Source: an uncultured archaeon (GTDB lineage Archaea > Halobacteriota > Methanosarcinia > Methanosarcinales > Methanoperedenaceae). From it: 46,350 nt of DNA. The DNA lies in the NCBI GenBank assembly GCA_902384525.1, contig CABMCA010000126.1, forward strand, positions 1-46,350. Direction: 5' to 3'. Every line of letters starts with the position of its first letter. Position 1 is the first letter of the stretch. The position numbers were made by a program, and so were the translations under genes. The notes beneath the pieces are model-generated. The model ran no database searches and was not told where the DNA came from. It saw nothing but the letters and a program-made list of their open reading frames with translations. Of this stretch, positions 1 to 46,350 are shown piece by piece.

Positions 1-24
1 GGATTAGATTAGTATTCGAGAAGG

Positions 25-813
25 TCAAGTTTTAGAAGGTGTATTTCCCCTTAATTTATCTTTATTTTCGACGAATAGGGCATCATGAACTGCTTCCCTG
101 ATAATATATCCTGCTTTATGCAGAATTGTATCTTTGAGTTCGGCATCTCTTTCCATCCCCGCCGTGCAGGGATATGCATGATGTGCACTTGATATCACCT
201 CATCAAGCTTGCTATCCACCGGAGTGTTCTTAAGTTTCTGTGCTACATAATAAGCACATCCGCATGGCTGGCTGCTCAGGACTTGTACGGATGCAATATT
301 GTTATTCTTGACCCCGATCTTAAATCCGGGAAAGCCAATCCTGAATTGTTCTATAAAATTGTCAATTAAGGGATCATCACCTTTCTTAAGGGAGCAGAAT
401 GGCTTTGGCGCAGCAAATACAATTCCGGCTTTTTCACATTTCTCTTTTAACTGGTTCCTTAATCCTGGCGACAGCCAATTAGGTTCTTCAATAGGAGCTA
501 TGATCAAACGTGTTCCGGCATCCTTTGCCATGGCGGGAAGTTCGGTGATAATATCAGGATGAAGATTTATTGCTAACAACACATCGTTTTCCGGAAGAAC
601 AGGGGGCAGATACTTTTTTGGCTCTTCAATATAACCAGGCAGATTAAGAGGTTGTGTATATATCCCGATAATGTTTTTTGAAAAATCAAGATTTTTATCG
701 TCCCTGCAAAAAATGCACAATTTATCACAGGCAATACAGAAATTCCTGTAATTTAACAGGTTCCCTATTACGCGTTCCCCGAATTTGCCATTATATGCTA
801 CAAATATTCGCAT
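25..813 (-). CDS. DUF166 family protein
   Basis: This is an archaeal DUF166 protein of about 262 residues with no established function. The N-terminus MRIFVAYNGKFGERVIGNL and the following cysteines (CIACDKLCIFCR) are the family hallmark. Further cysteines come later (SSQPCGCAYYVAQ, HHAYPCTAGM), which suggests metal or Fe-S binding. I chose the ATG at 813 rather than 831 because the conserved family N-terminus starts there and because 831 would overlap the stop of the upstream gene. It lies 17 bp downstream of the zinc-finger-like gene on the same strand, so the two are probably cotranscribed. The family is sometimes labelled thymidylate synthase-like, but nothing in the sequence proves that activity. 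Confidence 0.8.
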   Translation of the reverse strand: MRIFVAYNGKFGERVIGNLLNYRNFCIACDKLCIFCRDDKNLDFSKNIIGIYTQPLNLPGYIEEPKKYLPPVLPENDVLLAINLHPDIITELPAMAKDAGTRLIIAPIEEPNWLSPGLRNQLKEKCEKAGIVFAAPKPFCSLKKGDDPLIDNFIEQFRIGFPGFKIGVKNNNIASVQVLSSQPCGCAYYVAQKLKNTPVDSKLDEVISSAHHAYPCTAGMERDAELKDTILHKAGYIIREAVHDALFVENKDKLRGNTPSKT

Positions 814-830
814 TATCCGGCATAGCCACA

Positions 831-1343
831 TTATTCCAGCATCTTCTCAAACATCATCCTGACCATCATTCGTTTCAATATGAAATAATCCTGGGTAGCC
901 GCCATTACAGCCTGTTTTTCCATCATCTTCCTGTCATGGGTCCATCCTGCCATTACTTTTTTCAAGGTTCCCATTAAAACGTCTTTTTTTTGTTCAGGTA
1001 AACTTGTGATGATATCTGTTCTTGATTTTACGATCTTTATTCTGTCTTCCTCAGGAAGTTCTGCAATTGAATCGAGCATATCGCTTATTGCTGTCATTCT
1101 CTTATCTTCCGGCATATTTGCGAATTGCTCCATCCGTGCGCTCAATATCTTGCGCCGTTCTTCATCCGGTTTTAATGCAAGCATGTGTACGGCTTCCATC
1201 ATCTGATTGATTTTTTCAGCCTTCATCTTGTACTCCTGGCATGCAGGACACTTTTCAAGATGTTCATCCAGTGATGCTATATCTTTGCCCGAACACTCTT
1301 CGCATGCTTTTGCCAACTTTTCTAATTCTTCCCTCTGACTCAT
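831..1343 (-). CDS. Hypothetical protein with N-terminal zinc-finger-like Cys/His cluster
   Basis: The N-terminal 45 residues contain CEECSGKDIASLDEHLEKC followed by PAC, a Cys-His-Cys arrangement like the zf-HC2/anti-sigma zinc fingers. The rest is a Met-rich, charged, predicted all-helical region with no family I recognise. I chose the ATG at 1343 because GGTGA lies about 8 bases upstream; an in-frame ATG at 1358 has no such site. The gene probably forms an operon with the downstream DUF166 gene. A regulatory or metal-binding role is only an inference. Confidence 0.7.
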   Translation of the reverse strand: MSQREELEKLAKACEECSGKDIASLDEHLEKCPACQEYKMKAEKINQMMEAVHMLALKPDEERRKILSARMEQFANMPEDKRMTAISDMLDSIAELPEEDRIKIVKSRTDIITSLPEQKKDVLMGTLKKVMAGWTHDRKMMEKQAVMAATQDYFILKRMMVRMMFEKMLE

Positions 1344-1500
1344 AAAAAAATTCACCAATCAAAAATAATAGGCATTTTCTCAGATATATAGTTACTTGAG
1401 ATTTTTACACTATCAATTTTATATGCTATAATTTAAGTCGCAAAAAACATCTTCAATGAATTTTTCGTATGAACAAAATCAATGCTGATTCATATATTAA

Positions 1501-1638
1501 TTAGTCAGCCAGCTCGCATTTTAAATAATGGTAGATTGCCTTGGCAATAGCATCTTTTACTGAAGACTCCCCGGACTTCACTTTCAAAGCGATCACATCT
1601 TCCTGGGGAAGTACTGACTGAATATGGACATATCTCAT
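1501..1638 (-). CDS. Small DUF5371-like protein (45 aa)
   Basis: This short gene of 45 codons plus stop starts MRYVHIQSVLPQEDVIALK and continues with a GESSVKDAIAKAIYHYLKC-like segment. This is the pattern of the short Methanosarcinales proteins grouped as DUF5371, which look like ribbon-helix-helix or antitoxin-like peptides. A clear ribosome binding site (GGAG, 6 bases before ATG) precedes the start. No function is established. The length, the ribosome binding site and the family-like sequence make it a real gene despite its size. Confidence 0.7.
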   Translation of the reverse strand: MRYVHIQSVLPQEDVIALKVKSGESSVKDAIAKAIYHYLKCELAD

Positions 1639-1794
1639 ATTTATCTCCTGAAATTAAATATATGATTTATATTTATTTATATTTAGAATTCACACGAATA
1701 TATAGGGAAGTGTGAAGTTTGGAACATCGGATCAAAAATTGATCGCAACTATCTTAATCCAGATCGAAAATTATTTACTATTGAAATAATGATT

Positions 1795-1989
1795 TTACTT
1801 TACGAGGCAAGTATAATCAAAAGGTTCAAATGTTTTTATCCATCTGGTTTTGTCTATTGGTTCATATTTCGGATCTCTTCCTTTACCTAATGTCTGGAAG
1901 ATCTTATCTTCTGTAATTTCAAGAATGTTCATCAATAATAAAAATGTATTTAATTGCTTATATAGGTGATATAATATTTTAATGCTCAA
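1795..1989 (-). CDS. Doubtful small ORF
   Basis: An open frame of 64 codons with no recognised domain; an internal ATG at 1932 would give 45 residues starting MNILEITEDKIFQTLGKG. The C-terminal half has balanced composition, so a small protein or a gene fragment is possible, but there is no convincing ribosome binding site. Apart from this ORF, the interval 1639-2050 is AT-rich and shows nothing I can identify. Confidence 0.25.
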   Translation of the reverse strand: MSIKILYHLYKQLNTFLLLMNILEITEDKIFQTLGKGRDPKYEPIDKTRWIKTFEPFDYTCLVK

Positions 1990-2050
1990 AATAATTGTTA
2001 TTATTATGAAGTTACTTTTATGGTCTTGACCAGATCCTTTTCATGATTGG

Positions 2051-2788
2051 TTACTCGATTATATATGTCACCTGGACAGATAACGAAACTTTTGTCTCCC
2101 CGGGATTGATTGGTGTAGCAACTTTTTCTTGCGCGATTGATACTTCCCTAACGAATGGTTGAATGATCCCGCCATCACTTATTGAAGATGTCTTCACACC
2201 GACTATCCTGACATCCAGCTTTTTAGCAAGATCATTGGCCTTTGATGATGCATTCGATACCGCTTCTGTCAGCAACTCATCCTGAAGTTCCTTTTGTTTT
2301 TCTTCGGATACGGAAAATGATATTCCTCCGATTTGATTGGCTCCCGTGGCTGCAGATCTGTCAATGATATCGCTCAGTTTTTCTAGCATCGTGGTTGTAA
2401 CCTGTATATTATTGGAGGCAGAGTAAGCTTCTATAGTTTGTACACCATTATTTTTGTAAACCGGCTGGATGGAAAGAAAGGACGTTTGAATGTCTTTATC
2501 CTCCAGTCCGAGATTCTTGAGTTCATTAATTACTGCATTCATTGAGACTGCATTCTTATTTGAAGCTTCCTTTGCAGTTTGTGCCTGAACAACAACACCA
2601 ATGCTCAATGAAGCAGTATCAGGGGCTACATTTTTATCCGCTGAGCCTGAGATAACGAGGGTGTGCTCCTCTTTTTGGCCGGATATGGCGAGAGGTCTTG
2701 CAAATAGTAAAACTGCCATTAATACTATAGCTATAGAAAGAACAAAAAGGATAGAATATAATTTATTGCTGGATATTTCCTGTGTCAT
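2051..2788 (-). CDS. SIMPL domain (DUF541) membrane-anchored protein
   Basis: The protein of about 245 residues begins with one hydrophobic segment (SILFVLSIAIVLMAVLLFA), a signal anchor or signal peptide. A SIMPL/DUF541 domain fills the rest: it opens with LVISGSADKNVAPDTASLS and ends with the strand KVSLSVQVTYIIE. The domain is periplasmic or extracytoplasmic in characterised relatives; its biochemical role is unclear and it has been linked to stress or envelope functions. I chose the ATG at 2788 because GTGGG sits 4 bases upstream; an in-frame ATG at 2812 lacks a site. It is transcribed divergently from the gene at 3237. Confidence 0.85.
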   Translation of the reverse strand: MTQEISSNKLYSILFVLSIAIVLMAVLLFARPLAISGQKEEHTLVISGSADKNVAPDTASLSIGVVVQAQTAKEASNKNAVSMNAVINELKNLGLEDKDIQTSFLSIQPVYKNNGVQTIEAYSASNNIQVTTTMLEKLSDIIDRSAATGANQIGGISFSVSEEKQKELQDELLTEAVSNASSKANDLAKKLDVRIVGVKTSSISDGGIIQPFVREVSIAQEKVATPINPGETKVSLSVQVTYIIE

Positions 2789-3236
2789 TTTCCCACCACT
2801 CTTAAATATCAATTTGTTTCATTATAAATCTTAGCCTGAATCAAGCATAAATGACCTTTTTCGCGCTCTGTTCAAAGTAGAAAAGTATGTTTAGTATAAA
2901 AAGAAACATATCAACCTATGACCCTTATTGTGACTAATAATCTTGAAAAACCAATAATAGACTTTACACCCATAAAATAAATCATTAAATACGTTTAAAA
3001 CCAAAAAAAACCAATTAAACTATCGATGGCCTTATTAAATTTGCAGTTATACCACATTCTCTCAATAAATTATGCCAAAGGAAACACCACATGGTATTAA
3101 ATCCTGATCCTCAGGCAAATTTGAGTCATTCAATTAAATCAAAATATTGTATCTATTAAAAACATGCGATATATGTTTTGAATCGACAATAACTGAACAA
3201 AAAATATATTTATCATTAAATATAAAAATTCTGACA
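2789..3236. other. AT-rich divergent intergenic region with TATA-like box
   Basis: This 448-bp stretch separates two divergent genes and holds no gene I can support. A TATA-like run AAAATATATTTATC at about 3200-3213 lies 24-37 bases before the ATG at 3237, which fits an archaeal promoter with a very short leader. A 22-codon frame preceded by AAAGGA starts at 3092 but resembles nothing. Confidence 0.45.
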
Positions 3237-3896
3237 ATGACTTACAAAAAATCGATATTCAAAGACCTGTTTGAAAAACGCAGGAGCTTAGCGGTTAAAA
3301 TAGGGCTGACCGGTATAATCTTTTTGCTTTTTTCTTTACTTGCAAAGGAATTGATCCCTATTTCACAGCCAACTGGTATTTTACATATCCTGAATGTTAT
3401 TATTGAGCTTTTTGGCAAAGTGGGTGAAGCCTTTATACTTTCAGGTTTTGTTGTCTTTGTCCTGGAAGAGCATCCTCTTGCAATGATGGTTAAAGATGTA
3501 TCAAGATCCATTATAGATGAAATAATTGACAGGCATTTTACAAGGAATGAATTGATAGGATTTATTTTAAAAGGAATACGAAATTTAAATAAATATGAGC
3601 AAATAGATGATGAAATATATTCTTTGTATGAAAAACATGGTTTGCTCGAATTGGCCGAAGAGCCCAGAATGTCCAATCTTTCAATAATCTTCAAGAAAGA
3701 AGGTGAAGTGGAAGGTGAAAATGACAAAATCGTCCTGAACAGGATGTATGATTATATGGCAAAAAATGAGGCAAAAGAAGGGGGTACTTCAAAATTGATA
3801 AACAGGGACGGTCTTGTTGCATTTTTCGATTCTGCTGTTCCGGGATTAACAACCGAGGAAGAGGAAGAGATTCTGAAGAATATTCACAAATACTAG
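3237..3896 (+). CDS. Membrane protein with cytoplasmic C-terminal domain, ended by an in-frame TAG
   Basis: Two hydrophobic segments (around KIGLTGIIFLLFSLLAKEL and EAFILSGFVVFVLEE) are followed by a charged cytoplasmic region of about 140 residues. I recognise no family. I chose the ATG at 3237 because a TATA-like sequence lies just upstream. The upstream TTG-type start at 3147 would add a non-membrane tail across that promoter. The frame ends at TAG 3894-3896, but the same frame stays open past it through 3942-4394, so this may be the N-terminal part of one longer gene cut by a nonsense codon. Confidence 0.6.
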   Translation: MTYKKSIFKDLFEKRRSLAVKIGLTGIIFLLFSLLAKELIPISQPTGILHILNVIIELFGKVGEAFILSGFVVFVLEEHPLAMMVKDVSRSIIDEIIDRHFTRNELIGFILKGIRNLNKYEQIDDEIYSLYEKHGLLELAEEPRMSNLSIIFKKEGEVEGENDKIVLNRMYDYMAKNEAKEGGTSKLINRDGLVAFFDSAVPGLTTEEEEEILKNIHKY

Positions 3897-3941
3897 GATA
3901 TTTCCTTCAAATTTTCTACTTCATTTGAAATAAGCGGATAT

Positions 3942-4394
3942 ATGTGCAATAAGAATCTAACGCCGCTTGAGCCAGTTTACATAAGGAGAAATGATTTTGA
4001 TCTTGAAAATTGCAGACCGAATAATTCAAAAAATGAAACGGAAATCAAGCCCAGACTATTCGTTGTTTATGAGATAATAAGCCAGAGCGATGGGAATAAG
4101 ATCCTGAAATTGAATGCATATTTTAATATCAAGATACCTCCAAAAGAGTTCATCGAGCTTTTTTTTGAAGTAAAGGGAATTGTGCCTGTTTTTGATCTAT
4201 GGACTTATGAATTCATTTCATATACAAAGGGAGCAACATTTGAATTGCAGTTAGGGGATGATTTTGAGACCAAGATCGAGGAAGTCCTTATCGGCGTTCC
4301 AAATCCTCCTATCAAATCTAATTCAAAATTGAAATATAATGGCTGGATCATGCCCCATTCATCAATATCAGGAACCTGGAGAAGGAAGCTTTAA
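3942..4394 (+). CDS. Beta-rich hypothetical domain in frame with the preceding gene
   Basis: This frame encodes 150 residues with alternating polar and hydrophobic strands (LFVVYEIISQSD, FNIKIPPKEFIELFFEVKG, ATFELQLGDDFETKIEEVL) and no family I recognise. It lies in exactly the same reading frame as the gene ending at TAG 3896, and the 15 codons between them are open and look coding (DISFKFSTSFEISGY). Its own ATG at 3942 has no good ribosome binding site. It is therefore either the C-terminal domain of an interrupted gene or a weakly initiated separate gene. Confidence 0.5.
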   Translation: MCNKNLTPLEPVYIRRNDFDLENCRPNNSKNETEIKPRLFVVYEIISQSDGNKILKLNAYFNIKIPPKEFIELFFEVKGIVPVFDLWTYEFISYTKGATFELQLGDDFETKIEEVLIGVPNPPIKSNSKLKYNGWIMPHSSISGTWRRKL

Positions 4395-4542
4395 TTGTTA
4401 AATCGACTGGCGAATGCCGTTTAAGGCCACTCAAAATTTCATCCTCCTGTAAAACACCGCTTTTACTATTTCTGCCGGGAATGATGTAAAATGCCACGAT
4501 CAGTGTTGCATATCATCATCAGGTAAATTCGGCACTGTTATC

Positions 4543-6246
4543 TTATGCTTGATTAAGATAACTATTTATGCGCCTTAAATAATGGGAAATCAGGCTCTTA
4601 AGACCGCCTGAGTCCTTAGAGTTCATATCTTCATACACCCTGTGTTTTACTAAATGGCCAATAATTGGGCCGTCGTCCTTTGGCAATCTATTTTTAGCTG
4701 CCACATTTTTAAAAGCATCAAATACATTATTAAAATCATCCGGATCGGCGGGCGCACCAGGGCCCAGATGCTCCTTGACAAGCATTTTTCTCAAAGCTAA
4801 AGCTTGCTCTTTTCCATGAACCAGTATTGCCATTTCGCTGGAGCCCCTGGGTTGTTTCGACGTAGCTCCTCCCATACCAAATCTATCTAAATTAGCTGAA
4901 CCTACTATCGCCCATTCGTCATCTATAATTGCTATCTTAGCATGGACGTAGATAGGTATTCGCCTTTCCCCGGATGTTGACACCAGAGAATATGCTGCAA
5001 TCTTGTCTCTGTTAGTGTTGATCAATTTTGCAAGATTTTTTCTTATTGCAGTATCATAATGATCTGGCATCACCGGCGCTACTACAATCACCCTGAATTC
5101 CTTCTTAGATTTCTTCTTATTCCCGATATTGTCAATGAGAACTTTCAGAACCTCCCCGTCCTCAAATGGATACTGGTTTTCGATATAGATATTCTTCTTC
5201 GCCTTGCTGAATAGATTTCTATAAGCATCCCATATACCGTAATCTTCATCGGGACTATAACTTCTTAGAATTTGTGCCCATACCTTTCCCCTGGAATAAC
5301 CTTCTTCTGAAGAAAGAGATGCATACTTATTTTTGTATTGTTCTATTTCATTTTTGAGATCGGCCTTTGGTGGAAATTTGAAAGGTGTAGTTACAGTTCG
5401 TTTATTTTTACTAAGATCAAGAGGATCTGATTCCGTTATCGAATAATTAGTGTCAGCCTTCTCGTATCTTCGACTGAAATTAAGGGCAAGATCATATGCA
5501 TCAGGACCGACTACTTTTGCATGGACATCATGCCAGAGCACCTGGCTTCCCTCTTCACAGCCCTCGCCAAACCATTCGTTGCCTGGCTTACAGATATAAC
5601 TCCCTTTCTTCTTTTTTTTATCCCAAATATATTCTCCCATCACATTTTTATCACTGATCCAACTCATTTGGGTATCAATCCGAAATGGTGGATCTACCGT
5701 GTCCGGAGTGTCTAAGATCCTGTCCAGATTATGTTCTGATTTAGTCCATCTGCCAAAGGCAAAATCAATTCCACCACAGAATCCTATCAATCCTTCATCT
5801 GTACCAACCACTATGGATTTTTGATGATGCACTCCGATTTCATGTCCTTCAAAATTCGACCCCCACATGGCTAACCGAATATCGATTTTGTTTGACCAGT
5901 CTCTCACCATCTTGAATGCTTCTTCCGCGCCAAAAGTGCCTTTTTGGACATAACTTGGGTGAAACATCACTATCCTCACCGGAGCATCTTTGTTTTGCGC
6001 TTTGACAGCTAATAGACTGATTAATGGTACTGTCTTTTCGGTAATATTTTGTTTTGTCTTATTCAGATTATTTACTTCATCCAGGATTTTTTTATGAATG
6101 TCACTCTTATTATACATTTTATTGTAATCCTCTTCACCCCTGACCAGGTTTATGCCAGGGCTAAAGAACGAAGCTAAGACATAAATGAACGTTGTAGCCC
6201 TAATGAAAGCATCGCACATCTCAAACATTGCCTCACGTCCGTCCAA
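4543..6246 (-). CDS. Phospholipase D-like protein (main frame of a frameshifted gene)
   Basis: This is a phospholipase D superfamily protein with both catalytic HKD motifs. The first is HHQKSIVVGTDEGLIGFCGG (about residue 140). The second is VHAKIAIIDDEWAIVGSANL (about residue 430), with Asn/Ser after each as expected. Such enzymes hydrolyse or transfer phosphodiester bonds of phospholipids. The apparent TTG start at 6246 is internal to a conserved stretch: homologous-looking sequence continues upstream as far as a TGA at 6286. Before that the gene continues in another frame from ATG 6421. A +1 shift at the run of four Cs (6278-6281 on the complement) would join them into about 625 residues. 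Confidence 0.8.
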   Translation of the reverse strand: MDGREAMFEMCDAFIRATTFIYVLASFFSPGINLVRGEEDYNKMYNKSDIHKKILDEVNNLNKTKQNITEKTVPLISLLAVKAQNKDAPVRIVMFHPSYVQKGTFGAEEAFKMVRDWSNKIDIRLAMWGSNFEGHEIGVHHQKSIVVGTDEGLIGFCGGIDFAFGRWTKSEHNLDRILDTPDTVDPPFRIDTQMSWISDKNVMGEYIWDKKKKKGSYICKPGNEWFGEGCEEGSQVLWHDVHAKVVGPDAYDLALNFSRRYEKADTNYSITESDPLDLSKNKRTVTTPFKFPPKADLKNEIEQYKNKYASLSSEEGYSRGKVWAQILRSYSPDEDYGIWDAYRNLFSKAKKNIYIENQYPFEDGEVLKVLIDNIGNKKKSKKEFRVIVVAPVMPDHYDTAIRKNLAKLINTNRDKIAAYSLVSTSGERRIPIYVHAKIAIIDDEWAIVGSANLDRFGMGGATSKQPRGSSEMAILVHGKEQALALRKMLVKEHLGPGAPADPDDFNNVFDAFKNVAAKNRLPKDDGPIIGHLVKHRVYEDMNSKDSGGLKSLISHYLRRINSYLNQA

Positions 6247-6268
6247 AAGCCATTGGACATAATTTCCA

Positions 6269-6421
6269 TCATGCGGAGGGGTAGCTCACGTTCAGACCTG
6301 AACTTTTAATATCCTTATCGTTTTTATCCATTTTTGCCCACAATTCCTGCTTGGCGAAATCAATTTTAGCACGGTTTATGTCCATATCTTCCCGGGTAAG
6401 TTCAGAAATTTTATACAGCAT
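6269..6421 (-). pseudogene. N-terminal fragment of the phospholipase D-like gene (out of frame)
   Basis: The start codon at 6421 has GGGTG about 9 bases upstream and encodes a Lys/Asp-rich leader of about 48 residues that begins MLYKISELTREDMD and ends in the frame read as GLNVSYP. It runs into TGA at 6269. Skipping one C in the C4 run switches to the main frame at PHDGNYVQWLLDG, which is why I treat it as the true N-terminus of the downstream gene. Confidence 0.6.
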
Positions 6422-6682
6422 GAATAGCACCCATATAGAAAATTACCCTTTAAGCTGATAATCTTAATGGAATTCAAAATAGCCTTGCAGGTGTTAAACA
6501 ATCTCATGATCATGGAGCATATACAGTATAATATCTCCATGTTAAAAAGAAGGCGATATACCTGGGAAAACTGTTTATAGATTTCTTTTATTGCAACTTT
6601 CCGCTAAAAAATCCTCAAAATCTATCCCATAAAAGAGTGTTGACATATTTTCGGGGATAGGCATAGCGCTAAATAGTTTCAA

Positions 6683-6800
6683 ACCAGACTGAGTAAGGAA
6701 CGAGACATAGTATTGCAGGAACTGCAAGATTTCAAGCCTGTGGAGAATCCGGCAGGTATTCGTTGAAGCAGGAAGCCACAATGCCTTTAGGCTATGGTAG
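6683..6800 (+). pseudogene. Remnant of a tnpB 3' end (IS200/IS605 family)
   Basis: Two adjacent frames give pieces that look like the C-terminus of a methanogen TnpB: RLSKERDIVLQELQDF plus KPVENPAG in one frame, then FVEAGSHNAFRLW and a stop in the next. The tail pattern VEAGS plus a short hydrophobic end is typical of these transposon proteins. The sequence CCACAATGCCTTTAGGCTATGG at the end can form a small hairpin. The sequence upstream to 6422 contains stops in all useful frames, so this is a decayed fragment. The remainder of 6422-6828 shows no gene I can support. Confidence 0.5.
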
Positions 6801-6828
6801 TTCACATATCCCCAAGTGATGAAGACAT

Positions 6829-7239
6829 ATGGTTTTTGATGTTAAGACCCAGGCAATGATAAACCTGACAATCCAGGTGCTGCTCATTATGTCGGTATCT
6901 GGCGCAGTATTTCTCGTAAAGAAGAGAAATCTAGGAAAACACTGCGTCGTCATGAGAGTCGCTGTCCTGTTACAGATAATAGCGATAGCCGGCGTAATGC
7001 TGCCCTCGATGCTCGGTTACATTGAAAATGAACAACGGAGTATATTCTTCAACATGGAGATGTTGGTGCACCATACTCTCGGACTAACTGTCATTGCGAT
7101 ATGGATTTATATAAATCTGGTATTTGCGGGAGTTATGAGGATAAGAGTCAGGCTTGAGACAGCCATGAGGTTAGCATTGGCATCATGGATACTGGCACTC
7201 ATCATTGGATTACACATGTATTTCCTGATCTGGATGTGA
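6829..7239 (+). CDS. Four-helix integral membrane protein, DUF420-like or cytochrome b-like
   Basis: The 136 residues form four hydrophobic helices (around 12-30, 42-62, 75-98 and 112-135). Histidines occur in or near the helices, notably the pair in MEMLVHHTLGLTV and one in GLHMYFLIW near the end. This resembles small heme-b or DUF420-type membrane proteins, but I cannot assign it. It precedes a DUF2769 protein and a flavin reductase on the same strand, which hints at a redox setting. No signal for regulation is obvious. Confidence 0.65.
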   Translation: MVFDVKTQAMINLTIQVLLIMSVSGAVFLVKKRNLGKHCVVMRVAVLLQIIAIAGVMLPSMLGYIENEQRSIFFNMEMLVHHTLGLTVIAIWIYINLVFAGVMRIRVRLETAMRLALASWILALIIGLHMYFLIWM

Positions 7240-7360
7240 CCATGGCAGGTATGGAGAAACTATTTCAATGCAATACAAGGATCATGTCCTGGTCTATACT
7301 TTAATAAGTCGATAGCGAAAGATTTAATTGATGCAAAACTCACGTAGAAGGAGAAATGGA

Positions 7361-7711
7361 ATGGAGAAAAATCCATCACCTTTGATAGCTCAATATCAAC
7401 CAAAAAAAAATGGAAGAAAGAGTCAGAGTAAGCCGAAAAATCTCTTCGATCGTTTCATAGATTACAAGAACGATATTCTCAGGTTTATGCATGACTTTAA
7501 GGTTCCCCAATGTATGTGCGGCCTCTGTCCCACATATATTGAATGCAGAGAAGAAACAGCATTTTGTCTTTCAACAACCGGAAAAAGCAAATGCATTAAA
7601 GAGGAAAAAGGATGTTTGTGCCCGGGCTGTCCGGTTCACGAAAAAATGGGATTTAAATATGTTTACTATTGCATCCGCGGAAATGAAAAGGAGCAACTTG
7701 CAAAAAAGTAA
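7361..7711 (+). CDS. DUF2769 cysteine-rich protein
   Basis: This is a 116-residue protein with the DUF2769 cysteine pattern: CMCGLCPTYIEC, then FCLSTTGKSKC, then CLCPGCPVHEKMG and YYCIRG. The cysteines probably bind metal or an Fe-S cluster; the family is common in methanogenic archaea and has no proven function. I chose the ATG at 7361 because AAGGAG lies 7 bases upstream; in-frame ATG 7331 has none. The downstream reductase frame starts inside the end of this gene, so the two were probably translationally coupled. Confidence 0.85.
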   Translation: MEKNPSPLIAQYQPKKNGRKSQSKPKNLFDRFIDYKNDILRFMHDFKVPQCMCGLCPTYIECREETAFCLSTTGKSKCIKEEKGCLCPGCPVHEKMGFKYVYYCIRGNEKEQLAKK

Positions 7712-7859
7712 AGAATGGAAATGCAGCGTATGCGGTTACATTCATAGGTGAAATGAACCTCCGGAAGAATGTCCCCAATGCAGTAGTTCTTCTAAAGAAT
7801 ATTCGGAACTAAAGGATAAGCAAAAACTTGGATATGATGGGGAAAAATTTGATGTTTTA
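7698..7859 (+). pseudogene. Rubredoxin-like N-terminal domain interrupted by TGA
   Basis: The frame of the flavin reductase extends upstream to a TTG at 7698 with GGAG just before it. It encodes a rubredoxin-type domain: WKCSVCGYIHR, then TGA at 7749-7751, then NEPPEECPQC. Intact rubredoxin-like domains read roughly CGYIHEG-x-EPPE-x-CP-x-C, so the TGA falls where a glycine (GGA) is expected. A single G-to-T change explains it. The domain would donate electrons to the flavin domain that follows without any shift of frame. Confidence 0.7.
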
Positions 7860-8492
7860 TTGATTAATGGAAGTTCTCACAGAGGTCACAATACTGGCGT
7901 TTTAGTGGGTTTAGCAGAAAAAGCTCTTAAAAGAAAAGGCGTGAGTTATAGACTGTTCAATTTGAACGAATTGGATATCCAGCACTGCTGGTGCTGCTAC
8001 AGCATGAGAGATTCTGCATGCACGTACCCATGCAGGAACCAGCTTGATGATGTGCCTGCACTCCAAGAGATGATAGTTAATTCCAGGGCAGTGATAGTGG
8101 CTTCACCCATAAATTGGAATAATATGTCAGCGCGGTTAAAGGATTTCCTGGACAGGCTGACATGCCTTCAAAATCTATATTTACTGAAAAAAGAAGGCTT
8201 AACTACCGGAAAAGTTGTCGGAATTTTGGTCAACGGTCATGAAGATGGAGGAATGAAAACTGCAATGGACATTTTTATTTATTTTCAGCAAATGGGGTAT
8301 GTTCTTGCTCCATTCGGTTTTGCATATAGAACCCATGGCGCACAATATAATGCAAAAACAGACGATGATTTTTTCAAAAATGACGAAATACTGAAAACGG
8401 AAATCGAAGGCATTGTTATCAATGTTATTGAAACGATGAACCAGGATTTAGAGACTAAACTGAAAGATAAGATAGTTCCTGTTAGCGAATAG
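7860..8492 (+). CDS. Flavodoxin-like NAD(P)H-dependent FMN reductase (C-terminal part of an interrupted gene)
   Basis: This is a flavodoxin-fold reductase. The phosphate-binding loop INGSSHRGHNTGVL and a Cys-rich segment CWCCYSMRDSACTYPC match the Fe-S flavoprotein/NADPH-dependent FMN reductase family. A second flavin loop, ASPINWNNMSARLKDFLDR, matches too. The frame continues upstream without shift through FDVLL into the rubredoxin-like domain, which carries a TGA at 7749. The marked start is only the first available codon and cuts the first beta strand, so the gene is probably non-functional or depends on weak reinitiation. It ends in TAG. Confidence 0.75.
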   Translation: MINGSSHRGHNTGVLVGLAEKALKRKGVSYRLFNLNELDIQHCWCCYSMRDSACTYPCRNQLDDVPALQEMIVNSRAVIVASPINWNNMSARLKDFLDRLTCLQNLYLLKKEGLTTGKVVGILVNGHEDGGMKTAMDIFIYFQQMGYVLAPFGFAYRTHGAQYNAKTDDDFFKNDEILKTEIEGIVINVIETMNQDLETKLKDKIVPVSE

Positions 8493-8532
8493 CTATTCCA
8501 TCCTTATAATGCCCATGTCAGGAGCTGATTTT

Positions 8533-8943
8533 TTAAGGAACTCCAGGTTTAAGAATGGCCCTCCTTAAAATCAAGCGCCTTTTTTTGCCCAAATAGCCCA
8601 ATTTCCTCAAAGCCTCTTCCGGCTTAATACTTTCGATATACTCCATTGCATCCTTTCTCAATACATTATCTTCAGTCACCACTGAAAACTCTTTTTTTGG
8701 AACATTCCCCCTTACAGTGCAGCATTCCAGAATATATTCAACAGCATAATTTGTTTTTTCCTGTGAAATTTGCAGCACTTTCAATGTTCTTCGGGTCTCT
8801 TTTATGATGAATTCATTCACATACAGAGAGATAACTTTCTTCCTGCCGGATTCAAGCAGTACCCATGCCTTTTTATTTCGTCCGGTTACAGCAGAAACAA
8901 CAACGGTTGTATCAATAAAAAATTTCAATTCAATATTCTTCAT
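8533..8943 (-). CDS. PIN-domain toxin (VapC-like)
   Basis: The N-terminal FFIDTTVVVSAVTG and the following EFIIKETRRTLK carry the Asp and Glu typical of PIN-domain ribonucleases. The C-terminal part (after ECCTVRGNVP) is less typical: the usual late acidic pair is not obvious and the segment PEEALRKLGYLGKK resembles the tail of PIN proteins. The middle may therefore be shortened. The start overlaps the end of the AbrB-type antitoxin gene by 14 bp, the normal order for a type II toxin-antitoxin module. Confidence 0.7.
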   Translation of the reverse strand: MKNIELKFFIDTTVVVSAVTGRNKKAWVLLESGRKKVISLYVNEFIIKETRRTLKVLQISQEKTNYAVEYILECCTVRGNVPKKEFSVVTEDNVLRKDAMEYIESIKPEEALRKLGYLGKKRRLILRRAILKPGVP

Positions 8944-9211
8944 CGTACACTTTTTTACGTTCTTTTTTCACAGTTTCCACTATCTCTTTTATGCTGATTT
9001 TCCTATTATCAGCTTCTTCCCATATCGCTTTTATCTCAGGAGGAACTATTGAGGTCTCAGATGGCATGATTTTTATCCCATCATTTGTATCAGAATATCT
9101 CACAACATCACCGATTTTAATATGATATTTGATCCTCAGCTTCTTAGATATGGTTATAGTTCCTGCTTTTGTTACTTTTCCAAGATATTCCTGTGAATCT
9201 GTAACGCTCAT
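8930..9211 (-). CDS. AbrB/MazE-type antitoxin
   Basis: The first 50 residues form a swapped-hairpin AbrB/SpoVT domain: EYLGKVTKAGTITISKKLR, then KIGDVVRYSD. The acidic and basic C-terminal tail should wrap the PIN toxin encoded by the overlapping downstream gene. Such antitoxins bind their own promoter; an 11-bp perfect inverted repeat sits directly upstream (9216-9226 and 9252-9262) and is a candidate operator. The pair lies downstream of the rifampicin-phosphotransferase-like gene on the same strand. Confidence 0.8.
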   Translation of the reverse strand: MSVTDSQEYLGKVTKAGTITISKKLRIKYHIKIGDVVRYSDTNDGIKIMPSETSIVPPEIKAIWEEADNRKISIKEIVETVKKERKKVYDEEY

Positions 9212-9215
9212 AAAT

Positions 9216-9262
9216 ATAACCGTATTAATTTCCTCTTGATTATGTTGCTTGAATACGGTTAT
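9216..9262. promoter_or_regulatory. Perfect 11-bp inverted repeat upstream of the antitoxin
   Basis: ATAACCGTATT at 9216-9226 is the exact reverse complement of AATACGGTTAT at 9252-9262, with 25 bases between. The first arm begins 5 bases before the antitoxin ATG; the second overlaps the last codon and stop of the upstream gene. An operator for the AbrB-type antitoxin is the simplest reading. A transcript end structure for the upstream gene is the alternative. Confidence 0.5.
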
Positions 9263-11937
9263 TTCTTCGGATAGATTTTCAAACGATATACCTTTCCTTC
9301 ATCACCGTCAACCGTGAGCTGTTCTCCATCTTTTATAGCCTTCATCACCCCAGGCACATTAACCACTGCCGGAATGCCGTATTCCCTTGCGACAATAGCC
9401 CCGTGGGAAAGATAACCGCCAACTTCCATTACCACAGCTTTTGCTCTCAAAAACATCGGAGTCCATCCCGGATCAGTGGATGGGGCAACCAGAACATCGC
9501 CTGCCAGCAATTTGCTGTTTTCCCTGGGATGCCGGATCAACCGCGCTGATCCTGAAGCCCTGCCTGCTGCCACACCAAGCCCTGAAAGCACCGTACTATG
9601 GGCTTGCTGTTGTTGGGTCAGCGGCTGGGGTACTTCATCGATGATAACATCAGGCGGTTCGAGTTCAGATAATTCCGCTCGAATCCGTTTTCTATCTTCA
9701 ACCAGTATTCTTAAACCGGTTCCGTCCCAGTGGCCAGCAAGGATATCAATAATTTCCGGCAGGGTACAGTGATATACATCGGTCTTTTCATACAATATCC
9801 CTCTATCCACCAGACGGCGACCGATATCCTGCAAAACTAAGCGCGAAGATTCATTGGATTTTATCAGAACAGACCTGGCCATTTCTCTCATTTCTGCACC
9901 CTTTCTGGCCTGCCTGGCCCAAATGCTGATCTTTATCCGTCGAAAACTCCATTTCAGTTTTTTTTCAATTTCTAATTCTGCCACCTTTCGTTTTTCGGCC
10001 TGAGCTGTTCTAAGATCGGCATATTTGGGGGACAACAATTCTGCACGAACATTCTCAAGTAAATAACCCGGATCCTCCCGCCATCGAGGATTTATTAAAT
10101 CAGTTTCATAAATCCCTCGGTGACCAAAATCTTTAAGGAACTCCTCAAATTCAATCATGAATTGTGAACTTTCGGGGATTTCTTTCCGAAATACCGCAGG
10201 ATCAAAGTGTTCGGCCATAAAGTACTTTCGTGCAGCATCGTCTCTTTGCGCTGTCTGTGCCAGCTCCATTAACCTGTAACCATGTTCTGCGCTGGTCATT
10301 TTTTCTGAGGTTCCTGCAAGCAAGCCATTCGCAAGAGAGTAACCGCGGCTGGGAAAATCCGCATCCAGTGTCCTGGCCAGCATCTCTAAAGGTACTGAGG
10401 CCGAAGAAGTAAGGATCATGTATGACGGTCCGAATTCCACATTTTTTTTTCTCATATCCGAAAGAATCGAGATGAGTTCATTTTCATTCATACCGCCAAA
10501 GTTCAATTGATTCCAGCTATCAGCCTTTTCCCGGATATCTTTAAATATTGTTTCGGCAGAGCCTTGTATCCGCAAGATATTGATAATATAATATATTTGC
10601 CGCAGGACTCGTTTCATTCCTTTAAATCCACTCAAGGGATTTCCTGCAGGAACTTTGATCTCAGGCTGGTGACCACCCATAACATCATTGGTTTTTCCTG
10701 GCACGAATCCCATTGAATCATAGAAACCCCATTGAAGCGCTGAAAGATTGAAGTATCCCCTACCTTTGTAAAGCCTGACCCAGTTTATCCCGGGAGGCAC
10801 ATGATAACCTGCAGCCTGAAGGCTCGCACTCATCATCCTGGGAAGCAGGCAGCTTGCAAGGTTCCATGTAATAGTCGACTGGACATGCGGCATTACATCC
10901 TTTAAGTTTGCATTTGACCAGATGACAGGCTGGCCTGCTATCTCAGAGAAGTTCGGTTCACGAAGGTTTGTCACGGGTCTTGCCTGGAGCACAAAAAACC
11001 TGTTGCCGTCAAATGCCCATTCCATATCCTGATGAACAATACCTGAACCAACAGCCTCATATACGCGCAGAGTTAGCAAACCCAGTTCCGTAATTCTGCT
11101 GTCATCAAGTACCTGTTTATTTGCGTAATCTCCCGAGCTTACAAGTTCAGTACCATTAGATATCGACCTGGTATATTGCTTCTTACTTCCGATTTTTTTC
11201 TCAAGAATCTTCGGAAGAAGGATTCTTGAATCTGACAGATACTCGTCCGGTTCCACAGATCCACTGACCACCGACTCTCCCAGGCCGAAATTGGCGCTGA
11301 TGGCGATCCTGTCGCGCCTGCCTGTGCGCGGATCGCAGCTAAAAGCCACGCCGGCTGCTGCCGCAGGTATAAGTTCCATAATCACGACAGCCGCAGCGAC
11401 CGTATCATCGCCAAATTCCATTTTGCGCCTGTAGGCAACAGCACGGGTGGTCCAGAGGGAAGCATAGCAGCCCTTTATTGCTTTGATGATATTCTCTATT
11501 CCCATGATATTCAGGAACGAATCATGTACCCCGGCAAATGACGCTGTTGCAGAATCTTCAGCCGTTGCTGATGACCGGACTGCCACAGGTTTTTCAAGCA
11601 GTTTCATGCCTTCAAGTTGTTTTGCCAGTTCTTGCCGGATGGTTCCGGGTATCTGGCCTTCATTGATCTTTCGCCTGATCTCTTCCAGTATCTTTTCATT
11701 GGCCGGGTCATTTACAGCTTCAGCCCTGATACCGTATGCAGCATTAATATATCCTGCCAGATTGTTAAACTGCAGGAAATCGCGATATGCACGAGATGTC
11801 AAAACAAACCCTGCAGGCACTGAAAAACCATATCGATGCAATCGTCCAAGATTCAATCCCTTGCCGCCTACCTCTGCTGAATCTGATCCGGCGGATTCTT
11901 CCCAGTTTAGGAAATATATTTCCTTTTTCTCATTCAT
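9259..11937 (-). CDS. PEP-synthase-like phosphotransferase, rifampicin phosphotransferase architecture
   Basis: The order is an ATP-grasp pyruvate-phosphate-dikinase-type domain at about residues 10-330, a middle region, and a phosphohistidine domain at the end. The first carries GGKGLNLGRL, PVAVRSSATAEDSATASFAG and HQDMEWAFDGNRFFVLQARP. The last carries GGYLSHGAIVAREYG, with the swivelling His at about residue 845. It lacks the C-terminal PEP/pyruvate TIM barrel of true PEP synthase, so it matches the layout of rifampicin phosphotransferases and related proteins of about 870 residues. The substrate here is unknown. I chose ATG 11937 (GGTGA about 6 bases upstream), which puts it 4 bp after the TetR stop and makes an operon with that regulator. 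Confidence 0.8.
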   Translation of the reverse strand: MNEKKEIYFLNWEESAGSDSAEVGGKGLNLGRLHRYGFSVPAGFVLTSRAYRDFLQFNNLAGYINAAYGIRAEAVNDPANEKILEEIRRKINEGQIPGTIRQELAKQLEGMKLLEKPVAVRSSATAEDSATASFAGVHDSFLNIMGIENIIKAIKGCYASLWTTRAVAYRRKMEFGDDTVAAAVVIMELIPAAAAGVAFSCDPRTGRRDRIAISANFGLGESVVSGSVEPDEYLSDSRILLPKILEKKIGSKKQYTRSISNGTELVSSGDYANKQVLDDSRITELGLLTLRVYEAVGSGIVHQDMEWAFDGNRFFVLQARPVTNLREPNFSEIAGQPVIWSNANLKDVMPHVQSTITWNLASCLLPRMMSASLQAAGYHVPPGINWVRLYKGRGYFNLSALQWGFYDSMGFVPGKTNDVMGGHQPEIKVPAGNPLSGFKGMKRVLRQIYYIINILRIQGSAETIFKDIREKADSWNQLNFGGMNENELISILSDMRKKNVEFGPSYMILTSSASVPLEMLARTLDADFPSRGYSLANGLLAGTSEKMTSAEHGYRLMELAQTAQRDDAARKYFMAEHFDPAVFRKEIPESSQFMIEFEEFLKDFGHRGIYETDLINPRWREDPGYLLENVRAELLSPKYADLRTAQAEKRKVAELEIEKKLKWSFRRIKISIWARQARKGAEMREMARSVLIKSNESSRLVLQDIGRRLVDRGILYEKTDVYHCTLPEIIDILAGHWDGTGLRILVEDRKRIRAELSELEPPDVIIDEVPQPLTQQQQAHSTVLSGLGVAAGRASGSARLIRHPRENSKLLAGDVLVAPSTDPGWTPMFLRAKAVVMEVGGYLSHGAIVAREYGIPAVVNVPGVMKAIKDGEQLTVDGDEGKVYRLKIYPKK

Positions 11938-11941
11938 AGTC

Positions 11942-12523
11942 TCACCTTGTGATACCCTCAAATATCATGTCAATTTTTTTTGATATGTCATCTGACAAAG
12001 AATACTCGTTTTTTGACCATAACCATTCCATTAATGAATAAAAATAGATGGCACTTATATTTCCGGCAGCCATTTTAAAATCTAAACTGATTTTGAATTC
12101 CTCTGTTTTTTCACCCTTCTCAAACATGACCTGAATAAGATGATTCAGGCTGGTGCTTCTTCTTTCTTCATGGCCATAATGCTTCAAATGCTCAAAAACG
12201 AAAAGTTTTGTAAGCTCCCTGTCCTTTTCATTGCTCTTTGCCACGAGAACAAGTATGTTTTTTATCTTTTCTTTTGTGGAAATATTTCGGGTCAATTGAT
12301 CTTTTACCAGGTCAAAGACGATCTCTTCCTTTTGCTTAACGAAATCCTGGAGAAGCGCTTCCTTGGCTGGAAAATAGTTGAAAAATGTTCCTTTACCTAT
12401 CCCTGCTTCTTTTGTTATCTCATCAACAGTTGTGTTGTCATATCCTTTTTCCTTGAATAATCTTCCCGCTACTTCGAAAATGTTATTTTTTGTTTCGATC
12501 TTCTTTTTATCACGCAGGGACAT
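11942..12523 (-). CDS. TetR family transcriptional regulator
   Basis: The N-terminal helix-turn-helix is clear: FEVAGRLFKEKGYDNTTVDE, then AGIGKGTFFNYFPAKEALL. The C-terminal ligand-binding region is unassigned. The gene sits directly upstream of the PEP-synthase-like phosphotransferase (4 bp apart), so it likely controls that operon. The start is taken at the ATG before SLRDKKK (12523); an ATG at 12532 is also in frame. A strong inverted repeat at 12544-12577, just upstream, is the probable autoregulatory operator. Confidence 0.85.
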   Translation of the reverse strand: MSLRDKKKIETKNNIFEVAGRLFKEKGYDNTTVDEITKEAGIGKGTFFNYFPAKEALLQDFVKQKEEIVFDLVKDQLTRNISTKEKIKNILVLVAKSNEKDRELTKLFVFEHLKHYGHEERRSTSLNHLIQVMFEKGEKTEEFKISLDFKMAAGNISAIYFYSLMEWLWSKNEYSLSDDISKKIDMIFEGITR

Positions 12524-12543
12524 AATTACCATCTCTTAACAAT

Positions 12544-12577
12544 TATGACTTATAGTCAATTATGACCATAAGTCATA
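12544..12577. promoter_or_regulatory. Candidate TetR operator (10-bp inverted repeat)
   Basis: TATGACTTAT at 12544-12553 is the exact reverse complement of ATAAGTCATA at 12568-12577, separated by 14 bases that contain a further partial copy (AATTATGACC). It lies 21 bases before the regulator start, where the promoter must be. This position and symmetry are typical of TetR autoregulation. Confidence 0.65.
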
Positions 12578-12601
12578 TTTAAGGATTTTGGATCGAGTTA
12601 A

Positions 12602-12724
12602 TTATGCTAAATTCATATCCTTAACTGGTCTGACTTCCCGGGGGCGACTCTCGCCAGATAATTCCTCTCTCGCTTCTTCTATACGCTGTGTTGGAGTTTT
12701 GTGTAAGTACAAAAAGCTTATCAT
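12602..12724 (-). CDS. Possible 40-aa small protein
   Basis: This frame opens with MISFLYLHKTPTQRIEEARE and goes on with a charged, helix-like segment ending VRPVKDMNLA before TAA. The composition looks coding and the alternative frames are poorer. There is no strong ribosome binding site and I know no family. The rest of 12578-12906 is AT-rich leader and promoter DNA for the helicase gene, with a TTTAAATATAAA box near 12850. Confidence 0.35.
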   Translation of the reverse strand: MISFLYLHKTPTQRIEEAREELSGESRPREVRPVKDMNLA

Positions 12725-12906
12725 CTCTTAAACTCATATTACGCCCAACTTAACTATATAAAAAATAGTTAAGCAAATTGTCATAAAGCTTTTAAGTAGA
12801 AAATTAATAAGAACTTTTACAAAGTTGTGTTTATAGCTCTTAATTGTTTTAAATATAAATTAAAGAGGTTAGAAAGAAAGAGCAATTACGCTTTTTCATA
12901 AAAATT

Positions 12907-14103
12907 ATGGAAAATTTTAAAATTCTGGGCATAAGTGAGCCTGTTTTGAGATCAATAAGAGATGAGAGATTTGAAAGCCCCAGCGAAATACAGGAAAAAT
13001 CGATTCCTTTGATCATTGCGGGAAAAGATGTTATAGCGGGGTCAGCAACAGGGTCGGGAAAAACGCTTGCATTTGCTGCCGGTATATTAAAGAACGCTGA
13101 AAAAGGAAGAGGTATCCAGGCCCTTGTCCTTACTCCGACAAGAGAACTTGCTGAGCAGGTCGCCCAGGCTTTAAGTAAATTTTCAAAGTATAAACCTTTA
13201 GAAATTATTGCGGTCTATGGCGGCGTAGGAATAAATCCGCAGATCAGGGGATTAAAGACAGCAGATGTTGTTGTAGGAACACCCGGCAGGTTACTTGATC
13301 ATATAGCAAGGAATACACTTCGATTAGGTAAAGTAAGAACACTTGTCCTTGATGAAGCAGACCGGATGTTCGATATGGGATTTAAGGATGATGTGGAAAA
13401 AATTATACGAAAATGCCCGGATGATAGGCAGACTCTTTTGTTCTCGGCAACGATCAATAAAGAAGTAGTGCATCTTTCAAGGCGCTATATGCACGAACCG
13501 CTCCAGGTTTCTGTGGATTCTTTTGTTGATCCGAAAAAACTGGTACAGACCTATTATGATGTGGCAGATGACCAAAAATTCTCATTGCTGTTGCATCTTC
13601 TGAAGAACGAGAACTCAGACCTTGTCATGGTTTTCTGTAATACCAAAAGAAATACTGACAAAGTTACAAAAAACCTCAGGTTTTCGGGTATAGATGCCCT
13701 TGCTATTCATGGGGGATTGACCCAGTACAAACGGAATGATGTGATGCAGCAATTCCATACAGGAAAATTCTGCGTCCTTGTTTGCACCGATGTTGCATCA
13801 AGAGGGCTTGATATCCACGGCGTTTCACATGTTTACAATTATGATATTCCCCGTGAAAGCAAGCAGTATATCCACAGGATCGGAAGAACAGCAAGAGCTG
13901 GTGCAGAAGGAAAAGCGATCAACATCCTTTCAAGACCTGATTACGATAATTTTGGAAGAGTATTAAAAGAGAATGATGTGGAAATAACCGAAGAGCCATT
14001 GCCTGCATTTGCAAAGGCTGCGATCAGGCAGCCTGAAAGAAGAGTTAATAAGCCTATTTCCAGAAAATCGCAGCAGCGTGACAGGAACAGGCGGCGTTTT
14101 TAA
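12907..14103 (+). CDS. DEAD-box RNA helicase
   Basis: This is an ATP-dependent RNA helicase of 398 residues with the full motif set. The Q motif sits near FESPSEIQEKSIP. Motif I is GSATGSGKT, Ia is PTRELAEQV, and motif II is LDEADRMFDMGF. Motif III is SAT, V is VCTDVASRGLDIHG and VI is HRIGRTARAG. The basic tail (about 30 residues rich in Arg, Lys, Gln) resembles RhlE/CshA-type helicases that act in RNA decay, ribosome assembly or cold response. A leader of roughly 60 bases may lie between a TATA-like box near 12850 and the ATG, which has no obvious Shine-Dalgarno site. It is followed by the carB remnant. Confidence 0.92.
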   Translation: MENFKILGISEPVLRSIRDERFESPSEIQEKSIPLIIAGKDVIAGSATGSGKTLAFAAGILKNAEKGRGIQALVLTPTRELAEQVAQALSKFSKYKPLEIIAVYGGVGINPQIRGLKTADVVVGTPGRLLDHIARNTLRLGKVRTLVLDEADRMFDMGFKDDVEKIIRKCPDDRQTLLFSATINKEVVHLSRRYMHEPLQVSVDSFVDPKKLVQTYYDVADDQKFSLLLHLLKNENSDLVMVFCNTKRNTDKVTKNLRFSGIDALAIHGGLTQYKRNDVMQQFHTGKFCVLVCTDVASRGLDIHGVSHVYNYDIPRESKQYIHRIGRTARAGAEGKAINILSRPDYDNFGRVLKENDVEITEEPLPAFAKAAIRQPERRVNKPISRKSQQRDRNRRRF

Positions 14104-14164
14104 CTCGTAGATCGAATCAAAAGTATAATAAATACTAAACCTGTCTAAGGGGCAGGTGAATATA

Positions 14165-14531
14165 TTGCCCAAACGAGAGGACATCCACAAAATACTGATC
14201 ATTGGTTCCGGGCCGATCCTTATCGGCCAGGCAGCAGAGTTCGATTATTCGGGGAAACAGGCCTGTAAGGCGCTGCGGCAGATGGGGTATGAGATCGTGC
14301 AATATCGAGGACATGATGAAAAACCGGGAAATCCAGTTCGTGCTTAACACACCGCTTGGCAAACAGAGCGCCCAGGATGACAGCTACATCCGTAAATCTG
14401 CTATTAAATACAAGATCCCTTACTTCACGACTACGGATGCAGGCCGTGCAGCTGCCAAAGGGATCAGGGCTGCCCGTGAAAACCGTATCGAAGTGAAATC
14501 ACTACAGGAATACCATAAAGGCGTCAAATAG
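14165..14531 (+). pseudogene. carB: carB remnant: carbamoyl-phosphate synthase large subunit with about 2.8 kb deleted
   Basis: The first 45 codons, from a TTG at 14165 with GGTGA upstream, match the start of Car[21 protein letters not shown], then [16 protein letters not shown]. After the junction near 14302 another frame gives the C-terminal domain: [20 protein letters not shown] and TTDAGRAAAKGI, ending LQEYHKG before TAG. An intact CarB is about 1,070 residues; only about 120 codons are left. The junction also breaks the frame, so no fusion protein is made. The natural 5' and 3' ends both survive. Confidence 0.88.
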
Positions 14532-14566
14532 GGTATTATATAAACAAGAATGTCCATCTTCGGAAT

Positions 14567-14803
14567 ATGGCTGGTGTAATATGCGAATTCTGCGGAAATA
14601 AGTTCGATACACGAGGGTTAGGCAGGCATCGTGCATCATGCCAGAAGAAGAAAGAAAAAGAAGAGATATCAGCCGGGAAACAGGATGGGAAAGCGGCCCA
14701 GAATGCAAAGATCAGGGATATATTCGAAAAGGTAAAAACTTTGGAGACCATGCTTGAAGATCTATCGGACCAGCTTGTTAAAATGATCAAAGAGATTGAG
14801 TAA
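14567..14803 (+). CDS. Small zinc-finger/coiled-coil protein
   Basis: This intact 78-residue gene starts MAGVICEFCGNKFDTRGLGR and continues HRASCQ: a single C2H2-like (C-x2-C-x12-H-x3-C) zinc finger. A Lys/Glu-rich linker and a C-terminal heptad-like helix (IFEKVKTLETMLEDLSDQLV) follow. It resembles small archaeal zinc-finger proteins of unknown role. It lies between two pseudogenes and is followed by a hairpin and T-run, so it is probably its own transcription unit. Confidence 0.7.
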   Translation: MAGVICEFCGNKFDTRGLGRHRASCQKKKEKEEISAGKQDGKAAQNAKIRDIFEKVKTLETMLEDLSDQLVKMIKEIE

Positions 14804-14827
14804 ATAATATCCATAACTATATCAAAG

Positions 14828-14864
14828 AACCGGAGAAATGGGATTCCGGTTTCATTGGTTTTTT
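14828..14864 (+). terminator. Hairpin plus T-run after the small zinc-finger gene
   Basis: AACCGGA at 14828-14834 pairs with TCCGGTT at 14845-14851 across a 10-base loop, followed by six Ts at 14859-14864. It is placed 25 bases after the stop of the zinc-finger gene, as expected of a terminator-like structure. Confidence 0.45.
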
Positions 14865-14900
14865 CTAAAAAACGCTAGCGAGACAGGATAGGTGAATCGT

Positions 14901-15744
14901 ATGTTAAATCCGGCATTCAATACTTTCGAATATATCTGCTTCCACGCCATCACCAGTAAGTCCTGCATTGCCTCTTTATATTTTCCTTGCCTACCAGTTG
15001 ATGGTAGCAGTCATTACGCCGCCTCTTATTACCGGGGCTTTCACTAATTGCGTCCGATTCAAGGCATACATCGTGTTCCTTGTCCTCTGGCAGCTTCTGA
15101 TATACTACCCGCTTGTCCACATGATATGGGGAGGCGGCGCCCTGATGCAGTGGGGCATCAAGGATTTCGGAGGAGGTATTGTCGTCCATGCAATAGCCGG
15201 GATGAGCGCTCTTGCAAGTGTTCTTTATCTTGGAAGCCGCAAAGTCAAAGACCTGCCGCACAGCGTTCCCCTGATTACTATCGGCATGACGATCCTGTGG
15301 TTTGGCTGGTTCGGATTCACGGCCGGAAATGCTTTTGCAATGAAGGCAAACCAAAGCTTGTCGGATTCCTGACAGGGGGTCTTGCCGGGCTTGTCGTGAT
15401 CACTCCTGCTGCCGGATATATTACACCTGGGGCGTCAATATTATTCGGTATTTTTGCAGGGATCATCTGTTATCTCGCAGTAATGTTAAAGAACAGGCGC
15501 AAATGGGATGACGCGCTTGATGTATGGGGTGTGCATGGGATCGGCGGGTTCCTTGGCATAACGCTTCTTGGCATATTCAGCACACTTTCGGTTAACAATG
15601 ACGGAGCAAACGGTCTTTTGTACGGGGGGATCGAGTTCTTCAATCTTCATCATTGACAATACCATGTCGCTTCGCGTGTCAAAAGATATAGAAGAGCAGG
15701 GACTCGATAAGCATTTACATGGCAAAAAGGCTTATAATAAATAG
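14901..15744 (+). pseudogene. amt: amt remnant: ammonium transporter with several internal deletions
   Basis: An ATG at 14901 with AGGTGA upstream begins MLNPAF. A first deletion removes the N-terminal helices. The frame ALPLYIFLAYQLMVAVITPP continues to TILWFGWFGFTAGNAFA. A second deletion shifts the frame before GKPKLVGFLTGGLAGLVVIT, which runs to DDALDVWGVHGIGGFLG. A third deletion near 15640 joins to the C-terminal tail MSLRVSKDIEEQGLDKH, ending at TAG 15744. These blocks are in the order of an Amt/MEP ammonium channel, and the His of GIVVHAIAG and of WGVHGIGG survive. About 840 of the expected 1,250-1,300 bp remain, and they cannot encode a transporter. Confidence 0.88.
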
Positions 15745-15932
15745 AGATAAGCTGGTATTATCTTTTTTTCAGCAATTTTTTGTACCGGTGTTTCTTCTTC
15801 GATAACAAGGTTATTATAAAGGATATTACGGATTATTTTGAAATTATTATTAGCAATATATAACTCCTCAATTTCCTTTCCGGTCAAACCTGCTTTTAAT
15901 AATTTTACTCTTTCTTCAATAGTTTCTAACAT
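15732..15932 (-). CDS. Small conserved-looking protein of unknown function
   Basis: This 66-residue frame begins MLETIEERVKLLKAGLTGKE, followed by IEELYIANNNFKIIRNILY. I have the impression of similar short Methanosarcinales proteins (ERVxLLKxGxxGKxIExLY-x-xxNNFK), but no function is known. The last 15 or so codons overlap the end of the amt remnant on the other strand and may be an eroded tail. The ribosome binding site is weak. Confidence 0.5.
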   Translation of the reverse strand: MLETIEERVKLLKAGLTGKEIEELYIANNNFKIIRNILYNNLVIEEETPVQKIAEKKIIPAYLYLL

Positions 15933-16226
15933 GAATCCATACTTTCATTTTTTTTGTCTAATTTTTTCATTTTTAGATTATCCGCATTACAGGCGCAAAA
16001 CGTCATCATTATGTAGATTATCACAGCTATTCGAATGTCTGCGATTGATATAAGTATATTGAAAGTTTTTACAGTTATTATGGTTCTAAAATCAATTATA
16101 CGGTATATTATAGAATTTTTTAGTTTTTTATCGTTCAATAATTAGTTAATTCAAGAAAAACCCTATTTGGACATTTTAACTGCTGGGACCAGACCCATAA
16201 CCCCAATGCACCGTCATGCTTGCGCC

Positions 16227-17072
16227 CTAAATCCCCAGAGAATTTGCGATCGGCGCCGGAGGTTTTATTGAGCTTCCCGGTGCTCCTTCAATATTCCTTG
16301 CCCACAGGAAAAGGCATGTATGATATGCTGTCGTGACATACATGGAAAGCGCGATCACAATGACGATCAAAATGGCCGCCAATAATAATGCTATTATCGG
16401 ACCTGTGATAGTGATCAATGAGAAGCCGATAAAGATCGCAATTATAATGCCAATGAACGAAAGAATTCCTGTAACAAGTCCTACCGCTATTTCACCAACT
16501 CCTATGGGAAGAAGATTCCTTTTGATGATCTGGGTCGTTCTTTCTACAGCACTTCCCAGGTCCCTGTCTTCAATAACTATCGCAGGGATCATGAAATAAG
16601 TGCCAACAGTCCAGGCTTTTTCTATAAATCCCAGGATCATACCGGATAAACCTCCAATTGCACCTTGTCCTCTTTGCGCCTTGCCTCTTAACACACCCAG
16701 GATTATATTGACAATAGCTGAAATTATTGCAAGATAGAAAATCGTTAACATATTTTTCTTTGTTGCAACCCATGCCTCTGATAGAGTAGCATCGCCGTCT
16801 TTGAAATAATCATAAACAAGAAACGCTGTCATTCCTGTGAAGAAGTAAGAGATGAAATAATTTCCAAGTAAAACGAGAAAGGCAAGGAGATAAAACATAC
16901 TTCCAAGATTCAAGCCCGATTCAAGGAAAAGCATGATAATAACTGAAAATATAGTAAAGAACACCCCTACAAATATCGAATAGAATGAGGGTTTAATGAC
17001 ATCTGCATCTTTGCCTATTAAGCTGAAACTCTCCTTTATAAAGGAGAAACCTTTGAAGATATTTTCAAACAT
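16227..17072 (-). CDS. Polytopic membrane protein, DUF6159-like
   Basis: The 281 residues begin with an amphipathic stretch (FKGFSFIKESFSLIGKDADV) and then have about six hydrophobic helices. A conserved-looking loop reads PAIVIEDRDLGSAVERTTQI. This layout fits the DUF6159 group of membrane proteins found in archaea and bacteria; the role is unknown. The gene ends in TAG and the frame is open for 16 more codons (rich in Gly and Ser) before TAA, which I regard as chance. It lies downstream of UMP kinase on the same strand. Confidence 0.7.
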   Translation of the reverse strand: MFENIFKGFSFIKESFSLIGKDADVIKPSFYSIFVGVFFTIFSVIIMLFLESGLNLGSMFYLLAFLVLLGNYFISYFFTGMTAFLVYDYFKDGDATLSEAWVATKKNMLTIFYLAIISAIVNIILGVLRGKAQRGQGAIGGLSGMILGFIEKAWTVGTYFMIPAIVIEDRDLGSAVERTTQIIKRNLLPIGVGEIAVGLVTGILSFIGIIIAIFIGFSLITITGPIIALLLAAILIVIVIALSMYVTTAYHTCLFLWARNIEGAPGSSIKPPAPIANSLGI

Positions 17073-17112
17073 AATTTTTCACGTTCCTTTTTTCAGATAA
17101 ATTAATTAATAA

Positions 17113-17886
17113 TCATTTGTCGCAACCAACATCACTGTAATAACCAAGGTTGCAGGCATCTTTTTCGAATTCAGTCTTTTGTTTTTGTCCTGGTTTAACT
17201 TTTACTATTTTGTCCTTCCCTATGACTGTCCCGTTATATTTTCCACTAACCGCATCAATGATATTTTGCGGATTTTCCCCATTAAGTATAATGGTTTTAA
17301 TATTACTTCGCTCGATGATCTTTGCTGCCAGAAGGTCTATAGGGGAATTGGCTCCTGCAACCATTTCAGTCTTCATCACAATTTCAATGAGCTGATGAGG
17401 CGTCATGGTTCCAAATTTTTTTGCATCTTTGTTCTTTTTCGGGTCACTCGTATATACACCATCAATGGACGTCGCGTTTATGAGCAGATCTGCGCCGATA
17501 TATTCTGCAAGGACAGCAGAAACAGCATCAGTAGTCTGCCCCGGGGTTACGCCTCCCATTACTATTATTTTGCCGGTCAAGCTTGCGGTTCTTGCCTCTT
17601 TATAGTTCAACGGAGGCTCATAATAGGCCGCATCGCCAATGGCTGCGATCAGAAGCCGGGCGTTTATGCGCGTGATATCAATACCTATAAAATCACAGGT
17701 GGCTTCATCAGAACCAAGATCTCGCGCAACTCCAATATATTCACGCGCAGCTTTTCCTCCCCCCGTAACAATAAACACCGCGTGATCCCTTCCAATCTCT
17801 TTAATCGCATTTGCATAGCTCTTGAAATTTTCAGGCTGCAATTCCTTTGCGAGAACTGATCCACCAATAGAAACAACGATCTTCAT
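17113..17886 (-). CDS. pyrH: UMP kinase (archaeal type)
   Basis: The enzyme phosphorylates UMP to UDP in pyrimidine synthesis. It belongs to the amino acid kinase fold: KIVVSIGGSVLAKE at the N-terminus, VTGGGKAAREYIG, MGGVTPGQTTDAVSA and LINATSIDGVYTSDPK are all family signatures. I chose ATG 17886, 12 bases inside the longer frame, because GAGAAGG precedes it and the conserved N-terminus starts there. The protein is about 257 residues, some 25-30 longer than typical archaeal UMP kinases because of a C-terminal tail (KQKTEFEKDACNLGYYSDVG) with two cysteines. Confidence 0.92.
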   Translation of the reverse strand: MKIVVSIGGSVLAKELQPENFKSYANAIKEIGRDHAVFIVTGGGKAAREYIGVARDLGSDEATCDFIGIDITRINARLLIAAIGDAAYYEPPLNYKEARTASLTGKIIVMGGVTPGQTTDAVSAVLAEYIGADLLINATSIDGVYTSDPKKNKDAKKFGTMTPHQLIEIVMKTEMVAGANSPIDLLAAKIIERSNIKTIILNGENPQNIIDAVSGKYNGTVIGKDKIVKVKPGQKQKTEFEKDACNLGYYSDVGCDK

Positions 17887-17922
17887 GAACCTTCTCATTA
17901 TTCTCTGGGGATATTAAATTTT

Positions 17923-18171
17923 TTATACAAAAGCCACTCCGAACAAATGGAGCACTATTACAATAATTGCACCTGGAATTCCCGCAAAGGCGCAAACAAG
18001 TAATGCTGGAAGAGAATAATCTATACCGACATGAAAAATTGCATTGGCAGCAAAAAGAATAATAAGCCCCAGCACAGCATTTATTATGAGATGAGTCGCA
18101 GTTTTTAATAAATAATATGCAACAATAACTCCTATTATTGCTAATAACACGATTATTATTTCAAATGCCAC
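17923..18171 (-). CDS. BofA-like small membrane protein
   Basis: This 82-residue protein has two or three hydrophobic helices and carries LLKTATHLIINAVLGLIILF, then PALLVCAFAGIPGAIIVIVL. This matches the pro-sigmaK processing inhibitor BofA family, which in archaea has no known sporulation role. It is transcribed with UMP kinase and the four-helix protein next to it. Confidence 0.75.
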   Translation of the reverse strand: MAFEIIIVLLAIIGVIVAYYLLKTATHLIINAVLGLIILFAANAIFHVGIDYSLPALLVCAFAGIPGAIIVIVLHLFGVAFV

Positions 18172-18192
18172 ACTAATTAAGTGGTTCTCCTT

Positions 18193-18582
18193 TTAATTAA
18201 ACATTTCGATTACTTTCCTGGACTTGAAACTTCCAATAAATTCATACCAGTTTTGTACACCCAATATGAAAGATATCAAAAAGACCATCTGGGCAAGATC
18301 AGCCAGATGATACACATTGAGGATCTCTCCTTCTGACATGAAGTTGATAATGAATTTGAATACGTTATTTAATGCAAATGAAGCGCCTGCTATTGAAATA
18401 TATATCCAGGTCTTCTGGATTATCGAATTATTGAGGAATAACCGTGCCCTCAGCAGTTCTTTGTCCACTTTGCGCATCATTATAAGAATTTGTCCTATCA
18501 TGAATATTAATATGAACGCTGCCCCGACATTGTATAATACCATGAATGTATCAACAAAATCCATACCGAATGAAGTAATCAT
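18193..18582 (-). CDS. Four-helix membrane protein
   Basis: The 129 residues form four hydrophobic helices. A basic loop follows the first (MMRKVDKELLRARL), and ILNVYHLADLAQMVFLISFI lies near the end. I recognise no named family. The topology resembles the proteins at 29896-30285 and 41230-41544 in this window: helix, basic loop, helix, short exterior loop, two helices. Such units also occur as N-terminal sensor regions of archaeal kinases, but no kinase domain is present here. Confidence 0.6.
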   Translation of the reverse strand: MITSFGMDFVDTFMVLYNVGAAFILIFMIGQILIMMRKVDKELLRARLFLNNSIIQKTWIYISIAGASFALNNVFKFIINFMSEGEILNVYHLADLAQMVFLISFILGVQNWYEFIGSFKSRKVIEMFN

Positions 18583-18659
18583 AACGCCTCTTTTTCTAAA
18601 CTGAAGTTATACTTAAGGTGGTATGTATATATGATTTATTGAACAAAACGTGTGAAGCA

Positions 18660-19199
18660 TTAATCTTTAAGCCTTATTTCCCCCAGGGTCTCATATATAG
18701 GACCAGCTGGTGTCAGCGTACTTTTCTTGAGGGAAATGGATCCAACATTCATCATGCTAAGGTCTATATGTTCCAATTTTTTCAAATTTCCAAGAAGTAA
18801 GGACTTGTCACTTAATTGCTTAACACGGGCAAGGGTTGCATGAGGTGAGAAGTGGTGATCTTTTTCGAATTTAAATGGCGAAAGTACACGTTCAACTTCG
18901 TCATGTAGCACATCAAAATTACCTTCGGCCCCAAGCCATATAACTTTTATATAGGCAAGTTTCGGGAACACTCCCACCCCTTTTATTTTTGCTTCAAATT
19001 GCCTGCAATTTATCTGTGATAATGCGGATAAAATGGATTCGACATCACTTTCCCTGATATCCCCCAGGAATTTCAGGGTTATATGAACCTGTTCTGGCTC
19101 AACGAGTTTTATTCCAGGCATATCCAGGGCAGATCCGATTTTTTTTATCTCAGGAATAAATCTATCAGGCAACTCAACGGCTATGAATGTCCTTATCAT
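18660..19199 (-). CDS. thpR: RNA 2',3'-cyclic phosphodiesterase ThpR (LigT/2H family)
   Basis: This 2H phosphoesterase of about 179 residues has both catalytic HxT motifs, EQVHITLKFLGD and FSPHATLARVK. It hydrolyses 2',3'-cyclic phosphate ends of RNA, for example after tRNA splicing, to 2'-phosphates. I chose the ATG at 19199 because MIRTFIAVELPD is the family N-terminus; the longer frame to 19229 adds ten unrelated residues. It is divergent from the Trm112-like gene. Confidence 0.9.
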   Translation of the reverse strand: MIRTFIAVELPDRFIPEIKKIGSALDMPGIKLVEPEQVHITLKFLGDIRESDVESILSALSQINCRQFEAKIKGVGVFPKLAYIKVIWLGAEGNFDVLHDEVERVLSPFKFEKDHHFSPHATLARVKQLSDKSLLLGNLKKLEHIDLSMMNVGSISLKKSTLTPAGPIYETLGEIRLKD

Positions 19200-19296
19200 A
19201 TTGATCGATGTAAATACTCTTTTAAACAATAAAAATTATCTTATTCGATAGATTGATAATAAAAAAGGTGTTTAAAGGAGTAAAGGTGTAATAATA

Positions 19297-19479
19297 ATGA
19301 AAAGAGATCTGATGGATATCCTGTGCTGCCCGATGTGCAAAGGCGACCTCGTACTTGAAGTTACAGAGGAGAATGAGAAAGAGATCGTTAAAGGGACGCT
19401 TTATTGCGGAAAATGTAAAGAGTATTATCCGATCGACGATGGTATTCCAAATATGCTGCCGCCGGAATTGAGGGAATAA
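19297..19479 (+). CDS. Trm112-like zinc-ribbon protein
   Basis: The 60 residues show MDILCCPMCKGDL at the start and LYCGKCKEYYPIDDGIPNML at the end, the four-cysteine ribbon of Trm112/UPF0434. In archaea Trm112 is the partner and activator of several RNA and protein methyltransferases. GGAG and GGTG motifs precede the ATG. The stop abuts the convergent membrane protein gene with no gap. Confidence 0.85.
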   Translation: MKRDLMDILCCPMCKGDLVLEVTEENEKEIVKGTLYCGKCKEYYPIDDGIPNMLPPELRE

Positions 19480-20415
19480 TTATCTGGATGCAGTTATTAC
19501 AGTCTTTAAACCAATTGTATCGACTACTAAAATACTGACTCTTACCAGAACTGAGAAGGCCATTCCCAGAGCTGGTGAAATTCCAAAAAACGAAAATACA
19601 AGGATTATTCCTCCTTCCATGAGCCCCAGGCCAGCGGGTGATAATGGAACAAACATCAGGATCGTAATGAGGGGATGAAGCAAGAAAAAAATAAAAAATG
19701 AAATTTCAATCCCGATAGCTTTTCCTAAAAAGTACCACTGCAATGCAGCAAATATCCATCCTATCGTATATAATATCAAGATTATATTTAAGCTGTCCTT
19801 GATCAGGATGCTTCTATCTTTAAAAAAAGAGAGATTTTCAGTAAATTTGTTAAGAAAAGGGATCTTAACCAGGAATTTTGATGTCATTTTTTCATTATTC
19901 CATGATATCAATAGCATTAATATCCCGACAACCAGGAGAATTACCGAACCTATCCCTGCATAAATAATGAAATTTTTTTCAATATTCAAATAAAAAGATA
20001 AATAAATTATAGCTGCAACAGCCCCTGCGACCTTAAGGATGAATTCAATCCCCTGCGGAGCAAAAATGCATGCCATTCCTTCTGTAATAGGAACGCCAGC
20101 TTTTTTTCTTAATATTAAAGGTGTTAAAAAATAACCGCTCCTTCCAGGAGTTACATCTCCAATGATCATTCCTCCCATATGTGAAAGAAAAACGTCCTTT
20201 AATTTCATTTCGTGCCCTATTTTTTTAAGCAGATAAGATAAACGTAATGCAAGTGCCAAATCCAGGAAAAGATATGAGAGGCATGCCATGATGAAATAGC
20301 TTAAATCGGTTTTTTTTAGAACCTCAAATATCTCATTCAGGTTCAGTTTATTCAAAATAAAAGCATTAATAGATATGCCAATAATAATTTGAATGAATAA
20401 ATGAAGCTTCTTCAT
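19480..20415 (-). CDS. UPF0104 / lysylphosphatidylglycerol synthase-type membrane protein
   Basis: This integral membrane protein of 311 residues with about eight helices carries family signatures: GDVTPGRSGYFLTPLILRKK, EGMACIFAPQGIEFILK and PLSPAGLGLMEGG. These mark the LPG_synthase_TM/UPF0104 flippase-like family. Bacterial members with an extra synthase domain aminoacylate lipids; archaeal members such as this one have only the membrane part and are thought to move or modify lipids or glycans. It ends directly against the Trm112-like gene. Confidence 0.85.
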   Translation of the reverse strand: MKKLHLFIQIIIGISINAFILNKLNLNEIFEVLKKTDLSYFIMACLSYLFLDLALALRLSYLLKKIGHEMKLKDVFLSHMGGMIIGDVTPGRSGYFLTPLILRKKAGVPITEGMACIFAPQGIEFILKVAGAVAAIIYLSFYLNIEKNFIIYAGIGSVILLVVGILMLLISWNNEKMTSKFLVKIPFLNKFTENLSFFKDRSILIKDSLNIILILYTIGWIFAALQWYFLGKAIGIEISFFIFFLLHPLITILMFVPLSPAGLGLMEGGIILVFSFFGISPALGMAFSVLVRVSILVVDTIGLKTVITASR

Positions 20416-20440
20416 CTTAAGCTAATAATATCTTCAAGTG

Positions 20441-21064
20441 TTAAATGTTTCCCACGGGTTTTTGAAAAGATACATTTTTTGAACGCGGAATACGTATCAT
20501 ATCCCCATAGATCGCCCCGTATTTGCGCTTAAGCTCATTATATTTAAATTTTAAAAAAATGCTTAACTCAGGATGGGCTGTAGTGTGGATATATTCGTCA
20601 GTATAAATACTTACCAGACTATCGAAATCCTTGCGTGAATTGCCGTGGGCATAATTTTTTCCTGGATACCGCCTTATATCACCATTAAATAAAGGAGAAA
20701 TGTGATGCAATTCGTGCAGAACGGTCACCAGTTTTGTCTTTTGATCCCCGTGATTCAGGAAACGCGGTAAATGAAAATAGACAATGTACAGGATATTTGT
20801 GCCATTTATCATAACTTCCGGAGCTGCATATTCAATTCTCCTGACGGTTTTTGTTCTTGAACCTCCTTCAAAAAGCATGGGTCGCAGTTTTGCAACAACC
20901 CCATTCCTGTTGCCGTTTGAAGTAGATATTGCAATAAGAATATTCTTAACCTTAATGTGTTTGAAAAAAGGATGCGTTTTAATAATATCATCCACAAGCA
21001 AGGTCATATTGCCTGTGAAATCAAAACCTGTAACGCTATTTTTGTCTGTATTTCCTTGCAGCAT
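20441..21064 (-). CDS. Putative zinc metallopeptidase (HELHH)
   Basis: The motif VTVLHELHHISPLFNG in the middle of the 207 residues is a zinc-binding HExxH. The preceding strand ILYIVYFHLPRF and the following NSRKDFDSLVSIY are typical of small gluzincin-like proteins of unknown substrate. The start at 21064 overlaps the end of pgk by 29 bp and has no clear ribosome binding site, so translation may be coupled; a later start at the ATG before TLLVDDII is possible. Confidence 0.65.
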   Translation of the reverse strand: MLQGNTDKNSVTGFDFTGNMTLLVDDIIKTHPFFKHIKVKNILIAISTSNGNRNGVVAKLRPMLFEGGSRTKTVRRIEYAAPEVMINGTNILYIVYFHLPRFLNHGDQKTKLVTVLHELHHISPLFNGDIRRYPGKNYAHGNSRKDFDSLVSIYTDEYIHTTAHPELSIFLKFKYNELKRKYGAIYGDMIRIPRSKNVSFQKPVGNI

Positions 21065-22259
21065 CCTTTAATGCCTCAATACCCGGCAGTTTTTCACCGG
21101 CCAGGAAATCAATACAAGCGCCTCCCCCTGTACTTACATGGGAGAACTTGTCTGAAATACCCATCTGTTCAGCTGCTGCCGCTATATGACCGCCTCCGAT
21201 CACAGAGAAACCTGATTTCGATCCTGCCTTGATCAGTTCACGAGTTCCCAGGGCGAAAGGTTCATTTTCAAATACTCCCGCAGGCCCGTTCATTACTACG
21301 GTTTTGGCATCACTTATTTCCTGGGAGAATTTGACCATTGTTTCTATGCCGATATCGTGGATAGGCAATTCAGACCTCAGGTTACTTATTTTTTCTTCGA
21401 TGCGTTCATCATTCTTATTCAATGCAACATCTACAGGAAGACCAATATTCTCCGGGAAACGTTTAAGAAGACTTTTTGCTATGTCTATCTGGGGCAGGTA
21501 ACCCTGCTTATCGATAAAACTAATATTCGCATCCCCGATATTTACGCCGGAAGCTGCCAGGAACACATTAGCTACAACCCCTGTAACAAGCACCCTGTCT
21601 GCACATCCCCGCTCAAGCACATTTTTTGTGACTTTTATAGAATCATCAACTTTTGTTCCCCCAAGAACATAGATGCACGGGCGCTCGCTGCATGATAATC
21701 CCTTGTTTAATGAATCAATTTCTTTTTCCATAATTCTTCCAGCTATACTTGGTAATGATTCTGTAAAACCTGTTACGGAAAGATGCGATCTGTGGGATAC
21801 CGAGAATGCATCGTTCAGAAATATATCACACACAGCAGCAAGGCGCCTTACCATATGGGTTTTCTTATGGTCTTTTGGAGTACGTTCAATCGATTCTTCC
21901 GAATAGAAACGCGTATTTTCAAGCAGGATTATATCGCCTTTAGTCATTTTTTTTATAGTATCAATAGCATGTGAACCAAAAATATCATCAATATAATTAA
22001 TATTACGCTTCATCAATTTTGACAATAACTTTGCATGAGGCTCCATCGTGGTAAAATCGCTCTTTCCGGGTCGGCTCTGGTGGGAAAGTATTACAACTTT
22101 TGAGTTTTCCAGTTCCTTCAAGGTTATATGGTGGCTCCTGAACCGGCTATGATCAAGAATGATCCCGTTCGGGTCCATTGGCGAGTTAAGGTCAAGCCTG
22201 CATAGAACAGTCTTCCCTTTTGTATCAATGTCATCAATAGTGAGGTAGTCCCTAGTCAT
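21036..22259 (-). CDS. pgk: Phosphoglycerate kinase (archaeal type)
   Basis: This enzyme interconverts 1,3-bisphosphoglycerate and 3-phosphoglycerate with ADP/ATP. The signatures are LCRLDLNSPMDPNG near the N-terminus, LLENTRFYSEE, VLGGTKVDDSIKV, FENEPFALGTREL and the nucleotide loop HVSTGGGACIDFLAGEKLPG. The length of 407 residues is normal for the archaeal subgroup. The gene is followed by an overlapping putative metallopeptidase and faces a divergent membrane protein across a 163-bp promoter region. Confidence 0.95.
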   Translation of the reverse strand: MTRDYLTIDDIDTKGKTVLCRLDLNSPMDPNGIILDHSRFRSHHITLKELENSKVVILSHQSRPGKSDFTTMEPHAKLLSKLMKRNINYIDDIFGSHAIDTIKKMTKGDIILLENTRFYSEESIERTPKDHKKTHMVRRLAAVCDIFLNDAFSVSHRSHLSVTGFTESLPSIAGRIMEKEIDSLNKGLSCSERPCIYVLGGTKVDDSIKVTKNVLERGCADRVLVTGVVANVFLAASGVNIGDANISFIDKQGYLPQIDIAKSLLKRFPENIGLPVDVALNKNDERIEEKISNLRSELPIHDIGIETMVKFSQEISDAKTVVMNGPAGVFENEPFALGTRELIKAGSKSGFSVIGGGHIAAAAEQMGISDKFSHVSTGGGACIDFLAGEKLPGIEALKDAARKYRQK

Positions 22260-22422
22260 ATTGAGGTTGTTTAATTCTAAGAGGATAGCATTATAATTTA
22301 CGGAAGGATTTCATCATCAAAAATTAATCAGGCAGAAACAATAGATATATAACAAGTATTCTATATATGTATATATAAACGTGGTTCATATTAAATAAAA
22401 TTCAAAAGAACCAGCAAAAAAT

Positions 22423-23463
22423 ATGATAAAAATATCTTTAAGATATAAGGTCGCATTGGAACTTTATGCCAGCCTGTCTTTCTTTATTGCTGTTATAATA
22501 CTTATTTATGCCAGTATTTATAGCTGGTTTGACGATAATATATTTATTCCATCAGTAATTATCGGGATTTTTCTTATCGCTTTTATTTTTTTCCTGAGAA
22601 ACCTGATCCTGGATGTTAATTCCGTTAAATTTGAAAACGATGAAAGCAAAGATGACCCAAATTTTGTAGAAATAAAACTGATTAATAAGATCACATTAGA
22701 ACTTATATCCAGCATTTCAAATATTATAATAGCTACTGCAATTTTCATAATCGGAAATGTAACATCAGGAGGAGCTTATCCGGAAGTCATTTCAATAGTG
22801 TTCATAATAATTCTTTTCCTCCCAACGATGATCTTATTAAAATCACTTATATTTGATTTCAATTTGATTTTCATGAATGAGAAACATCGTGAGAATTTTT
22901 TAAGTGAATTTATAAATCGAAAAACCCTTGTTTTTTTTGTTATTGCCATTATTATAATTATTTTAGTATTTTCAAGCAATAAATTGGTCACATCAGTGGA
23001 TAATCTATATCAAAAACCTATGTCAAATAGTGAGGAAGACATAACGGATATATCCTCTAATTTATATATCACATCTATTTCAGGAGAAAGAAAAAATATA
23101 TCCGTTGGTGCTATTACTGGCCTTTCTATATACCTTGAGGCAATGGATCTCGATTTTAATTTTAATTCCATAACAGTGAAGTTTATTGACAAAAAAACCA
23201 CATCTACGTTGGAATACGGTACAAATGCTGATGAATCGCATTTTTATTATGAAGGAAAAAAGACCGGAAAAGGGAATACAATACTAAAAAAGGGTGATGT
23301 GGGAATTATCACGATCAACCTGTCATCAACAAAACAGGAACTTTATTCTTATGACAGGGGAACGGTACAGTTGATCCTGGGTAATGGAAGAATAATTTCC
23401 AGGGATTTCAAAGCCCCGGAATTCAAAGGAGAAGGCAGGATTTTATTATATTCTTCAACTTGA
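22423..23463 (+). CDS. Five-helix membrane protein with archaellin-like C-terminal domain
   Basis: Residues 1-200 hold five hydrophobic helices; helices 1-2 and 3-4 look like an internal duplication (FLRNLILDVNSVKF compared with LLKSLIFDFNLIFM). Residues from about 205 onward form a beta-rich domain: LYITSISGERKNISVGAITG, then ILKKGDVGIITINLS and YDRGTVQLILGNGR. It ends FKGEGRILLYSST, which follows the pattern of the archaellin/pilin-like beta domain. A type III signal peptide as in true archaellins is absent. A TATA-like TATATATAAAC lies near 22370. An extracellular adhesion or sensing domain anchored by a membrane base is my inference. Confidence 0.65.
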   Translation: MIKISLRYKVALELYASLSFFIAVIILIYASIYSWFDDNIFIPSVIIGIFLIAFIFFLRNLILDVNSVKFENDESKDDPNFVEIKLINKITLELISSISNIIIATAIFIIGNVTSGGAYPEVISIVFIIILFLPTMILLKSLIFDFNLIFMNEKHRENFLSEFINRKTLVFFVIAIIIIILVFSSNKLVTSVDNLYQKPMSNSEEDITDISSNLYITSISGERKNISVGAITGLSIYLEAMDLDFNFNSITVKFIDKKTTSTLEYGTNADESHFYYEGKKTGKGNTILKKGDVGIITINLSSTKQELYSYDRGTVQLILGNGRIISRDFKAPEFKGEGRILLYSST

Positions 23464-23464
23464 C

Positions 23465-24328
23465 TTATATATTTATCTCCACACCATACACTTTCTCCGG
23501 ATTTTCTTTGTGTACCTTCCAGAATACATCCTCGCCCCATTTTCCAATGAGTTGTTTTGTCCTTCTTGGAACTGTTTTTGGCCCCAGTACGGAGCCCGGT
23601 CTTTCAAGGTCATCGATGTAATCGGTTTCCATCATGAAACGTGTTCCTTCAGAAAGGGCTGTTTCTATCGCATTTTCACCTGCCAGCACACTCGGGAAAA
23701 TCCCGTGTTTTTCGCATATTTTAATCATGGGCGGTGAAAAGTGCTTGACTACTTTTCCATCAGGCAATCCCACGCTTCTTGCAATTCCCGCTATCCCGGC
23801 GAGCCCTTCCTCTGTCGCGCTTTCTGTATGAAGCTGTATCGCGCATCCTGCATCCTTTGCAAGCTCAAAACCGTAGCGCATTATATCATTTGATTCATCC
23901 CATAATTTCGGTTCAACTTCATAATGCGGGCGCCCGGATTTTAATCCAATGGCTCGTCCTTCAACCACATATTCGCGCGCAATTTCAAGCCCTCCCCTCA
24001 TTATCTCCACAGAGCGCGCAAGGCCAAGGCGCCCGTAGTATTTTGTCAGTTCGGCAGGATGCACACCAAGAACCACAAAGACTTTCACTTTTTCAGCTTC
24101 CTCTGCACGCCTGGCGATATTGAGGATTTTATCGAATACTTTCCTGTAATCTTCGGGTGAGTTAATATCGATACCCAGTGACCAGGGCGGGAGTGAGACA
24201 AGGACGATATGCGTACCGCCCGCGCGCGCGAATTCGCGGACTGCATCGAGGCAGCGGCCCGAGGGGTTAAGATGCATGTGGTTGTCGAGGATTGGGAAGG
24301 TCAAGGTTAAAATTCCCCCGCCACGCAC
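23465..24328 (-). CDS. TatD-like metal-dependent hydrolase (archaeal COG1831 type)
   Basis: This amidohydrolase-fold protein of about 280 residues carries the metal ligands ILDNHMHLNPSG near the start, VVLGVHPAEL, IQLHTESATEEGL, KHFSPP and METDYIDDLERPG. Relatives of TatD act as nucleases or unknown hydrolases. The start is uncertain: a GTG at 24328 or the TTG just before TFPILDN. It overlaps a short duplicated gene start (repeat copy A), so its original upstream neighbour has been lost. The GC content is higher than that of the adjoining toxin-antitoxin genes. Confidence 0.85.
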   Translation of the reverse strand: MRGGGILTLTFPILDNHMHLNPSGRCLDAVREFARAGGTHIVLVSLPPWSLGIDINSPEDYRKVFDKILNIARRAEEAEKVKVFVVLGVHPAELTKYYGRLGLARSVEIMRGGLEIAREYVVEGRAIGLKSGRPHYEVEPKLWDESNDIMRYGFELAKDAGCAIQLHTESATEEGLAGIAGIARSVGLPDGKVVKHFSPPMIKICEKHGIFPSVLAGENAIETALSEGTRFMMETDYIDDLERPGSVLGPKTVPRRTKQLIGKWGEDVFWKVHKENPEKVYGVEINI

Positions 24329-24402
24329 GCATCAAGGTCGCCGCGCTCGATGCAGGGCGCGAGTTTTTGCAGGAATTCGTTGGTTTTTTTGTTATCAGGC
24401 AT
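24319..24402 (-). repeat. GC-rich gene-start repeat, copy A
   Basis: On the minus strand this segment reads ATG followed by about 27 codons, with EFLQKLAPCIERGDLDACVA, and then ends at TAA shortly after. It shares most of its bases with copies B and C. It looks like the first 30 codons of a gene whose remainder is missing. The family is unknown to me. Confidence 0.65.
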
Positions 24403-24442
24403 TTTTAATCCATTCTTTGAACATTATGTCAAAATTTGTCCC

Positions 24443-24895
24443 CTATTTATATTTCTTAAAAATCTCTTCAATAGTTAACACCTTGAAAATTCCAGCGTTT
24501 TCTATAATGCCTTTATCATTTGTCAATATTGGTATTTCTAACATCAAAGATAGTGCAACGAATGGAGTATCTTTCTCATCGAATTCCTTGCAGATAGAAT
24601 AAGCTTCATCAATTCTCAAATTATAAAATTTATCGGGTTCAAAGATAATTTTTGAAAGAAGTTCCTCTTTTGCAAACTCTATATTTGACTTCAGAACTCC
24701 TCTTTTTTCAGCTTTTTCAAGAATCAGATACCAATATTTATTAAGCTCTTTTAAGAGATATTCCGGTGCATAAATATGAAAATCCCCTGATAAGAGAATA
24801 TCTCTGAGTTTAGAATTTTTTGGGATTAAGGCGGAAATAAGAATGTTTGTATCTATGACGAACTCAATTTTAATTTTTTCTTCTCTTTTTTCCAT
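24443..24895 (-). CDS. PIN-domain toxin (VapC-like)
   Basis: The 150-residue protein has the PIN core: FVIDTNILISALIPKNS near the N-terminus, the acidic KELNKYW region and the late pair KDTPFVALSLMLEIPILTND. It is expected to be an RNase that cleaves tRNA or rRNA when free of antitoxin. Its start overlaps the antitoxin gene by 43 bp. The module is AT-rich compared with the repeats on either side, which suggests acquisition. Confidence 0.85.
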   Translation of the reverse strand: MEKREEKIKIEFVIDTNILISALIPKNSKLRDILLSGDFHIYAPEYLLKELNKYWYLILEKAEKRGVLKSNIEFAKEELLSKIIFEPDKFYNLRIDEAYSICKEFDEKDTPFVALSLMLEIPILTNDKGIIENAGIFKVLTIEEIFKKYK

Positions 24896-25071
24896 ACCTC
24901 TCCTCTTATTTTCTCAAGTTGCTGCAAGTCCTCTTCCCCAATATCCAATTTCTTTAATGTCTCCTCTATAAGTTCTCTTTTCCTACTTTCGATAGCTAAT
25001 ATTCTCTCCATTTGCAGTTTTACAAGGTCTTCATCTACCCATTCCGGAACATTAATTAAAATTTGTTTCAT
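24853..25071 (-). CDS. VapB-like antitoxin
   Basis: This 72-residue protein begins MKQILINVPEWVDEDLVKLQ, a ribbon-helix-helix-like start, followed by a Lys/Glu-rich coiled region. It immediately precedes and overlaps the PIN toxin gene, as expected of a VapBC pair. No operator was identified with confidence. Confidence 0.75.
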   Translation of the reverse strand: MKQILINVPEWVDEDLVKLQMERILAIESRKRELIEETLKKLDIGEEDLQQLEKIRGEVWKKEKKKLKLSSS

Positions 25072-25220
25072 GATCTTACCTCTATATCAATTAGAAGCTT
25101 TTTTTATCCTTAATCAAAGTTTGAATTTCGGTATCTAGGGGCATAAATATTCACATTCAAATTAATAGTATTATGCCAATTAACATATATATAATATCGC
25201 AGAATATTCCTGCGCCCCCT

Positions 25221-25305
25221 CCGCCACGCACGCATCCAGGTCGCCGCGCTCGATACTGGGCGCGAGTTTCTTGAGGAATTCTTCGCTTTTATTGTTTTCT
25301 GGCAT
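25221..25305 (-). repeat. GC-rich gene-start repeat, copy B
   Basis: This minus-strand copy reads ATG then EEFLKKLAPSIERGDLDACV before diverging after about 30 codons. It lies in the otherwise geneless interval 25072-25371 between two toxin-antitoxin-type modules. The rest of that interval is AT-rich promoter DNA. Confidence 0.65.
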
Positions 25306-25371
25306 AATTCTTAACTTTTTATGAAAGCTATATTAAGATTTAAATAGAAGCTCATCATATAAACATATCGA

Positions 25372-25563
25372 ATGGCGACAGCATCCATAACTGGAAAACA
25401 TCAATCTGGCTGGATTACAATTTCAACAGATGAATATGAATCTATGAAGGAAACCATAGAAGTTCTCTCGGACATGGATATCATGAAGCAGCTTGAAGAA
25501 GGAAAGAAAGATAGCACAAAGGTCAGGAATTTTGAAGAGCTTGCTGAAGAACTGGGAATTTAG
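25372..25563 (+). CDS. Phd/RelB-like antitoxin or small regulator
   Basis: The 63 residues start MATASITGKHQSGWITISTD, followed by EYESMKETIEVLSDMDIMKQ and a short acidic tail (EELAEELGI). The pattern resembles Phd/YefM- or RelB-type antitoxins. The next gene on the strand is a DUF2283 protein 41 bp away, a family often next to toxin-antitoxin genes. No recognisable toxin is adjacent. Confidence 0.6.
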   Translation: MATASITGKHQSGWITISTDEYESMKETIEVLSDMDIMKQLEEGKKDSTKVRNFEELAEELGI

Positions 25564-25604
25564 AACTCATCTTTATTCTTTTTTGCATATAAATAAGGAT
25601 TAAA

Positions 25605-25829
25605 ATGAAAATAATATATGACCCACAAACCGATTCACTTACTTTGATTCTAAGAGAAATGGCTGTTAAAGAAAGCGATGAGATTCGGGAAGGTCTCATA
25701 GTCGATTATGGGGAAGATAACAAAATTGTGGCAATTGAAATGCTTGATGCTTCTGAAAATATATCTGACCCACAGGCTATTCTATACGAAATCAAGGGGC
25801 AGAAAGCTGCACATAAGGCAATTGCATAA
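25605..25829 (+). CDS. DUF2283 family protein
   Basis: The 74 residues carry the DUF2283 pattern MKIIYDPQTDSLTLILREM, then LIVDYGEDNKIVAIEMLDAS. The family is small, beta-rich and frequently encoded beside DUF4258 or PIN-type genes, with no proven activity. Here it pairs with the small antitoxin-like gene upstream. It ends just before repeat copy C. Confidence 0.8.
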   Translation: MKIIYDPQTDSLTLILREMAVKESDEIREGLIVDYGEDNKIVAIEMLDASENISDPQAILYEIKGQKAAHKAIA

Positions 25830-25854
25830 ATCCGACGATTTCCACCCGCGCCGC

Positions 25855-25935
25855 TTCCTCCACACATGCGTCAAGGTCGGCGCGCTCGATGCAGGGCGCA
25901 AGTTTCTTGAAGAATTCTTCGGTTTTTTTACATCT
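25855..25935 (-). repeat. GC-rich gene-start repeat, copy C (degenerate)
   Basis: On the minus strand this copy encodes EEFFKKLAPCIERADLDACV, followed by EEAARV before the similarity ends. The start codon is no longer in register. It is the most degenerate of three copies within 1.6 kb, all in the same orientation. Confidence 0.6.
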
Positions 25936-26026
25936 CACATTATTTTATAGATTTACACATCATTTCTCTTGCCTTTTCCGTAAATTATAAGTTCATTAAT
26001 AAACTCTTGGAACATGATTAAAGAGC

Positions 26027-27214
26027 ATGGACCTTAACAAATACAAAAACCTTACTCGCGGTATTTCTGACACTTATGTAAACGTACACCCCATCCAGCG
26101 CGGGGGGGTACTGACAGCAGAAGCGCGAAAAGCCCTCCTTGAATTCGGGGACGGTTATTCGGTATGCGATTATTGTTTCGAATCAAGGGTAGACCTTGTT
26201 GATAAACCTCCAGTTCGCGATTTTACCGGAGATGTCGCAGAATTCCTTAACATGGATGACGTCAGGTTCACGGCAGGATGCCGCCATGCGAAATGGGCTG
26301 TTATGCACATGGTTTGCGAGCCAGGAGATACTGTTGTAGTAGATGCTCTTGCCCATTATACTTCATATCTTGCCGCAGAGGCGAACAAATTATGCATTGT
26401 TGAAGTCCCGCATAACGGTTATCCCATGTTTGAAATTGACCCGCAGGGATATGCCGTTAAATTCGAAGAGATAGAGCAAAAGACAGGAAAACTTCCCTCG
26501 ATCGCAGTGCTCACGCATGTGGACTACAGGTATGGAAATATCGCTGATGCCGAAAAAGTTGGGGAGATATGCAAAGAATACGGTGTTCCTTTCCTCCTGA
26601 ATACTGCTTATTCATCAGGCATCATGCCAGTTGATGGCAAGAAGCTCCATGTAGATTTCCTGTGCGGCTCAGGACATAAAAGCTGGGCAGCATCTGCACC
26701 TATCGGAATACTTGCAACAACTTACGAATGGAGCACCAAGGTATTCAATAAATCAACATGCCGCGGGGACTGGAGCGGACGCGGATTCTCGAAAAAAGAA
26801 GTTGCATTATTCGGCTGCTCGCCAGTATTCGGGGCGCCTGTGGCAACGCTCATGGCCTCATTTCCCGCAGTTGTAGAACGGGTAAAGCATTGGGACAAAG
26901 AGGTAAAAAATGCACAGTATTTTGTAAACGAGCTTGAGAAGATCGAAGGGTTCCACCAGATGGGTGCCAAGCCAAAACAGCATACTCTTATGAACTTTGA
27001 AAGCCTGCCACTTCATGAGATCGCAGAAAAGGATAAGCGCAGGGGATATTTCCTGTATCATGAATTAAAAAAGAGAAAGATCGTTGGTCTTCACCCAGGC
27101 ATGAGCAAGAATTTCAAGATCAATACTTATGGCTTGAAGCATGAACAGATCGAATATGTAGCTAATGCTTTCAAGGATATAGCAAGAGAAAATGGAATAA
27201 AAGTCGAGGAATAA
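26027..27214 (+). CDS. pscS: Sep-tRNA:Cys-tRNA synthase
   Basis: This PLP enzyme converts O-phosphoseryl-tRNA(Cys) to Cys-tRNA(Cys), the tRNA-dependent cysteine route of methanogens and relatives. The signatures are NLTRGISDTYVNVHPIQRGG, the cysteine segment GYSVCDYCFESR, RFTAGCRHAKWAVMHMV and the PLP lysine in CGSGHKSWAASAP. The length of 395 residues is typical. The DUF169 gene follows after 2 bp, so they form an operon. SepRS is not in this window. Confidence 0.95.
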   Translation: MDLNKYKNLTRGISDTYVNVHPIQRGGVLTAEARKALLEFGDGYSVCDYCFESRVDLVDKPPVRDFTGDVAEFLNMDDVRFTAGCRHAKWAVMHMVCEPGDTVVVDALAHYTSYLAAEANKLCIVEVPHNGYPMFEIDPQGYAVKFEEIEQKTGKLPSIAVLTHVDYRYGNIADAEKVGEICKEYGVPFLLNTAYSSGIMPVDGKKLHVDFLCGSGHKSWAASAPIGILATTYEWSTKVFNKSTCRGDWSGRGFSKKEVALFGCSPVFGAPVATLMASFPAVVERVKHWDKEVKNAQYFVNELEKIEGFHQMGAKPKQHTLMNFESLPLHEIAEKDKRRGYFLYHELKKRKIVGLHPGMSKNFKINTYGLKHEQIEYVANAFKDIARENGIKVEE

Positions 27215-27216
27215 CG

Positions 27217-28230
27217 ATGAAATATGCAGAATTGTCAATGAAATTCAGGAAATTTTTTGAACTTCCTTCTTCACCAGTGGCTGTCAGGATCATTAATGAC
27301 GCTTCTGAAAAAAAAACAAGCAGCCAGCCAATGCGCTTTTGTGAAATGGTAAGAAGAAGCGCTTTTTACGGGGAAAATTTCGTTTTTAGCGTAGAAGAAC
27401 TTACTTGCACAAGCGCTGAACTTGCTCTTGGTTTCACGGAGCCAAGCTATGGCGAGGTATATCCACGGATAAAGCCTGCAAATACCAAACTCGTAAGTGT
27501 CAGCTCTCTTGAAAAGACTGAAAAAAAACCCGATGTGGTGATAATAATTGGAAATCCGCGAAAAATAATGCGCGTTTCAACAATACTTTCGCAATTACAT
27601 GAAAAACAACCAGTTGAAGTTAAATTCAAAGGAGAGTTCGCAGTATGCGGTGAATGTACTGCAATCCCGTTCATGGAGAAAAAAGTAAACCTGTCGCTTC
27701 TTTGCAATGGAGCAAGGATGTTCTCGGGCTACCGGGATGATGAGGTCGTTATGGGTTTTCCGCTTGATGATTTTGTCCGGATTGCAGAAAGTACGGAAGA
27801 AAAAGAGATAACAAGCGCATTGTGCGGCTGCATAATGGATGATATTCCCGCAGGGGCAGTATCGGCAATCGAAAAAATAGGATTCGGAAAAGGAACAGAC
27901 CAGTTCTTCGGCCGCTTCGGGAGTGAGATCGTACGATTATACACTCCAAAGGAAAAGGATGGAAAGATCACATCCCTGACACTGCATGTACCAATAAAAT
28001 TCAAAGATAGCGAGACTGCATCTTCTGCCAATGAAAAAGCAAAGGAAATGCTTGAGAAACCATTACTTCACAGGCTAAGGGATAACTGGGTTGATATTGC
28101 GCTTCCTCTTGATCTCGGAGAAACGCTCAACAGGGCAAGCATGCGTGGTCAAAAGTTCGAAACGCTTGTTAAAAGTGGCATTGACACGATATTAAAGGAA
28201 ACCGGGAAGGTAAAGAGGAAAGCAGCATAA
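27217..28230 (+). CDS. DUF169 protein with extra C-terminal region
   Basis: Residues 1 to about 230 form a DUF169 domain: PSSPVAVRIINDASEK, MRFCEMVRRSAFYGENFVFS and the cysteine region CGECTAIPFMEKK. Residues from about 240 to 337 form a further segment (EMLEKPLLHRLRDNWVDIAL, then a Lys-rich end) that is not part of the usual domain. DUF169 proteins have several conserved cysteines and no settled activity. The 2-bp spacing from Sep-tRNA:Cys-tRNA synthase suggests cotranscription and perhaps a link to sulfur transfer, which is inference. Confidence 0.8.
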   Translation: MKYAELSMKFRKFFELPSSPVAVRIINDASEKKTSSQPMRFCEMVRRSAFYGENFVFSVEELTCTSAELALGFTEPSYGEVYPRIKPANTKLVSVSSLEKTEKKPDVVIIIGNPRKIMRVSTILSQLHEKQPVEVKFKGEFAVCGECTAIPFMEKKVNLSLLCNGARMFSGYRDDEVVMGFPLDDFVRIAESTEEKEITSALCGCIMDDIPAGAVSAIEKIGFGKGTDQFFGRFGSEIVRLYTPKEKDGKITSLTLHVPIKFKDSETASSANEKAKEMLEKPLLHRLRDNWVDIALPLDLGETLNRASMRGQKFETLVKSGIDTILKETGKVKRKAA

Positions 28231-28309
28231 TACTTTCACTTCGCACTTTGAGATAGTATATCATATGTTCTGTTGGTATAGCGTTTTGCCGAACTGAGGA
28301 TGAGGAGAG

Positions 28310-28963
28310 ATAGCTATTAAGATAGTCATTGACCACCGGGAGATGCGTTCCAGGGTACCAGAGGCGCTTGTAAAACTTGGCGCAGAAATTGAGATCAGCA
28401 CCTTGAAGACAGGTGATTATGTTGTAAGTGATCGCGTGGCATTCGAAAGAAAGACGGTTGATGATGTTTTCGCAACCCTGATCGAACGCCGGGAGCTTTT
28501 TTCACAACTTATGGACCTGGCGAAATCGTACAGGAAACCTATTCTGATCATTGAGGGTGAAGATATATTCTTCTTTTCAGGCAGAAGGATGAACCCCAAA
28601 GCGATACAGGGTTTTCTTAATTCCATTGCCCTTATGCGTATCCCGACTATATACACCCTTAACGAGGCAGAAACGGCGCAGGTTATCACGATGATCGCAG
28701 AAAAAGAGCAAATAAATAAAACCAGGCCTTTCAATTTACACGGAAAGCGCAGCCATCTCTCACAAAGTAAAGTTAAAGAATATATTATATCATCGCTTCC
28801 GGGCATAGGACAGGTAGCGGCAGGGAATTTGCTAAAGCACTTTGGCAGCGTGGAAAATGTCATGACGGCGCCGCTTGAGGAACTGATGAACGTGGAACGT
28901 GTTGGCTACAAGACCGCAAAAAGGATCAGGGAATTTGCAGGAGGGCGGTATGGATCAAAGTAA
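28310..28963 (+). CDS. ERCC4/XPF-type nuclease with HhH domain (Hef nuclease half), apparent ATA start
   Basis: This structure-specific nuclease has IKIVIDHREM, GDYVVSDRVAFERKTVDD (the ERK-x3-D catalytic motif) and a C-terminal helix-hairpin-helix tandem (SSLPGIGQVAAGNLLKHFGS, then VERVGYKTAKRIREF). It equals the nuclease part of Hef/XPF, without the helicase. The first ATG at 28343 would remove the strand bearing the first Asp. The upstream codons back to ATA 28310 are coding-like, and GAGGAG precedes that ATA, so an ATA start or a mutated ATG is likely. Confidence 0.85.
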   Translation: MAIKIVIDHREMRSRVPEALVKLGAEIEISTLKTGDYVVSDRVAFERKTVDDVFATLIERRELFSQLMDLAKSYRKPILIIEGEDIFFFSGRRMNPKAIQGFLNSIALMRIPTIYTLNEAETAQVITMIAEKEQINKTRPFNLHGKRSHLSQSKVKEYIISSLPGIGQVAAGNLLKHFGSVENVMTAPLEELMNVERVGYKTAKRIREFAGGRYGSK

Positions 28964-29588
28964 AATGAAAATAGAATTCAACGATAATGAAATAATCCTT
29001 TACAAAAAATTATCAATAATTGATAATTTGGTACTGGATTTTTCAGAAATACTTGCAAGAAATAATATCCGTTATGTGCTTTTCTCAAGATATGTTTCTA
29101 TTCTATTCGGTAATAATGAAAAAAGTGAAGAAAAGGAAGAACGAAAGGATATTGATATCCTGATCCAGAACATCTCATTTGAGAAATTTTTGAAATTGTG
29201 GCTCGAAATCGAAAGATCATACGAATGCAAAAACACAAGCGATTCAATTGATGCATACAATGCCTACCTGAAAAACCATCATGCTGTGAGGATTGCAAAA
29301 AAAGATAGTCAAATTCCGGAGTTCAGTATAAAGATAGTCAAAAATGAAATGGACAGATTTACACTGAAATACCGGAAAAAGATAATACTTGGCGACAGGA
29401 ATTTATTTATTTCACCTCTTGAAATGCAAATACCGTATAACTTATTCAAGGGTTCTCCAAAAGATATTGATGATGCAAGATACCTGTACAAATTATCCAG
29501 GGAAAAACTTAACATTACAATGATGGAGAGGTTCCTTGGCGAATTGAAAATCCCCAAAGAAAGTATCGATATATATCTCAAGATATAG
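28950..29588 (+). CDS. Nucleotidyltransferase-like protein
   Basis: The 212 residues carry a nucleotidyltransferase-type core: ARNNIRYVLFSRYVSILFG followed by the acidic RKDIDILIQN. The usual GS motif is replaced (FSRYVSILFGN), so catalysis is not certain. The group resembles AbiEii/MNT-type proteins that sometimes act as toxins. I chose ATG 28950 because GGAGG precedes it; it overlaps the end of the nuclease gene by 14 bp. It ends in TAG. Confidence 0.6.
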   Translation: MDQSKMKIEFNDNEIILYKKLSIIDNLVLDFSEILARNNIRYVLFSRYVSILFGNNEKSEEKEERKDIDILIQNISFEKFLKLWLEIERSYECKNTSDSIDAYNAYLKNHHAVRIAKKDSQIPEFSIKIVKNEMDRFTLKYRKKIILGDRNLFISPLEMQIPYNLFKGSPKDIDDARYLYKLSREKLNITMMERFLGELKIPKESIDIYLKI

Positions 29589-29667
29589 TATATGTTAAAG
29601 AGGAAGATTCCGGATATGGTTATGATTTGGATATAATTTTGGAAAATGCTTATTAAAAAATAAAATA

Positions 29668-29868
29668 ATGTTATATTTCATCATGAAAAAAACGATTATC
29701 CTGACTTTTACGGCCTCAATCTCATATTTTATTATTTATATCCTGCTGAAATTTCTTTTACAGAATAAAATCTTTGATTGGCAAAGTGCATTATTAGGTG
29801 CCATAATGTTCGGTTTTATCATTTTTATGGTCCATAATTTCGTTATCTGGACAAAACCAATTCAATGA
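29668..29868 (+). CDS. Small two-helix membrane protein
   Basis: The 66 residues contain two hydrophobic helices (IILTFTASISYFIIYILLKF and ALLGAIMFGFIIFMVHNFVI). The start is uncertain between 29668 and the ATG at 29683, with no clear ribosome binding site. No family is recognised. Confidence 0.5.
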   Translation: MLYFIMKKTIILTFTASISYFIIYILLKFLLQNKIFDWQSALLGAIMFGFIIFMVHNFVIWTKPIQ

Positions 29869-29895
29869 TAAACTTGACTTTCAATTGAATTACGA

Positions 29896-30285
29896 TTAAA
29901 TTGTGCGATGTCGAGCTTTTTGCTTCTTTTGTAATTTCTTCAATATCTTATACCACTCAAGCATAAAGAGAATTAATCCTGAAAGTGCCATGAATTCAAA
30001 AAATTTATAGGTTGTATAATCAGGTGCATTTTCCTCAAGGCCTTCAAGAAATTCATGAAAGATCATAAAAAATCCTGCTATGAATATGAACATGCTACTT
30101 CGGTAAAAACTTTTTTTATTGGAAATTATTTCATCTGAACTTGTTTCTTTCTTGTTTATGGATTTCCATGCCAAAATTATTTGAATAGCAAGAAAAACTG
30201 CAAACAAAGTGAATATTATGATTACTCCTTCAATAATTCTATATAGAATACTATCATCAATTATTCCACCCAATAATCTATCCAT
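29896..30285 (-). CDS. Four-helix membrane protein
   Basis: The 129 residues have a first helix after MDRLLGGIIDD, a Lys/Glu-rich cytoplasmic loop (WKSINKKETSSDEI), then IFIAGFFMIFHEFLEGLE and a last helix ending in a very basic tail (KILKKLQKKQKARHR). No named family. The overall layout resembles the proteins at 18193-18582 and 41230-41544. Confidence 0.6.
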   Translation of the reverse strand: MDRLLGGIIDDSILYRIIEGVIIIFTLFAVFLAIQIILAWKSINKKETSSDEIISNKKSFYRSSMFIFIAGFFMIFHEFLEGLEENAPDYTTYKFFEFMALSGLILFMLEWYKILKKLQKKQKARHRTI

Positions 30286-30321
30286 CTGAAGAGGTTATGA
30301 TTTATTAATTTATAAAGATTT

Positions 30322-30945
30322 TCATGATCTTTTCTTCATAGCATGAATATTTTTAATTTTCTTAATTAGTTCATCCACATTCAGATGAAAGATCTCATTG
30401 GCAGCATTGATCAATTCCTGGGAACACCTGGCCTGTGAAAAAACTTTACCTTCATAAAGATCAAGCCAGAATTGAGGTAAATTCTTCTTTTCTCGTACCA
30501 TACCTCCAGTCATATCCGGTGAAGCATACAGGACTTTGTTAACACCTGAGGTGATCAATCTTACAAAACACATAGGGCAGGATTCAAGGGAAGTGTATAA
30601 TGTAAATTGAATCTTTGAAATGTCAAGTTGTATGTCTTCAAATTCGTCCATAACCACCATTTCTGCATGCCTGTCACTTCGAAAATACGGATGAAACACT
30701 TCGTTGTGACCTTGAACGACTACATTACCATAAACATCGACTAAGATACATCCAACACCAAAGTTACCTGAATTCACACCTTTTAATGCCAGCACATTTG
30801 TCAGCCAGACATATTTATCATCCGGATATGCGTCGTTGAATTTATAATCTAAAAGTCGTGTTCTCCATCTGCTGATCTTTTCATTTTCAAGACCGATCTT
30901 TGCAATTTCTTTCAGTCCTGACTCTTTGATCTTTTCATTATTCAC
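30322..30945 (-). CDS. Cytidine/guanine-deaminase-like nucleoside deaminase
   Basis: This zinc deaminase of the CDA fold has the first zinc ligand and catalytic Glu in RSDRHAEMVVMDEFED and the two zinc cysteines in TSLESCPMCFVRLITSG. The N-terminal 45 residues form an extension before GVGCILVDVYGNVVVQGHNE. The overall pattern is closest to nucleoside or guanine deaminases and TadA; the substrate cannot be read from sequence. It lies downstream of the DUF2207 gene on the same strand with 60 bp between. Confidence 0.8.
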   Translation of the reverse strand: MNNEKIKESGLKEIAKIGLENEKISRWRTRLLDYKFNDAYPDDKYVWLTNVLALKGVNSGNFGVGCILVDVYGNVVVQGHNEVFHPYFRSDRHAEMVVMDEFEDIQLDISKIQFTLYTSLESCPMCFVRLITSGVNKVLYASPDMTGGMVREKKNLPQFWLDLYEGKVFSQARCSQELINAANEIFHLNVDELIKKIKNIHAMKKRS

Positions 30946-31005
30946 TATTGAAATCCCCCTGATAAGAGTAAACGGGATTATAATATCTCAATATCTTCCT
31001 ATTTC

Positions 31006-31254
31006 TCATCTGGCTCCCCCTCCCCCGCCTCCAAATCCACCGCCTCCGCCGAATCCGCCACCGCCACTGAATCCACCGCCACCGGATGAAGGCGGGGATG
31101 GCGGAGAAGTCATGCCATATGCGCCTCTAAAGTATATCGGCATGTAGGTCACCGCATGGACTTCTGGTATTTGTATATTAAGTTGATTCATGGCTTCAAC
31201 AACCTTATCTCCGATGCCGAGCGTTGTTGCATAGACAAGCCATTCCTGCCACAT
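31006..31254 (-). CDS. C-terminal part of the frameshifted DUF2207 protein
   Basis: This frame encodes [20 protein letters not shown] and the Gly/Ser-rich tail that ends DUF2207 proteins (long GGGG repeats with Phe). The frame is open upstream to about 31390 with coding-like sequence ([20 protein letters not shown]), so the marked start is not real. A missing base at the C4 run on the complement of 31386-31389 separates it from the main frame. Confidence 0.7.
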
Positions 31255-31280
31255 CTTTATATCAGGTGGCGCATATTTCT

Positions 31281-32888
31281 TTATTGATGCGAAATCAGAA
31301 AGGAATGTCTTGAAAGCATCCCATTCGAGTTTTTCTTTGTAATAATTTTCCTTCCACCTTCCGAAAAGCGAAGATGAAACAAATAACGGGGAATGGTTTG
31401 TAGTAACAGGACGAGGGAAGTATATATACCAATGGATAAGAGATAAGAAGTAACGACCAAGACTAATAGGAAAAACCCGAATATCATCCAGGTATATTTC
31501 TTTCCGCTCTTTACAAATTCATTGGCAGCCTTTTTCTGAGGAACCTTCATTACATCATTCATTTCATCTCGAATAACCCTCAGGTCATACTCAGTTCCAG
31601 AACTCCCGCCTATGATCTGATTCCTTAATTTTTCAATTTTGTGTTCCACTTCATTGATATCAAACACATTGTTTCTAGAATAATTCTCCAAGAACTTCAG
31701 GACTTTTATTTCGTATTCGTCCTCTCCGGCTTCATGCCCTTTAAGGAGAGTTATCCTTAATTCCCTGGATTTTGTTTCCTCCGGTCCTTTAATTTCCGGT
31801 ATTTTGATCTTTGAATGCTTTTCTCCTTCAGTTTCAATTTTAATAATCTTTCGCTTATGTAAATCAAGAAGTGTTGCATAAAATCCATTTTCATCGTAGT
31901 CAAAGGGATCTTTTCTAAAAACAAGATTCACGAGCCATGGCTTCCGGTTCCTGGGAACAAAACTCAGGAATTTTGGCACGGTGAAACTCTTCTCCCTGCC
32001 GAATTTATAATAAATAAATGCAAGTAATACAGGAAACAGGAACACCATGGCTTTGAGAGCAGAACTTAATTGTGAAAAGATGGGATATCTGGAGTTTGCT
32101 GACAGTGTTTGTCGTTCAACGTCAGGCACTTCTTTGGTGAATCCGTCTATTTCTCCTGAACTCGCAGGATTGAGTAATAGCTCGATCTCAAAAAGTGTAT
32201 CTTTCGGGCTTATACCTCTTACGACCCAAATATCACCCTCTTTCTTTACGTCCATTAAAGAATGTTCAAAAAGCTGGAAAATGTAGCCCTGTGGATCATG
32301 AATAGTTATTATTACCTTATTGTATGGCAGATGCTCGTCTGCGAGTTTTAAATTCAGATGACAATATTCGTTATCACATTCAAGGGGAGGATGCAGCCTG
32401 AAAACATAGTTCATTTCATATTTTCCGGCATCGAATCTTCCAGGTTTGTAACTGCCCGCTTCATCTTGCACAGCAAGGGATGAAATTTCATTTGCATATT
32501 GAGTGTCGGCATTTGAAATGACTCTGGTGCTGCCTTGAAAATCCTTAATATAAGGAAATGTTCCGGGAGGTGAAGAGATACTGACAAGTTCTATGTGAGG
32601 ATTTGTTTTTAGTGTTGTGTCATCTGGTATCCCATACGAAAGCGGTACTTTCCAGTCCCGATATAGCATCCTGTATTTGCCCGGTTCTTTGATTTCATAA
32701 ACAAAATTCTCCTCAAGTGTTCCATTCAGGTACAGGTTTGCATTGTAAGTCTCAACATAAACATCCCCGCATCCTCCTAAACCACATGCGTTCTCCATGC
32801 CAGGAAATCCTCCTGTCAGGTAAAGCCCGGCTAAACCTATCAGAGCTACGATAATCAATAAAATTACTATTTCCTTATTTTCATTCAA
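31281..32888 (-). CDS. DUF2207 membrane protein (main frame, frameshifted near its C-terminus)
   Basis: An N-terminal hydrophobic segment ([20 protein letters not shown]) is followed by a beta-rich extracytoplasmic domain. The domain has [19 protein letters not shown] and a conserved-looking [13 protein letters not shown] helix near residue 285 and a cytoplasmic region leading to another hydrophobic pair follow. DUF2207 proteins occur next to LemA, as here: the LemA stop overlaps this start by 4 bp. The last 45 or so residues of this frame are out of register; the true end lies in the frame at 31006-31390. Confidence 0.85.
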
Positions 32889-33445
32889 CCCCAGCTCACC
32901 ACTGGCCTTTTTAATTCCTCATCAAAGAAATCCAGATATTCGTTCTTACTCATACCAGCCGAACGTCCAATGAATCTTGAAGGAATAGTATCCATCATGG
33001 TATTATATTCCTGGATAATATTATTATAGGTATATCTGTGTCTTGCGATCTCATCCTCTATATCTTTGACCGAGGTCATCAATGATGTTACGGTCTCTGA
33101 GGTTTTTAATGCAGGATAATTTTCAGCAACTGCGATAATATTTCCAAGAATCCCGCGGCTTTCACCATCAATTTTTTTAAGTTCCTCCGTGCCTGCTTTT
33201 CCCACGTTTACCCGCAGGCTCGTTATCTTCTCAAAAGTATCCTTTTCGAATTTGGCATAGCTTTTAACTGCCTCAACAAGCTGTTCGATCATATCAAGCC
33301 TCTTTTTCATCGCAACTCTTGTCTGGGACAGTGTTGCATCTGCGGCATTCCTTAAGCTTTTGAGCCTGTTGTATATGGAAAAGAAATAGATGATACTAAC
33401 AAGGAATATTATTATAAGGACAAATACCACCAGTAAAATATCCAT
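32885..33445 (-). CDS. lemA: LemA family protein
   Basis: One N-terminal membrane helix ([17 protein letters not shown]) precedes a helical LemA domain with the signatures [19 protein letters not shown], then [19 protein letters not shown] and FEKITSLRV. It ends [14 protein letters not shown]. The family is found across bacteria and archaea, usually next to a DUF2207 or a Gly-rich membrane protein, with an envelope role that is not settled. The stop overlaps the downstream DUF2207 start (ATGA). Confidence 0.9.
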
Positions 33446-33495
33446 ATATTATAAGTTATTTCATGCACTATATAATATTTCTGCTACTTGGTGGC

Positions 33496-33720
33496 TCAAT
33501 TCATTTTTAATCCTTTTTTTGAAAGCTGCTCTTCCAGTTCCTTCACTTCCCTATCCCGCCTGTGATACCTATCTTCCCGATCATCTCTTTAGCCTTCGCA
33601 AAGTGCTCCGCGCTTTCCCTTTATCCCCCATCTGTATATACTCCCACGCTCTACAATGATCATGGCTTCGTCCAGGTCGCACCGGGCTTTCGTAACTTTT
33701 AATCCATAATTCGCAATCAC
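33496..33720 (-). pseudogene. Remnant of a TPR-repeat protein gene
   Basis: Reading the minus strand across three frames restores a typical archaeal TPR C-terminus: LKVTKARCDLDEAM, then WEYIQMGDKGKAR, then EHFAKAKEMIGKIG, then HRRDREVKELEEQLSKKG before TGA at 33496. At least two frame changes separate the blocks and no start remains. The rest of 33446-33804 is non-coding and includes the promoter of the next gene (TTTATATG near 33768). Confidence 0.7.
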
Positions 33721-33804
33721 TTGATGGTTAATGCATATTTTAGAATAATCCCGTAACGCACTAAAGTTTTATATGTTACTAAACTCAACTATACTTGAAC
33801 ATAG

Positions 33805-34017
33805 ATGGCTGAAGCAGACCTTATCAGAAGAATGGCGGATGATATGGCAACTTTAAAAGGGCAAATGAGCCGATTAGAGATTGTCATTAATGAAATTGAT
33901 CAAGATCTTCACAGGGAAGTGAATCCCCAATATCTGAAAAAATTAGAAAAAATAAAGAAGCAGAAAGGCATTAGATTCAAAAATATCGAAGAATTTGATG
34001 AATATTTTTTGAAATGA
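33805..34017 (+). CDS. Small coiled-coil antitoxin-like protein
   Basis: The 70 residues begin MAEADLIRRMADDMATLKGQ, go through a coiled segment and YLKKLEKIKKQKGIRFKNIE, and end EEFDEYFLK. This is the shape of archaeal antitoxins paired with RelE-type toxins. No toxin follows: the downstream 100 bases are AT-rich without a plausible RelE. A TATA-like box lies about 30 bases upstream, giving a near-leaderless mRNA. Confidence 0.65.
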   Translation: MAEADLIRRMADDMATLKGQMSRLEIVINEIDQDLHREVNPQYLKKLEKIKKQKGIRFKNIEEFDEYFLK

Positions 34018-34123
34018 ACTTTACGTCTTCAAGAGTTGATATTTACTTCAATTTTGTTTTAGTATTTTTTAGTATGATTTAATATGTTGTAATAAGTTTA
34101 TTAGTTTGAGAAAATATAATTTG

Positions 34124-34987
34124 TTATTCTTCCACCCTCGCCACATTCATATTTCTCTTCAATCCCATCGCCTCAGCCACCGATTCACATTTTGTCTTCA
34201 GAAGATACGCAATCGGCCTGAAATCATACTCAGACATTGTCTCATAATTCGCCATCCCCTTACTGATAATAAGCGATGCATTCCCGAGCGCTTCCACAAG
34301 CTCTGGCGGAGCCTCCTGCAAGCATAAACCAATGGCATTTGAACCCGTTGTGAGCACCCTGTCAACCATTTTGTCAATACCAAGTTCCAGGGCCTCTTTC
34401 ATGGTGACATCGTTCAGGATCGGCGCGCCTCTTACAACAAGTGTGATCCTGCCCCCGAGCTTTTTTATTTGCTCAAACAGCAGCGTATCAAATACGATCT
34501 CCCCACAGTTGTCAGCAAGATAGACAACGTCGCTCAACATCGTTTTTATCTTATCGGAATCATCAACATCAAGCCCGTGTTCGATCTGCTTTTGCATCGC
34601 TTCCTTAGCTGTTGCTTTATCAGCGTCAAAACCGAGCACTCCGAAATCAAACGAGTTGCCAATAATTGATACAAGAACTGCGCGCCTGAATGAGTCTTTT
34701 TCAGAAACAAATACAAATTCCCTGGCAAGAGGCAAAAGCTTCATTGCAGCCACATTGCTCTCTTTTTTTTTCTCTGAATACGGGTCAATGTCTCCCAGTA
34801 TCCTGTACGCTTCCCTGTGGATCTTTGTGGAAAGATGGGTCGCCGCTCCGTCAACCATGTATTTCCTGAGTACTTCTATCCCTGCGATAATTACTTTTTT
34901 CTGCAATTCCAGGTCTTTTGTGGAAAGTTCTGCCTCGAACTGTACTCTTGATAATAAACACGGCGCACATCTGGGATGGGTCTTCAA
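34124..34987 (-). CDS. DUF89 / ARMT1-like damage-control phosphatase family protein
   Basis: The N-terminal cysteines MKTHPRCAPCLLSRVQFEAE and the acidic catalytic region YLADNCGEIVFDTLLFEQI (Asp-Asn-x-Gly-Glu) are DUF89 hallmarks. Later VVRGAPILNDVTMKEALELG and LIISKGMANYETMSEYDFRP also belong to the family. Members dephosphorylate damaged sugar phosphates and related metabolites in a metal-dependent way. The gene is 11 bp downstream of DNA polymerase B on the same strand. Confidence 0.9.
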   Translation of the reverse strand: MKTHPRCAPCLLSRVQFEAELSTKDLELQKKVIIAGIEVLRKYMVDGAATHLSTKIHREAYRILGDIDPYSEKKKESNVAAMKLLPLAREFVFVSEKDSFRRAVLVSIIGNSFDFGVLGFDADKATAKEAMQKQIEHGLDVDDSDKIKTMLSDVVYLADNCGEIVFDTLLFEQIKKLGGRITLVVRGAPILNDVTMKEALELGIDKMVDRVLTTGSNAIGLCLQEAPPELVEALGNASLIISKGMANYETMSEYDFRPIAYLLKTKCESVAEAMGLKRNMNVARVEE

Positions 34988-34998
34988 AATATTTTCTC

Positions 34999-37581
34999 CT
35001 AAAATTCAAATAATTGTTTCTGCTTTGTTTCAGTCTGCACCTTTCTTTCTCCCATCCCTCTTAACATTTCTCTTGTTACACCAAAATCAGATAATATCCG
35101 TTCAACAGGCGGAAGTATCTGTTTATTTATATAATAATCAACATCAATAGGCAGGTTTTTCTTCTGTGCATATTCAGGGTCTTCGGCACGGTCAACAAAG
35201 ATCGCATTGCCTGCCACGATCACAAAAGGTATCCTGTCTCCGACATGTGAGATTATGCCCCTTTTCTGGAGTTTTTCTATTACTGTTATATGTGGCTGCC
35301 TGTTCTTGTAACTTTCAATTTTTTTTGTATATTGGCGTGTCAGGATAAGATCTTCAAAAAGCGGGCTTGAGGCATCTATGGTTTTTATGCTGTTTATTGT
35401 ATTCTTAACAAGAAGAACGGCATCATCCACTTTTCCTTCCTTCAGGACAAGTTCAAGGACTTTCTCAATGGTCTTTGTGGTAAGCTCGCACCAGTCGCGG
35501 CGAACTGTCTCCATTCCCTTCACTTTTATCTTTTCCTTCAGGCCCTTCGCCGTTTTCTCCTGGATAAGGAGAGCGTATCGCTTCTTGGCAAGGAATATGG
35601 CGCGCCTGGCAAAGGAATCAAAAACAAGTTCCATTGGCTTAACAAGAGAATCCGTTACGGTATTTGCGATTGTATTTCCCACAAGCTGCGCCTCATCAAA
35701 GTTAATCTCTTTATCAGCAAGATGCACAAAAACGCTGTCCGTATCTCCATAAACCACTGATAATCCAATACGTTTTCCACTTATATTTTCATCTTTTTTG
35801 AAAGCTTTTCCATCCTTCAGGATTATTTCCCTGATGTCCTTCTCTATCAAATCCTTCGTTCTAAGGATATTCTCGCGCCCGAAGCTTGTTACGGCGCTTG
35901 CAAGGGTCAAACTGTACAGCCGCGCCCTTGTATATCCCGAATAGCCGTAGAAACTGTTAAGAAGAATCTTAAGCGCAAGCTGTGTGGCATCTAGAACTCG
36001 TTTTTCCTCCTCGTTTGCTGTTTTCATTTTAGCGCGCGTCTCCTGCCTGCGGTTCAGGAGATCTTCAAGAATGGATGGCACAATACCTTTTACAACTTTG
36101 CTTGAAACAAAAACACCGCCTGTTGGCGCTACTATAACATCAGCTGGCCGCTCTCCCACAACTTCAGTTGTATAGCAAAGATTATGCGCCATCATTATGG
36201 TCGGGTAGAGTGATTTGTAATCCAGGATGACGATATTTTCAAGAAGACCTTTCTTTGGAGGCAGGACTTCAGCCCCGGCCAGTTCTTCGCCTTCGTCATA
36301 GCGCTCATCGGACATTTCCCCTGTTGGGCGCGCAGGTAACACTCGATCATTTTTCATATATTCACGAAGCATCAGGTTCTCAACCATCTGGGTCTGCCCG
36401 CCATCGAGAATATCCTGAAGCAGAGTCCCGCTCACTCTTGCAAGAGCGATATATTTATCGATAAGCCGGAGTTTCAAGAGGAAAAGGAGTGCGAGTTCAG
36501 AGTCGCGTCTTGAATATTCGATGAATTTTGAAAGCTTTTCGCCGTTGTCTTTCCAGTAAGTTTCCATTTCAAGGAATGGTATTTCAAGTTTTTCAGAACC
36601 CAGCAATTCCTTTGCCGCATTTCGTAATGTATATTGTTTGAGTGAAAATTCCCTGCGAAGCAAAGGTAATACGTCCACAGCGATGCGACCCATCACGCTT
36701 ATTCTTGTAACATTCCCGATTTTCTTATAATAAAGATCTCTGCCATCTCTCCCTGCGATCGGCTCTATCCGTGCTCCTTTTCTATTAAGTGTTTTGATTC
36801 TGTCAACAATATACGGAATATCAAAACTGTTTGAGTTATAGCCCACGAGGATATCAGGGTCATATTTCTTTATTATTTCAAAAAATCGCTTCAGCATGGC
36901 TTCTTCGCTGCCACAACTCTCGGTTTCATTATCTGCTTTTGCACCCTTCCCGACAAGCACAAGTGTTTTCTTTCCATCAAAATCAGGCGCAAAAGCAAGG
37001 CTTATCAACACAATCGGTGAAGTTTCAGGCACAGGCATGGCGCCATTTAATGGCAGGCACTCGATATCAAATGCAAGATGGCGCAGTGGTGCGTTTTTCA
37101 GGATTTCAACAGGTTCTACATTCCTTGATGTTATTTTCAGGTCGCTTATGACCTCATTGCTTATTGTATCCCCTTCCGGTTCCGCTTTTGCCCAACCCAT
37201 GCCGCCAAGCCCTTTATCTATCATATACCTATTCCTGAAAAGGATGTCTGTCTCATATATCTCATCAACCATTTTTCGGACATCATCGCGGATGATAGGA
37301 ACGCTTTTCGGATCATACAGGATGATCTTTAGCATGCTTGTTTTATTCTTGAAATAACCCACAGGTTCAAACCGCTTTACTTGCTCGATTCTTCTTATAT
37401 GCTCTTTAAACTTTTCCAGCAAAATAGCTGACAATTCAGGCTTTGCTTTTGCATAAATATAAGGTTCAAAACCTGGCACATAACAGCATATACTGTTTCC
37501 AGACTCATCTCTTCCATAAAGTCTTACTACAGGCAAATCATCGCTGTAGGTATAGTCAGCATTGAGAATCTGGAATTTCAT
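34999..37581 (-). CDS. polB: DNA polymerase B (family B replicative polymerase)
   Basis: The 860-residue polymerase has a proofreading exonuclease with AFDIECLPLNG (Asp172/Glu174), VGYNSNSFDIPYIVDRI and EYSRRDSELAL. The polymerase motifs are ILDYKSLYPTIMMAHNL (motif A), LKILLNSFYGYSG (motif B) and VVYGDTDSVFVHLAD (motif C). The acidic residues of both sites are present, so both activities are expected. No intein is present. A PIP-like tail is suggested by the end, QTETKQKQLFEF, for binding PCNA. The gene ends in TAG and is followed by the DUF89 gene. Confidence 0.96.
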   Translation of the reverse strand: MKFQILNADYTYSDDLPVVRLYGRDESGNSICCYVPGFEPYIYAKAKPELSAILLEKFKEHIRRIEQVKRFEPVGYFKNKTSMLKIILYDPKSVPIIRDDVRKMVDEIYETDILFRNRYMIDKGLGGMGWAKAEPEGDTISNEVISDLKITSRNVEPVEILKNAPLRHLAFDIECLPLNGAMPVPETSPIVLISLAFAPDFDGKKTLVLVGKGAKADNETESCGSEEAMLKRFFEIIKKYDPDILVGYNSNSFDIPYIVDRIKTLNRKGARIEPIAGRDGRDLYYKKIGNVTRISVMGRIAVDVLPLLRREFSLKQYTLRNAAKELLGSEKLEIPFLEMETYWKDNGEKLSKFIEYSRRDSELALLFLLKLRLIDKYIALARVSGTLLQDILDGGQTQMVENLMLREYMKNDRVLPARPTGEMSDERYDEGEELAGAEVLPPKKGLLENIVILDYKSLYPTIMMAHNLCYTTEVVGERPADVIVAPTGGVFVSSKVVKGIVPSILEDLLNRRQETRAKMKTANEEEKRVLDATQLALKILLNSFYGYSGYTRARLYSLTLASAVTSFGRENILRTKDLIEKDIREIILKDGKAFKKDENISGKRIGLSVVYGDTDSVFVHLADKEINFDEAQLVGNTIANTVTDSLVKPMELVFDSFARRAIFLAKKRYALLIQEKTAKGLKEKIKVKGMETVRRDWCELTTKTIEKVLELVLKEGKVDDAVLLVKNTINSIKTIDASSPLFEDLILTRQYTKKIESYKNRQPHITVIEKLQKRGIISHVGDRIPFVIVAGNAIFVDRAEDPEYAQKKNLPIDVDYYINKQILPPVERILSDFGVTREMLRGMGERKVQTETKQKQLFEF

Positions 37582-37698
37582 GATGGTTACATTTGATTTC
37601 TTGTGTTTATATGTTTCTTAATTTTCAAAATACATCAACAATATTAAATATCATTAGCAAATTAATACCATGAGTAAATATTGTAACAAGGTGTAAAA

Positions 37699-38247
37699 AT
37701 GTATTGCAGCAAATGCGGAACAATGAATTCGGATAACGCGGAATTTTGCACAAAATGCGGCAACAACCTGAAAATCTCTACTGTTGCCATAAACGTATCT
37801 TCCAGAGGTGAAATGGGGACTGAGAAAGATGTTGTCCTGCACAGGATCTTTGCCGTAATAATTGATTATTTTGTAATGGGATTTTTATCATTCAGTATTG
37901 TCGGTGCTTCAATTGTCCCCGGCCTTGCGGCCAGATCACCGATGACGGCGATAAGCGGTTTTTTCATGAGTTTATTAGTTATAATGCTCCTCTGGATATT
38001 TTATGGCATATTACTGGAAACATGGAGAGGCCAGACTGTTGGTAAGATGATCCTTGGGATTATTGTTGTTAAAGAGAATGGAGAGCCGTGTGACTTTTTA
38101 GCAGCCCTGTTGAGAAATGTTTTGCGGATAATAGATAGTTTACCTTCCTTTTACATATTGGGATTTATCGTTATGGCGATCACAGAGAAAAGACAAAGAC
38201 TCGGGGATCGCTTAGCCGGAACCGTTGTTGTTAAAATGAAGCATTAA
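37699..38247 (+). CDS. Zinc-ribbon plus RDD-domain membrane protein
   Basis: A zinc ribbon at the N-terminus (MYCSKCGTMNSDNAEFCTKC) is followed by an RDD membrane domain. That domain has VLHRIFAVIIDYFVMGFLSF with the R and D residues, then WRGQTVGKMILGIIVVKENG and RQRLGDRLAGTVVVK. The function of RDD proteins is not settled; transport or cation homeostasis has been suggested. The gene converges on tgt with 1 bp between. Confidence 0.85.
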   Translation: MYCSKCGTMNSDNAEFCTKCGNNLKISTVAINVSSRGEMGTEKDVVLHRIFAVIIDYFVMGFLSFSIVGASIVPGLAARSPMTAISGFFMSLLVIMLLWIFYGILLETWRGQTVGKMILGIIVVKENGEPCDFLAALLRNVLRIIDSLPSFYILGFIVMAITEKRQRLGDRLAGTVVVKMKH

Positions 38248-38248
38248 G

Positions 38249-39346
38249 TCAAACAAAACCTGCTATCACATTCTTCCTGTATTCTGAAAAACTGTCCTCC
38301 AGTATCGCTTCCCTTGCCCCTTTCACTATTGACTGGATAAAGTGAAGATTATGTATGGAGGCAAGCCGAAGCGCCAGCAATTCGGATTCCTTGAAAAGAT
38401 GATGCAGGTATGATCTTGTATGATTCCTGCATGTGTAGCATCCGCAATTTTTATCTATCGGTGAAAAATCCATTGTAAATTTATTCCGCGCAATATCAAT
38501 ACTCCCTTTTGAGGTCATAAGTGTCTGGTGCCTTGCATTTCGCGTGGGGAACGCGCTGTCAAAAATATCGATGCCGGATTCGATCGCATTTAATATCTCG
38601 ATCGGTGAACCCACACCCATAAGATAGCGCGCTTTATCTTCAGGGACAAGCGGAACGCTAAACTTCAAAACATCATTCATTATTTCCTTGGGCTCACCAA
38701 TCGACAGGCCGCCTATCCCATAACCGTCAAAATCCATCTCGATCAGTTCCTCAGCACATCTTTTTCTCAATTCTGCAAAAGTCCCGCCTTGGAGTATGGC
38801 AAAAAAGAGCTGTCCGTGATTCTGTTCCACATTTTTTGCCATGGCCGCCCACTTTATCGTCCTTTCCATTGATGCTTCAACAACGCTAAACTCACTCCCA
38901 TAAGCAGGGCAATCATCAAGTATCATTGCCACATCGCTCCCAAGCAGCTTCTGGTTCTCAAGACATATTTCAGGAGTATAAGAATATTTTTTCCCATCCC
39001 GCAGGTTCTTATAAATAATCCCTTCATCGTTGATCTTGAATGGAAAATCCTTTCGTATCATCTGGAAGCCGCCGCTGTCCGTGAATATGCCTCCCTTCCA
39101 GTTCATGAATTTATGCAGGCCTCCGGCTCTGTGGATAACCTCCATCCCTGGAGCGAGCAACAGGTGAAAAGCATTGCTTATCAGCACTTCTGTTCCCATT
39201 TCGTACAGCTCATCGGTTGTAAGGGTCTTCACTGTCGCTTTTGTGGCAACGGGCATGAATGCAGGAGTATCGATGATGCCATGGTTGGTCATGAGTTTTC
39301 CTGCTCTTGCTCCTGTATTTTTATCTGTGTGGATCAGCCTGTACAT
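38249..39346 (-). CDS. tgt: Bacterial-type tRNA-guanine transglycosylase
   Basis: This base-exchange enzyme would replace G34 of tRNAs with GUN anticodons by preQ1. Catalytic Asp residues lie in FTDSGGFQMI and GIDIFDSAFPTRNARH, substrate residues in AMILDDCPAYG, FFAILQGG and GIGGLSIGEPKE. The zinc site CGCYTCRNHTRSYLHHLF matches bacterial Tgt. Its 365 residues are far shorter than archaeal arcTGT, and the Ile in GGLSIGEP suggests preQ1 rather than queuine. It is encoded 5 bp after queA in the same operon. Confidence 0.92.
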   Translation of the reverse strand: MYRLIHTDKNTGARAGKLMTNHGIIDTPAFMPVATKATVKTLTTDELYEMGTEVLISNAFHLLLAPGMEVIHRAGGLHKFMNWKGGIFTDSGGFQMIRKDFPFKINDEGIIYKNLRDGKKYSYTPEICLENQKLLGSDVAMILDDCPAYGSEFSVVEASMERTIKWAAMAKNVEQNHGQLFFAILQGGTFAELRKRCAEELIEMDFDGYGIGGLSIGEPKEIMNDVLKFSVPLVPEDKARYLMGVGSPIEILNAIESGIDIFDSAFPTRNARHQTLMTSKGSIDIARNKFTMDFSPIDKNCGCYTCRNHTRSYLHHLFKESELLALRLASIHNLHFIQSIVKGAREAILEDSFSEYRKNVIAGFV

Positions 39347-39351
39347 ATTAT

Positions 39352-40365
39352 TTATCCCCCCCCCTTGAAAACAAGCATTGCATCCCCGAAACTGTAAAAC
39401 CTGTATGAATGTGATATGGCTTCATTATAAGCCTCCATCAACCGTTCCCGGCCTGCAAAAGCGCTCACAAGCATCAAGAGCGTGGATTTAGGGAGATGGA
39501 AATTTGTGATCATAGCATCAATTTTTGACCTGAACTGATATGATGGATAAATAAAAAGCTCACTGAACCCTTCTTTTTCTATTATTTTCCCATCAATGCA
39601 TGAACTTTCAAGTGCCTTTACCGTTGTTGTTCCTGCTGCTATGAGTTTTCCGGGGGTTCCATTGATAATGTCTGCATTTTCCTTTCGGACAGAAATATAT
39701 TCAGGTTCCATTATATGGTTTTCAATATCCTGAGCCTGAACTGGCGTGAAAGTCCCGGGGCTTACATGAAGAGTGATATAAGCGATGTTGACGCCTCTTC
39801 CTTTTATCCTCTCCAATAACTCGTTCGTGAAATGAAGACCGGCTGTTGGCGCTGCAATTGAGCCTTTTTCTTTCGAATAGACAGTCTGGTAACGGTTCTT
39901 ATCATCGAGTTTTTGTTTGATATAAGGAGGCAGCGGCGCTTCCCCTATTTTTTCAAGAATATCAGGAAGATTCCCATTGCAATTGAAATTAACAAGATAC
40001 CTGTTTGTATTAGGCCTCTCCAATATCCGGAGCACTGTTGCTTCAAGCTCACCAAAATTAAGTTTTGTACCTTCCCGGATATTCTTCCCGCGTATCATGC
40101 ATTCATAACCAGCGTCACTTCTTGAGACAACAAGCGCTTCCACATGACCGCCTGTACTTTTTTTTCCCATGAGTTTTGCAGGTATTACTCTTGAATCGTT
40201 AAGAACAAGAGTATCTTCGGCCTCAAAGTAATCCAGGACATCGCAGAAAAAACGGTTCTCGATCTGTTGCCCCACCACCATTAATTTAGATGCATCTCTT
40301 GGTTCTATTGGAGATTGGGCGATAAGTTCTTTGGGAAGATGATAGTCAAATTCGGAAAGTTTCAT
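39352..40365 (-). CDS. queA: S-adenosylmethionine:tRNA ribosyltransferase-isomerase QueA
   Basis: This enzyme transfers the ribosyl group of SAM to preQ1 in tRNA, giving epoxyqueuosine. The family features are all present: FDYHLPKELIAQSPIEPRDA, LVLNDSRVIPAKLMGKK, IAAPTAGLHFTNELLERI, then THVS-type YITLHVSPGTFTPVQAQDI and FHLPKSTLLMLVSAFAGRE. The length of 337 residues is normal. The gene directly precedes tgt. QueA is a bacterial enzyme, unusual in an archaeon, so gene transfer is likely. Confidence 0.95.
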   Translation of the reverse strand: MKLSEFDYHLPKELIAQSPIEPRDASKLMVVGQQIENRFFCDVLDYFEAEDTLVLNDSRVIPAKLMGKKSTGGHVEALVVSRSDAGYECMIRGKNIREGTKLNFGELEATVLRILERPNTNRYLVNFNCNGNLPDILEKIGEAPLPPYIKQKLDDKNRYQTVYSKEKGSIAAPTAGLHFTNELLERIKGRGVNIAYITLHVSPGTFTPVQAQDIENHIMEPEYISVRKENADIINGTPGKLIAAGTTTVKALESSCIDGKIIEKEGFSELFIYPSYQFRSKIDAMITNFHLPKSTLLMLVSAFAGRERLMEAYNEAISHSYRFYSFGDAMLVFKGGG

Positions 40366-40404
40366 TGGCTGCTAAGTTTACATTGTTGTTTAAGTAATTT
40401 TTCA

Positions 40405-41178
40405 TCAGCCAATTGAGTTTCTTTTAAAATATAAAAACATGTAATGGTTTTTTTTCATCAGCGAAATTATATCCATATCTGACGTAATATAATCATATTC
40501 TTTTTTTAATCTGGAATTGAACAATTCCACATATTGTTTGGCAATTTTTTCTTCTTCGTTCTCCTTCCTTTCTATATAATTGAATTTTCTGAAAAGCCTC
40601 TCTTTTTCGATTTTATCTTTCAGGTCAATATCGTTAATATCCAGTTTCTTCTTCTTTATCTCATTAATAAAGATCTCCTTATCAGCTTCCGAGTACAATG
40701 GGTTCTTGTCAAGAAATGATTTGATCTCAGAGGTCAATATGCTTCCTTTCAGATCGCGGACAATTCTTTCTTTTGTGAGTTGTTTCAATTTTCCTATTAG
40801 CTTTTTTTCATTTTCTTCATAACCATTTGAGATCAAGAAGCTGGCAATTTCCGTTATCTCCGTTCCCTTAGGAATACCTTTCATTTCGAAAAAATTATTT
40901 AATGTGTCTTCAATCTTTGTTCCAAAAAATTTATAAAAAAAGGTATCATAATTAATTAATTCTTTTCTCAGTTCATCAAAAATAGTCCGGGATCTTTTTT
41001 CACCATACAGTCTTGCAAAAGTTTTTTCTAGTGATAAGACCAGATTTTCAATTTCATTTTTGGATGGATTTACTCCTATACCCAATTTTTTAACCGATTT
41101 TTGGAAAATTATAATGCCTAAATCACCTATATTTGTTTCAAGATAAATTTTAACGATGTTCAGTGAATCTGCCGGCAT
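40405..41178 (-). CDS. Uncharacterised soluble protein (paralogue-like of the 42321-43178 product)
   Basis: The 257 residues are predicted helical and highly charged, with no membrane segment. The N-terminal 80 residues (VKIYLETNIGDLGIIIFQKS, then LVLSLEKTFARLYGEKR) may form one domain, and a second helical part contains IEKERLFRKFNYIERKE. The motif IEKERL-F/Y-RKF also occurs in the product at 42321-43178. A strong ribosome binding site (GGAGG) precedes ATG 41178. It is the last gene of a four-gene operon. I do not recognise the family. Confidence 0.65.
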   Translation of the reverse strand: MPADSLNIVKIYLETNIGDLGIIIFQKSVKKLGIGVNPSKNEIENLVLSLEKTFARLYGEKRSRTIFDELRKELINYDTFFYKFFGTKIEDTLNNFFEMKGIPKGTEITEIASFLISNGYEENEKKLIGKLKQLTKERIVRDLKGSILTSEIKSFLDKNPLYSEADKEIFINEIKKKKLDINDIDLKDKIEKERLFRKFNYIERKENEEEKIAKQYVELFNSRLKKEYDYITSDMDIISLMKKNHYMFLYFKRNSIG

Positions 41179-41229
41179 TTATCCTCCAGGAATTTCCTCA
41201 GTCAAATATCATATCATCTATCATATCAT

Positions 41230-41544
41230 CTACAAGTATTCTCCGAGCATGTCATCAAACATTTTTTTAATATAGATCGCAGATATTAGTGCAAATAAGG
41301 CTGCAAATGTAATGGCCAGGTCCTGTGCAGCCATAATTGGAGAATTGAATGATACAAGTATTGAATTTCTTACGAAATCAAAAATAATATATCCTCCAAG
41401 ACTAAAAATAAAAACAGAAAGGAACAACCAGAAATCTGCGGCTCCTCTGGTGAAATCGTACAATTTTTTTCCATAATAAACGCATAACATTGCAGCCACG
41501 AAATTTATTGCAGATAAAACAGGATAATAATAGCTAAAATCCAT
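41230..41544 (-). CDS. Small membrane protein of the four-gene operon
   Basis: The 104 residues contain three or four hydrophobic helices (AINFVAAMLCVYYGKKLYDF, FWLFLSVFIFSLGGYIIFDF, AITFAALFALISAIYI) and a short polar tail. The start ATG follows the upstream stop after 1 base, so the two are translated together. It resembles the other four-helix proteins in the window in length and loop pattern. The stop is TAG. Confidence 0.65.
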   Translation of the reverse strand: MDFSYYYPVLSAINFVAAMLCVYYGKKLYDFTRGAADFWLFLSVFIFSLGGYIIFDFVRNSILVSFNSPIMAAQDLAITFAALFALISAIYIKKMFDDMLGEYL

Positions 41545-41545
41545 T

Positions 41546-42292
41546 TTAGATGACTCCGATCAAATCTTTATATATCTTATACGATGCAAATGCCAGTACC
41601 ATCAATGCAACCGGAAGAACCAGATCCTTGAAAATATCAAATATTACATGATTATAGACCAATTCTCCAATCTTCCCTAATCCAAAAAAGAACATTAAGA
41701 GGACTCCCGTTTCAAATAAATACCAATATTTCACATTTAATTTTATAAAAGTTGAATATATATAATATCCCAGCAAGAATACACCCAATGTAAAAGCTAC
41801 CGATGTATATAGTTGATTGAAAAGTCCCCTATCATAGTTCCCATCATTTGTCCAGATCACTTTATTATGGATGATATCTTCATCAGTTGCTGGAAAAACA
41901 TATCCTGCGACCATGAATATTATTATTGATAAAATAGATAATATTATGAAGTAATTTGTTTTTGGAATATCGTAAAAAAAACGGTTCGATTCAATAATGG
42001 GATTTTGTCCTTTTCTTATGCCATTTGGTTCAATGAGTTTTTCCAATGGATTTGAATTATTGTTTTGAACAGGTAATGTCATAGCCTTTTCAACAACATC
42101 GAGATCCTTTTTCTCATCAGAAAAAAATTTTGCTATCTTTTTTCTCTCAGGCTTTAACTTTTTTACGATTTTAATTCGTTTCTTATTTTTCGTACAGAGT
42201 TTTACTTTAGCAATATCCTTCCCGCTCTCAATGCTTTTTAGATTTTTTTTTATCCCCTTCTTTTTCTTAGGAGCCGGTCGAATTTTAGTCAA
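41546..42292 (-). CDS. Membrane protein with Lys-rich cytoplasmic N-terminus
   Basis: The first 80 or so residues are extremely basic (about MTKIRPAPKKKKGIKKNLKS and later KKRIKIVKKLKPERKK) and suit binding to nucleic acid or an acidic partner. Four membrane helices follow (FIILSILSIIIFMVAGYVF, then about 175, 200 and 230), with an exterior loop TNDGNYDRGLFNQLY. The start is a TTG with GGAGGAG about 7 bases upstream. It lies between the two soluble proteins of the operon. No family is recognised. Confidence 0.65.
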   Translation of the reverse strand: MTKIRPAPKKKKGIKKNLKSIESGKDIAKVKLCTKNKKRIKIVKKLKPERKKIAKFFSDEKKDLDVVEKAMTLPVQNNNSNPLEKLIEPNGIRKGQNPIIESNRFFYDIPKTNYFIILSILSIIIFMVAGYVFPATDEDIIHNKVIWTNDGNYDRGLFNQLYTSVAFTLGVFLLGYYIYSTFIKLNVKYWYLFETGVLLMFFFGLGKIGELVYNHVIFDIFKDLVLPVALMVLAFASYKIYKDLIGVI

Positions 42293-42320
42293 TTAATCTC
42301 CTCCAGGCAATCGATAACAT

Positions 42321-43178
42321 TTATTTATCACTGATAAGATGTTTAAGCCCAAGGTCTTCAAGCGTATCCCTTGTATCATCTTCAGAAGGTGTCATGAGTT
42401 TTATGAATTCTGAGACTGATTTGTCGGAAACTCCGGATTCATCCTTGATAAGATAGCTTAGTTCCTGTTTTCCTAATTTTTTACTGAGCGCATCTTTATT
42501 GGTTGTATTTTTGATCAAATTGACAAGTTCATTGATCTGTGATGGTATTACAGTATCCTGCAGCCCATGGAATTTCCTGTAAAGCCTTTCTTTTTCAATC
42601 TCATCCCTCAGTTCATTTTCCTCAAAAACCAGTTTTGAGAGACGAATATAATGTATAAAATCATCAATATCGTTTTTCGTGGGCTCCTGGAATCTTGAAA
42701 GTAAATCCTTTATTTCTGCATTTATTCTGTTCCGGCTGATTGTCTTTTTTATCTGGTCTTTAATTTTTTCAATTATTTCTTTTTCAACATTCTTCGCCTT
42801 GCCGCCATATTTCAATGTCAGGTATTTAGCATAATCGGCAATATCCCGTTCAGTGGGTAATGTGTTTTTGTCCAAAAAAGTATATATTTCTTTTTCCATA
42901 TCACTATCTAAGATATGTTCCGGTTTTTTCTTATTCTCCACAAAATCAAGGGCATTGCGTCTTAATATATTTCCAATATCGTTAGCCGTATTTTTTCCTG
43001 CCAGTATACCTGTATTGATTTCAAGAAGGTCGATAAATTCCTTAAAATCGCTGATATTTGATTTATCAGTCAGTTTTTTCCTTGCCTTTATATTATTTAC
43101 AATTCCACCTGCCAACTCCCCGAAATATACTTCCAGTGTCTGAGTACAATACTTTTCAAACTCACTCGAGTCGGCCAT
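42321..43178 (-). CDS. Uncharacterised soluble protein, first gene of the four-gene operon
   Basis: The 285 residues are helical and charged without membrane segments. The N-terminus (QTLEVYFGELAGGIVNNIKA, then FIDLLEINTGILAGKNTAN) has the same rhythm as the N-terminus of the 40405-41178 product. A central DEIEKERLYRKFHGLQ matches its IEKERLFRKF motif. Several repeated helical units contain DIxDxxxYxxxLK-like patterns (RDIADYAKYLTLK, NDIDDFIHYIRLS). A ribosome binding site AAAGGATG precedes the ATG. No family recognised. Confidence 0.65.
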   Translation of the reverse strand: MADSSEFEKYCTQTLEVYFGELAGGIVNNIKARKKLTDKSNISDFKEFIDLLEINTGILAGKNTANDIGNILRRNALDFVENKKKPEHILDSDMEKEIYTFLDKNTLPTERDIADYAKYLTLKYGGKAKNVEKEIIEKIKDQIKKTISRNRINAEIKDLLSRFQEPTKNDIDDFIHYIRLSKLVFEENELRDEIEKERLYRKFHGLQDTVIPSQINELVNLIKNTTNKDALSKKLGKQELSYLIKDESGVSDKSVSEFIKLMTPSEDDTRDTLEDLGLKHLISDK

Positions 43179-43269
43179 AATAATTGCATCCTTTTATGTG
43201 ATGATACTTATGATTATAATAGTATAAAAAGATGGTGATGGAATCTCCATCATTTATTTGCTCAGGAAT

Positions 43270-44655
43270 TCAAACTTTCTTCAATATTCCCCTTCCTGCA
43301 ATCACACCAGTTGCCGCAGCATTCACAATATCCCTTGAAAGCCCTGCACCATCCCCGGCTGCGAAAAGATTCCTGACGCTTGACTCCATGTCACGGTCAA
43401 CAATTACCTGCATCGAATAAAACTTTATCTCAGGGGCATATAATAGTGTTGAATCCGACGCTACACCCGGTATAATCTCATTTAATACATCAAGCCCTTC
43501 CCTTATATCGGTAACGATGCGGTGCGGCAGGGCCATGGAAATATCCCCTGGCGTCACATCTTTAAGTGTATTTATGACCTGGTTCTTTTTAAGCCTGTTC
43601 TGGGTGGTTCGTCTCCCGCGACGCAGATCGCCCATCCTCTGTATCACAGGTTTCCCACCACCGATAGTTGTTGCAAGCTTTGCGATAGACCTTCCGTAGC
43701 GTACTGTATTCTCGATGGGTTCGGTGAGTTCGACCCTGACGATAAAAGCGAAATTCGTATTCTCTGATTGCTCATTCGTCATGGAATGGCCATTAGTGGC
43801 GATAAAATCCTCATATTCTTCTTTTACCACAAAACCCCTCTCATTAGTACAGAAAGTCCTCACAAAATCATCATATGTCTTTGTCTGGATGTGGAATTTG
43901 GGATCATGATTTATGTATGTTATCGGGTCCATTATTATCGAAGGGACTTCAACCCTTACTCCCACATCAATGGGAGCATATTTTGCCTCAATTTTGTGTT
44001 TATGCAAAATCTCATCGATCCATTTCGCGCCTACCCTCCCGGGCGCAATGATAGTAAAGCGGGAACTGATCTTTGTACCGTCCGATAAAACAATACCTTT
44101 GCAGGTATTTTCTTCTATGACCAGATCCTCTACTTTCGTATCAAGCAGGAACTCAACGCCTTTCTCTTTCATGTCCTTTTCAAAATTTTCGATAACTATG
44201 GGCGCATTATCAGACCCGATATGCCTCTGGATAATTTCAATGAACCGCGCTCCGACAGACGCTGCCCTTCGCTTTAGTTGCTCCACCTCGTCGCCTTTAG
44301 GAATATAAAGATGGTCAGGAGCTCCGTATTTCAGGAATACCTTATCCACATAATCAACAAGCTGCCATGCGTATTCAGCATCACCGGTTTGCTCGGCAAG
44401 ATCCCCCCCGATGTCCGGACGAAGGTTGAGAGTCCCATCAGAATATGTCCCCGCGCCGCCCACACCGCACATAATATCGCACGGGTCGCAATGGGTGCAG
44501 ATGCCACGGCGCTTCATTTTGCACTCCCGTTCTTTAATATCACGGCCCATGTCTATGACAAGGACATCCATCTTTTCGGCAAGCTCATAGGCTGCAAACA
44601 TCCCTGCAGGTCCTGAGCCTACAATAATGACATCATATTCTTTTTTCTGCATCAT
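43270..44655 (-). CDS. FAD-dependent oxidoreductase (COG2509-like)
   Basis: An N-terminal dinucleotide-binding loop (VIIVGSGPAGMFAAYELAEK) opens the protein. The cysteine-rich stretch RRGICTHCDPCDIMCGVGGA and the segment GTYSDGTLNLRPDIGGDL follow. The C-terminal NLFAAGDGAGLSRDIVNAAA closes the FAD site. The set matches the FAD-dependent dehydrogenases of COG2509, whose substrates are unknown. Its start overlaps the purP stop by 4 bp (ATGA), so it is cotranslated with PurP. Confidence 0.9.
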   Translation of the reverse strand: MMQKKEYDVIIVGSGPAGMFAAYELAEKMDVLVIDMGRDIKERECKMKRRGICTHCDPCDIMCGVGGAGTYSDGTLNLRPDIGGDLAEQTGDAEYAWQLVDYVDKVFLKYGAPDHLYIPKGDEVEQLKRRAASVGARFIEIIQRHIGSDNAPIVIENFEKDMKEKGVEFLLDTKVEDLVIEENTCKGIVLSDGTKISSRFTIIAPGRVGAKWIDEILHKHKIEAKYAPIDVGVRVEVPSIIMDPITYINHDPKFHIQTKTYDDFVRTFCTNERGFVVKEEYEDFIATNGHSMTNEQSENTNFAFIVRVELTEPIENTVRYGRSIAKLATTIGGGKPVIQRMGDLRRGRRTTQNRLKKNQVINTLKDVTPGDISMALPHRIVTDIREGLDVLNEIIPGVASDSTLLYAPEIKFYSMQVIVDRDMESSVRNLFAAGDGAGLSRDIVNAAATGVIAGRGILKKV

Positions 44656-45722
44656 GATATTACTTCCGGGAGCGAATCAGTATCCAGTGCAACTTTTATC
44701 TCGCGAGCCATACGCCGCCCCATGGATAAATTTTCTTCTATCAGATCCGAATATGGCGAACCGGAAATGAAAAGATTGGTCCCTGCAACTATGCGGGCTG
44801 ATATCTCGAAAACTTTTAATTCAAGTGTGTCTGTTACAACAGTTTCAAGACAGAATGGCCCTATCATGCCCCCGAACAGCTCAAGCGATCTCTCCACTAC
44901 CTTCTCCCCCATCTCGAAAATCTTGGGAAGAAGTGATTCCCGGATCATAAGAGGCAGGTTTCCTGTCACTACAAAAGTCGGATATATGCCGGCTTCTGCA
45001 AGCTCAGTCGGGGAACCGATCCTGAATATCTCATCCGCATTTGATTCAACACGCCTGTCGATGCCAAGCAGTTCAAGTGACCCGATACTCAGCTTATAGC
45101 CATCATGCTTGATTGGTGAATAGAAATAATGCATGTAATAACGTGTCCCGAGAACGAATTCCTGTATGGTGTATTTTTCAGCAGGATTGATCCGTTTCTG
45201 GAAATCAGAATAGTTCTTGACAACAAAAAATCCCATTCCGCCTTTTGCGCCATAATACTTGACCATCATAGGAGAATCTATATCTTCCGGATTCTTTATC
45301 TGGCGCGGCATTTTTATTCCCGCTGATTCCAGCCATTTGCGGCTCATATCCCGGTCTGATTCCCATTCAAGAACGCTTCGGTTTCCGTATGTGGGAAGGC
45401 GAAGCTTCTGGAAATTTTCATGACCAAGATATTCCACGAAAGACCCGTGCGGGATTATGATCGCATTCTTTGCTGCAAGCTCTTTTGTTTTTGAAAGGAT
45501 TTCCTTATAATCTTTAACAATGAAAAATTCATCCGGCTTTCCCTTCGGGAAGGCATCATAGAATTTTGGAGGCGATCCGACACTTATCCCAATGGTCTTG
45601 AAACCCTCTTTCCTGGCCCCGTCAAATATCTGAAGGCTGCTATGTGAACAAACAGTAGCAATAGCTATATTCTCCTTATCGTAACCATCTAAAATCTTAA
45701 GTATCTCCTTCTTTTCTACCAT
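44652..45722 (-). CDS. purP: PurP, formate-dependent FAICAR synthetase
   Basis: This archaeal ATP-grasp enzyme makes FAICAR from AICAR, formate and ATP, the penultimate step of IMP synthesis. The signatures are IATVCSHSSLQIFDGARKEG near the N-terminus, NAIIIPHGSFVEYLG, MMVKYYGAKGGMGFFVVK and FEISARIVAGTNLFI. The length of 356 residues from ATG 45722 fits the family. AGGTG lies 4 bases upstream of that ATG; the longer frame to 45758 has none. It forms an operon with the FAD oxidoreductase. Confidence 0.94.
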   Translation of the reverse strand: MVEKKEILKILDGYDKENIAIATVCSHSSLQIFDGARKEGFKTIGISVGSPPKFYDAFPKGKPDEFFIVKDYKEILSKTKELAAKNAIIIPHGSFVEYLGHENFQKLRLPTYGNRSVLEWESDRDMSRKWLESAGIKMPRQIKNPEDIDSPMMVKYYGAKGGMGFFVVKNYSDFQKRINPAEKYTIQEFVLGTRYYMHYFYSPIKHDGYKLSIGSLELLGIDRRVESNADEIFRIGSPTELAEAGIYPTFVVTGNLPLMIRESLLPKIFEMGEKVVERSLELFGGMIGPFCLETVVTDTLELKVFEISARIVAGTNLFISGSPYSDLIEENLSMGRRMAREIKVALDTDSLPEVIS

Positions 45723-45867
45723 TGTGCACCTGTATAGTGCAACAGTTATATATTTCACCGGGTTAATTAATGTTGTGGATGCATATTGATTAGATAGAGT
45801 TCTGAATTAAAAGGAGATATAGATTGCTCTAGTGCATTACCGGGAAAAAACAATTACCAGATTTCAA

Positions 45868-46011
45868 TTATTTCCATTCATACATTTCAACATGTGGGGT
45901 CTCACATTGCAGGCAGCTTCCGCACATCACATTCACATTGAACTGTGGAGCTTTGCAATCCTCGCATGGTGTGCATACCTCACAACCCTTCTTGCATTGG
46001 CGTAAATCCAT
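45868..46011 (-). CDS. Cys-rich microprotein (47 aa, eight Cys)
   Basis: A short reading frame on the minus strand encodes MDLRQCKKGCEVCTPCEDC, then a loop, then VMCGSCLQCETPH before TAA. Eight of the 47 residues are cysteine, with spacing C-x3-C-x2-C-x2-C-x2-C-x10-C-x2-C-x2-C. This suggests zinc or Fe-S binding. The ribosome binding site is weak. I do not know the family; the dense, regular CxxC spacing argues for a real gene. Confidence 0.6.
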   Translation of the reverse strand: MDLRQCKKGCEVCTPCEDCKAPQFNVNVMCGSCLQCETPHVEMYEWK

Positions 46012-46087
46012 GATAATACATATTCGATCATACTAAAAATAGGTTGTGGTTCAAACTTATAAATAATTTATGAAGTGCAATTTTACA

Positions 46088-46148
46088 GCGTTGGGATCAA
46101 GGGGTAGAGAACGCCAACCCTTTGGAAGGGCTGGATGAATCGTACCCC
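46088..46148 (+). ncRNA. Structured element upstream of tnpB (omega-RNA-like)
   Basis: CCAACCCTT at 46114-46122 pairs with AAGGGCTGG at 46126-46134 across a TGG triloop, with one mismatch. GGGGTA at 46101-46106 pairs with TACCCC at 46143-46148 and encloses it. GTTGG at 46090-46094 can also pair with CCAAC at 46114-46118. The motif GATGAATCGTACCCC is reminiscent of the 3' scaffold of omega RNAs of IS200/IS605 elements. It could equally be the left-end hairpin of the element. Confidence 0.4.
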
Positions 46149-46211
46149 CTGGAATACTTTCCCTTCCCTCTCCTAAAGCATATATCCTGCTATACCGAAA
46201 CAGGAAGTAGC

Positions 46212-46350
46212 ATGAGAAAAACGTACCAATTCAGATTATACCCGAATAATAATCAGGAAGTTAAACTGAATAGTACACTTTCCACATGCCGACGCCTGTA
46301 CAACGATTCTCTGGCTGAACGAAAACTACAGGCGGAGCTTAACAGGTTAA
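46212..46350 (+). mobile_element. tnpB: tnpB 5' end, IS200/IS605 family (runs off the window)
   Basis: The ATG at 46212 starts MRKTYQFRLYPNNNQEVKLN, followed by CRRLYNDSLAERK. This is the N-terminal helix-turn-helix region of TnpB, the RNA-guided nuclease of IS200/IS605 elements. The frame is open to the window edge. A tnpA partner is not visible on this side. A separate decayed tnpB end lies at 6683-6800. Confidence 0.88.

Follow-up and report, generated by a model that had tools for sequence, protein, structure and literature searches.

Queuosine is usually regarded as a tRNA modification of bacteria and eukaryotes, and archaeosine as the archaeal one. Whether an archaeon that carries tgt and queA genes of bacterial type makes queuosine beside its archaeosine is the question raised by the present locus. 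The first-pass annotation had read in it a short bacterial-type Tgt, with a bacterial zinc site and a preQ1-type pocket, paired with QueA. It had proposed a transferred pathway operating beside archaeosine, in a lineage not expected to make queuosine, with a preQ1-forming QueF as a further need. The window, the whole stretch of DNA analysed (46,350 nucleotides), is contig C126 of a Ca. Methanoperedenaceae MAG (G000) of 2.92 Mb and 97% completeness. In our reading the tgt-queA pair is likely the middle of a working Methanoperedenaceae queuosine pathway, an old bacterial acquisition that runs beside archaeosine. The point against it is that no preQ1 source was found among the known genes (QueF, QPTR, QueT, ECF).

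The tgt, queA and queH genes

Gene tgt (nt 38249-39346, minus strand) encodes a tRNA-guanine(34) transglycosylase of 365 residues. The protein scores 450.1 bits against the bacterial profile TIGR00430, exceeding the cut-off of 306.75, and 155.9 bits against TIGR00432, the model of the archaeosine enzyme arcTGT, well short of the cut-off of 350. The nearest solved structure is the Tgt of T. maritima (2ash, E 1.3e-103). The description of a short bacterial-type Tgt is thereby confirmed.

The substrate-pocket motif GGLSIGEP occupies residues 212-219 of the window Tgt, equivalent to 229-236 in the aligned Zymomonas mobilis Tgt. It lies at nt 38690-38713 of the minus strand, as derived from the residue numbers. 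When 33 archaeal Tgt sequences were aligned to the Z. mobilis protein, whose numbering is used here, the equivalents of the catalytic and recognition residues D102, D156, Q203, G230, L231, E235, M260 and D280 were present in all 33. The zinc ligands C318, C320, C323 and H349 are likewise intact in every sequence. The zinc site is common to the wider TGT family, so that the ligands stand as described, but the site is not diagnostic of a bacterial Tgt.

Cys158 is kept in 33 of the 33 archaeal sequences. Position 233 is Ile in all of them; it is Val in bacteria, and is not the Gly of queuine-using enzymes. It was reported that replacing Cys158 by Val reduces the affinity of Tgt for preQ1, and that Gly at position 233 of the eukaryotic enzymes gives space for queuine (PMC3660597). 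Because Cys158 is kept and residue 233 is Ile rather than Gly, the archaeal pocket is predicted to take preQ1 and not queuine, in agreement with the pocket type first proposed. The window Tgt would insert preQ1 at position 34 of GUN tRNAs. The archaeal Tgt clade also has two fixed substitutions, S110R and L68I, beside otherwise invariant sites.

Gene queA (nt 39352-40365, minus strand) encodes a tRNA preQ1(34) S-adenosylmethionine ribosyltransferase-isomerase of 337 residues. Its scores exceed the cut-offs of both NF001140 (411.6 bits; cut-off 324) and TIGR00113 (375.5 bits; cut-off 267.45), with a full-length match over residues 1-333. Bacterial QueA 1yy3 is the nearest solved structure (E 9.7e-94). 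The gene lies directly upstream of tgt on the same strand with a gap of 5 nt, and the pairing of Tgt with QueA is confirmed. The two genes are neighbours with identical strand and order in all 19 examined archaeal loci that hold both, and queH adjoins them in some of the loci.

Other genes upstream of queA were noted. In seven Methanoperedenaceae loci a SAM_HAT (S-adenosylmethionine hydrolase) gene lies upstream of queA, mostly directly (L172, 12054-12830; L166, L168-L171 and L173). SAM_HAT consumes SAM, as does QueA. In the window, the upstream proteins of nt 40405-41178 and 42321-43178 have no family match. They carry a similar stretch, IEKERLFRKF in one and IEKERLYRKF in the other, and may be paralogues.

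The reduction of epoxyqueuosine is carried out by QueG or QueH in known systems, and the two were searched for as the annotation had suggested. QueG (TIGR00276) gave only matches below the 200-bit cut-off in the 34 Methanoperedenaceae genomes. QueH was found in the window genome at G000:C108:24629-25132, with a match to PF02677 above the cut-off (E 1.5e-60); none of the NCBIfam models matched this protein. Almost the entire protein can be aligned with the solved Thermotoga QueH (7lc5, E 1.1e-29), and the CC, CxxC and CGC cysteine motifs are kept. QueH would therefore take the step of QueG from epoxyqueuosine to queuosine. Because QueH is encoded in the window genome, queuosine, and not epoxyqueuosine alone, is the predicted end product. 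In three loci (L167, L171, L172) queH adjoins or lies near a GuaA-like gene and a radical-SAM gene that by eye resembles the archaeosine synthase subunit RaSEA; the two 7-deazaguanine pathways may be physically linked here.

QueA and QueH are each present in 33 of the 34 Methanoperedenaceae genomes. The only genome without QueA is 74% complete, and QueA occurs in every one of the 21 genomes with at least 90% completeness and at most 5% contamination. Across 186 genomes of the order QueA was found in 49, namely in the Methanoperedenaceae, in a single genome from a second family and in most of a third; the remaining families gave no match. In a set of 57 genomes spread across the order QueH occurs in 26. 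QueA and QueH are found together in 23 of the 57, one alone in 5 and neither in 29, where the genomes are related and do not count as 57 independent cases. Four of the five genomes with only one of the two genes are at most 83% complete.

Between species, at unsaturated dS, dN/dS ranges from 0.05 to 0.15 in tgt, from 0.07 to 0.20 in queA and from 0.06 to 0.18 in queH. With values in the range of 0.05-0.20, the three genes are under purifying selection.

The supply of preQ0 and preQ1

The archaeosine enzyme arcTGT is longer than bacterial Tgt and works on preQ0 at position 15. In the window genome it is encoded on contig C47 (630.7 bits, above the TIGR00432 cut-off of 350), ArcS on contig C108 (720 bits, above the cut-off) and QueC at C109:3281-3916. 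Thus arcTGT and queC, both named in the annotation as genes to look for, are present. A queD-queE-folE cluster occurs in the relative G005, which is the genome where queD and queE were read. Since QueC, arcTGT and ArcS are in the genome and the cluster is in this relative, preQ0 is probably made in the Methanoperedenaceae cell. A second QueC-like gene of the window genome (L224, G000:C63, 374-1511) overlaps another gene that encodes a TIR domain of the Thoeris type (PF08937) and looks like a defence-associated QueC, not a preQ0 enzyme.

The preQ1-forming QueF called for in the annotation was not supported. None of the 34 Methanoperedenaceae genomes has a chromosomal copy. The sole hit above the cut-off, and the lone true QueF of the family, lies on contig C66 of the Methanoperedens MAG G010 amid phage-like genes; the same copy is the only match among 57 genomes of the order, in a search which recovered the control genomes expected to have QueF.

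This phage-like contig (L114, L117, L185) carries QueC, FolE-like and phosphoribosyltransferase genes along with QueF. Its gene content suggests viral 7-deazaguanine DNA modification, and it may come from a virus of a bacterium that was binned with the MAG. Weak QueF matches in G005 and a second one in G010 were judged by eye to be FolE-like GTP cyclohydrolases and were rejected; the FolE-like gene of G005 adjoins queD and queE.

How preQ1 reaches the pathway is then the main question, and two routes, import by a non-classical transporter and a novel preQ0 reductase, have about equal odds. Both are alternatives inside the preferred reading, and their probabilities are not to be added to that of the reading itself.

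In the first route, which we rate a little short of an even chance, the archaea import preQ1 from bacterial neighbours by a transporter outside the known families, and queuosine is a product of the community. The lack of QueF in every chromosome examined is in its favour, as is the cohabitation with bacteria, since Methanoperedens-type archaea live alongside them. It is also known from bacteria that promiscuous carriers belonging to several unrelated families, MFS, ureide permease and hemolysin III among them, can transport preQ1 (PMC11130926). The absence of the known transporter families argues against import. QPTR (PF02592) is found in none of the 34 Methanoperedenaceae genomes and QueT (QueT/QrtT, PF06177) in none of the 57 genomes from across the order. 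The broad ECF family PF12822 exceeds its cut-off in 3 of the 34, with no match in the window genome. Nor does a transporter recur beside queA, tgt or queH.

In the second route, the preQ0 that the cell makes for archaeosine is also converted into preQ1, by a reductase unrelated to QueF. We regard such an enzyme as a serious possibility, though with the balance clearly against it. The substrate should be at hand, judging from QueC, arcTGT, ArcS and the queD-queE-folE cluster of the relative. The strong purifying selection and the inheritance through three families would also be easier to sustain with an internal supply. To our knowledge there is no preQ0 to preQ1 reductase other than QueF. The gene neighbourhoods speak against this route: neighbour clustering of 20 regions and the window around queA, tgt or queH, and of 20 regions around queC, gave no convincing recurrent gene for a preQ1 source. 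In 5 of the 20 queC loci a nitroreductase-like gene lies nearby, which is a weak lead. An Rfam scan of 137 kb, covering the window and five stretches in which these genes lie, detected tRNAs only and no preQ1 riboswitch. The full proposal, in which a non-QueF reductase acting on their own preQ0 lets the Methanoperedenaceae and their archaeal relatives make queuosine as well as archaeosine, is tentative and on the doubtful side.

Ancestry of the genes and the remaining readings

Trees were built from 77 QueA and 73 Tgt proteins, with bacterial sequences chosen by similarity to QueA and with the DPANN sequences left out. All archaeal QueA proteins form a single clade (support 97/90), and so do all archaeal Tgt proteins (100/100). 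Within both clades the Methanoperedenaceae and the third family are each a clade. Because the archaeal sequences fall into one clade in either tree, the topology fits a single old acquisition of QueA and Tgt from bacteria followed by vertical inheritance. The queuosine genes are an old inherited trait of three archaeal families and did not arrive by recent local transfer. The notion of a transferred pathway beside archaeosine stands, as QueA and Tgt are of bacterial type and the archaeosine set is in the same genome.

The branch leading to the archaeal Tgt clade is long (0.69), which leaves room for a third reading. The enzymes could have been repurposed, with Tgt inserting preQ0 or queuine, or with the proteins acting elsewhere than at tRNA position 34, and no queuosine would be made. 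The many clade-fixed substitutions, S110R and L68I included, and the failure to find a preQ1 source are in line with such a change. However, Cys158 and all residues for substrate recognition and catalysis are conserved, and Ile233 narrows the pocket instead of opening it. The enzymes for the steps after preQ1-tRNA, QueA and QueH, are conserved together. Repurposing is thus improbable.

That a bacterial contig was binned into an archaeal genome, for which the bacterial type of tgt and queA is the sole argument, is ruled out for practical purposes: the contig also carries archaeal genes (PolB, a PurP-type ligase, an ERCC4-domain protein and a SepSecS/SepCysS-type enzyme), and QueA recurs throughout the family (33 of 34 genomes) and elsewhere in the order, with all archaeal sequences in one clade. 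The best QueA matches in named genomes, at 76-84% identity, are those of Methanoperedenaceae FeB_1 and two Methanoperedens MAGs, and bacterial QueA reaches at most 51% identity to the window protein.

Tgt, QueA and QueH are retained, under selection and inherited together, and we therefore argue that queuosine is made. The enzyme activities, the presence of queuosine in tRNA and the route of preQ1 supply are what we infer from the genes. In the proposed pathway, Tgt would exchange G34 for preQ1 in the tRNAs for Asn, Asp, His and Tyr, whose anticodons are of the GUN type. QueA would add the ring from SAM to the preQ1-tRNA to give epoxyqueuosine, which QueH, encoded elsewhere in the genome, would reduce to queuosine. 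In parallel, arcTGT and ArcS would make archaeosine at position 15, probably from self-made preQ0. The preQ1 would be supplied by import from neighbours or by a non-QueF preQ0 reductase. The queuosine genes would have been acquired from bacteria once, before the archaeal families split, and inherited since.

Comparison with known systems

The premise that queuosine is not expected in archaea has been overtaken. In a 2021 paper in Front Microbiol, QueA, QueH and Tgt were described from 34 archaeal genomes, of which 12 belong to DPANN, and Figure 4 of the paper names Methanosarcinales (PMC8204110). Because of this report, the presence of the pathway in Methanosarcinales is not new and is not claimed here as a discovery. 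Methanoperedens, ANME and preQ are all absent from the text of that paper, nor does it take up the missing preQ1 source. A literature search, which took in few of the subscription journals, found no work on queuosine in Methanoperedens or on queuine in ANME. What the present analysis contributes is the distribution across the family, the grouping of the archaeal sequences in one clade, the examination of active sites and selection, and the missing preQ1 source.

Both 7-deazaguanine pathways are found in one archaeal genome, with a common early precursor. The lack of QueF throughout the family, together with a full set of later steps, makes a testable gap: either the archaea rely on bacteria for a tRNA base or they carry a novel nitrile reductase. 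The former would parallel animals, which rely on bacteria for queuine.

The archaeosine pathway of arcTGT and ArcS shares with the window Tgt the TGT superfamily and the preQ0 precursor stage, and differs in the enzyme, as the window Tgt gives 156 bits where the arcTGT model requires 350. A further close counterpart is the bacterial queA-tgt operon with QueH, exemplified by the queA-tgt order of E. coli and the QueH of Thermotoga maritima. The gene order is the same, queA then tgt in E. coli K-12 as in the window, and so are the enzyme families, the catalytic residues of Tgt and the cysteine motifs of QueH. In contrast to the bacterial system, the archaeal host also has the archaeosine genes and lacks QueF and any known precursor transporter. 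Its QueA and Tgt form a distinct archaeal clade, and the window proteins share about 40-51% identity with the bacterial sequences that were compared.
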